Shown: piece by piece, positions 1 through 39,839 of the stretch | Layout of the letters: the number at the start of each line of letters is the position of its first letter | Position numbering within the stretch: the first letter of the stretch is position 1 | Assembly (NCBI GenBank): GCA_030153605.1 | Contig: JASKLO010000013.1 | Location: 1 to 39,839, forward strand | Reading direction: 5' to 3' | Source of the DNA: Thermosipho sp. (in: thermotogales) | GTDB lineage: Bacteria > Thermotogota > Thermotogae > Thermotogales > Fervidobacteriaceae | DNA: 39,839 nucleotides | Position numbers and translations under genes: made by a program | Notes under the pieces: generated by a model | Databases searched by the model: none | The model's input: only the letters and a program-made list of their open reading frames with translations | Told to the model about the DNA's origin: nothing

Positions 1-5
1 AGGTT

Positions 6-42
6 AAAAAACATGGCTCCGGTGGAATACCGAAACCATGTT
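6..42 (-). terminator. Intrinsic terminator downstream of corA
   Basis: Read on the minus strand, a 14-bp stem (arms 29-42 and 10-23, five-base loop at 24-28) runs into a T tract. The two imperfect positions are G-U wobbles in minus-strand RNA but C/A mismatches on the plus strand, so the structure favours the minus transcript. It lies about 80 bases after the corA stop and probably ends the leader-corA transcript. The sequence between (43-119) shows no other clear feature. Confidence 0.75.
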
Positions 43-119
43 GTTTGAAAAGTGTATAGTTATTTTTTTATCCGTTTCACTTTCGGGGGTAAGTCCAATC
101 TGGGGGAATTTTTTATATG

Positions 120-1046
120 TTATAACCATTTTTTTCTCTTGAACCACACCAAAGTTAAGACGATTGTACCAATAGACCATATTATTACATGTAAGTAAGC
201 CAAAGGATTATTTTGTAAAGGTAAAGCTACGTTCATTCCATAAAAGCTTGTAATAATAGTTGGTATCTGCATTAAGATTGTGACAACAGTTAAAATCTTC
301 ATAACTATGTTTAAATTATTAGAAATAACAGAAGCATACGAATCCATCATACCAGCTAATATATCACTGTATATATTTGAAACTTCTATTGCTTGCCTAT
401 TTTCAATTATAGCATCCTCTAATACATCTCTATCTTCTTCATATATTTTTAATATGTTCCCTCTCAAAAGTTTTTCCATCATTATTTCGTTTGATCTCAG
501 TGAGGTTGTAAAGTATACAAGACTTTTTTCAAGGTACATCATTTCTTCTAATTCTTTATTTTTCATAGATCTATGTAATTCTTCTTCAATTATACTTATA
601 GTTTTATTAACTTCCTTTAAGTAGCCTAAGAAAATTTTTGCATTTAATAGGAACAATTGGAAAACCATTCTACTTCTTTTTGTTAAATCAAATTTGTTAT
701 TTTCTATCATGTGATCGATAAATTCGATTGGTTCTCGAGTCGAAATTATAGTATAGTTTTTTCCTATAATTAAACCCATTGAAACTGTTCTATAAGGAAT
801 TTTTGAATCACCATTAAATTTTTTTGGAATTTTTAAGATAATTAATATCACATCATCATCAACTTCAATACGTGCTCTTTCATCATCATCAAGTGAGTCA
901 TAAATAAAATCTGGGTCAAATTGTAAAAGGCTGGAGAGCATATGAATTTCATCTGCGGAAGGATCAACAACTTTAATTAAAGAATTAGGAACAAATTTCT
1001 CAATTTCCACTATTTTGTTATCTTTTGTAGTATAAAATTTTACCAT
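120..1046 (-). CDS. corA: CorA-family divalent cation (Mg2+/Co2+) transporter
   Basis: This is a 308-residue member of the CorA/MIT channel family, which imports Mg2+ (and Co2+ in some Thermotogales) through a pentameric inner-membrane pore. The family signature YGMN is at about residues 269-272, at the end of the first of two C-terminal membrane segments. The second segment is followed by a basic tail, WFKRKKWL. The N-terminal two-thirds is the expected charged, helical cytoplasmic domain, and the length is normal. The ATG follows a strong AGGAGGT at 1053-1059. A 19-codon leader ORF with its own strong ribosome binding site lies immediately upstream (1072-1131), and both sit behind one promoter, so translational control by the leader is plausible. 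The family call is secure; ion preference cannot be read from sequence alone. Confidence 0.95.
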   Translation of the reverse strand: MVKFYTTKDNKIVEIEKFVPNSLIKVVDPSADEIHMLSSLLQFDPDFIYDSLDDDERARIEVDDDVILIILKIPKKFNGDSKIPYRTVSMGLIIGKNYTIISTREPIEFIDHMIENNKFDLTKRSRMVFQLFLLNAKIFLGYLKEVNKTISIIEEELHRSMKNKELEEMMYLEKSLVYFTTSLRSNEIMMEKLLRGNILKIYEEDRDVLEDAIIENRQAIEVSNIYSDILAGMMDSYASVISNNLNIVMKILTVVTILMQIPTIITSFYGMNVALPLQNNPLAYLHVIIWSIGTIVLTLVWFKRKKWL

Positions 1047-1071
1047 AATTTTACCTCCTTTTTCTTATTTG

Positions 1072-1131
1072 CTACGGTGGTCGTGGTAAAGGTTCATCTG
1101 AATAACTACTAGGGTAACTTTCACTATTCAT
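1072..1131 (-). CDS. Putative corA leader peptide, acidic and proline-rich (19 aa)
   Basis: This short ORF is read from ATG at 1131 to TAG at 1072 and encodes MNSESYPSSYSDEPLPRPP. It has a full AGGAGGT Shine-Dalgarno sequence at 1141-1147, nine bases before the ATG, which is hard to explain unless the ORF is translated. Its stop is 25 bases before the corA ATG. The C-terminal half, DEPLPRPP, mixes acidic residues and prolines and ends Pro-Pro-stop. Enterobacterial Mg2+-transporter leaders such as MgtL ([17 protein letters not shown]) are similarly acidic and proline-rich and act through proline-codon slowing or ribosome destabilisation at low Mg2+. Homology is not claimed. A weak CCTTT/AAAGG pairing could link leader codons (Pro14-Leu15) to the corA ribosome binding site. 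Confidence 0.6.
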   Translation of the reverse strand: MNSESYPSSYSDEPLPRPP

Positions 1132-1163
1132 CCTTGTTTCACCTCCTAATATTGATTTAGTTA

Positions 1164-1172
1164 ATTATACCA
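1164..1172 (-). promoter_or_regulatory. Extended -10 promoter for leader-corA
   Basis: The minus strand reads TGGTATAAT, a perfect -10 hexamer with the TGn extension. No good -35 hexamer is seen at 17-18 bases. It lies between the end of the amidotransferase gene (1185) and the leader ORF, so leader and corA can be transcribed independently of the upstream operon. Predicted transcription start is near 1157. Confidence 0.65.
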
Positions 1173-1184
1173 CTTAATTTCAAT

Positions 1185-1832
1185 TTAAATAACTTTGTCT
1201 TTAAAAATTAATTTTCCATTATCAAAAATTAAAAGTTCTCCTCTTTTTACCATTTTAAAATTTAAACCAAGGCTTTCTGAAGATACAATATTTTCTGAAT
1301 GCCACATTGTGTAGTATTCAGGATCTTTATTATAATAGCAAAATGCATACAATTTATTGTTTTTTAACATCAAAAAATTAATTCCAGTAAATTCGTTTTC
1401 TTGAATAAACTGTTTTAGCTTCTTAGAAAGTTCATCTATTGTATTAAAATCTTTTATTTTGTAAAAATAATCATAGCTGTCACTTTTAAAAATATTATTT
1501 CTTTTTAATGTAAAAATTGTTCCATTGTGACAAAATGCTGTTCCTTTATCATCTACAAAAGGATGAATTTGAAGAAACCCTATGGGAAAGTTTGGAGAAG
1601 CTTTTCTCGCATGAATTATTCCAATCTTTAAATTCGGGAAAGAAATTTCTTTTTCATAAATAGGTTCTTCAAATTTATGAAATAAAACTTCGTTTTTTTC
1701 GTTTAGGGCATAAATTCCAAAGCCATGTGGGTGTGGGCTTTTTAATCCATTTTTTGACATGTCTTGTAATGATTTAAATAAATTGTTTATTGAAGAATCT
1801 CTCTGAAAAGAAAATCCGATCATTCTACACAT
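1185..1832 (-). CDS. Class II glutamine amidotransferase (YafJ/GATase_4-like)
   Basis: The product is about 215 residues and begins MCRMIGFSF, which places the catalytic nucleophile Cys at residue 2 as required for N-terminal-nucleophile glutamine amidotransferases. I therefore prefer the ATG at 1832, preceded by GAGGG, over an upstream in-frame start that would bury the cysteine. Family-like segments include HPHGFGIYAL near residue 35, the IIHARKASPN stretch (Arg that binds glutamine) and HPFVDDKGTAFCHNGTIF. There is no synthase domain, so it is a stand-alone amidohydrolase-like protein of the YafJ type whose acceptor is unknown. It is the last gene of an operon with a phosphoesterase and an acylphosphatase, 11 bases after the former. 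Confidence 0.85.
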   Translation of the reverse strand: MCRMIGFSFQRDSSINNLFKSLQDMSKNGLKSPHPHGFGIYALNEKNEVLFHKFEEPIYEKEISFPNLKIGIIHARKASPNFPIGFLQIHPFVDDKGTAFCHNGTIFTLKRNNIFKSDSYDYFYKIKDFNTIDELSKKLKQFIQENEFTGINFLMLKNNKLYAFCYYNKDPEYYTMWHSENIVSSESLGLNFKMVKRGELLIFDNGKLIFKDKVI

Positions 1833-1843
1833 TAAATTTTCCC

Positions 1844-2320
1844 TCACAAATATAAAATTTCCCATGTTTTATTTTCAGGTTCTAAAAGTACAATACTTGC
1901 TTTTCCAGTGAGCCAACCTGAAGATTCTCCAGGATTTATTATTAAAGATTTTTCGGTTTTCTCTGTATAAATTTCATGGGTATGCCCAAAGAATATAAAA
2001 TCATATAAATTACTATTCTTCGCGGCTTCTAATGCAAAAGGTTCATGCATCATTAGAATTCTAAAATTATTTATTATAAAATCCCGCGGGCCTACTTTGA
2101 TTTTTCCTTTTGATTTATTTGCTAACAGAAGCTTTTCTCCATCATTATTACCAAACACTCCATAGAATTCTAAATTGTCTTTAATAAAATAAGGAAGAAT
2201 AAATGGTGCCACAAAATCTCCACAGTGAAAGACAACTTCAACAGAATATTTATTTATAATTTTTTCTATTTCACGTGCTTTGTTCATGTTATCATGTGAG
2301 TCACTTAAAATTAACCACAT
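1844..2320 (-). CDS. YfcE/MJ0936-type metallophosphoesterase
   Basis: This is a 158-residue compact calcineurin-like phosphodiesterase. All metal-binding motifs are present in order: DSH at residues 7-9, HCGD near 33-36, GNND near 57-60, MMHEP near 91 and GHTH near 112-115. The length matches the single-domain YfcE/MJ0936 family, which hydrolyses phosphodiesters in vitro with Mn2+ or Ni2+ and whose cellular substrate is generally unknown. It lies between the acylphosphatase and amidotransferase genes with gaps of 11-15 bases, so the three are probably cotranscribed. Confidence 0.92.
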   Translation of the reverse strand: MWLILSDSHDNMNKAREIEKIINKYSVEVVFHCGDFVAPFILPYFIKDNLEFYGVFGNNDGEKLLLANKSKGKIKVGPRDFIINNFRILMMHEPFALEAAKNSNLYDFIFFGHTHEIYTEKTEKSLIINPGESSGWLTGKASIVLLEPENKTWEILYL

Positions 2321-2335
2321 ACTTTTCCCCTCGCT

Positions 2336-2605
2336 TTAGTAAAGGATGAAAAAATCTTCAAATGTTTGAGGTGGAAGTTCTTTTTCGAACATTTTATAAA
2401 CCAAACTATACCCGTTACCGGTCTTTATATATTCTTTTAAGGATTCTAGCTGACTTTCATTACCTCCAGCAATTACAGTTACAGAACCATCAAATTCATT
2501 TTTTACATAACCTTTAATACCGAGGAGTTTGGCTTTGTTTTTTACAAAATATCTAAAACCAACTCCTTGGACTACACCGTAAATGCTTAATTGTATCCAT
2601 TTCAT
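2336..2605 (-). CDS. acyP: Acylphosphatase
   Basis: The 89-residue product has the full acylphosphatase signature. GVVQGVGFRYFV near residues 9-20 carries the phosphate-binding loop and catalytic Arg, and GYVKNEFDGSVTVIAGG near 32-48 carries the catalytic Asn. The enzyme hydrolyses acyl phosphates such as carbamoyl phosphate and acetyl phosphate. I chose the ATG at 2605 because GAGGTGAT lies just upstream; an ATG 27 bases further upstream has no ribosome binding site and would add a non-homologous tail. It is the first gene of the minus-strand operon and diverges from the PHP gene across about 105 bases. Confidence 0.95.
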   Translation of the reverse strand: MKWIQLSIYGVVQGVGFRYFVKNKAKLLGIKGYVKNEFDGSVTVIAGGNESQLESLKEYIKTGNGYSLVYKMFEKELPPQTFEDFFILY

Positions 2606-2647
2606 GTTTATCACCTCAAAATATTTTATCATATATGAAATTTAAAT

Positions 2648-2676
2648 TTAACGTCCTTTTTAAAATGTAGTATAAT
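2648..2676 (+). promoter_or_regulatory. Sigma-A-type promoter for the PHP-domain gene
   Basis: TTAACG (2648-2653), a 17-base spacer and TATAAT (2671-2676), with the gene's ATG at 2711. The -35 matches TTGACA at four of six positions and the -10 is perfect. Confidence 0.7.
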
Positions 2677-2710
2677 TATAAGATATGTGAAAATAAAGGG
2701 AGGGGAATAT

Positions 2711-4990
2711 ATGAAAAAAGTTTTAATAATTTCAATTATATTATTAGGAGTATTTTTAGCATTTCCCAATATTTATTATGGGAATTTACATGCTCATACT
2801 TCTTATTCTGATGGAAGTTTATTTCCAGAAGATGCATATAATTATGCAAAAAATTATGTGGATGTTCAAGCTATAACTGATCATGCTTATTACTTTACAC
2901 AATTAATTGATGGAAAAGAAAAACCTTATCTAACAAAAATAGCTGCTGAAAATGCAACAATACCTGGTAAATTTGTAGCATTGCAAGGTTTTGAATGGAC
3001 AGCAGGAATTGGTCATATTAATGTATATGAATCAATAGAGTGGATTTCGAGAAATATTGATGGTTCTTTAGATGGTTTTTTTAAATGGTTGATTGAACAA
3101 AAAAAATTGGGGCAGTTTAACCATCCAATTAAAACTTTTGGGACATTTAATGATTTTGAATATTATCCAGAAGCGGATTTATATATGAATTTAATTGAAG
3201 TTGGTAATGGAAATTGGGCATTGGGGGATGTAATTAGCGAAGAAATGTTTGGGAATTATTTTGTTGCTTTAAATAAAGGATGGCATCTTGGTGCAACTGT
3301 TGGTCAAGATAATCACAAACCCAACTGGGGAAGTGCAAATGAAGCAAGAACAGGGATTATTGCAAATAACTTAACTTATGAAGACATTATGGACGCTCTT
3401 TGGAAGAGACATACTTTTGGTACAGAAGATAAGAATGTAAAAGTTGATTTTTCATATAAAGACTACATAATGGGAGATATTGTTAATGATGTTCCATCAA
3501 CAGCTATACTTCATTTTGAATATGAAGATAGTGATGTTCTCACTTATTTTGTGCTTTATTCTCAAAGTGGTACAGTTGTTGAATTTAAACCAAATGCGAG
3601 TAAATTTGCAACTGATATAGAAGTTTCAATACCTGATGGGTATGAATGGTATTTTATATATGCTAAACAACAAGATACAAACGAGATTGTAACTTCGCCA
3701 ATCTGGTTCCAGGCAAATTCAAAAGTTTTTGTAAATAATGTTAGAAAAAATAGAGCAAAACTATTTTCAGGAGAGAATGTCGGTATTTTCTATGAAATAT
3801 ATAATGTCTCAGACGAATATGTTAATGTTGAATTTAAAGTTTTAGACAACGAAAGAGAAATTAAAAAGGAAGAAATATCATTTAAACCATTTGAAAAAAA
3901 GCAAAAAAATATTGAAATTTCAGATTTGAATGAAGGAGAGCATGTTGTAAAGTTTTATATTGATAATATACTAGTTCAATCATTTGTATTCAATGTTGAG
4001 AAAAAATCAGGAAAAACTGTTCTTGTTGATGTTCTACATGAAAATGATCATATTGATTATTTAAAATCTTTATCTCCACTTTTTGAAAAGGAAGGTTATA
4101 AAGTTTTATATTCAAAAAGAATGTTAAACAACTTTGAAAATGTAGACATTATAATAATTCCAACTCCTAAAGAAGGAGGTTTTGAATTTTCAAAAGATCT
4201 ATTGCCACAAGAATTGAAAGCTTTAAATGAATTTACAGGAGAAATTATAATCATTCCTGGTAGCGATGAAAAATATTTAGAAGTTTATAAAGAAAAAATC
4301 AATGGAAAAATAGTTGAAATTGATGAAATTAAAAGTTTCTTTAAATTAAAAGAAGTATCAAAACCTTTGACAAATAAGGTTTGTGTTGATGTAGGACATC
4401 TCAATGATTATGGACCAGACAAACTTGTGAAATTTGAACAATTTATTAAAGAAAAAGGTCTAAAAGTTGAGTATTTAAAAAAAATTGATGTTTTAGATTG
4501 TAGAGTTTTAATTATACAAAACGGGAAAGATTTTTCAGAACAAGAAATTTCAAATATTGTTGATTATGTAAATAAAGGTGGGAAACTTATTTTAACCAGC
4601 AAAAGCGATTATTCAGATGGTGGAAATACAAAAGATATGAATAAAATTTTAGAAAACTTGGGTATTGATGTTAGGTTTAACGATGATCAAGTAATTGATG
4701 AAGTAAATAATTATGGTGCAAATTATAAAATCCTTGTTGATGGAATCAGAATGTATAGTCCATGCTCTTTAATCGTTAACGATAAAAACGCAGAAATTTT
4801 ACTTGAATCCAAAACTGCTTCGACCGAAGATAAGGATGGTAATAATGATGCTATCCCAGTCGATAGGGTAATTTTAGGTGTAAGAGTTAAAATTGGATCT
4901 GGAGAAGTAATAATTTTGGGTAAATCAATTTTTTCAGATTATGACTTTGATTTCAATAAAGAATTTATTGAAAAAATTATTTTAAACTAA
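2711..4990 (+). CDS. Exported PHP-domain (CehA/McbA-like) metallohydrolase with C-terminal flavodoxin-like modules
   Basis: The product is 759 residues if translation starts at the ATG at 2711, which follows AGGGAGGGG; an upstream in-frame ATG at 2687 has no ribosome binding site. Residues 1-20 form a signal peptide or membrane anchor. The PHP metal site is visible as HAH (residues 27-29), TDH near 56-58, FNHP near 143 and QDNHK near 200, typical of CehA/McbA-like hydrolases. After about residue 330 comes an Ig-like beta-rich segment. Two similar alpha/beta modules follow, beginning VLVDVLHENDH (about 440) and VCVDVGHLNDYG (about 560), each resembling GATase1/ThuA-like folds. The substrate is unknown; hydrolysis of a phosphoester or ester outside the cytoplasm is the most that can be inferred. 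Confidence 0.8.
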   Translation: MKKVLIISIILLGVFLAFPNIYYGNLHAHTSYSDGSLFPEDAYNYAKNYVDVQAITDHAYYFTQLIDGKEKPYLTKIAAENATIPGKFVALQGFEWTAGIGHINVYESIEWISRNIDGSLDGFFKWLIEQKKLGQFNHPIKTFGTFNDFEYYPEADLYMNLIEVGNGNWALGDVISEEMFGNYFVALNKGWHLGATVGQDNHKPNWGSANEARTGIIANNLTYEDIMDALWKRHTFGTEDKNVKVDFSYKDYIMGDIVNDVPSTAILHFEYEDSDVLTYFVLYSQSGTVVEFKPNASKFATDIEVSIPDGYEWYFIYAKQQDTNEIVTSPIWFQANSKVFVNNVRKNRAKLFSGENVGIFYEIYNVSDEYVNVEFKVLDNEREIKKEEISFKPFEKKQKNIEISDLNEGEHVVKFYIDNILVQSFVFNVEKKSGKTVLVDVLHENDHIDYLKSLSPLFEKEGYKVLYSKRMLNNFENVDIIIIPTPKEGGFEFSKDLLPQELKALNEFTGEIIIIPGSDEKYLEVYKEKINGKIVEIDEIKSFFKLKEVSKPLTNKVCVDVGHLNDYGPDKLVKFEQFIKEKGLKVEYLKKIDVLDCRVLIIQNGKDFSEQEISNIVDYVNKGGKLILTSKSDYSDGGNTKDMNKILENLGIDVRFNDDQVIDEVNNYGANYKILVDGIRMYSPCSLIVNDKNAEILLESKTASTEDKDGNNDAIPVDRVILGVRVKIGSGEVIILGKSIFSDYDFDFNKEFIEKIILN

Positions 4991-4996
4991 TAAAAA

Positions 4997-5025
4997 TTGA
5001 TAAATTAAAGTATATGAGGTATAAT
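4997..5025 (+). promoter_or_regulatory. Near-consensus promoter for clpC-radA-degV
   Basis: TTGATA (4997-5002), exactly 17 bases, then TATAAT (5020-5025), beginning seven bases after the preceding stop codon. The leader to the ATG at 5063 is about 30 bases. No CIRCE element or tandem CtsR-type heptamer is evident, so no heat-shock operator can be named. Confidence 0.85.
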
Positions 5026-5062
5026 AGAATAAGACTGAGCAGCGGACAGAAAGGGTGGTGAA

Positions 5063-7519
5063 ATGATGTTCGATAAGTTTTCTGAGAGGTCCGCAGAGGT
5101 TTTTGTTAATGCTCAGGAGGAAGCAAAAGAATTAGGACATTCTTATGTAGGTACTGAGCATATTCTTCTCGCAATTTTAAAATTGAATGATGTTAGCTTA
5201 AAAGCAATTTTAGAAAATCATGGGATAAATTATTCTAGAATTAGAAATGAAATAATTTCAATTGTAGGCATGGGTATGCGTGGATTCATTATGTCCCCGC
5301 AAATGACTCCTCGTGCAAAAAGGGTTACAGAACTTGCATATGAAGAAGCCAAAAGATTAGGTGAAGAAAAGATAGAGCCTGAACATCTTTTATTGGGAAT
5401 TTTGAGAGAAGGAGAAGGTATAGCAGTTCATATATTAAAGAAAATTGGTGTGGACTTGCAACAGTTAAGAAGGGAGTTGGCAGGAACAATGCCTGAAGAA
5501 GGAATATACGAAGAAACAAGTAATGAAATTTCAACAAGAACAAGACAATTAGAAGGTTTTGGGATAAATTTAACAGAATTGGCATTAAAGGGTGAACTTG
5601 ACCCTGTTATAGGTCGTGAGGCAGAAATTGAAAGGGTAATGCAAGTACTAGTAAGAAGAAAGAAAAACAATCCAGTTTTAATTGGTGATCCTGGAGTTGG
5701 TAAATCTGCAATTGTTGAAGGTCTTGCTCAAAGAATTGTAGCTGGTGAAGTTCCAGAACCTTTGAAAGGAAAGACTATATTTTCTTTAGATGTTGCTGCT
5801 TTAGTAGCAGGAACAAAGTATCGTGGTGAATTTGAAAAAAGAATGAAAAAATTGCTACAGATTTTGAGAAAAGAAAAAGATATTATACTTTTCATTGACG
5901 AAATCCATATGATAGTTGGTGCTGGTTCTGCAGAAGGTGCAGTTGATGCAGCTAATATTTTAAAACCTTCACTTGCACGTGGTGAAATTAAATGTATTGG
6001 TTCAACTACCCCAGATGAATATAGACAATACATTGAAAAAGACGCTGCTCTTGAAAGAAGATTTCAAAAAATATATGTTCAAGAACCCTCCACAGAAATG
6101 ACTTTGGATATTTTAAAAGGTTTGAAGCATAAATATGAAGTACATCATAGAGTAAAATACTCTGAAAAAGCTTTAGAAGCAGCAGTTTATCTTTCACAAA
6201 GATATATTACCGACCATTTTCTACCTGATAAAGCAATTGATGTTATTGATGAAGCAGGTGCAAGAGCTAGATTGAAGGCGTTTGTTATGCCTTCTGATTT
6301 ACAATTGTTTAAAATGGAAATTGAAAATGTAAAAATTGAAAAAGAATTGGCCGTTGCAAATCAGGATTATGAAAAAGCAGCTTTACTTAAAGAAAAAGAA
6401 ACAAGGATGAAGGAAGAATTTGCGTTAAAATATAAAAAATGGCGCGAAAATGTTGAATCTAGCATTGTAGTTGTAGATGTCCCTGAAATAGAAGAAGTTG
6501 TATCAAATTGGACAGGTATACCATTGAAGAAACTTGAAGAAGGCGAAAGCGAAAAACTCTTAAAACTTGAAAGTGCTTTACACAATAGAGTAGTTGGACA
6601 AGAAGAAGCTGTAAAAGCTATTGCTAGATCGATTAGAAGAGCAAGAAGTGGTTTAAAAGATCCAAAAAGACCTGTAGGTGTATTTTTGTTCCTTGGACCA
6701 ACAGGTGTTGGAAAAACTGAACTTGCAAAAACATTAGCTGAATATTTATTTGGTGATGAAAAGGCACTAATTAGATTTGATATGAGTGAATATATGGAGA
6801 AATTCTCAGTCTCAAGATTAATCGGTGCACCTCCTGGATATGTTGGCTATGAAGAGGGAGGTACTTTAACCGAAAAAGTTAGAAGAAGACCATTTTCAGT
6901 AATTTTGTTTGATGAAATTGAAAAAGCACATCCGGATGTTTTTAATTTGTTGCTTCAAATAATGGATGATGGAAGATTAACAGATTCACAAGGTCATGTT
7001 GTAGACTTTAGAAATACAATAATAATAATGACAAGTAATATAGGTGGTTCACAAATTGTATCTAGTAAAAAGACATTAGGGTTTGTTGAAGATTCTTCCG
7101 AAGAAGTAGACTTTAAAGAAATGAAGGAAAAGGTTTTAGACGAAGTTAAAAAAGTTTTTAGACCAGAGTTTTTGAATAGAATAGATGAAATAGTTGTGTT
7201 CCATAAATTAAATGAAGAGCACATAAAACAAATTATAGATATCCTTCTTAGAGATATAAGAGCAAGACTAGCTGAAAAAGAAATAAAACTTGTCCTTTCA
7301 AAATCTGCAAAAAGTTTCTTGGTTCAGGAAGGTTATGATCCTTCATTTGGTGCTAGACCTTTAAAAAGGGCGATTCAAAAATACATCGAAGATCCTTTAG
7401 CAGAAGAACTGTTGAGAGGAAGATTTGAAACAGGAGACACTATTGAGTGTACTTACCAAAATGGAAAAATTGTATTTAAGAAAAAGAAAAATAAAAAAAT
7501 AAAGGTGAGTAATGAGTAA
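5063..7519 (+). CDS. clpC: ATP-dependent Clp protease ATP-binding subunit ClpC
   Basis: This is an 818-residue class I Hsp100 unfoldase that feeds substrates to ClpP. The double Clp_N repeat is at residues 1-145. The first AAA+ module has GDPGVGKS near 208-215 and Walker B ILFIDEIH near 274. A UVR-type coiled-coil M domain ([14 protein letters not shown]) lies near 434-447. The second AAA+ module has GPTGVGKTE near 545 and Walker [15 protein letters not shown] in KKTLGFVED corresponds to the ClpP-docking loop, usually VGF in ClpC. The C-terminal D2-small domain has the [10 protein letters not shown] sensor-2 motif. No ctsR, mcsA or mcsB precedes it, unlike Bacillus. The gene overlaps radA by eight bases, so the two are translationally coupled. 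Confidence 0.97.
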
Positions 7520-8843
7520 AAAGAAAACTTTTTACATTTGTGATAACTGTGGATATGAATCTCCAAAATGGTTTGGAAAATGTCCTGTTTGTTCTGAGTG
7601 GGATACTGCAAAAGAAATAAAAATAGAAGATGGTATTAGTACAACCAAAGAACAGCGTTCTGCTGTTCTTTTGTTAGATGAGGTTTCAAAAATTGAAGAT
7701 AAAAAACGTTTGTCAACTAAATATGAAGAACTTGACACGTTACTTGGTGGAGGTATAGTTTCAGGACAAGTAATTCTTCTTGGTGGTGAACCAGGAGTTG
7801 GGAAAAGTACTCTGGCTTTGCAATTAAGTGATAAACTTTCTTCATATGGTAAAGTCCTTTATGTAACTGGCGAGGAAAGTGTTTCTCAAATTGGAATTCG
7901 TTCAAATCGCTTGAATATTAGTAAAAAAAATATTTATATAACAACAGAAAATGAAATTGAAAGTTTGTTAATAACAATAAGAAAGCAGAATCCTGTTTTT
8001 GTAATTTTTGATTCTATTCAAACAATTTATTCTAATTCGGTTGACGGTGTTCCAGGTGGAGTATTACAGATCCGAACGGTAGTTGAGAAAATTAGAAGAT
8101 TTTCCAAAGAAACAGGTGTACCTACTTTATTAATTGCCCATGTTAATAAAGAAGGAAATATAGCTGGGCCAAAATTGGTTGAACATATTGTAGATACTGT
8201 AATATATTTTGAAGGGGAAAGAACAACAGATTTAAGAATATTAAGAGTTTTGAAAAACAGGTTTGGACCTAGTGGAGAAATAGCTGTTTTTCAAATGTTG
8301 AGTACAGGTTTAAAAGAATTAAAAGACATGATTTTTGTTGAAGAAAGTAATATGCCGGGAAACGTTGTTACTTCATTGTTTGAAGGAACTCGTCCAATTT
8401 TAATTCAAGTACAAAGTTTGGTTTCAAGGGATAGAATAGCAACTGCAAGAAGAATAAGTCATGGGATTGATGTAAGAAAAATAATTATTTTGGCAGCTGT
8501 AATTTCTAAGCATCTGAATTTACCTATTGATTCTCATGATATTTATGTAAATGTATCCGGTGGATTAAAAATTACAGATCCTGCTTGTGATTTAGCTATT
8601 GCCTCTTCAATTTTGTCTTCCCTTTTTAATAAGTTTTTAGGAAAAATAGTTTTGATAGGGGAAGTAGGACTAGATGGTAGTGTAAGAAAGGTTCCTAATC
8701 TCAAGAAAAGAATAGAAAATGCTAAAAAAGCAGGTTATGAAAAAATAATTATACCTTATGATAGTATAAATGGTGAAGGTATTATAAAAATAAAATCTTT
8801 GAAAGAATTATACAGCATGATTATAGATTCTGAGGAGGGATAA
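7512..8843 (+). CDS. radA: DNA repair protein RadA (Sms)
   Basis: This is a 443-residue RecA-like helicase that promotes branch migration and processing of recombination intermediates. It begins with a four-cysteine zinc finger (C10, C13, C24, C27 within YICDNCGYESPKWFGKCPVC). Walker A GGEPGVGKST lies near 90-99, the RadA-specific KNRFG motif near 249-253, and a Lon-protease-like C-terminal domain follows (ISGG-type core VNVSGGLKITDPACDLAIA). The ATG has AAAGGTGAG upstream, lying within the end of clpC. The clpC-radA pairing is common in Firmicutes and Thermotogales. Length and motifs are complete. Confidence 0.97.
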   Translation: MSKKKTFYICDNCGYESPKWFGKCPVCSEWDTAKEIKIEDGISTTKEQRSAVLLLDEVSKIEDKKRLSTKYEELDTLLGGGIVSGQVILLGGEPGVGKSTLALQLSDKLSSYGKVLYVTGEESVSQIGIRSNRLNISKKNIYITTENEIESLLITIRKQNPVFVIFDSIQTIYSNSVDGVPGGVLQIRTVVEKIRRFSKETGVPTLLIAHVNKEGNIAGPKLVEHIVDTVIYFEGERTTDLRILRVLKNRFGPSGEIAVFQMLSTGLKELKDMIFVEESNMPGNVVTSLFEGTRPILIQVQSLVSRDRIATARRISHGIDVRKIIILAAVISKHLNLPIDSHDIYVNVSGGLKITDPACDLAIASSILSSLFNKFLGKIVLIGEVGLDGSVRKVPNLKKRIENAKKAGYEKIIIPYDSINGEGIIKIKSLKELYSMIIDSEEG

Positions 8844-8844
8844 A

Positions 8845-9711
8845 ATGGGGAAGACAAAAATTATTGTAGATAGTACTTCAGATATTCCAGTTTCTTGGTT
8901 GGAAAAATATGATATTGACATTGTCCCATTGTACATTGTGTGGGAAAACGGCAAAACTGAACCTGATACAAGAGATGTAAATGAGTTAATGGATTACTAT
9001 GATAGGCTAGTTAAAGCTGAAAAATTGCCAACCACTTCTCAGCCATCGGTTGCAGATTTTAAAAATGCTTATACAAAATTTATCAATGAAGGTTATGATA
9101 GTATTTTAGTTCTAACAATCTCTTCTAAAATGTCTGGGACTTTTAATTCAGCTAATCTTGCTGCATCTGAATTTGATTTTCCAATTAGAGTAGTTGACAC
9201 AAAATTAGCATCAGCAATTATTCCTTTTGTTGCAAGATATGCTAGAGAACTTTTGGATAAGGGGTTAGAATTGGACGAAGTTGTTGAAGAAGTACAAAAA
9301 GCTAGAGAAAATAAAAGATTTCATGCTATTTTCTTTGTTTCAGATTTTGATTTCTTAGTGAAAGGTGGAAGAATTAATAAGGTTTCAGGATTTGTAGGTA
9401 ATCTTTTGAAATTGAAAGTTGGAATCTATATTAATGAAGAAGGGGAAATGATTCCATTTGATAAGGCAAGGGGCGCAAAAAAAGCATATAGTATGATTTT
9501 AAGAAAAATGGAAGAAGAAGGAATAAAAATAGGGCAGAAAATAGGTTTAATAGGTGTTCATTGTAATGCAAAAGAAGATATTGATGAAATGTTAAAACTA
9601 ATTAAAGAGAGATATGATGTTGAGATTTTTGAATATTCAAATACAGGTAAAGTTATTTCAACTCATGTGGGCCTTGGAATGGCTGGATTTGGAATAGAAG
9701 TTTTAAAATAA
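8845..9711 (+). CDS. DegV family fatty-acid-binding protein
   Basis: This is a 288-residue DegV/FakB-like protein. The N-terminal IIVDSTSDIP, the TTSQPS segment near residues 61-66 and SSKMSGTFNSA near 93-103 are the signature stretches that line the lipid pocket and bind the carboxylate. In Firmicutes FakB proteins present fatty acids to the kinase FakA; whether that happens here is inferred, and no fakA is in the window. The ATG lies one base after the radA stop, with GAGGAGG in the last radA codons, so the three genes form one operon. A strong terminator follows. Confidence 0.93.
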   Translation: MGKTKIIVDSTSDIPVSWLEKYDIDIVPLYIVWENGKTEPDTRDVNELMDYYDRLVKAEKLPTTSQPSVADFKNAYTKFINEGYDSILVLTISSKMSGTFNSANLAASEFDFPIRVVDTKLASAIIPFVARYARELLDKGLELDEVVEEVQKARENKRFHAIFFVSDFDFLVKGGRINKVSGFVGNLLKLKVGIYINEEGEMIPFDKARGAKKAYSMILRKMEEEGIKIGQKIGLIGVHCNAKEDIDEMLKLIKERYDVEIFEYSNTGKVISTHVGLGMAGFGIEVLK

Positions 9712-9728
9712 ATTTGTTGAATTTTTAC

Positions 9729-9762
9729 AAAGCTACTGCTATAATTGCAGTAGCTTTTTTTT
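9729..9762 (+). terminator. Intrinsic terminator of clpC-radA-degV
   Basis: A perfect 11-bp stem (arms 9729-9739 and 9747-9757, seven-base loop TATAATT) is followed by a run of T. It begins 17 bases after the degV stop. Confidence 0.92.
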
Positions 9763-9795
9763 AATTTTTTATATTAAAAGTCGGAGGTGAGAGAT

Positions 9796-10503
9796 TTGCC
9801 TAACGAAGTTTTGTGGTTCGTCTTGATGATAGTGAATTTTGTTGGTATTTTGCTATTTTATAGGTTTTTTGGAAAAACAGGTCTGTATATTTGGACGGCT
9901 ATAGCAGCAATTGTAGCAAATATCCAGGTAGTTAAAACAGTTGAACTTTTTGGTTTTGTTGCAACATTGGGAAATATAGTATATGGAACAACTTTTTTAG
10001 TAACTGACATACTTTCAGAAAATCATGGAAAAAAAGAAGCACGAAAAGCTGTAGTTGTAGGATTTATTAGTTTAATAACAATGACTATTTTAATGCAACT
10101 TGCTTTAATGTTTAAACCCGATGCATCTGATTTTTCTCAGGAAGCTTTGACAACTATTTTTTCATTCATGCCAAGGATTGTAATTGCTTCACTTACAGCA
10201 TATTGGCTTTCTCAGCTTCATGATATTTGGGCGTATCATATGTGGAAAAACAAATTTCCTCAAAAGAAATTCCTTTGGATGAGAAATAATTTTTCAACTA
10301 TGATATCTCAATTAATAGATAGTATTGTATTTTGTTTTATTGCATTCTGGGGAGTATTTGAGTTGGATATTTTTTGGAGTATCCTTTGGACTACGTATAT
10401 TTTCAAATGGATTGTTGCAGCAGCCGATACTCCATTTCTCTATATTGCAAAAAGTATGCACGATAAAGGAAAAATTAACGAATTAGTAAGTATAGATAAA
10501 TAA
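9796..10503 (+). CDS. Queuosine precursor transporter (YhhQ/DUF165, VUT family)
   Basis: This is a hydrophobic protein of about 235 residues with six or more membrane helices. The family-typical core is TLGNIVYGTTFLVTDILSEN, near residues 55-75, followed by HGKKEARKAV and a C-terminal IVAAADTPFLY segment. YhhQ/QrtT transporters import queuine, preQ0 or preQ1 for tRNA modification. I place the start at the TTG at 9796, eight bases after GGAGGTGA; a GTG at 9787 overlaps that ribosome binding site and is unlikely. The gene stands alone between two terminated units. The window's tRNA-Asp(GTC), a natural queuosine-bearing tRNA, lies just downstream, probably by chance. Confidence 0.88.
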   Translation: MPNEVLWFVLMIVNFVGILLFYRFFGKTGLYIWTAIAAIVANIQVVKTVELFGFVATLGNIVYGTTFLVTDILSENHGKKEARKAVVVGFISLITMTILMQLALMFKPDASDFSQEALTTIFSFMPRIVIASLTAYWLSQLHDIWAYHMWKNKFPQKKFLWMRNNFSTMISQLIDSIVFCFIAFWGVFELDIFWSILWTTYIFKWIVAAADTPFLYIAKSMHDKGKINELVSIDK

Positions 10504-10532
10504 AAATTTCCAATTTTTAAACTTGTAAAGTA

Positions 10533-10561
10533 TTGACAAGTTGTTGAAATTGTGGCACAAT
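10533..10561 (+). promoter_or_regulatory. Promoter of tRNA-Asp
   Basis: A perfect TTGACA (10533-10538), a 17-base spacer and CACAAT (10556-10561; four of six matches) lie about 35 bases before the mature tRNA. A strong -35 with a weaker -10 is acceptable for a stable-RNA promoter. Confidence 0.75.
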
Positions 10562-10595
10562 ATATATCGGTTGCTGACGATTTGTTTAAAGAGTC

Positions 10596-10673
10596 GGGGA
10601 CGTGGTGAAGCCTGGTTATCACGCCGGTCTGTCACACCGGTGGCCGCGGGTTCAAATCCCGTCGTCCCCGCCA
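10596..10673 (+). tRNA. tRNA-Asp (anticodon GTC)
   Basis: A complete cloverleaf can be drawn: acceptor GGGGACG/CGTCCCC, D stem GTGA/TCAC, anticodon stem CCGGT/ACCGG with loop CTGTCAC (anticodon GTC at 10631-10633), T arm with TTCAAAT loop, discriminator G as expected for Asp, and an encoded CCA. Length is 78 bases including CCA. The G34-U35-C36 anticodon is a queuosine target. Confidence 0.98.
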
Positions 10674-10676
10674 AAA

Positions 10677-10702
10677 AAAGAGGAGCAAATTTGCTCCTCT
10701 TT
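10677..10702. terminator. Bidirectional terminator between tRNA-Asp and the kor cluster
   Basis: A perfect palindrome (GAGGAGCAAATTTGCTCCTC core, flanked by AAA and TTT) has T-rich tails on both strands. It can end the tRNA transcript on the plus strand and the oadB-kor transcript on the minus strand. The stop codon of the minus-strand cysteine-cluster gene (10701-10703) overlaps its edge. Confidence 0.92.
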
Positions 10703-10988
10703 ATTTTTTATTTTGTAATTTCTTTAATCTATCGGGATTCATAAAATTTAAGCAACATCCTGATCCAAACATTCTTTCAGATTTAGGTTTGTCTTTTTCC
10801 AGCTCTACTATCTTATCATATATTCCACAAAGATTATTTTCCGTTAAGTATATACATTTACTTTTATCACTATCCCATTTGCCATAATAACAAGGCGTAT
10901 GTTTGCAGCAATAACCACATTGAACACATTCTGGGCATGAGTCTTCTGTTTCATTTTGCAATTCTTTTAAAATTTCATCCCAATCCAT
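10701..10988 (-). CDS. Small cysteine-cluster protein (YkgJ-like), metal-binding
   Basis: This is a 95-residue protein rich in cysteine: CPECVQCGYCC near residues 18-28, then C33, C45, C54 and a late GSGCC. The CxxCxxCGxCC spacing and the later CGIYD resemble the YkgJ/UPF0153 family of predicted Zn- or Fe-S-binding proteins, whose function is not established. Its ATG overlaps the korA stop codon (TAATG), so it is translationally coupled to korA. An accessory role in assembling or protecting the iron-sulfur ferredoxin/oxidoreductase is an inference from position only. Confidence 0.75.
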   Translation of the reverse strand: MDWDEILKELQNETEDSCPECVQCGYCCKHTPCYYGKWDSDKSKCIYLTENNLCGIYDKIVELEKDKPKSERMFGSGCCLNFMNPDRLKKLQNKK

Positions 10989-12157
10989 TAGAAATCAAAT
11001 CCTTCTGTTAAAACTTCATTAATACCATCTAGTATTTCTTCTGGTGTAATTAATTCACCACCAACTTTGTTGATAAATTTAACTTTAGTTCCTGGTTTAA
11101 CTAATTTTAAAATTTCTCTTCCATATTGTCCAAGGTTCATTTCAGGAATCACAATTGCTTCAACTTTAGATAATCTTTTTTTCAATTCATGAACTGGTAT
11201 TGGCCAGATTGTTATTGGCTTGAATAATCCAACTTTCATTCTATCCTGTCTTGCAATTTTAACAGCTTCTTTTGCACTTCTAGCAACAACACCGTATGCA
11301 ATTACTAATACATCTGCATCTTCAGTTAAATATTCATCATAAATTGAAATTTCGTCAATATGAAGCCTTATTTTATTAGTTAATCTTTTAATTAATTTTT
11401 CAGCTGTTTCGTAATTTGCGTTTGGAAAACCTGATTCATCGTGGACAAGTCCTGATACATGAAAACGAGTTTTTCCCATTTCAATTAATGCATTAGGAGT
11501 TGGTTCAGCATATTCACTTTCAGCATATGGGACAAATATTTCTTCTTCTTCAAGATCTTTTTCAGATATTCTTTTTATAACTTCTATTTCTTCATCTGGT
11601 GGCAATTCAAAAGTTTCTCTCATATGTCCTAGGGTTTCATCCATTAAAAAAATTACTGGTGTACGATAAATTTCAGAAAGATTAAAAGCATGAATAATGT
11701 ATCTATAAACTTCTTCGACCGTAGATGGATAAAGTGCTATAATTGCATGATCACCATGGGTTCCCCATCTAGCTTGCATAATATCACCTTGAGCAGGTTT
11801 AGTAGGAAGTCCAGTTGACGGTCCTCCTCTCATTACGTTAACAAAAACACATGGAGTTTCAGTCATTATAGCGTATCCAAGAGCTTCTTGCATTAAGCTG
11901 AACCCGGGACCACTAGTAGCAGTCATAGACTTAACTCCGGCAAGTGAAGCACCAATGATTGCAGCAGCGCTTGCAATTTCATCTTCCATTTGAATAAACA
12001 CCCCACCATACTTAGGAAGTTCACGAGCCATTGTTTCAGCAATTTCAGATGAAGGAGTGATAGGATATCCTGCATAAAATCTACATCCTGCTTTGATTGC
12101 CCCATATGCTGCTGCTTCATTTCCTTGCCAAAAGACAATTTTTTTCTTATTATTCAT
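10988..12157 (-). CDS. korA: 2-oxoacid:ferredoxin oxidoreductase, alpha subunit (KorA-like)
   Basis: The 389-residue product matches the pyrimidine-binding and transketolase C-terminal domains of 2-oxoacid:ferredoxin oxidoreductases (2-oxoglutarate or branched-chain type). Visible motifs are GNEAAAYGAIKAG near residue 10, YPITPSSEIAE near 30, MEDEIASAAAIIGAS, and SGPGFSLMQEALGYA near 80. The ATG at 12157 lies six bases after GAAGGTGA; an in-frame GTG at 12166 overlaps that site and is rejected. It overlaps the upstream ferredoxin gene by eight bases. No TPP-binding beta (KorB) or gamma (KorC) gene is in the window, so the complex must be completed from elsewhere or the subunit is a relict. 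Substrate is unresolved. Confidence 0.9.
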   Translation of the reverse strand: MNNKKKIVFWQGNEAAAYGAIKAGCRFYAGYPITPSSEIAETMARELPKYGGVFIQMEDEIASAAAIIGASLAGVKSMTATSGPGFSLMQEALGYAIMTETPCVFVNVMRGGPSTGLPTKPAQGDIMQARWGTHGDHAIIALYPSTVEEVYRYIIHAFNLSEIYRTPVIFLMDETLGHMRETFELPPDEEIEVIKRISEKDLEEEEIFVPYAESEYAEPTPNALIEMGKTRFHVSGLVHDESGFPNANYETAEKLIKRLTNKIRLHIDEISIYDEYLTEDADVLVIAYGVVARSAKEAVKIARQDRMKVGLFKPITIWPIPVHELKKRLSKVEAIVIPEMNLGQYGREILKLVKPGTKVKFINKVGGELITPEEILDGINEVLTEGFDF

Positions 12158-12380
12158 TTTTTTCACCTTCTTTTGAAACTACATTTTCAACAATGTCAAT
12201 TGCAAAATCAGGACATAGATTTTCACACAAAAGACAACCAATACATGTAGAATGATCTATAACAATTGGTTTATTTAATTCACCCTGTTGAATTGTATGA
12301 GTTGGACAAACGTGATAACAATTACCGCAACTTTTGCACCAATTATAATTTATTTTTACAATATAATTTTTTCTAGGCAT
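12150..12380 (-). CDS. korD: 2[4Fe-4S] ferredoxin (KorD-like delta subunit)
   Basis: This is a 76-residue dicluster ferredoxin with two complete CxxCxxCxxxCP motifs: CKSCGNCYHVCP near residues 15-26 and CIGCLLCENLCP near 46-57. Such delta subunits carry electrons between the oxidoreductase and free ferredoxin. Its gene is ten bases after oadB and overlaps korA by eight bases. It could alternatively be a free ferredoxin, but the position next to korA and the spacing favour the KorD role. Confidence 0.9.
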   Translation of the reverse strand: MPRKNYIVKINYNWCKSCGNCYHVCPTHTIQQGELNKPIVIDHSTCIGCLLCENLCPDFAIDIVENVVSKEGEKNE

Positions 12381-12389
12381 AGCTCCACC

Positions 12390-13526
12390 TCACTTAATTA
12401 AAGATAAGAAAATTCCAGCAGCTACAGCTGAGCCAATAACACCTGCTACATTAGGACTCATTGCATGCATTAAAATGAAATTACTTGGATCTTCTTCTTG
12501 TGCAATTCTTTGAGCCACTCTAGCAGAATCTGGAACGGCTGAAACACCTGCTGCTCCAATCAAAGGATTAATTTTGTCTTTTAAAAATAGGTTTAGAAAT
12601 TTTGCAAATAAAATTCCTGAGGTAATAGCAGAAATAAACGCAAAAGCACCCATACCAAATATAAGTAAAGATTTTGGAGTTAAAAATAAATCAGCTCTTG
12701 CAGTAGAACCTACAGAAACACAAAGAAGAATAGTGACAGTATCTAATATGTATCTACTTGAAGCTTCAACTAGTCTCTTAACTACACCAGATTCTTTTAG
12801 CAAATTTCCAAACATTAACATTCCAATTAATGGAAGCGCTTTTGGAACAATAAAAGCAACGACTAATGTTGTAATTATTGGAAATAAAATTTTTTCTTTC
12901 TTTGAAACTTTTCTTGGAGGTTTCATTCTAATTTTTCTTTCTTCTTTTGTAGTTAAAAGTTTAGAAACAATAGGTTGTAAAACAGGAATAAGTGCAATAT
13001 ATGAGTAAGCAGAAATAGCGATTATTGACAATAATTCAGGAGAGAATTTTGATGAAATAAAAATTGATGTGGGCCCATCGGCACCACCAATTATTCCAAT
13101 AGAAGCAGCTTGCTTAAGAGAAAATCCAAAAAATCTTGCAAATATAAAAGTAAGGAAAATACCTAGTTGAGCAGCTCCACCTAAAAAAATAGTTAGTGGA
13201 TTTGATAACATAAATGAAAAATCGGTTAAGGCACCTAGTCCGAGGAATATTAAAGGAGGATAGATTCCTAAATTTAAGCCTTGTTGAATGTACCATAAAA
13301 GACCACCTGGATGACCATTAGAAGGGGGATTTAGAATCCCAGTTATGTCTGGTGGAATATTTGCTAGTATTATTCCGAATGCTATGGGAATTAATAATAG
13401 GGGCTCAGCATCTTTTTCAATAGCTATATATATTAACAAGCCTGCTACTACAAACATTAATAAATTTCCAAATGTTAAATGCATAAATGCAGTATTTTCG
13501 AAAAATGCTGTTAGTGCAGATATCAA
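12390..13526 (-). CDS. oadB: Sodium-translocating decarboxylase, beta subunit (OadB-like)
   Basis: The 378-residue polytopic protein belongs to the beta subunits of Na+-transporting oxaloacetate, methylmalonyl-CoA and glutaconyl-CoA decarboxylases, which couple decarboxylation of carboxybiotin to Na+ export. The invariant GGADGPTSI near residues 147-155 carries the Asp needed for Na+ movement, and the C-terminal GAAGVSAVPDSARVAQ segment is typical. The start is a TTG at 13526, six to seven bases after AAGGAGG. No alpha (biotin carboxyltransferase), biotin carrier or gamma subunit is in the window. It heads the operon with the kor genes, suggesting joint control of ferredoxin and Na+ energetics. 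Confidence 0.93.
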   Translation of the reverse strand: MISALTAFFENTAFMHLTFGNLLMFVVAGLLIYIAIEKDAEPLLLIPIAFGIILANIPPDITGILNPPSNGHPGGLLWYIQQGLNLGIYPPLIFLGLGALTDFSFMLSNPLTIFLGGAAQLGIFLTFIFARFFGFSLKQAASIGIIGGADGPTSIFISSKFSPELLSIIAISAYSYIALIPVLQPIVSKLLTTKEERKIRMKPPRKVSKKEKILFPIITTLVVAFIVPKALPLIGMLMFGNLLKESGVVKRLVEASSRYILDTVTILLCVSVGSTARADLFLTPKSLLIFGMGAFAFISAITSGILFAKFLNLFLKDKINPLIGAAGVSAVPDSARVAQRIAQEEDPSNFILMHAMSPNVAGVIGSAVAAGIFLSLIK

Positions 13527-13558
13527 GTTTTTTCCTCCTTTTATTATTTCTAATTTTG

Positions 13559-13587
13559 ATTATACATTACTTTGTTGATTTTATAAA
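13559..13587 (-). promoter_or_regulatory. Promoter for oadB-korDA
   Basis: On the minus strand, TTTATA (13582-13587; four of six matches to TTGACA), a 17-base spacer and a perfect TATAAT (13559-13564). It lies in the 93-base gap between the holB-like gene and oadB. The gap holds no obvious terminator for the upstream operon. Confidence 0.65.
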
Positions 13588-13619
13588 GAAAGGAAAAAAG
13601 GATTTAAGAACCATTAATG

Positions 13620-14456
13620 CTAATCTTTTTTGATAGAATCGTTTAAACTGAATAAAATATAGTAATACGTTAATTCATAATTATAATTAGCTTTTTTTGA
13701 AGAACTAATTTTTTCAATGTCTTTTATTGAGTTATAATCAACATTTTGAAAATAAGAAAATTCTTCAGCAATCCAAAGTGAAACTTTAGAAATTGTTTTT
13801 AAAAAATCAAAATCTTTTATTTTAGAAAACGAATTGGCTATACTGTTTAATTTTTTTAAATCACCAATACTATCTTTGATAGAATGATAAATTGTATAAA
13901 AAACATTAAAAATATCTTTTTCTTTATGAAGTTTATCAAGCTCTATTACCTTAAAATCCTTGTTTTTAAGTTCTTCTACTTTGTCAGGGAAAGTCCAAAT
14001 CAGTTTTTTTAAAAAGAAATTATCAATGTTTTTAAATAAATCATTCGGAATGTTTAAGTTGAATCTAAAGACTCTACTTTTAATTGTAGAAAAAAGTGCA
14101 TTCCAATTAGTTGTTACAAGAATAATAATTGCATAATCAGGCGGTTCTTCTAAAGTTTTTAAAAGAGCATTTTCAGCTTCAGGTAGAAGTTTTTCTGCAT
14201 TAAATATAACAGCAAATTTTGTTCCTTTATCTGGACTGAATGATAAAAAATCTTGAATATTTCTTACATCATCAATTTTAATATTTGGAGATTCTTCAGT
14301 GTCAACGAAAAGATATTTATCAATTTCAGAAGAGGTAATATCTAAGATTATATATTTAATAGTATCTTTTAAAAATCTATCATTATCTCCTACAATAGCA
14401 ATAGAGATACCTTTAGAATTCATTAAAATATTTTTAATAAATTTTGCTTGTTCCAT
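13620..14456 (-). CDS. DNA polymerase III delta-prime-like protein (HolB-like)
   Basis: This is a 278-residue protein with the clamp-loader delta-prime pattern. It has a degenerate nucleotide-binding start (IVGDNDRF), FAVIFNAEKLLPEAENALLKTLEEPP near residues 94-119 (quoted in part: ENALLKTLEEPP) and TTNWNALFSTIKSRVFRF near 129. The usual SRC is SRV here. There is no zinc-binding cysteine cluster and no intact Walker A, consistent with a delta-prime (non-ATPase) role in loading the sliding clamp. The ATG at 14456 follows GAAGGTGA. The gene overlaps the ABC ATPase by 23 bases. A diverged paralogue of tau/gamma is an alternative. Confidence 0.8.
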   Translation of the reverse strand: MEQAKFIKNILMNSKGISIAIVGDNDRFLKDTIKYIILDITSSEIDKYLFVDTEESPNIKIDDVRNIQDFLSFSPDKGTKFAVIFNAEKLLPEAENALLKTLEEPPDYAIIILVTTNWNALFSTIKSRVFRFNLNIPNDLFKNIDNFFLKKLIWTFPDKVEELKNKDFKVIELDKLHKEKDIFNVFYTIYHSIKDSIGDLKKLNSIANSFSKIKDFDFLKTISKVSLWIAEEFSYFQNVDYNSIKDIEKISSSKKANYNYELTYYYILFSLNDSIKKD

Positions 14457-15144
14457 GAAAGTCACCTTCTTTATTGTAGAACCTTCTTACAAAATCAAGG
14501 TAATTATTAATTTTTCCATCAAATATTATTTTTCCATTGCTTAAAAATATTATTCTATCAGAAATTTCTAAAAACAAATCCACATGATGTGTTGCGATAA
14601 TAATGCCAATATCAAGTTTTTTAAGTTCATGTATAAGATTTTTAATAATTTTTCTATCATGTTTGTCAAGCATTGCAGTGGGTTCATCAAGAAGTAAAAA
14701 CGAAGGTTCCATTGATAAAATTGAAGCTATTGCAAGCTTTTGTTTTTGCCCTCCTGATAGATTTAAAGGGTCAGTATCTTTTATGTTGTAAAGTCCAACA
14801 ATTTTTAAAGCTTTTTCAGCTCTTTTTTTAATTTCTTGTCTATTCAAACCAATATTTTCAAGCCCAAAAATAACATCTTCCCAAACAGTGCTTCCAATTA
14901 TTTGAGTTTCAGGATTTTGAAATACGTAACCAGTAACTAAATATGGGTCTTCACCATTTGATGTAAAAATTTTACCACTGTAATTTTGCAAACCTGCTAG
15001 TGATTTTAAAAAAGATGATTTACCGCTTCCATTGCGGCCTAATAATAATACGATTTCATCTGTATTAAAAGATACTGAAATTGAATCTAATATTACTTTG
15101 TCATCAATTTTTACAGTAAGATTTTCAGTAATAAGCTTTATAAT
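14434..15144 (-). CDS. ECF/CbiO-type ABC transporter ATPase with a non-canonical start codon
   Basis: A complete ABC ATPase of about 236 residues is encoded: Walker A GRNGSGKSS, Q-loop VFQNPETQ, signature LSGGQKQK, Walker B FLLLDEP and switch ATHHV. The sequence is closest in style to EcfA/CbiO. The frame is open back to a TGA just upstream, but contains no ATG, GTG or TTG before a TTG at 14991, which lies after Walker A. GGAG at 15150-15153 is followed after five bases by ATT (15144) and after eight by ATA (15141), which overlaps the upstream stop as ATAA. I infer initiation at ATT or ATA, coupled to the SAM hydrolase gene. No EcfT or substrate-binding S component is in the window, so it probably serves ECF modules encoded elsewhere. 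Confidence 0.8.
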   Translation of the reverse strand: MIKLITENLTVKIDDKVILDSISVSFNTDEIVLLLGRNGSGKSSFLKSLAGLQNYSGKIFTSNGEDPYLVTGYVFQNPETQIIGSTVWEDVIFGLENIGLNRQEIKKRAEKALKIVGLYNIKDTDPLNLSGGQKQKLAIASILSMEPSFLLLDEPTAMLDKHDRKIIKNLIHELKKLDIGIIIATHHVDLFLEISDRIIFLSNGKIIFDGKINNYLDFVRRFYNKEGDFHGTSKIY

Positions 15145-15896
15145 ATCAACTCCAGAGGATCACCGGAATTTAAATTCAATTTTTTTGAAGCATTTCCTTG
15201 GTTTATAGCTATTTCTAAAAAACCTGTACTATCATTATGTGCCAACAATTGACCTGTTTCAGTTTCTGAATAAAAATTAACAATTGGAATTTCAATTAAT
15301 TTTCTTTTATTTTTTATCTTTATAAAATCTAAATCTTTAAGCCATTCAAAAGGGATGTTAGTTTCAATGTTGCCAAATTTATCTATGTATGCTACTTCTC
15401 CAAAAATTGATTTTGAATCTTTTTTAGGCTTAATATATGGAATGGTTGCATAATTTGGAAGCAAATCCCCTAATTTTTTAAAATTACCGTTTGTAATATG
15501 GGCTGCAGCTGGTGCAAAAATATCTCTTCCATGAAAAGTGTTTGAATCTAAATAATGAAATTTTTTGTTATTCAGCTCTCGTATTTCTAAAGGAGGTTCT
15601 TCTTCAAATACAAGGGTAAATAATCCATTATCAGGGCCTACAAAATAATAATTTTTGGTTTTTGCAGCAATTGCTTTTCTACTACCACCAACACCATAAT
15701 CGACAACAGCAAGAAATACAGTATTTTTAGGAAAATGATAGAAAGATCTAGAAAGTATATACATAGCTTCTCTCACATTAAATGAGGTAATTTCATGTGT
15801 CAGGTCTATTATTTCAGAATCACTAATTTGTCTTATCACACCTTTACAAATCCCTACATAATGTGAATTACCCCAATCTGTTAGGAATACTATCAT
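15138..15896 (-). CDS. SAM hydroxide adenosyltransferase (SAM hydrolase, DUF62)
   Basis: This 252-residue protein belongs to the DUF62 family related to fluorinase and chlorinase, whose common members split S-adenosylmethionine to adenosine and methionine using water. Expected motifs are present: TDWG near residues 6-9 (Asp), DLTHEI near 31-36, VDYGVGGSRK near 65-74 (most members have VDPGVG), GPDNGLFT near 88 and TFHGRDIFAPAAAH near 119-132. It lies nine bases after the phosphofructokinase-like gene and its stop overlaps the inferred start of the ABC ATPase. The operon link to an ECF-type ATPase may point to adenosine- or methionine-related transport; that is inference. Confidence 0.92.
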   Translation of the reverse strand: MIVFLTDWGNSHYVGICKGVIRQISDSEIIDLTHEITSFNVREAMYILSRSFYHFPKNTVFLAVVDYGVGGSRKAIAAKTKNYYFVGPDNGLFTLVFEEEPPLEIRELNNKKFHYLDSNTFHGRDIFAPAAAHITNGNFKKLGDLLPNYATIPYIKPKKDSKSIFGEVAYIDKFGNIETNIPFEWLKDLDFIKIKNKRKLIEIPIVNFYSETETGQLLAHNDSTGFLEIAINQGNASKKLNLNSGDPLELIL

Positions 15897-15905
15897 AGTT
15901 TCACC

Positions 15906-16916
15906 TTAATAAAAAAGTTTGGTAAGATTTTTTAAATAATATTCTGCTGGTTTGTAATTTATAATAGTTTCTGAATATGGGACCTCTGTAATTGAAAAAC
16001 CAGTAATTCCAATTGCATGATAATTCCTACCAGCTTTAACCATTTCCATTGAATGTGCAGCCATTTGAGTTGCAATGATCCTATCCATTGCAGAAGGCGA
16101 GCCACCTCTTTGTAAATATCCTAAATTTGTGTATCTCCATTCAATTCCTAATGATTCTTTTAGATTTTTTTCTATATATTTACCAATTATTTCTGAAGAA
16201 TTGTTCAAATTAGTACAGCCACATTCTTTTTTTATTTCTTCAGGAATTGGAACGCCACTTTCAACTACTATTAAAGAAAATCTTTTCTTTCCCTCATATC
16301 TTTTCTTAATTATTTCAAGCATTTCATCAAAATTTATTTTTTCTACGGAAGTTATAATATAATCAGCACCACCAGCAAGTCCTCCAACTGTGGCAATCCA
16401 ACCACTTGGTTTTCCCATTGTTTCTACAATCATTACTCTGTGATGAGCTTCTGCTGTTGAATGAAGAATATCAAGTGCGTTAGTTACATGTTGTACAGCG
16501 GTAAAAAATCCTATAGAAAAATCAGAAAAGGGTAGATCATTATCAATTGTTGCCGGGATTAGAATAGAAGGTATATCTTTTTTCATTAGATTTAAAGCAG
16601 CTTTAGCTGCTATTCTTCCTCCAAGTAAAATTAAAGTGGAGATACTATATTGCTCAACTTTTTGTTTGATAATTTCTAATTCTTTTTCTTCGGGAACAAA
16701 TAGAGATGTACCAAGTATTGTTCCACCTTTATGTAAGATATTTGAAACATCAGGCCTTAAGAGAACATCAAGTTCATCATTAATTAACCCTTCAAAACCA
16801 TCTTTAATTCCCATTACTTCTATGTTTAAATCTAATCCTTTTACAACAGCAGAACGTATAGCTGCATTAATACCAGGAGAATCATTACCGACACATAAAA
16901 TTCCTACTCTCTTCAT
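15906..16916 (-). CDS. Divergent phosphofructokinase-family protein
   Basis: This 336-residue protein aligns end to end with bacterial ATP-PFK. The catalytic TIDND is intact (residues 123-127, base D125). The fructose-6-phosphate residues are kept (R160 in HHRVMIVE, E219 in VVES, R261 and R270 in LGYLQRGGSP), except that His249 of E. coli PfkA is Tyr. The phosphoryl-donor side is not kept: the GGDGS loop reads GGRIA (R101 at the Mg2+-binding Asp103 position), E. coli Arg72 is Leu72, and the N-terminal GGD is GND. PPi-type GGDD and K-TIDND are also absent. It may be a paralogue with a different donor, a regulatory protein, or a weak enzyme. It lies one base after hppA, which hydrolyses PPi. 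Alignment was from memory of E. coli PfkA. Confidence 0.85.
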   Translation of the reverse strand: MKRVGILCVGNDSPGINAAIRSAVVKGLDLNIEVMGIKDGFEGLINDELDVLLRPDVSNILHKGGTILGTSLFVPEEKELEIIKQKVEQYSISTLILLGGRIAAKAALNLMKKDIPSILIPATIDNDLPFSDFSIGFFTAVQHVTNALDILHSTAEAHHRVMIVETMGKPSGWIATVGGLAGGADYIITSVEKINFDEMLEIIKKRYEGKKRFSLIVVESGVPIPEEIKKECGCTNLNNSSEIIGKYIEKNLKESLGIEWRYTNLGYLQRGGSPSAMDRIIATQMAAHSMEMVKAGRNYHAIGITGFSITEVPYSETIINYKPAEYYLKNLTKLFY

Positions 16917-16917
16917 A

Positions 16918-18867
16918 TTAAAACCTCCCTATAACAGTAAGTAAAACTATAGAAGTAATTGCCATAAGTTTGATAAGGATATTTATAGAGGGTCCTGATG
17001 TATCTTTATATGGATCACCAACGGTATCACCGACAACGGTAGCTTTGTGTGCGAATGATCCTTTCCCGCCATAATGTCCTTCTTCAATATATTTTTTGGC
17101 ATTGTCCCAAGCTCCACCAGAATTTGCCATAAAAATTGCAAGCATTACTCCTGAAACAGTTGCTCCAATTAATAATCCTGCAACACCAGTTGTTCCAAAG
17201 AAAAAATATATTACAACAGGCGAAAGAATAGCAAGTAAAGATGGAAGAACCATCTTTTTTAAAGCACCCTTTGTTGCTATTTGAATACATTTTTGATAAT
17301 CAGGTTTGCTTTCACCAATCAAGATTCCAGGAATTTCTTTTAATTGTCTTCTTATTTCATTAACCATTTCATCAGCTGCATCACCAACTGCATGCATTGT
17401 TAAAGCTGAAAAGAAAAACGGCAACATCGCACCGATTATTGCTCCCAAAAATAAATATGGATTCGAAAGAAGTATAGAATCAGAATTTGAAATATTACTA
17501 AAATTAGAAAATAATGCTAAAGCAGTTAGAGCAGCTGAACCAATTGCAAATCCTTTTCCCATTGCTGCAGTAGTATTTCCAACAGCATCTAAAGTATCAG
17601 TTATTTTTCTAACTTTTGGGTCTAATTCAGCCATTTGAGCAATACCGCCAGCATTATCAGCAATAGGACCATATGCATCTACTGATAAACTAATTCCTAA
17701 TGTTGAAAGCATTCCAACACCTGCTAAAGCTACGCCAAATAAACCAAGGAGTTTATAAGACAATATAACTGCAAACGAAATTAAAATTGTAATAACAAAA
17801 GTTGATTCCATTCCTAAGGCTGTTCCGCTGATAATAACATTGGCAGGTCCCATAACAGCACTTTTGGCAAGATTTTTAATTTTGTTTCCCGAAGTATACC
17901 ATTCTGTTATAAAACCAATTGATACACCAACAATTATTCCAAATAAAACAACAAAAAATAATTGGACCCACGAAATATAAACACTATAAATTAAAGTAAA
18001 AATTAAAGTTAGAATACTAGCTATTACTGTTCCTAGCCTGAGTGTTTTAGCTGGATCAGAAGATTTTTTAGAATTTAAAATTGTATAAATAATACCTATT
18101 ATAGAAGAAATTAAACCAAAAATTACAACATATACTACAGCAAAAAAACCTTTTTCTTTAAAGTGAAAACTTCCTAAAGCGAGAGCGGAAAAAATTGAAC
18201 CTACATAAGATTCATATAAATCAGCTCCCATTCCTGCAACATCACCCACATTGTCCCCAACGTTATCAGCTATTACAGCTGGATTTCTAGGATCATCTTC
18301 TGGAAGATTCGCTTCTGTTTTTCCCACTATGTCAGCTCCAACATCAGCAGCTTTAGTATATATACCTCCACCTACTCTAGCAAATAAAGCAACTAATGAT
18401 GCACCTAAAGAATAAAAACTAATTAAACTTATATCTTTTGTAATAAAATAAGTAACACTTAACCCTATGATTCCTAAAGTTGAAACAGTTAAACCCATAA
18501 TTGCGCCACCTGTAAAAGAAACTTTAAGTGCTTCTCCCAAATTTTTAGTAGCTGCCCAAGCAGTCCTGGCATTAGCTTTGGTGGCAATACTCATTCCAAC
18601 ATAACCAGCTAACACTGAAAGAAATGAACCTATAATTAATGCAATGGCTGCCTCTAAATTAAAAAGAATTCCCAAAATAGTAGCAAGTATCAAAACTACT
18701 GGGAAAAAAACTTTGTATTCTTGGAACAAAAAAGACTTTGCGCCTTTTTGAATAATTAGAGAAAGTTCAGTAGTTTTTTCATTTCCTGTAGGATAATCAA
18801 GAATTTTTATAGTCAAATAAATAATAAAAAAGAAAGATATTCCACCAAAAATCAAAAAATAAACCAA
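16918..18867 (-). CDS. hppA: Membrane-bound ion-translocating pyrophosphatase (K+-dependent type)
   Basis: This 649-residue polytopic enzyme hydrolyses PPi and pumps Na+ or H+. The substrate site is complete, including DVGADIVGKTE at about 175-185 and DDPRNPAVIADNVGDNVGD at 191-209. Residues 430-435 read GNTTAA; K+-independent enzymes have Lys in place of the first Ala, so a K+-dependent enzyme is predicted. The Thermotoga maritima homologue is a Na+ pump, so Na+ is likely here too. The start is a TTG at 18867 after GGGAGGT. The ribosome binding site lies inside an unusual set of complementary segments. The phosphofructokinase-like gene follows after one base. Confidence 0.95.
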   Translation of the reverse strand: MVYFLIFGGISFFFIIYLTIKILDYPTGNEKTTELSLIIQKGAKSFLFQEYKVFFPVVLILATILGILFNLEAAIALIIGSFLSVLAGYVGMSIATKANARTAWAATKNLGEALKVSFTGGAIMGLTVSTLGIIGLSVTYFITKDISLISFYSLGASLVALFARVGGGIYTKAADVGADIVGKTEANLPEDDPRNPAVIADNVGDNVGDVAGMGADLYESYVGSIFSALALGSFHFKEKGFFAVVYVVIFGLISSIIGIIYTILNSKKSSDPAKTLRLGTVIASILTLIFTLIYSVYISWVQLFFVVLFGIIVGVSIGFITEWYTSGNKIKNLAKSAVMGPANVIISGTALGMESTFVITILISFAVILSYKLLGLFGVALAGVGMLSTLGISLSVDAYGPIADNAGGIAQMAELDPKVRKITDTLDAVGNTTAAMGKGFAIGSAALTALALFSNFSNISNSDSILLSNPYLFLGAIIGAMLPFFFSALTMHAVGDAADEMVNEIRRQLKEIPGILIGESKPDYQKCIQIATKGALKKMVLPSLLAILSPVVIYFFFGTTGVAGLLIGATVSGVMLAIFMANSGGAWDNAKKYIEEGHYGGKGSFAHKATVVGDTVGDPYKDTSGPSINILIKLMAITSIVLLTVIGRF

Positions 18868-18873
18868 AATATT

Positions 18874-18915
18874 ACCTCCCTCAAAAGTATTGAGGGCTTA
18901 AAAAAAGCCCTCAAT
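18874..18915 (-). promoter_or_regulatory. Three-segment leader before hppA with alternative hairpins
   Basis: On the minus strand three segments follow each other: A, TTGAGGGCTT (18905-18914); B, AAGCCCTCAA (18890-18899); C, TTGAGGG (18878-18884), which is part of the hppA ribosome binding site GGGAGGT (18874-18880). A and B form an 11-bp stem (with a flanking A-T pair) and five-base loop. B and C form a 7-bp stem with a five-base loop that would hide the ribosome binding site. The two are mutually exclusive. The A-B stem is stronger and could also simply be the terminator of the sec operon, although only TACTTTT follows it. Confidence 0.6.
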
Positions 18916-18936
18916 TGTAGGTAGTTATTTTATAAT

Positions 18937-19845
18937 TTATCTTTTAATCCATCTAATTACAACAGGACTTGCAATATATAATGAAGAATAGGTACCAATT
19001 ATGACGCCTATAGTCATTCCGAAAGCAAATGGTTTTATACTATTTCCTGAGAATAAAAGGAGGACAAATACTACTATAAAAGTTGTAAGAGATGTGTTAA
19101 TTGTTCTTTTAATTACCTGGTTAATGCTTTCATTAACAATATCTGTAATCTTTTTTCCGCGAAGTCTTCTTAAGTTTTCTCTAATTCTATCATAAACTAC
19201 TATAGTATCGTTCAAAGAATAACCAATTAATGTAAGTACAGCAGCAATTGCAGCAACATTTAATTCGTAGTTGAAGAAAGAGAAAAATCCTAAAGTTATT
19301 ATTACATCATGAATAAGAGCAAGTACTGCACCAATACCAAAAACGAATTGGAATCTAACGGTAATGTATAATAAAATAGCGATTAAAGTAAAGACAATGG
19401 CTTTCCATGTAAGATTTTTAATTTCTTGAGCTGCATAACCACTTGTTTCATTAAATCCAGCAACTAATGCTTTTAGATTGTTTTCTTCAAATTTCTGAAC
19501 TAATTTTTTGGATATTTGTTCTTTTTCTTCACCTGCGTAAACTTTTAAATTTCCATTTTCATCTTTTGGAGAAACAACAATAGAAAATTTAGATATATTA
19601 GCAGGATCATCAATACTTTTTATTTTAGTAATACGAGCGTTTTCAAATTCAGGTGCCAGGTCCTTAATAATATTTCTAACAGTACCTTCGTCAATATCTG
19701 CTTCGACTCGTAGAATGATTTCTGAACCACCTAAAAATTCAACACCAAGGTTAAAACCTTTTGTAAATATACTTACTAGAGATGCCACAATAAGGATAAT
19801 TGAGAATAAAATAAATATGTTCCTTTTTCCAACAAAATCTATCAT
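18937..19845 (-). CDS. secF: Protein translocase subunit SecF
   Basis: This is a 302-residue membrane protein with the SecF layout: one N-terminal helix, a periplasmic domain (about residues 30-130) and five C-terminal helices. Family stretches include FNLGVEFLGGSEI near residue 31, IGYSLNDTIVVYDRIRENLR near 206 and INTSLTTF. SecDF uses the proton or sodium gradient to assist late steps of Sec export. The ATG overlaps the secD stop as ATGA, and the order yajC-secD-secF is standard. Confidence 0.97.
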   Translation of the reverse strand: MIDFVGKRNIFILFSIILIVASLVSIFTKGFNLGVEFLGGSEIILRVEADIDEGTVRNIIKDLAPEFENARITKIKSIDDPANISKFSIVVSPKDENGNLKVYAGEEKEQISKKLVQKFEENNLKALVAGFNETSGYAAQEIKNLTWKAIVFTLIAILLYITVRFQFVFGIGAVLALIHDVIITLGFFSFFNYELNVAAIAAVLTLIGYSLNDTIVVYDRIRENLRRLRGKKITDIVNESINQVIKRTINTSLTTFIVVFVLLLFSGNSIKPFAFGMTIGVIIGTYSSLYIASPVVIRWIKR

Positions 19846-21278
19846 GCCCTGGCACCCCCTTTATTGACACCTTTTATTTTTATTGCACCAGCGAATAAAT
19901 CGATCAATACTCTGGATACTACCAAATTAACAAACAAACTACCAAGAACACCTATAATTAAGGTAATTGCAAATCCTTTAACTGTACCAGTTCCAAAGTA
20001 ATATAGGAATAATCCAGCAATTATGGTTGTCAAATTGGCATCAAATAAAGTTAAGAATGATTTTGAGAAAGATGTATTAATTGCAGCTTTAATGGAGCTT
20101 CCTCTTCTAATTTCTTCTTTGATCCTTTCATATATTATGATATTTCCATCTACGGTAGTACCTATTGTTAAAATAATACCAGCAATACCAGGTAAAGTAA
20201 GTATTGAACCAGTAGCTGCTAGAATTCCTAACAATAAGAAAGTATTATATAAGAGTGCAATATCAGCTACTATTCCCATTACTCCATAAACAATAACCAT
20301 ATAAATTAAAACAATTGCTACACCAAACAACCCTGCTTTTAAAGATGCAGAAACAATATCTGCACCAAGTAGGGGAGCAACCCATCCAGATGAAACTTTT
20401 TCAAGTCTTGCAGGTAATGCACCACTTTTTAAAATAGCTGCAAGTTGTTTAGCTTCATCAAGATTGAAGTTACCTCTAATTTGTGCTTTGCCATCAGTTA
20501 TTTTTGAAACGACAAAACCTGCAAATAATACTCTATTATCTAACACTATTGCTAATCTTTTTTTCAAAGCTTGTTCATATGCAATTCCACCCTGATTTAA
20601 TAAATCTTCAGGAACATAGAGTTTTTCTGTAATTTTTGCAAAAATATCAGCATATTCTTTAGCCATAGTAAATGAGACGACGTAACCAGCAACATTATTT
20701 CTGTCAACTTCGGGTAATGCTTCTACAATTTTAGGTGAAATAAGTTTTAAATTTGATATTTTGTCAATTTCTTGCCTTACAAGATACCATTTTTCACCTT
20801 TTTTATCAAGAAGCCATTTAGCGTTTTCTCTTTTAGCTTCATTAATTAAATTCGGATCAATATTTGGATTCGAACTTGTTTCGTCAATAACTTGTCCAAA
20901 CCATAAAACACCTGTAGAGCCTATTAATTGCTCAGCCTTTGCAGTATCAGTAGCACCTGGAATTTCGACGATAATAAATGAGTTGTTTTCTCTAAACGAT
21001 TGTTTTACAACTGCTTCTGTATAATTAGCCATATCTAGCCTGTTTCTAAGAACAGTCCAGACATTTTCAACTACTTCAGAAGGATTTTCGACTGATTGAT
21101 CAATATCAACTTTGTATTCAATCCTTGCCCCACCACTTATGTCTAGACCAAGTTTAATTCTGTTAAATAAACTTGCCAAACCAGTATATTTACCATTTGG
21201 CGAGGGCCATAGAAGAGCTATGAAAGCAAGAACGATAACAATAAGAGAGATGATGCCTCTTGTCTTATCAGCGCGCAT
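19842..21278 (-). CDS. secD: Protein translocase subunit SecD
   Basis: This is a 478-residue SecD. It has the N-terminal helix, the LGLDISGGARIEY segment near residues 43-55, a large periplasmic P1 region, and a C-terminal RND-type membrane block with TVDGNIIIYERIKEEIRRG near 386. Length is typical for a bacterium with separate secD and secF. The ATG follows GAGGAGGT with normal spacing and lies 12 bases after yajC. Confidence 0.97.
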   Translation of the reverse strand: MRADKTRGIISLIVIVLAFIALLWPSPNGKYTGLASLFNRIKLGLDISGGARIEYKVDIDQSVENPSEVVENVWTVLRNRLDMANYTEAVVKQSFRENNSFIIVEIPGATDTAKAEQLIGSTGVLWFGQVIDETSSNPNIDPNLINEAKRENAKWLLDKKGEKWYLVRQEIDKISNLKLISPKIVEALPEVDRNNVAGYVVSFTMAKEYADIFAKITEKLYVPEDLLNQGGIAYEQALKKRLAIVLDNRVLFAGFVVSKITDGKAQIRGNFNLDEAKQLAAILKSGALPARLEKVSSGWVAPLLGADIVSASLKAGLFGVAIVLIYMVIVYGVMGIVADIALLYNTFLLLGILAATGSILTLPGIAGIILTIGTTVDGNIIIYERIKEEIRRGSSIKAAINTSFSKSFLTLFDANLTTIIAGLFLYYFGTGTVKGFAITLIIGVLGSLFVNLVVSRVLIDLFAGAIKIKGVNKGGARA

Positions 21279-21290
21279 TTATATACCTCC

Positions 21291-21659
21291 TCATTTTTCT
21301 TCTTTGTTTTCTTGCTCTGATTTGTTCTTAATTACTCTTGCAACAAAAGCTTTAGAAATTTCAAGTTCAGTAGTATTAGCAGTTTTTATTTTTAAAGTAT
21401 CGTTTTTGACATCAATTACTTTTCCTACAACTCCACCAGATGTAATAACAGTGTCTCCTCTTTTTATTGACGAGATCATTTGTTTGAATTGTTTTTCTCT
21501 TCTTTTTTGTGGCAATATTACTAGGAAATACATCATTACAAAGAAAATAATTAATAAGAATAACATTTGAAAAAGTCCACTTGATGCACTTGGTGCTGCT
21601 GTTGTAACTGGTTCACTTGTTGTTCCTTCTGGTACCCCTGCAAAAATCAAATTGTTCAT
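21291..21659 (-). CDS. yajC: Preprotein translocase subunit YajC
   Basis: This is a 122-residue small membrane protein with one central helix (about residues 30-48), followed by the hallmark LPQKRREKQFKQMISSIKRGD and TSGGVVGKVIDV. YajC associates with SecDF. The N-terminal 28 residues are Thr/Ser/Ala-rich. The ATG has AGGAGGTGT directly upstream. It is the first gene of yajC-secD-secF and lies 11 bases after folD. Confidence 0.96.
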   Translation of the reverse strand: MNNLIFAGVPEGTTSEPVTTAAPSASSGLFQMLFLLIIFFVMMYFLVILPQKRREKQFKQMISSIKRGDTVITSGGVVGKVIDVKNDTLKIKTANTTELEISKAFVARVIKNKSEQENKEEK

Positions 21660-21670
21660 ATGAACACCTC

Positions 21671-22498
21671 CTATTTATTTAAGTTTTTATAAATTTTTTC
21701 TGCTGATTTTACAACATGTTCTATCAACAACAAGGTAGTTATTTTTCCAACTCCACCAGGAACAGGTGTGACATTTGCAATATTAGAAACATCTTTGGAA
21801 ACATCGCCGACAATTTTATTATCAACTACATTTATACCTACGTCAATTACAATTGTATTTTCTTTAATCATATGTTTTGTAATTAAATTAGGTTTCCCAG
21901 CAGCAGCAACTACTATATCAGCATTTTTCGTTAACATTTCAAGATTTTTTGTTTTAGTATGGCAAACTGTTACTGTCGCACTCCTATTCCTTCGTAAAAG
22001 CATTATTGACAAAGGTTTTCCAACAGTTGAGCTTCTGCCAATTATCACAACATTTTTGCCTATTATATCTGTTATCTCTTCAAGAATTTTTACAACCGCT
22101 TCAGCAGTACAGGGTGCAAAATTTTCGTTGCCGTACATTAACATTCCAAGGTTATAAGGATGTCTACCTTCAACATCTTTTTCAGGATTAATGTTTATTA
22201 ATGCTTCCATTTCATCAATTTCAGGTAAAGGGTGTGTTAAGAAAATACCATGAATATTTTTATCATTAGATAATTCTTTTAAAATTTTAAAAATATTTTC
22301 TGGAAAAGTTAACTCTAAAATTTCATATTCAATATTAAATTTATTAGCAAATTTCTGTTGGCTTTTTAAGTAACTTACAGTAGAGTCATCGGGTTTATAA
22401 GTAACAGCAACAAGTTTTGGGCGAACTTTGAGAGATTTTATTTTTTCATTTATTTCTTTTTTTAGTTTTTGGGCTAAAGGTTCAACATCAATTATCAT
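21671..22498 (-). CDS. folD: FolD bifunctional methylene-THF dehydrogenase/cyclohydrolase
   Basis: The 275-residue product interconverts 5,10-methylene-, methenyl- and 10-formyl-tetrahydrofolate with NADP+. Motifs are the YKPDDSTVSYLKSQQK segment near residues 33-48 (catalytic Lys), THPLPE, VEGRHPYNLG, GRSSTVGKPLSIMLL near 155 and PVPGGVGKITT near 254. The usual GVGPMT is GVGKIT here. I start at the ATG at 22498, behind a G-rich ribosome binding site, because the frame extends 60 bases further upstream without homology. It lies between yajC and the DRTGG gene; the nearby thyX also uses methylene-tetrahydrofolate. Confidence 0.95.
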   Translation of the reverse strand: MIIDVEPLAQKLKKEINEKIKSLKVRPKLVAVTYKPDDSTVSYLKSQQKFANKFNIEYEILELTFPENIFKILKELSNDKNIHGIFLTHPLPEIDEMEALININPEKDVEGRHPYNLGMLMYGNENFAPCTAEAVVKILEEITDIIGKNVVIIGRSSTVGKPLSIMLLRRNRSATVTVCHTKTKNLEMLTKNADIVVAAAGKPNLITKHMIKENTIVIDVGINVVDNKIVGDVSKDVSNIANVTPVPGGVGKITTLLLIEHVVKSAEKIYKNLNK

Positions 22499-22512
22499 TT
22501 CTAATTCCCCCC

Positions 22513-22860
22513 CTATATTTTTACAGGTTTTAATCCTTTTGAATATAAAATTCCGCAAGTTTCAAACATTCCATATTTAGTGCTCAAAAGTACAATACCA
22601 AAGCGTTTGGCTGATTCTATTGTTTCGGGCATAATATCTCTATTTCTTACTATTATGACAGCAGGTATACCAACTACTCCAGCGGTTCTAATGCATTGAG
22701 GAGTTGAAAGTCCGGTAATAAGAAGCGAACCTTCTTCTCCCATTGCTAAAACATCACTCATTAAGTCAGAAGCTGTGACTTTTTCTATATCAATATTTTC
22801 TAAATTATCACCAACAATAATTTTTGCATCTAAGGTTTCTGCAATTTCTTTAAGTTTCAT
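22513..22860 (-). CDS. DRTGG domain-containing protein
   Basis: This is a 115-residue stand-alone DRTGG domain. The recognisable stretch is DLMSDVLAMGEEGSLLITGL followed by CIRTAGVVGIPAVIIV, near residues 32-90. DRTGG domains occur N-terminal to HprK-type or phosphotransacetylase proteins and as single-domain proteins in Thermotogae and Clostridia, often beside electron-transfer or sensor genes; their ligand is not established. Two cysteines (in PQCIR and FETCG) are noteworthy. The ATG follows AAGGGGTG, four bases after the thyX stop. Confidence 0.85.
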   Translation of the reverse strand: MKLKEIAETLDAKIIVGDNLENIDIEKVTASDLMSDVLAMGEEGSLLITGLSTPQCIRTAGVVGIPAVIIVRNRDIMPETIESAKRFGIVLLSTKYGMFETCGILYSKGLKPVKI

Positions 22861-22864
22861 TTTT

Positions 22865-23551
22865 TCACCCCTTGTTTTTTAATAAATCCCCCTTGTATCT
22901 ATATTTAATAAAAGCTTCAAATGTCCAAGGACATTTATTTTTAAAAATTTCTGCAATATAAATAGCATATTGTTGAATTTCCCACTGAGCATGTGAGTCA
23001 GCTCTTAAATTAAGAAAATTCATAAGACTTCTAGCATTTACAGTCCAATAAAATTGTGTATATGAAGACATAGGCAAAACTATTCTTGCCATTTCCCGCG
23101 CTATTCCCATTTTAAGCAATTTTTTATAGTTTTTATAAGATTGTTCTAGTGATTTTTCAATAATTTCCAATGCATTATTTTTTAAATTCTCATCATCTAC
23201 AATTACACCTTTTTGTTTATCCTCAGTATCATTAACCCGGACATGGTTGGGAATGTAAAATTCATCTTTTAATTCAGTGTATCTCAAGCTAGCTTCGTTA
23301 AAAGAACCTATACGATGCCTGAACCATTGTCTTGCAACAAATATAGGGGCTTTTGCATGGAATGTAAAAACAATATGTTCAAACGGTGTTTCATGACCAT
23401 GTTTCATTAGATAAAAAATTAATTTTTTGTCTTTTTCAGGAGTTTTTAATTCTTTCCCATAAGAAACCCTTGCTGCTTTTACAGCTGAAAAATCATCGCC
23501 AAGAATGTCTACTAATCTTACAAACCCTTTATCAAGAACATTATATTCCAA
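22865..23551 (-). CDS. thyX: Flavin-dependent thymidylate synthase ThyX
   Basis: This 228-residue enzyme makes dTMP from dUMP with methylene-tetrahydrofolate, FAD and NADPH. The ThyX signature is present as [14 protein letters not shown] near residues 78-91, preceded by [12 protein letters not shown] and followed by [22 protein letters not shown]. Length matches the Thermotoga maritima enzyme. The start is a TTG at 23551, seven bases after GGGGGTG, both inside the 3' end of rnhB (11-base overlap). ThyX regenerates THF rather than DHF, in line with the folD close by. Confidence 0.97.
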
Positions 23552-24194
23552 AGAGAGGCACCCCCATTTTTTTGATTATTTTGGAATATCTTTCTTCATC
23601 TATGATACCACGTTTGAGCCATTCTTCAAGTAGTTCTAAATTTAAATTTTTAATTATTGGTTTAAATGTTAGCCTGTGCATAGGAGAAACTCCATATTTT
23701 TGGATTAATTCCAAATGTAATTTTGTTGGATACCCTTTATGAACATCAAGTTTATATTCTCTATAAATTTTAGAAAGTCCGAACATTATTCTATCTCTTA
23801 CTACTTTTGCTAATATAGAAGCAGCAGCTATTTCCTTTATTAGAGAATCTCCTTTAACAATACATCTACTTGGAAAATTCAAAGTTAAATTTTTTCCGTC
23901 AATAAAAACAAAGTCAAAATTTATTTTCTTTTGTAAATTTTCTAAAGCTCTATTCATGGCAAGTTCTGTAGCATGCAAAATATTTAATTTGTCAATTTCC
24001 TCAACTGTTGCAATACCAATTCCATAATAAGAGTGTTGCATTATTATATCAAAAAGCTTTTCTCTAGTTTTCAGAGAAAGCATTTTTGAATCATTAATAT
24101 CACTAATATTTGTTTTAGTTAAAACAACAGCAGCAGCAACAACAGGTCCAAAAAGTGGCCCGCGTCCAGCTTCATCTACACCAGCTATTATCAT
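23541..24194 (-). CDS. rnhB: Ribonuclease HII
   Basis: This 217-residue type 2 RNase H removes RNA from RNA-DNA hybrids and misincorporated ribonucleotides. The catalytic N-terminus [21 protein letters not shown] is near residues 5-25 (Asp7, Glu8), DGK is near 98-100 and [12 protein letters not shown] near 122-133 (catalytic Asp). Length and motifs are complete. The ATG overlaps the stop of the lipoprotein gene as ATGA, and the 3' end overlaps thyX. Confidence 0.97.
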
Positions 24195-24673
24195 ATGCTC
24201 ACCATTTCGTATACAGTGTTAATATAATCAAAAAACTCTTCTGGATTTTTACCAGAAAGAATAAAAATCCATTTGTCTTTCCACCATGCAATTACTTTTA
24301 TTCCCTCAAAATTCGTTTTTAAATAACCTCTATCAGGAAGATTTATATTTATGTAATTTAATTTTAAAGGATTACCAAATATTTTAGTTAATTTTTTCCA
24401 ATTCTCTTTAGTTATTTCAGAGGAGTCAAATTTAAAAATATTAAGTAATCCATCAAAACCTGAAAAAATCCCATAAATTCCTTCACCTAAATCGACATTA
24501 AAAACAGAATTTATATAACCGTATTCAATCAATTCATGTTTTCCATCTAAAACAAAAAGGGCATTTTTTAATGAAAAGCTACCATTTGGAACTGGAGTTT
24601 TAAAAATTAATGAACACGAAGAAATAATTATTAAAACTAAAAATACAATCAAAAATATATATTTATTTTTCAT
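24191..24673 (-). CDS. Predicted lipoprotein of unknown function
   Basis: The 160-residue product begins with a basic N-terminus, a hydrophobic segment and a lipobox-like IISSC (Cys about residue 20), so it is predicted to be an exported lipoprotein. The mature part has no motif I recognise; it is rich in Phe, Gly and Trp (WWKDKWIF). The ATG at 24673 follows AAAGGGGG; a longer in-frame extension to 24706 is less likely. It overlaps the exported hydrolase gene upstream by 11 bases and rnhB downstream by four, so it is coupled to both. Confidence 0.7.
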
Positions 24674-25673
24674 TGTTTTCCCCCTTTTTAATTTCAAATA
24701 TTTCAAGTACCTTTTCTATTATATCACGTCTAAAGGCAAGGTCGGAATGACTTGTAAAATGAAAAACTATATTATTTTTTGCATCTTGAATAGCACTGTA
24801 ATATGGAACCATACCATCATTAATTTGAAATAATGAATTTTCAGGGAAAATATTTTCAACCATATATTTTAGTAACATAAGGCCAAGAGAGTAAGATATT
24901 TTTGAAGTAATTACATCCATAATATCCACGTTTTTAAGATTAAAATCCAAAATCCCTACAAAATTATATGTCTCAATTTGTTTAGGAATTACTGGATATT
25001 GTTTTCCGAATATTAAATATCTATAATTTGGAGCTTCAATTGAGCCTCCAACAATATTAGAAGTAATTAGCGCAAATTTTATAAGTTCTATTTTGCTATT
25101 GCTAATGTAATTAAATACATGTTTTTTTAAGATAATAAAATTTGCTAACGGTGAACCCCTATGTGGGGTTCCAGAAAAAATGACTTTTTTTACTTTATCT
25201 TGAAAATTTAAATCTTGAAGGGCGTATCGAACTAAAATACCACCCATGCTGTGAGCAAAAATATAAAAAGAATCAAATTTTTTAGTGTATTCTACAAGTT
25301 TTTTAGCAGAATATTCTAACTTTACCGTTAGGGTTGGATAAAGATAAAAATATAGCCCTACATTTTTTGGAGAATAAGTTTTAAATGATTCAATCATTGA
25401 ACGTTTATAATCATCTATTTTCTCATTTATTTCTTTAGGTGAAATTCCATGAATAATTATGATCACAGGGCTTCCTTCTCTAATTGTAATGAGTTCTGGT
25501 TCAAAAGGGTCCCAATTAGAAACTTTTAATTCATCATAATCAAAAAAAGGATCTATAGGAGCTCCAACTGATTTATAAATAGTTATACCTTGAAATTTAT
25601 ATTCGTATAAATTGATACTAAAACTAAAAGACACAGCAAATACCATTATTAAAAGAATTATTGCTTTTTTCAA
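24663..25673 (-). CDS. Exported alpha/beta hydrolase, lipase/PGAP1-like
   Basis: This is a 336-residue protein with an N-terminal signal peptide (about residues 1-20). An alpha/beta-hydrolase core follows: IIIIHGISP near residue 72 (oxyanion region), nucleophile elbow AHSMGG near 138-143, SGTPHRGSPLA near 168 and a late HSDLAF that may supply the catalytic His. The GTPHRGSP segment is typical of PGAP1-like and triacylglycerol-lipase-like hydrolases. The substrate is unknown, probably an ester outside the cytoplasm. The start is a TTG at 25673 after AAAGGAGT, overlapping the sirtuin stop as TTGA. The lipoprotein gene overlaps its end. Confidence 0.8.
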   Translation of the reverse strand: MKKAIILLIMVFAVSFSFSINLYEYKFQGITIYKSVGAPIDPFFDYDELKVSNWDPFEPELITIREGSPVIIIIHGISPKEINEKIDDYKRSMIESFKTYSPKNVGLYFYLYPTLTVKLEYSAKKLVEYTKKFDSFYIFAHSMGGILVRYALQDLNFQDKVKKVIFSGTPHRGSPLANFIILKKHVFNYISNSKIELIKFALITSNIVGGSIEAPNYRYLIFGKQYPVIPKQIETYNFVGILDFNLKNVDIMDVITSKISYSLGLMLLKYMVENIFPENSLFQINDGMVPYYSAIQDAKNNIVFHFTSHSDLAFRRDIIEKVLEIFEIKKGENNEK

Positions 25674-26398
25674 TTTTGAAATACTCCTTTGATTTTTAAA
25701 AAATTTAAAAGATTATGGGAAAAAATGCTTGCTTGAACATTAATCTTGAAATCTGCTAAATCATCTAATTTGGTATCATCATTATTAACTATTATAAGTT
25801 TTCCATATTTCCTTTTAAACAAAATTGGCAAATAGGCTGCAGGATATACTGAGAGGGAAGAAGCAATAACAAGCATGATTTCTGCTTTTTCTAATAAACT
25901 TAATGCCATTTCCCATGCATTTGCGGGCAAATTTTCACCAAAAAATATTATGTTAGGCCTTATTAATCCACCGCATTCGCAGTAATAAGATTTCATTACT
26001 TCGTTTATTGAATATTTTATCCCGCATTTTGTGCAATAAAATTTAGTTGCGTTTCCATGTAATTCTACAACTTTTTTTGTACCAGCTTTAGAGTGCAAGT
26101 TATCAATATTTTGAGTAATTACACCGAGCAAAAAACCTTTTTCTTCTAAAATAGAAAGTAATTTGTGAGTTAAGTTTGGTGAGGCACTATACATTGGTAA
26201 AAATGTTTCTTTTGCGAATTTATAAAATTTTTCTGGATTTTTATAAAAATAATCTAAATCGAAAATTTCTTTTCCATATTTTGAATATAGACCATTTTTA
26301 CTTCTAAAATCTGGTATGCCGCTTTCGGTGCTTACACCTGCTCCTGTAAGAGCAACAGTAGGATGATTAATTATCAACTCAGCAATTTTTTCTATCAT
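25670..26398 (-). CDS. cobB: NAD-dependent protein deacylase (Sir2/CobB)
   Basis: This 242-residue sirtuin removes acyl groups from lysine using NAD+. Motifs are GAGVSTESGIPDFRS near residues 19-33, TQNIDNLH near 98-105, the catalytic His in VELHG near 116, and a structural zinc site with CTKC near 123-126 and CEC near 141-143. Length matches the Thermotoga maritima Sir2. The ATG lies inside the end of the ChrA gene (20-base overlap) with GGTGGTG upstream. Confidence 0.96.
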   Translation of the reverse strand: MIEKIAELIINHPTVALTGAGVSTESGIPDFRSKNGLYSKYGKEIFDLDYFYKNPEKFYKFAKETFLPMYSASPNLTHKLLSILEEKGFLLGVITQNIDNLHSKAGTKKVVELHGNATKFYCTKCGIKYSINEVMKSYYCECGGLIRPNIIFFGENLPANAWEMALSLLEKAEIMLVIASSLSVYPAAYLPILFKRKYGKLIIVNNDDTKLDDLADFKINVQASIFSHNLLNFLKIKGVFQN

Positions 26399-26918
26399 GG
26401 TAGCACCACCATACTATAAAAACAAATAATATGATAAGAAAGTTTTTATAAAAAATAGCTAAAAAAATTGACAACAACAAAATAATTACTTTAAAAAAAT
26501 TCCATTTTTGCCTTTTTATTAAAGAATATAAAACTCCAAGAATTAAACCCAATACGGCCCCATAAATTCCTTTAAAAAAGCTTTTTAAATAAATATTATT
26601 GGAATATAAATTAACTAAACTTCCAAGTAAAATAATAGCTCCAACAGGTGGAATAATAACAGCGATAACAGCTATTATTGAACCCCAAACACCTAGTATA
26701 GCTTCTCCTAGCATTATTGCAATATTAATAGCAATAGGTCCTGGAACTGATTGGGCAACAGATAAAATTTTTAAAAATTCATCTTCATTAATGTACTTAG
26801 AGAGTCTTTTTTGAAACACTGGTACCATAGCATAACCACCGCCTAATGCTAAAAGAGCGGTGGAGAAAAATATATAAAAAATTTCAAAAGACTTAGAAAA
26901 GATTTTCTTCTTCCTCAT
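26379..26918 (-). CDS. Chromate transporter (ChrA) single-domain protein
   Basis: This is a membrane protein of about 179 residues with one CHR domain. ALGGGYAMVPVFQKRL near residues 21-36 and QSVPGPIAINIAIMLG near 54-69 are the family signatures, and about six hydrophobic segments follow. Short CHR proteins normally work as pairs from adjacent genes; here only one copy is present. Chromate export is the named activity of the family but is not proven for orphan single-domain forms. The ATG at 26918 has a weak ribosome binding site; a TTG at 26933 is an alternative. It overlaps xseB by 26 bases. Confidence 0.8.
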   Translation of the reverse strand: MRKKKIFSKSFEIFYIFFSTALLALGGGYAMVPVFQKRLSKYINEDEFLKILSVAQSVPGPIAINIAIMLGEAILGVWGSIIAVIAVIIPPVGAIILLGSLVNLYSNNIYLKSFFKGIYGAVLGLILGVLYSLIKRQKWNFFKVIILLLSIFLAIFYKNFLIILFVFIVWWCYHDRKNC

Positions 26919-27177
26919 TTTCTTCTCTTTCAAGTTTTTCTAAATATTCTTTGTATTTCTCATCAATTTCTTCTTTTTCTTTCTTAAAATTTATTAATTT
27001 TGCTCTAGCAATTGCTAAAAGTTCGACTGCTTTTCCATATAACTTTAATGCTAATTCAATATCAACATCATTTTGATGGAAATAATCTTTTATTTCTTCA
27101 ATTTTTTTTACAAGTTCGTTAAAACTTAATTTTTCCATATCTTCAGAATTTAAAGAGAGTATGTCCTCCATATGCAT
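26893..27177 (-). CDS. xseB: Exodeoxyribonuclease VII small subunit
   Basis: The 94-residue product is largely helical and acidic, with the XseB core SFNELVKKIEEI and a middle VDIELALKLYGKAVELL. The usual core is LE..V..LE.G...LE.SL..YE.G; the glycine position varies here. It has a long charged C-terminal helix ending EENEEEENLF. XseB binds XseA to form the single-strand exonuclease. I start at the ATG at 27177, six bases after AAGGAGG, rather than the adjacent TTG. It overlaps xseA by 35 bases. Confidence 0.85.
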   Translation of the reverse strand: MHMEDILSLNSEDMEKLSFNELVKKIEEIKDYFHQNDVDIELALKLYGKAVELLAIARAKLINFKKEKEEIDEKYKEYLEKLEREENEEEENLF

Positions 27178-28600
27178 CAATTTCCTCCTTCTTTTTCTCA
27201 GTATTTTTTTCTTTTACAACTTTAAGATTAAGTGTTCCATCTTTTAAAAAAGCTCTTAGATTATCGCCAATTTTTACTTGATTAACGCTATTAACAAAGT
27301 TTTTGTTCTTTCTCAAAATTGCTCCTCCAAATAGAATTGCAGCATATTCTCTATGTTTCAAGAGTGAATCGAAAATTTCATTTAATTTTTCATCTCTTTG
27401 TGAAATTTCAGATTGAATGTTCTGGGAGATGATTATTTTAAAATTTTCTAGGAATTTTATGTTGTTTATTAATTCATTTTCAATTGAATTAGAAAGATAA
27501 GAAATAAATTCTGATGAGATGGTTTGTTCAAGTGAGGAAAAAGTAAAGTTGATAAATCTTTTTATGTTTTTTAAATGTTCTATTGAATCTTTACTTAAAG
27601 TTTTTAAATTTGAATTTATAGAGTTATTGATAATTTGTATGATTGAATCATCAGTTTTTCTTTCAAATTTATCCAAAAAGTTAATCATAATAATTTCAAA
27701 TTCTCTCCAGTTATTGTCTAATTTTTTGATGTTATCTTCAATTTGCTTTGAAATAGCTCTAGCTACTTCAGTAGGTGTTGCAAATCTTTTCCAAGCTACA
27801 TAATCTGGAATAGTAAAATCACGTTCATGTCCTATTCCAGAGAGGACAGGACAAAAATTATTAAAATTAGCAATTTCTATTCCAAGTTTAAGATCATCGA
27901 AATACATTAAATCACTACTTGCTCCCCCTCCACGAGCTATAACTACTACATCATAATCTATCTGTGAGTTTCTTATTCTATTCAAAGCTAAAATAATTCC
28001 AGTAGCAGTTTCAGCTCCTTGCATAGGTGATTCGTATAAATGGACTATGGGTCTGTATATAAGAGGCACTGTTAAATTTTTTAAAAAATCCTCATAGCCA
28101 GCTGCAGTTTTTGAAGAAATAATTGCAATTTTTTTAATTGGTTCAAGTTCAGATAAGTCATGAATTTCGGTCATTAAAAGATTTTGTGCTTTTAATTCGT
28201 TTAAGATTTCTTTTCGCCTTTTTTCAATTTCAGAATCTCCAACAGGAGCAATTGTATCAGCATAAAATGTAAAACTAAGTCTGTCTTTGTAAAAAGATAA
28301 ACGTCCTTGAAAAATCCATTTTTTTCCAACAAGTTCATCTGCTGATTTCAAACCTAATCTAGTAAGAATTATGCTCCCTAATTTTGCAGGAACGTAGACT
28401 GTTATTTCAATATTTCTAGAACCGTATTTTGTAGAATATGGTTGTGAAACGCTGATGTACAAACCAGTTTTATGACTTTTTGCTCTTACCACATCAGCGT
28501 AAAATCTGAATTCTTCACTTGTCAAACCAGAGAGTTCTATTTTTCTATTTACATATTCATATAGATCTATAAGATCTTTGAACTCAATAATATTCTCCAT
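27143..28600 (-). CDS. xseA: Exodeoxyribonuclease VII large subunit
   Basis: The product is about 485 residues. An N-terminal OB-fold is followed by the catalytic domain with IAIISSKTAAGYEDF near residue 158, VVIARGGGASSDLMYFDD near 221, IGHERDFTIPDYVAWKRFATPTEVA near 257 (quoted in part: GHERDFTIPDYVA) and a long C-terminal coiled coil. XseA degrades single-stranded DNA from both ends. I prefer the ATG at 28600, which overlaps the polA stop as TAATG; a GTG nine bases upstream, with AAGGA at good spacing, is also possible. polA, xseA and xseB form one coupled unit. Confidence 0.95.
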   Translation of the reverse strand: MENIIEFKDLIDLYEYVNRKIELSGLTSEEFRFYADVVRAKSHKTGLYISVSQPYSTKYGSRNIEITVYVPAKLGSIILTRLGLKSADELVGKKWIFQGRLSFYKDRLSFTFYADTIAPVGDSEIEKRRKEILNELKAQNLLMTEIHDLSELEPIKKIAIISSKTAAGYEDFLKNLTVPLIYRPIVHLYESPMQGAETATGIILALNRIRNSQIDYDVVVIARGGGASSDLMYFDDLKLGIEIANFNNFCPVLSGIGHERDFTIPDYVAWKRFATPTEVARAISKQIEDNIKKLDNNWREFEIIMINFLDKFERKTDDSIIQIINNSINSNLKTLSKDSIEHLKNIKRFINFTFSSLEQTISSEFISYLSNSIENELINNIKFLENFKIIISQNIQSEISQRDEKLNEIFDSLLKHREYAAILFGGAILRKNKNFVNSVNQVKIGDNLRAFLKDGTLNLKVVKEKNTEKKKEEIDAYGGHTLFKF

Positions 28601-31281
28601 TATTCCCACTCTTTTCCTTGATATAATTCAACAGTAAGTGGAACTTTTAACTTTGCCGCATTTTCCATTTCGTTTTTAATAATTTTTTTCATTGTTTCTA
28701 ATTCATTCTCGGGAACTTCGAAAACCAATTCATCATGAACTTGAAGAATCATTTTACTTTTCAGTTTTTCCTTTTTTAATTTGTTATGAATTTTAATCAT
28801 AGCAATTTTAATTATATCAGCAGCAGTACCTTGAATAGGAGTATTGATAGCAATTCTTTCTCCTTCTCCACGAATGTTTGCATTTGATGATTTTAAATGA
28901 GGAATCTCTCTTTTTCTACCAAATAATGTTTCAACATAACCATGTTTTTTTGCAAATTCCTTTGTTTTATTTATGTAATCAAATACTCCAGAATAAAATT
29001 TAAAATAATTATCGATTATTTTTTTAGTTTCTGAAACACTCAAACCAATCCTTTTTGATAAGCCATAAGGTGAAACTCCGTAAATAATAGCAAAGTTAAC
29101 CATTTTACCAATTCTTCTCATGTTTTCTGTAACTAAACTTTCTGAAATTCCAAAGATGTTTGCAGCAGTAATGGTATGAATATCCAAATTATTTTTAAAT
29201 GCTTCAATTAAGTTTTTATCTTCACTTACATGAGCAAGTATCCTAAGTTCAATTTGAGAATAATCAGCGCCAACAATCCACCAACCATTCTCTTGTGGTT
29301 TGATCGCCTTTCTTATTTCTTTTCCTTCTTCACTTCTAGTTGGAAGGTTTTGTAAATTTGGTTCTGAACTACTTAAACGTCCAGTGGCTGTTCCGGTTTG
29401 ATGAAAACTTGTGTGAATTCTTCCAGTCTTTGGATTTATTTCTTTAGGAAGGGAATCTAAGTATGTACTTTTTAATTTTTGAAGTTTTCTATATTCAAGG
29501 ATTAATTTAGCAATTTCAAAATCATTAGACAGTATTTCAAGTACTTCAGCATCGGTGGAAAAACTCCCTTTGTTAGTTTTTTTGACAGTTGGTAAATTTA
29601 ATTTTTCGAATAATATGTAAGCAACTTGCTTTGAAGAATTTAAATTAAACTTTTCTCCAGCAAGTTCAAAAATTTGTTCTTGAAGTTTGTTCATTTTTAA
29701 ACCATATTCTTTAGAAAGATTTTCAAGATATTCTTTATCGAAATAAACTCCATTGATTTCCATTTGGGCTAATACGTTAATTAAAGGTAATTCGATTTCA
29801 TGTAAAAGTTTTTCAAGATTTTTTTCGTAAATTTTTCTACTAAGGTTTCTAAATAATCTATATGTAACATCGGCATCTTCACAAGAATATTTTGCGGCTT
29901 TTTCAACAGGTACATAAGAAAAGTCACTAGCAAATAAAGGAGTAGGAGTTTCAACTACCTCTTCAAAAGAAGTCATTTTATAACCTAAATACTTTAAAGC
30001 AAGTTCATCCAAATTAAAACGCCTTTCCTCAGGATTTAATAGATAAGCAGCAATCATTGTATCAAAATGAGGAACATTTGGTTCAATATTGTGCATTTTA
30101 AAAATTTTGTAGTCATATTTTAGATTTTGGCCAACAATATTATAATCATTTGATTCAAGCAGATTCTTTAAAAATTCTATAACTTTGTCTTTCGGAATAT
30201 TTTTTCCAGTTTTATGTGATATAGGAATATAATAAGCTTTTCCTTCCGCCGTAGCGAGAGAAATACCTACAAGTTCAGAATCAAAGGGATCTAAAGAAGT
30301 GGTTTCGGTATCAATTGAAAAAGTTCTAATTTCATCAATTTCTTTTTTTAATTTAATAAGTTTTTCATCTGAATCAATAATAGTATATTTTGAATGAAGT
30401 TCGGTAGTATATAGATTTAATTCTTTAATGATGCTTGCAAACTCAAATTTTTTAAGAGTTTCAATTAATTTGTTAGGGTTATATCCTTGATAAATAAATT
30501 CATTTTTCTTAAATTCAATGGGCGCATCATAGAGAAGTTTTGCTAATTCTATGCTTTTTTCAAGATCATTTTTGTAATTTTCAAGAGCATTTCTAACTTT
30601 TGGAGTTAATTTGTTGATGTTTTTTAAAATGTTTTCAATACTACCATATTTTTTTAATAAAGAAACAGCTGTTCGTTTGCCTATTCCTCTTACACCTGGT
30701 ATATTATCAATTGGGTCTCCAACAAGGGCAAGATAATCAACAAATTGTTCAGGATAGATTCCGTATTTTTCAAATACCTTTTCCCTAGTATAAAGAACTA
30801 TATCAGTAATACCTCTTTCAACACGCCAAACAAAAACGTTATCATTCACTAATTGTAGTAAATCTTTATCGCCTGTAACAATATCTATTTCATCAAATTC
30901 TTTAGAAAATTTTTTAGCTACTGTGGCAATAATATCATCTGCCTCATATCCAGGAATTTTTAATACTTTCATTCCCAAACCTTCAATTACTTCAATTACA
31001 TATGGAATCTGTTCAAGTAAAAGTTCTGGAGTTTCTGGACGATTTGCTTTATATGTTTCTAAAACTTGTTTTCTAAATGTACTACCACCTTTAGAATCCA
31101 AAACAAAAGCACAAGCATCTCTGCCAGTTTTGATATGTTCTTTGAGAAATTTAATGATCATTTTTGTAACACCATATACAGCATTAGTATGGAATCCTGT
31201 CGAAGTTTTTAAAGATTGATCTAGAGCAAAATAAGCCCTATAAACCAAACCAGTTCCATCAAATAGAAACATCTTTTCCAC
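28600..31281 (-). CDS. polA: DNA polymerase I
   Basis: The product is an 893-residue polymerase with three domains. The 5' nuclease begins MFLFDGTGLVYRAYFAL and has YEADD and GDKDLLQL. The 3'-5' exonuclease is intact, with FSIDTETTSLDP, the ExoII Asp in GQNLKYDYKIF and YSCEDAD, so proofreading is predicted active. Polymerase motifs are DYSQIELRIL (A), RRIGKMVNFAIIYG (B, with the Phe that disfavours dideoxynucleotides) and QVHDELVFE (C). The GTG at 31281 gives an N-terminus (MEKMFLFDG) like that recalled for Thermosipho africanus (MGKMFLFDG); AGGGAG lies ten bases upstream. An ATG at 31272 is an alternative. The start overlaps the AhpD-like gene. Confidence 0.97.
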   Translation of the reverse strand: MEKMFLFDGTGLVYRAYFALDQSLKTSTGFHTNAVYGVTKMIIKFLKEHIKTGRDACAFVLDSKGGSTFRKQVLETYKANRPETPELLLEQIPYVIEVIEGLGMKVLKIPGYEADDIIATVAKKFSKEFDEIDIVTGDKDLLQLVNDNVFVWRVERGITDIVLYTREKVFEKYGIYPEQFVDYLALVGDPIDNIPGVRGIGKRTAVSLLKKYGSIENILKNINKLTPKVRNALENYKNDLEKSIELAKLLYDAPIEFKKNEFIYQGYNPNKLIETLKKFEFASIIKELNLYTTELHSKYTIIDSDEKLIKLKKEIDEIRTFSIDTETTSLDPFDSELVGISLATAEGKAYYIPISHKTGKNIPKDKVIEFLKNLLESNDYNIVGQNLKYDYKIFKMHNIEPNVPHFDTMIAAYLLNPEERRFNLDELALKYLGYKMTSFEEVVETPTPLFASDFSYVPVEKAAKYSCEDADVTYRLFRNLSRKIYEKNLEKLLHEIELPLINVLAQMEINGVYFDKEYLENLSKEYGLKMNKLQEQIFELAGEKFNLNSSKQVAYILFEKLNLPTVKKTNKGSFSTDAEVLEILSNDFEIAKLILEYRKLQKLKSTYLDSLPKEINPKTGRIHTSFHQTGTATGRLSSSEPNLQNLPTRSEEGKEIRKAIKPQENGWWIVGADYSQIELRILAHVSEDKNLIEAFKNNLDIHTITAANIFGISESLVTENMRRIGKMVNFAIIYGVSPYGLSKRIGLSVSETKKIIDNYFKFYSGVFDYINKTKEFAKKHGYVETLFGRKREIPHLKSSNANIRGEGERIAINTPIQGTAADIIKIAMIKIHNKLKKEKLKSKMILQVHDELVFEVPENELETMKKIIKNEMENAAKLKVPLTVELYQGKEWE

Positions 31282-31624
31282 TTTTTTGCATCTCCCTAAT
31301 TTCTTCAAGTAAATTAACCGCTCTTCTCAAATGAGGAATGATTATTGAACCACCAACAATCAAAGCAACGTCAAAGGTTTCAAAAAATTCTTCATCAGTA
31401 ACCCCAAGTTGAGCACATCTTATTATATGGTAAGTTATACAATCATCGCATCTAAGAACCATAGATGCGACTAGTCCCATTAATTCTTTGTGTTTCTCAT
31501 CTAATGCTCCTTTTTTATATACATTGCTATCTAAATTGAAAAATCTTTTTGTATTTAAAGTACCTTTTTCCAATATAATATTATTCATCTTTTCTCTAAA
31601 TTTTTTGAATGAATCAAGACTCAT
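31259..31624 (-). CDS. AhpD-like (carboxymuconolactone decarboxylase family) protein
   Basis: This 121-residue single-domain protein belongs to the CMD/AhpD-like superfamily. The redox motif CDDCxxxH is near residues 61-68 (RCDDCITYHI), so a thiol peroxidase or alkylhydroperoxidase-type role is plausible; there is no sign of decarboxylase function. The ATG follows AGGAGGGAG. It heads the unit that runs into polA, xseA and xseB and overlaps polA. A likely promoter lies just upstream. Confidence 0.88.
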   Translation of the reverse strand: MSLDSFKKFREKMNNIILEKGTLNTKRFFNLDSNVYKKGALDEKHKELMGLVASMVLRCDDCITYHIIRCAQLGVTDEEFFETFDVALIVGGSIIIPHLRRAVNLLEEIREMQKSGKDVSI

Positions 31625-31644
31625 TGTCTCCCTCCTTATTAAAT

Positions 31645-31653
31645 ATTATAACA
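31645..31653 (-). promoter_or_regulatory. Extended -10 promoter for the AhpD-like gene and polA
   Basis: The minus strand reads TGTTATAAT, a perfect -10 with the TGn extension, in the gap between mutS2 and the AhpD-like gene. No convincing -35 is seen. Predicted start is about 15 bases before the AhpD ribosome binding site. Confidence 0.6.
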
Positions 31654-31686
31654 CTTATAATAAAATGAAAGCTTTAGGAAAAATTT

Positions 31687-33981
31687 TTAAACTTCAATGT
31701 AGGTTACGCCAATACCGCCTTCGCTTGGCCGTCCAAATCTGTAATTTTTAATTCGGGGGTCTTTTCGGAGGAAATTCCAAATGTTTGAAGCTAAACTGCC
31801 TGTACCTTTACCATGAATTATAAAAGCAGAATTAAAATCAGAAAGAACAAGATCATCAATAAATTTATCGAGTAATTCTAAAGCTTCTTCAACTGTTTTT
31901 CCACGTAAATCTAGTTCGTTTTTCTCTAAAATTTTTGAATATGAAGATGAAAATAAAGGAGTTTTTTCAAGTTCTTTTGGAGGTTCAGTAGGAACAAGTT
32001 TATTTTTTTTGATTTCAACTTTTAAACCATTAAAATCAACTAAATATTTATTATCTCCTCTTTCTTCAACAATTTTTCCTATAGCTGTACCGTCTTTTAT
32101 TCTAACAAACGAACCAATTTCTAAAGTATTATTTGAAACAGGATTTTTCATAGAATCAATTACTTCTTCGATTTTTTCAAAATTTTTGTGTGTTGATTCT
32201 AAATCTTGAAGCCTTTTTTTCATAAGAGATTCACTATTGGTTTTTAAACTATGCATAGCTAGTTGTAAATTTTTTTTAGCAGAGCGAATTTCTTTGTAAA
32301 GATTTTTAATTTCATTATCAAGTTCTTCTATTTTTTTGACTTTTAATATATTATATTTTTTCTCATAGCTTTCTTTCAAATTTTCATACTCTTTTAATAA
32401 CTTTTCTAAATTTTCTTTTTTTCTTTCAAGTTCGCTTATCTTCGTGTTTAAGTCTTTGATAAGATTTTCTATTTTCAAATGATCTTTTGACATAAATGTT
32501 TCAGCTTTTTTAACAATCTTTTCAGAAAGACCTAGTTTTTTTGAAATTTCAAAAGCATGAGAAGCACCAGGAATATTTAATAAAACTTTATATGTAGGTT
32601 TTAAAGTTTCCATATCAAATTCCATGGAAGCAGTTAGAATATCTTCGCGTTCCATAGCGTACAACTTTACATTCGTTAAATGAGTGGTGATAATGAATTT
32701 AATATTTCTTTCAATTAACTCTTCTATGATACTTAAAGCCAAAGCACTACCTTCAAAAGGATCAGTACCCGAACCTAATTCATCAATAATAACTAAAGAA
32801 TTTTCATCAGCGTTTTCAAGTGCATAAACTATTCTAACTATATGAGAAGAGAATGTACTTAAATTTTCAACAACATCTTGAGCATCACCAATGTCAATAA
32901 ACAGTTTTAAATTTGGAATCCTTGTTCCAATATCTGCAAGTATAGGAAAGGCTTTTTGAGACATAAAAGTAAAAAGAGCAACGGTTTTTAAAGTTACTGT
33001 CTTTCCACCAGTATTTGGACCTGTAATTATTAAACCCTTTTTATCTTCTGGCAAATCTATTGTTATAGGAACAACCTTGTCTTTTTCAATTAATGGGTGT
33101 CGAGCATTGACTAATTTTAAATATTTTCCCTCAGGTTTTACAACAATAGCATTATTTTCTTTTGCAAATTTAGCTCTAGCGCTTAAAGAATCATAATGAC
33201 CTACAAGTTTTATATCTTTTCGTATATTATTAAGTTTTTCAAAAATTTTTAAAGAAACATTTCTTAGAATTCTATTTATTTCCACATTTTCTTCACTTTT
33301 TAAAATTTGGATATCGTCATTTAATTTGATGAATTCTTGAGGTTCAAAAAATAAGGAGGCACCTGAAGAAGAGGTTCCGTGAACAATACCTTGGAGTTTT
33401 GATCTTGCATTGGGTTTAAGCAAAAATACGTATCTACCATTCCTGATTGTATAAATTTGATCTTGTAGGTAATTTGAATTGTTAGCAATAAAAGAATCGA
33501 TTTTCTTTTTAATATCAGAATATAAATTTTTAATTCTTTTTCTTATATTTAAGAGATCTGCAGAAGCATTGTCTTTGATTTCGCCATTCTCATCAAAAAT
33601 CCTATCAATTTCACTTAATAAAAGAGAGTAATTTGAAAGATTAGAAAAATAAAATGACAACTTATAACGAGAGCTTTGAAAAATTTTTTTAATTTCTTCT
33701 ATAATAAGTAGAAAATTTTTAATTTCAAAGATTTCTTCTGGTTCAAGAATTAAATTATTTTCAATTTTATCCAAAATAGGTCTGATATCTTCAACTTTTT
33801 GAAATGATGGTAAACCAAAAGATACAAGAATTTCAATGGTTTCTTGTAAATAATCATATTCATTTTCACTTGGTTGGTTGTTAATTAAATACTCAAGATG
33901 TTCTTTTCCATAAATAGAAAAAGTCAACTTATGGATTTTTTCAAAAATTAAATCCCAATCAATAAATTTGGTAATTTCCAT
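31687..33981 (-). CDS. mutS2: Endonuclease MutS2 with Smr domain
   Basis: This 764-residue MutS2 lacks the mismatch-recognition domain of MutS1. The core and clamp regions come first, then the ATPase with Walker A GPNTGGKT near residue 320, STFSSH and Walker B VIIDELGSGTDP near 400. A long coiled coil (about 490-610) and a KOW-like VDFNGLKVEI segment follow, and a C-terminal Smr nuclease domain has LDLRG and HGKGTGSL. MutS2 suppresses recombination and, in Bacillus, rescues collided ribosomes. The ATG at 33981 follows AAGGAG; an upstream extension of the frame is cysteine-rich read-through of pit and is rejected. Confidence 0.96.
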   Translation of the reverse strand: MEITKFIDWDLIFEKIHKLTFSIYGKEHLEYLINNQPSENEYDYLQETIEILVSFGLPSFQKVEDIRPILDKIENNLILEPEEIFEIKNFLLIIEEIKKIFQSSRYKLSFYFSNLSNYSLLLSEIDRIFDENGEIKDNASADLLNIRKRIKNLYSDIKKKIDSFIANNSNYLQDQIYTIRNGRYVFLLKPNARSKLQGIVHGTSSSGASLFFEPQEFIKLNDDIQILKSEENVEINRILRNVSLKIFEKLNNIRKDIKLVGHYDSLSARAKFAKENNAIVVKPEGKYLKLVNARHPLIEKDKVVPITIDLPEDKKGLIITGPNTGGKTVTLKTVALFTFMSQKAFPILADIGTRIPNLKLFIDIGDAQDVVENLSTFSSHIVRIVYALENADENSLVIIDELGSGTDPFEGSALALSIIEELIERNIKFIITTHLTNVKLYAMEREDILTASMEFDMETLKPTYKVLLNIPGASHAFEISKKLGLSEKIVKKAETFMSKDHLKIENLIKDLNTKISELERKKENLEKLLKEYENLKESYEKKYNILKVKKIEELDNEIKNLYKEIRSAKKNLQLAMHSLKTNSESLMKKRLQDLESTHKNFEKIEEVIDSMKNPVSNNTLEIGSFVRIKDGTAIGKIVEERGDNKYLVDFNGLKVEIKKNKLVPTEPPKELEKTPLFSSSYSKILEKNELDLRGKTVEEALELLDKFIDDLVLSDFNSAFIIHGKGTGSLASNIWNFLRKDPRIKNYRFGRPSEGGIGVTYIEV

Positions 33982-34025
33982 TTTTTTTCTCCTTGAGATA
34001 AAATCTGAGAAAATTATATCACAAA

Positions 34026-35222
34026 TTAAGTCAAAATCAGAAATAGAACAGCACTGACAATTGCAGCAAATGGAACAGTTACAAACCAAGAAATTATAAT
34101 ATTTTTCAAAATTCCTACATTAACGACTTCAATTCCCCTAGCAAATCCAACACCTGATACAGCACCTACAACAGTGTGAGTTGTTGAAATTGGCATACCC
34201 AAAGTAGAGGCTATCAAAACTGTAGTAGCGGCTGAAAAGTCAATAGCAAAGCCTCTAGTATTATTTAATTCGGTGATATCTTCTCCTACAGTTTTCATTA
34301 CTTTATGTCCAAGTGTAGCTACTCCAATCGAAATTCCCAAACCACCAAGGGCCAAAATATAAATTGGAATATTAATTACGCCTGAAAAAGAATTTGTAGT
34401 TAAAATAATATAAATTAAAGCTAAAGGACCTACGGCGTTGGCAACGTCGTTAGCACCGTGGGAAAAACTAACATAACAAGAGGTAACTATTTGAGCATTT
34501 TTAAATATCTTTTCTACCAATGAATATTCATCTTTTTCAATAGATGAAGTTTTATGAAGAAAAATATAGGAAAGTATATAAGCTATAATTCCAAGAATAA
34601 TTCCTATTACATTTCCAAATTGTATACTCTCTTTGAGAGTTTTTACTACAAACTAAACTCCTATAGTATAAAAAGTTATTCCTAGAAGAATAGGAGCTAC
34701 GATTTTTGCGGCCTTTGCAGGATGTTTTCTATGAAGTATGGACCAGGATATAAATTTAAAAACAACATAAGCAAAAGCTCCGCCTATTAAAGGAGATGTG
34801 ATCCATGTTATAACAATTTTCAAAAGAGTAATCCAATTTATTACGTTTAATCCTCCGGCGGCTATTCCAAATCCAACCATACCACCTACTATTGAGTGAG
34901 TAGTAGATACAGGCATTCCCCAATGAGTGGCAAACAAGATCCAAATAGTTGCAGCTATTAAGGCTGAAAAAGCACCAACGAGAATGTAGTTAGTATCATT
35001 TATTTGTTCTAAATTTACTATTCCTTTAGCAATAGTTTTAGTTACATGAGAGCCAAAAAGAACTGCTCCTAAAAACTCTAGAATTGAAGCAATAATAACA
35101 GCTTGTTTTGGGGTAATTGCTTTAGCGCCTACAGCAGTGGACATACTATTTGCGACATCATTTGCACCAATTGAATAAGCCATTCCAAAGCCTACTATAA
35201 ATGCTATAATTATTAGTATCAT
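34026..35222 (-). pseudogene. pit: PiT-family phosphate permease interrupted by an in-frame TAG
   Basis: Two ORFs, 34653-35222 (189 residues) and a downstream part ending at 34026, lie in one frame and together give a complete PiT permease of about 398 codons. The N-terminal half has the signature SIGANDVANSMSTAVGAKA and WGMPVSTTHSIVGG; the C-terminal half repeats it as SFSHGANDVANAVGPLA and LGMPISTTHTVVGAV. The only lesion is TAG at 34653-34655, after FYTIGV; sense coding resumes at once (FVVKTLKESIQFGNVIGIIL). The second half has no good start with a ribosome binding site at 34520. Either this is a recent nonsense mutation, a sequence error, or a read-through site. DUF47 lies directly upstream, as usual for Pit systems. 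Confidence 0.85.
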
Positions 35223-35234
35223 GTTTGAACCTCC

Positions 35235-35906
35235 TTATCTAATAATCATTCTAATTCTTTCAACTACGTTTTCTGCCCTATCGGAAATTTTCATTAATAA
35301 GATTACAACATTGTTCAAAAATATTATATCTACGGGATTTAAATTATTTTTTTGTTTAAAAAGTAGTCTTCCTATTTCTATTCCCAATTGATCAGTGGAG
35401 CTTTCATCAGCTTCAACGCTATAAGTAATGCTATCCTCTTTTGAAATTTCATTAGGTGAAAAATCAGATTCTACAACTACTTTGAGTTCATCCACAGAAG
35501 TCTTCATAAGGTTAATAGATTCAAAAACAACATTTCCTAATTTTTTGATTTTATCTACAATTTCTTCAGGACAATTTTCTACTTGGTTCATGGTAAGAAC
35601 TTTCACAAAATCGTCTATTGCATCAATAATCGAATCCTGATTGTGGATAATTTGAAGAGCATCAATTCGGTCAAAATAGCTCCATTTAAGTTTTGTATAT
35701 ATTTCCCTAAGCCTTGTTTTTACTTTATCTGCTTGAGATTCAAATTTATCAATATCATTAGAAAAATTTAAAACATCTTTACCATCGAAATATGAATCCA
35801 AAATTTCAGGGATAAGTTTTCCTGATTTTAAACATAATTCTGCATGTTCACTTAATAATTTTGTAGGAGATACCTCCGGAAACAATCGGTCAATAAACCT
35901 TTTCAT
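35235..35906 (-). CDS. DUF47 family PhoU-like protein
   Basis: This 223-residue all-helical protein of the DUF47/TIGR00153 family is PhoU-like and typically encoded next to PiT phosphate permeases. Features include the LSEHAELCLKSG start, FESQADKVKTRLREI near residue 53 and the C-terminal ISDRAENVVERIRMII, which resembles the PhoU metal-binding ExxxD pattern. It probably controls the adjacent permease. The gene lies 12 bases before pit and 11 after the DUF1858 gene. If pit is truly broken, this regulator has lost its partner here. Confidence 0.93.
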   Translation of the reverse strand: MKRFIDRLFPEVSPTKLLSEHAELCLKSGKLIPEILDSYFDGKDVLNFSNDIDKFESQADKVKTRLREIYTKLKWSYFDRIDALQIIHNQDSIIDAIDDFVKVLTMNQVENCPEEIVDKIKKLGNVVFESINLMKTSVDELKVVVESDFSPNEISKEDSITYSVEADESSTDQLGIEIGRLLFKQKNNLNPVDIIFLNNVVILLMKISDRAENVVERIRMIIR

Positions 35907-35917
35907 ATTTTCCCTCC

Positions 35918-36151
35918 TTAAATATCTAAACTAATTTCTTTTTCAGGCCCACCATGTTCTTCGACAATTTTATTTAATTTGTATAGAATTTTATCCAAAT
36001 CAAGGCCAAGTTTTAAAATTTCTTCTCCAAGGGTGCCCCATTTTACATCTCCACATTCTATAACCTTTATTCCTATTTCAAGTAGAGGAGAAATTAAATA
36101 TGGAAATTTTAAGGCAATTGTTTCAAATTCAGTGTCCTTTGTTATCCACAT
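35918..36151 (-). CDS. DUF1858 domain-containing protein
   Basis: This small protein of 77 residues has the DUF1858 pattern: ITKDTEFETIALKFP near the start, then LLEIGIKVIECGDVKWGTLGEEI and LDLDKILYKLNKIV. The family is related to the N-terminal ScdA/RIC domain and sometimes tied to iron-sulfur or redox proteins; a function is not established. One cysteine is present. The ATG at 36151 has GGGGGTG with good spacing. It overlaps the end of the broken membrane-protein gene by 23 bases. Confidence 0.8.
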   Translation of the reverse strand: MWITKDTEFETIALKFPYLISPLLEIGIKVIECGDVKWGTLGEEILKLGLDLDKILYKLNKIVEEHGGPEKEISLDI

Positions 36152-37158
36152 TATTTTCACCCCCATTTTCCAAGTTCATTATATAGTTTCTATTAGAAAT
36201 TGTAAAGAAAATTGTGCCTAACAATAAGATTACATAGAATGTAACAAATCTATATATAGTAATAATATTTATAGCAATTGAAGGGCCAAATAACTCTGAA
36301 AATACAATTTGATAAGTTCCTTCAATTCCCCCACTTGATCCTGGAGTAGGAATATAATATGCAACTGTATTCATCATTACAAAAATTCCTAGCAAAGAAA
36401 AGAATGAAATTTCTTTAGGAACGTATGTTTTTACAATTAAAAAAAGAATAGAGTTATAGAGAAGAAGAGTAAGAAAATAAAGTAGCATGTCAATAAAAAG
36501 CAACCATGGATTTTTAAGCCATAGAATTTTTATGCTTTCTTGAAGGTTATTAATCCAATCATTTACTTCTTGTTCTGTAAATTTTAACTTAAAAATTTTT
36601 TTAAAGAAAAAAAGGAATTTTTTCAGTATTTTTCTATTTACAAAGTTCAAAAAGATAGCAAATGATATAGCTAATCCTACGAAAAAACCGATTAAAACAA
36701 TTGATAATCCAAAACTTTTAGGCATAATTTTTAAAACACTTTTTATAAAAATTAGATCAAGAAAAAGAATAACAAAAGAAATTTCAAGCGTTTTTGAAAT
36801 AACTATATTTGTAGCATCAGTACCCTTAATTTTATTCTTTGTTAAATGATAAATCTGATAAGGTTGGCCACCAATAGACATAGGAGTGATAAAAGTAAAG
36901 AAGGCTGCAAAAAAAAATATTTTTCAAAGATTCAATAAATGGAAGTTTGTAACCAAAAAATTTTAGCATCATTTGAAGTCTTAAAGCATTAATAATATAA
37001 ATCAAAAATAGAATGAGTAAATTTATTGAAAGTATTTTTATTGGAAATTTAAACACAGAAAAAATATTAAAATTTTTTGAAAAAAGCATTTGAAATATTG
37101 CTATAATTGTAAGACTAATTAAAATAGATATAAGAACTTTTTTATATATCCCTCTCAT
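36129..37158 (-). pseudogene. Flippase-like/UPF0104 (YbhN/AglD-like) membrane protein with a frameshift in an A9 run
   Basis: Two overlapping ORFs encode one membrane protein of about 342 residues. The N-terminal part (from 37158) reads ESLKNIFF and then goes out of frame, ending at 36832. The C-terminal part, with the family stretch ITPMSIGGQPYQIYHL and TPGSSGGIEGTYQIVF, is in the next frame and runs to 36129. The shift falls in nine A on the plus strand at 36909-36917 (T9 in the coding strand). With eight T the reading is IFFAAFFTFITPMSIGG, a natural family sequence. Either an indel has inactivated it, the base count is wrong, or polymerase slippage restores the frame. The family includes lipid-flippase-like and LPG-synthase membrane domains. 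Its start overlaps ispD. Confidence 0.8.
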
Positions 37159-37843
37159 CTTTTTCTCTCCGTAATAAAAATTCAGAAATTAAAATATCTT
37201 CTTTTGTGGTGATTTTTAGATTAAATTTGCTTCCAGGAACAATTTGAAGAGAATAACCTGCTTTTTTTACAACTGATGAATCATCAGTAAACGAACAAAT
37301 TTTTTCAATATTTTTTTCAAAAGAATCAACAAGTAATCCAAACTTAAAAGTTTGAGGAGTTTGAATGATATACGTATTTTCTCTATTCGGGAATTCAATG
37401 ATTTTATTGTTTTTCACTATACCTATTGTGTTTTCTGATTGGATAGCTGTAACTGCTGTTCCAAATTCTTTTGCTATCTTAATATTTTTTAAAATAATTT
37501 CTTTGGAAACAAAAGGACGAACACCATCATGAATTAAAACAATATCATCATAATTCAATAATTTTTTTAAAAAATTTATGGCATTTAAAGTTGATTCTTC
37601 TCTGCAATTACCCCCCTCAATAACTTGTATTTTTTTTAAAAATGAATATTTTTTTAAAATTTTAATGGTTTCTTCTAAAAACTTAGGATTAGATACAATC
37701 AGAATAAAATCAATATTAGGAAGGATGAACTTTTCAATAGTATGTTCAATAATAGTTTTTCCAAATAAATTATAAAATTGTTTTGGTTGATTTTTATCAA
37801 ATCTTTCACCCTTACCTCCAAAAAGCAAAACAGCTACCACCAT
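37142..37843 (-). CDS. ispD: 2-C-methyl-D-erythritol 4-phosphate cytidylyltransferase
   Basis: The 233-residue product transfers CMP to MEP in isoprenoid synthesis. Motifs are LLFGGKGERF near residues 5-14, NQPKQFYNLFGK, VIEGGNCREES, IHDGVRPFV near 102-110 and IIQTPQTFKF near 156-165. The usual start is AAGxGxR with HDAARP or HDxVRP, all close to what is seen. The related ribitol-5-phosphate cytidylyltransferase (TarI) cannot be excluded from motifs alone. The start at 37843 lies just after the upstream stop; an in-frame ATG at 37855 is possible. It overlaps the next membrane-protein gene by 17 bases. Confidence 0.88.
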   Translation of the reverse strand: MVVAVLLFGGKGERFDKNQPKQFYNLFGKTIIEHTIEKFILPNIDFILIVSNPKFLEETIKILKKYSFLKKIQVIEGGNCREESTLNAINFLKKLLNYDDIVLIHDGVRPFVSKEIILKNIKIAKEFGTAVTAIQSENTIGIVKNNKIIEFPNRENTYIIQTPQTFKFGLLVDSFEKNIEKICSFTDDSSVVKKAGYSLQIVPGSKFNLKITTKEDILISEFLLRREKDERDI

Positions 37844-37844
37844 T

Positions 37845-38705
37845 TTATTTATCATCCAATCCGTATAATTTTATTTTATAAGAAAGGGTTTTGTAATTCA
37901 TATTAAGCAAATCACATGCTTCCTTACGTGATTTAGAATTTTTTAATGCAAGTTTAATGTATTTCTTTTCAATTTGTTTTACTAAACTGTTAGTTAATTT
38001 TGGGAGATCAATTTTTTCAAATTTTGAATAATTTTTTCCAGGAATTTCAATTAAGCCTGTTGATGCGTAGATATGAATAACTTTTATAAGTTCTTTAGTG
38101 TTTCTTGGCCAGTTATATTCTTTTAATAAAGATAATTCAAATTCATCAGGAATTCTTTTTTCTATATTTTTATGTTTTGAATAAATTGATGATAGTATTT
38201 TGTCAACCATATGTGGAATATCATCTTTTCTTTTTCTTAGAGGTGGAATTGCAATTCCTTTATTTTTAGAAAATTTAATTTTTGTATTAGGGAGTGAGTT
38301 CAAGAAATAATTTTTATATTCTTCAATAAACATTCCTTCTTCATATTTTAAAGTTATTTCAATTTTGTCCTTATTTTTATTAACTATTTTTTCGAGAAAC
38401 TCTCTAATTACAGGACCTTGTAATTCAGGAGAAGAAAACAGTAAGTCAAATTTTTGTTTTAAATTAGAATATTTGATTTTTTCTTCAAGTAAAGAAACAG
38501 CTAGTTCAAATTCTTTTATTGAATGTACAACAATCTTACCAGGAAGAGTTAATTCCTGGTTTTTAAAAAATACTATATCCCAATTTTCTTCTTTAAGTTT
38601 TTCAAAAAAATTTGAATTATAAATTTCAAAAATCACATTTTGATGATTATAGAAAAATCCCCTCAGGTTCTCTAAAAGAGCCTGAGGGATTAAAACTTTA
38701 ATCAA
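37845..38705 (-). CDS. Degenerate NtrC-like regulator with Fis-type DNA-binding domain
   Basis: This 286-residue protein keeps the back end of a sigma-54 activator: IPPLRKRKDDIPHMV near residues 153-167 (typically LPPLRERxEDI), YNWPRNTKELIKVI near 198 (typically YxWPGNVREL) and a Fis-type helix-turn-helix SRKEACDLLNMNYKTLSYKIKLYG at the C-terminus (quoted in part: ACDLLNMNYKTLSYKI). The front of the AAA+ domain is missing: there is no Walker A GESGTGKE, no GAFTGA loop and no DExD. It cannot be a standard sigma-54 activator and may be a DNA-binding regulator with a shrunken effector domain. The start is TTG at 38705, after AAGGGGTGA. A terminator-like hairpin lies in its first codons. Confidence 0.75.
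   Translation of the reverse strand: MIKVLIPQALLENLRGFFYNHQNVIFEIYNSNFFEKLKEENWDIVFFKNQELTLPGKIVVHSIKEFELAVSLLEEKIKYSNLKQKFDLLFSSPELQGPVIREFLEKIVNKNKDKIEITLKYEEGMFIEEYKNYFLNSLPNTKIKFSKNKGIAIPPLRKRKDDIPHMVDKILSSIYSKHKNIEKRIPDEFELSLLKEYNWPRNTKELIKVIHIYASTGLIEIPGKNYSKFEKIDLPKLTNSLVKQIEKKYIKLALKNSKSRKEACDLLNMNYKTLSYKIKLYGLDDK
38653..38691 (-). terminator. Terminator-like hairpin inside the start of the NtrC-like gene
   Basis: On the minus strand, arms at 38681-38691 and 38656-38667 pair as AATCCCTCAGG with CCTGAGGGGATT (one bulged G), with a secondary CTCT/AGAG pairing in the loop, and TTTTT follows. It begins about 19 bases after the arcC stop and so is well placed to terminate arcC, yet it lies within codons 5-18 of the downstream ORF. 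Confidence 0.7.
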
Positions 38706-38709
38706 AATT

Positions 38710-39648
38710 TCACCCCTTAATTATTTTTGTTCCAGTTTCACCCCTCAAAGCTTTATCTAGAACAGTCATGTCAGTAATTATACATTCTTTTCCAGTTGAT
38801 TCGACAAAATCAATAGCAGCTTCAATTTTTGGGCCCATACTTCCCTTTGGAAAATGTCCTTCAGATAAATATCTTTTTGCATCTGAAATTGTTAGAGTAT
38901 CAAGTTCTTTTTGGTTTTCTTTTCCATAATTCAAATATACTTTCTCTACACCTGTTAAAATAATTAGTACATCTGCATTTATTTCTTTGGCTAGCAGTGC
39001 ACTTGCTCTATCCTTATCTATAACGGCTTCAACGCCTTTAATTTTACCATCTTCAACAATAACTGGAATTCCACCACCACCAGCAGCAATAACAATCACA
39101 TCTTTAGACATTAACAATTTTATCACATCTTTTTCTATTATATCTAGTGGTTTAGGTGAAGGTACCACTCTTCTCCATCCTCTTCCAGCATCTTCTTTTA
39201 TTATCCAACCTTTTTCTTTCATTAATTTTTTGGCTTCTTCTTCACTATAAAATGGACCAACAGGTTTGGTTGGGTTTTGAAAGGCTGGGTCATTTTTATC
39301 AACAATAATTTGAGTTACTAAAGCAGCAATTTGATAATTTTTTCCTTCTTCTTTTAATTCATTATATAAAGTTTGGGCAATCATATAACCTAAACTACCT
39401 TGAGTTTGCGCGTCGTTTACATCGATTGGAAAGGGAGGAATCTTGTCTTTTGCAATTTCTTGTTGAACTAAAAGATTACCTACTTGCGGACCATTTCCGT
39501 GAGTAATTGCAATATCAAATTCATCTAACATTTTTGAAATAAATTTTGCTGTTTCACTTAGATTTTTTAACATATTTTCAGCTGTTGCCTTTTCACCTGG
39601 CCTATTTACGGCATTTCCACCAATAGCAACTACTGCCAACTTTTTCAT
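38710..39648 (-). CDS. arcC: Carbamate kinase
   Basis: This 312-residue amino-acid-kinase-fold enzyme reversibly makes ATP from carbamoyl phosphate and ADP. Motifs are AIGGNAVNRPGE near residues 8-19, THGNGPQVGNLL near 49-60, QTQGSLGYMIAQ, AAGGGGIPV near 198-206 and KGSMGPKIEAA near 270. Length matches the family. It has no arcA or argF in the window; a role in arginine, citrulline or purine/allantoin-type fermentation or in carbamoyl-phosphate supply is possible. The ATG follows GGAGGGAAA. It lies 14 bases after the phosphate butyryltransferase-like gene. Confidence 0.97.
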   Translation of the reverse strand: MKKLAVVAIGGNAVNRPGEKATAENMLKNLSETAKFISKMLDEFDIAITHGNGPQVGNLLVQQEIAKDKIPPFPIDVNDAQTQGSLGYMIAQTLYNELKEEGKNYQIAALVTQIIVDKNDPAFQNPTKPVGPFYSEEEAKKLMKEKGWIIKEDAGRGWRRVVPSPKPLDIIEKDVIKLLMSKDVIVIAAGGGGIPVIVEDGKIKGVEAVIDKDRASALLAKEINADVLIILTGVEKVYLNYGKENQKELDTLTISDAKRYLSEGHFPKGSMGPKIEAAIDFVESTGKECIITDMTVLDKALRGETGTKIIKG

Positions 39649-39662
39649 AATTTCCCTCCTTT

Positions 39663-39839
39663 TTATTTGCTTATAGCTGCAGCTAATGCAATTGAATTTA
39701 TTTTTGATTCACTTGAATCTGCTCTTGAAACAATTATTATTGGAACTTTTGCTCCAACAACTAATCCGGCAATTTTACCATTTGCAAGATAAACAGCAGA
39801 TTTTCCAAGAAAATTTCCACTGTGGATATCTGGAACAAC
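39663..39839 (-). CDS. Phosphate butyryltransferase/acetyltransferase-like protein, C-terminal part (cut by window edge)
   Basis: The frame is open from the window edge to TAA at 39663-39665 and gives the last 58 residues. They read VVPDIHSGNFLGKSAVY, then KIAGLVVGAKVPIIIVSRADSSESK and a closing SIALAAAI (quoted in part: GLVVGAKVPIIIVSRADS). This matches the C-terminus of the phosphate acetyl/butyryltransferase family, where GAKxPIVLTSRADS is a signature. Phosphate butyryltransferase is more likely than Pta on these residues. It is upstream of arcC by 14 bases; both handle acyl or carbamoyl phosphate, so a fermentation unit is plausible. The N-terminus lies outside the window. Confidence 0.85.
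   Translation of the reverse strand, partial: VVPDIHSGNFLGKSAVYLANGKIAGLVVGAKVPIIIVSRADSSESKINSIALAAAISK

Follow-up and report, generated by a model that had tools for sequence, protein, structure and literature searches.

A phosphofructokinase paralogue with a retained sugar site and no recognisable phosphoryl-donor site, linked to one membrane pyrophosphatase subtype in Thermotogota

We describe a family of phosphofructokinase (PFK) paralogues, here called PFKx, in which the sugar-binding half of the active site is kept and the donor half is gone, and which is tied to one subtype of the membrane pyrophosphatase gene hppA across several bacterial families. Phosphofructokinase is a textbook control point of glycolysis. 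The window, by which we mean the whole stretch of 39,839 nucleotides that was analysed, comes from a 1.69-Mb Thermosipho genome and contains one member of the family. A preliminary description of this locus had noticed a retained sugar site, a lost donor site and a neighbouring pyrophosphatase in the single gene; we find this combination to be a property of the whole family of 49 orthologues, 48 of them adjacent to hppA, and the link to the pyrophosphatase is far stronger than had been supposed. The features of the window on which the argument relies are the following.

15906–16916, minus strand: PFKx, a PFK-A family protein of 336 aa without a recognisable phosphoryl-donor site (open reading frame, Pfam, site table, structure model)
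16918–18867, minus strand: hppA, membrane pyrophosphatase of 649 aa, the upstream partner of PFKx (open reading frame, profile matches, co-occurrence, adjacency)
16924–16929, minus strand: GGGAGG ribosome-binding site of PFKx, within the 3' end of hppA (read from the sequence)
16701–16712, minus strand: GTSL motif, residues 69–72, with Leu instead of the Arg72 of ATP- and PPi-PFKs (alignment)
16596–16622, minus strand: former donor loop GGRIAAKAA, residues 99–107, replacing GGDGSxxG or GGDDT (alignment; motifs from PMC11609450)
16536–16556, minus strand: PATIDND, residues 121–127, with the Asp127 and Asp129 equivalents kept and Ala at 124 (alignment)
16437–16439, minus strand: Arg160, equivalent to Arg162 of E. 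coli PfkA, 6-phosphate binding (alignment)
16107–16136, minus strand: R261YTNLGY267LQR270, equivalent to Arg243, His249 (here Tyr) and Arg252 (alignment)

A single base separates the hppA stop codon (16920–16918) from the ATG start codon of PFKx (16916), as the preliminary description had stated, and because the ribosome-binding site of PFKx lies inside the 3' end of hppA, the arrangement suggests translational coupling from hppA to PFKx. The same description placed the gene in an operon with a SAM hydrolase. That gene does lie 9 bases downstream of PFKx, but the neighbour is confined to Thermosipho-like genera, and we therefore discard the SAM hydrolase as a general functional partner. A frame encoding a cbiO-like ATPase (14434–15150, minus strand) is open from the point where the SAM hydrolase gene ends. 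No ATG, GTG or TTG precedes the Walker A motif (GRNGSGKSS) in this frame, and initiation at the listed TTG (14991) would remove that motif; a rare start codon, ATT for example, may be used instead. Also on the minus strand, positions 12390–13526 encode OadB (TIGR01109), the beta subunit of a sodium-pumping decarboxylase; since OadB and the pyrophosphatase lie in one gene run in Thermosipho-like genera, two putative ion pumps are clustered there.

PFKx belongs to the PFK-A family by its Pfam match (PF00365; score 296 bits, cut-off 30.9). An AF2 model of the protein (34 sequences; pLDDT 93, pTM 0.90) superposes on the B. stearothermophilus PFK (3pfk) with a VIA-align Z of 42 and an rmsd of 1.4 over 316 residues, and on the E. 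coli PFK with a Z of 41.6. Judged from the model, PFKx is a protein of ordinary fold and unusual active site. The C-terminal half of human PFKP was considered as its closest relative and rejected, since the top sequence score of that protein adds two halves and structure puts a bacterial PFK first. PFKx passes the cut-off of NCBIfam NF002872, ATP-dependent 6-phosphofructokinase (296.5 against 253 bits), so that automatic annotation would call it by that name; its score for the stricter equivalog TIGR02482 falls short (243 against 371 bits), and its sequence gives no support to the name.

Positions are numbered here by alignment to E. coli PfkA, for which the roles of the residues are established; numbers in the window protein differ, R101 for example corresponding to position 103. 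At the donor site, Arg72 is replaced by L72, Asp103 by R101, Gly104 by I102, Ser105 by A103, and Gly/Lys124 by A122. In addition, Gly11 has become N11, M107 of E. coli has become Lys (K105 in PFKx), G108 has become Ala, and the allosteric arginines of PfkA are partly replaced (R25V, R154H). The equivalents of Thr125, Asp127, Asp129, Arg162, Met169, Gly170, Arg243 and Arg252 are kept, and among them are the residues expected of a catalytic PFK (Asp127 and the arginines 162, 243 and 252). Of the catalytic residues that the preliminary description held to be present, these four are indeed there, but its Glu222 is not strictly kept: in a gap-free alignment Glu222 pairs with S220, and a conserved Glu (E219) stands one residue before. 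Its substitutions at Arg72, Asp103, Gly104 and Ser105 stand. So does His249 to Tyr, but this change belongs to the sugar-phosphate site rather than the donor site, and the PPi-type PFK encoded in the same genome likewise has Tyr at that position.

Published donor motifs are GGDGSxxG for ATP, GGDGSxxI for ADP and GG(D/E)D(S/T) for PPi (PMC11609450), together with P(G/K)TIDXD (PMC12203962); PFKx matches none of them. With its loop GGRIAAKAA and its PATIDND, the window protein has neither the ATP-type GGDGS nor the PPi-type GGDD with K-TIDND, exactly as first reported. The ATP motif GGDGSxxG, Gly124 and Arg72 are all missing from the window protein and the 49 orthologues; the ADP motif GGDGSxxI is missing from PFKx as well; and the orthologues have neither GG(D/E)D(S/T) nor the lysine of PKTIDXD, position 104 being L, I, N, H or T and position 124 being Ala. 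We found no proven PFK with a GGRIA loop, and the published ATP, ADP and PPi motifs carry Asp or Glu at the site of its arginine (PMC11609450).

Orthologues of PFKx occur in 49 of 103 Thermotogota genomes and form one clade with full support in our trees. They are distributed over three families, f1 (n=19), f2 (n=10) and f10 (n=20), of which the first two are Fervidobacteriaceae and Pseudothermotoga by their named records, and the third is what we take to be Petrotogaceae, including Marinitoga piezophila and Petrotoga mobilis. In the Thermotoga-like family f3, which includes G031 (presumably T. maritima MSB8), the 103-genome survey found neither PFKx nor the hppA subtype that accompanies it. 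Thr125, Asp127, Asp129, Arg162, Gly170 and Ala124 are invariant in all 49 orthologues, Arg252 is present in 48/48, and Arg243 in 47/48. Position 103 is Arg throughout f1 and f2 (29/29) and His throughout f10 (20/20); position 72 is Leu (29/29) or Lys (20/20), Lys or Arg stands at 107 in 29/29, and H103-T104-G105 is found in 20/20. The loop begins GGR in all f1 and f2 loci except for one RGR (G016), and reads [ST]GHTG in the 12 f10 loci listed. Position 222 is S, D, E or N among the orthologues; in f10 Glu222 is kept, Met169 is changed to Gly or Ala, and Arg171 to Asp. The dN/dS ratio of PFKx, computed with saturated dS, is 0.04–0.09 and similar to that of hppA, and PFKx is under strong purifying selection. 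Because the donor-site loss is common to all 49 orthologues, the pattern is not due to chance; on these grounds, together with the dN/dS of 0.04–0.09 (saturated dS) and the stop-free reading frames in 49 genomes, we reject both chance and a pseudogene.

The pyrophosphatase of the window matches PF03030 with 847 bits and carries the GNTTAA motif of the K+-dependent type; NCBIfam predicts it to be sodium-translocating, and the glutamate of ADLxESxxG matches the hppA of G031. The PFKx-linked hppA is a distinct, short subtype: linked copies are 58–90% identical to the window protein, compared with at most 49% for the other Thermotogota copies examined, and the two classes are also split by bit score (at least 752 for the linked subtype versus at most 590). 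The genomes with this subtype are the same 49 of 103 that have PFKx, with none discordant, an identity of sets that we do not convert into a probability, since the genomes are related and independent gains or losses are few. PFKx lies directly downstream of hppA on the same strand in 48 of the 49 genomes, and an adjacent, co-oriented hppA-PFK pair is also found in seven genomes of the Caldisericota phylum; in the one exception, G093, the two genes are 890 kb apart. The flanking genes differ among f1, f2 and f10, which indicates that the hppA-PFKx pair itself is the kept unit. Protein distances of PFKx and hppA correlate with r 0.95, as is expected of co-inheritance.

Most PFKx genomes hold a second hppA as well. 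In the window genome this is a longer gene (718 aa, Thermotoga-type, GNTTAA; L165, G000 contig C33 2311–4395). The second copy has an internal stop (TAA) in G016 (contig C1 1629045–1630572) and in G030 (contig C1 2017192–2019105), where it is apparently decaying and the PFKx-linked copy is intact.

The preliminary description had asked whether canonical PFKs exist elsewhere in the genome, and they do: apart from PFKx, the window genome encodes an ATP-PFK (GGEGS), to which PFKx is about 39% identical, and a PPi-PFK (GGNDS, PKTIDND). In this ATP-PFK (L001, contig C3) Glu replaces Asp103, and further Thermotogales ATP-PFKs that were inspected (L164, L167) show the same replacement. Every PFKx genome has three or more PFK matches, except for the 60%-complete G019, which has 2. 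The PPi-PFK family varies by lineage, with types of 401 aa, 425 aa and about 345 aa, and in Pseudothermotoga the PPi-PFK and the ATP-PFK lie about 5 kb and 12 kb from PFKx, respectively.

In our first tree the nearest sister of PFKx is a third PFK from Caldisericota (GDRDT, PKTIDND). Like PFKx, this protein has Arg103 and keeps the catalytic and sugar residues; unlike PFKx, it keeps Arg72, Asp104 and Lys124, and it was not found next to hppA. In the Caldisericota MAG G103 it is located apart from two other PFK genes (L175 and L173), which are directly adjacent to each other (contig C111 1088–2922). Searching the GTDB phylum of that MAG, we find that third PFKs form three related groups. Group A has GDRDT and PKTIDND, group B has GDRSA and PNTIDND, and no hppA was seen within the 1.5-kb flanks of either. 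Group C lies directly behind hppA, by coordinates, in seven genomes; in the four of these whose motifs were read it has GGFTS or GSF[AT]T with PATIDN[DN], and Phe103 in all four proteins examined. The donor-degenerate groups all fall on one side of a branch with 99/93 support, and an AU test of the hppA-linked PFKs as a single clade, that is, of a single origin of the linkage, gives p 0.35. Across the proteins compared from these lineages, Asp127 and the 6-phosphate arginines have persisted, whereas position 103 has changed to Arg, to His or to Phe.

Two known systems resemble parts of this picture. The C-terminal half of eukaryotic PFK no longer has an ATP pocket, and its former F6P pocket now serves as the effector site for F2,6P2 (PMC12203962). 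Like PFKx, this regulatory half of PFK-1 has the PFK fold, a lost donor pocket (GGFEA in human PFKP) and a retained fructose-phosphate pocket, and in it activity was lost and an effector role gained (PMC12203962); but it is fused to a catalytic half, has lost the catalytic Asp (PATVSNN) and has no pyrophosphatase link, whereas PFKx is a free-standing single domain of 336 aa, without tandem fusion to a catalytic half, which keeps Asp127 and Asp129. In ammonia-oxidising bacteria, operons of hppA and PPi-PFK are known, in which the pump is proposed to run on PPi released from fructose 1,6-bisphosphate (FBP) (PMC5960693). The pairing of hppA with a PFK is therefore of a known kind, a PFK-A gene beside a membrane pyrophosphatase for which PPi coupling has been proposed (PMC5960693); the ammonia-oxidiser enzyme, however, is described as a PPi-PFK, and PFKx is without Asp103, Asp104 and Lys124. 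The short bacterial ATP-PFKs (PfkA; 3pfk, 1pfk) share with PFKx the fold (Z 42), the chain length, the 6-phosphate arginines and Asp127, but not GGDGSxxG, Arg72, Gly124 or the full set of allosteric arginines. We found no literature on PFKx itself among open-licence papers, and, as far as we could find there, an apparently donor-less PFK paired with hppA is undescribed.

Our tentative reading, which we hold with slightly less than even confidence, is that PFKx is a donor-less, sugar-phosphate-binding partner or regulator of one membrane pyrophosphatase subtype. Such a protein would no longer use a nucleotide or pyrophosphate donor, and would be made from the hppA mRNA in a roughly fixed ratio. 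F6P or FBP, as putative ligands, would be bound in the retained inter-subunit pocket of a presumed oligomer, formed by Arg162 and Arg243 from one subunit and Asp127 and Arg252 from the other. A signal from PFKx would then act on PPi turnover through a presumed contact with the pyrophosphatase or with a PPi-using enzyme, the direction of control being likewise presumed. The closest logic, by analogy, may be that of the C-terminal half of eukaryotic PFK. The preliminary description had suggested another phosphoryl donor, another sugar phosphate, or a regulator that senses fructose phosphates. Of these, a regulator or sensor fits best because position 103 varies (Arg, His, Phe) while the sugar-phosphate residues and the hppA link are constant; given an Arg there in 29/29, a His in 20/20 and a Phe in each of the four Caldisericota proteins examined, no single donor chemistry is common to them. 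The common sugar pocket and pyrophosphatase, the further PFKs elsewhere in the genomes and the purifying selection likewise favour a binding or regulatory role.

To judge from the alignments, the strongest counter-evidence to a regulatory role is the invariance of the catalytic base Asp127 (49/49), which would be unneeded in a pure sensor and which the human half has lost (PATVSNN). The retention of Asp129 in 49/49 would also speak against it, as would the sugar contact at 222, which has not been conserved within the lineage of the window, and adjacency to hppA could stem from a shared metabolite instead. Since Asp127 is invariant, an enzymatic role must be weighed: PFKx might combine this base and the sugar site with a remodelled basic donor pocket, made of Arg103 and Lys/Arg107 in the window lineage and of His103-Thr104 in the Petrotogaceae-like one. 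It might then serve the adjacent pyrophosphatase by catalysing a reaction such as FBP + Pi <-> F6P + PPi, or it might use another small phosphate donor or acceptor. The invariance of Asp127, Asp129 and Thr125, the strict conservation of the pocket within each lineage, a Caldisericota sister that has the PPi-PFK residues Asp104 and Lys124 alongside Arg103, and the ammonia-oxidiser operons (PMC5960693) all argue for such an enzyme. We nevertheless consider it somewhat unlikely, given that all published donor motifs have Asp or Glu at 103 (PMC11609450), that Lys124, Arg72 and Gly104/Asp104 are gone too, that the pocket varies between lineages, and that both an ATP-PFK and a PPi-PFK are already encoded in the window genome. 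The more specific proposal of an active phosphotransferase with a conserved Arg or His in the place of the Asp103 metal ligand, which would run FBP + Pi <-> F6P + PPi, or a reaction of another small phosphate compound, for the co-translated pump, is quite improbable; if true, sugar phosphate would be turned into an ion gradient without ATP.

PFKx could also be a non-catalytic subunit that tunes a catalytic ATP- or PPi-PFK in mixed tetramers, like the hetero-oligomeric PFKs. PFK active sites span subunits, and Arg162 and Arg243 of PFKx would complete the site of a neighbour; moreover, every PFKx genome holds further PFK genes, two of them near PFKx in Pseudothermotoga. The strict link, however, is to hppA rather than to any PFK gene, the potential PPi-PFK partner changes by lineage, PFKx is only about 39% identical to the ATP-PFK, and it keeps its own Asp127/Arg252 side, which would be superfluous in a helper; a subunit of this sort is therefore unlikely. 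That PFKx is an ordinary ATP-dependent phosphofructokinase tolerating an odd loop, as the database name says, agrees with its NF002872 score and its fold, but every donor signature fails, as does TIGR02482, and Leu72, Arg103 and Ala124 are conserved across 29 genomes; we regard this as highly improbable.

PFKx is thus probably either a sensor of sugar or an enzyme with undefined chemistry. As a regulator, it would tie the sugar state of the cell to energy conservation through pyrophosphate, along a route undescribed in bacteria according to the literature found, and its evolution would resemble the way in which the regulatory half of human PFK arose. As an enzyme, it would have to use its donor without any of the published ATP, ADP and PPi motifs. 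Either way, the automatic name of ATP-PFK would mislead metabolic models of thermophiles.
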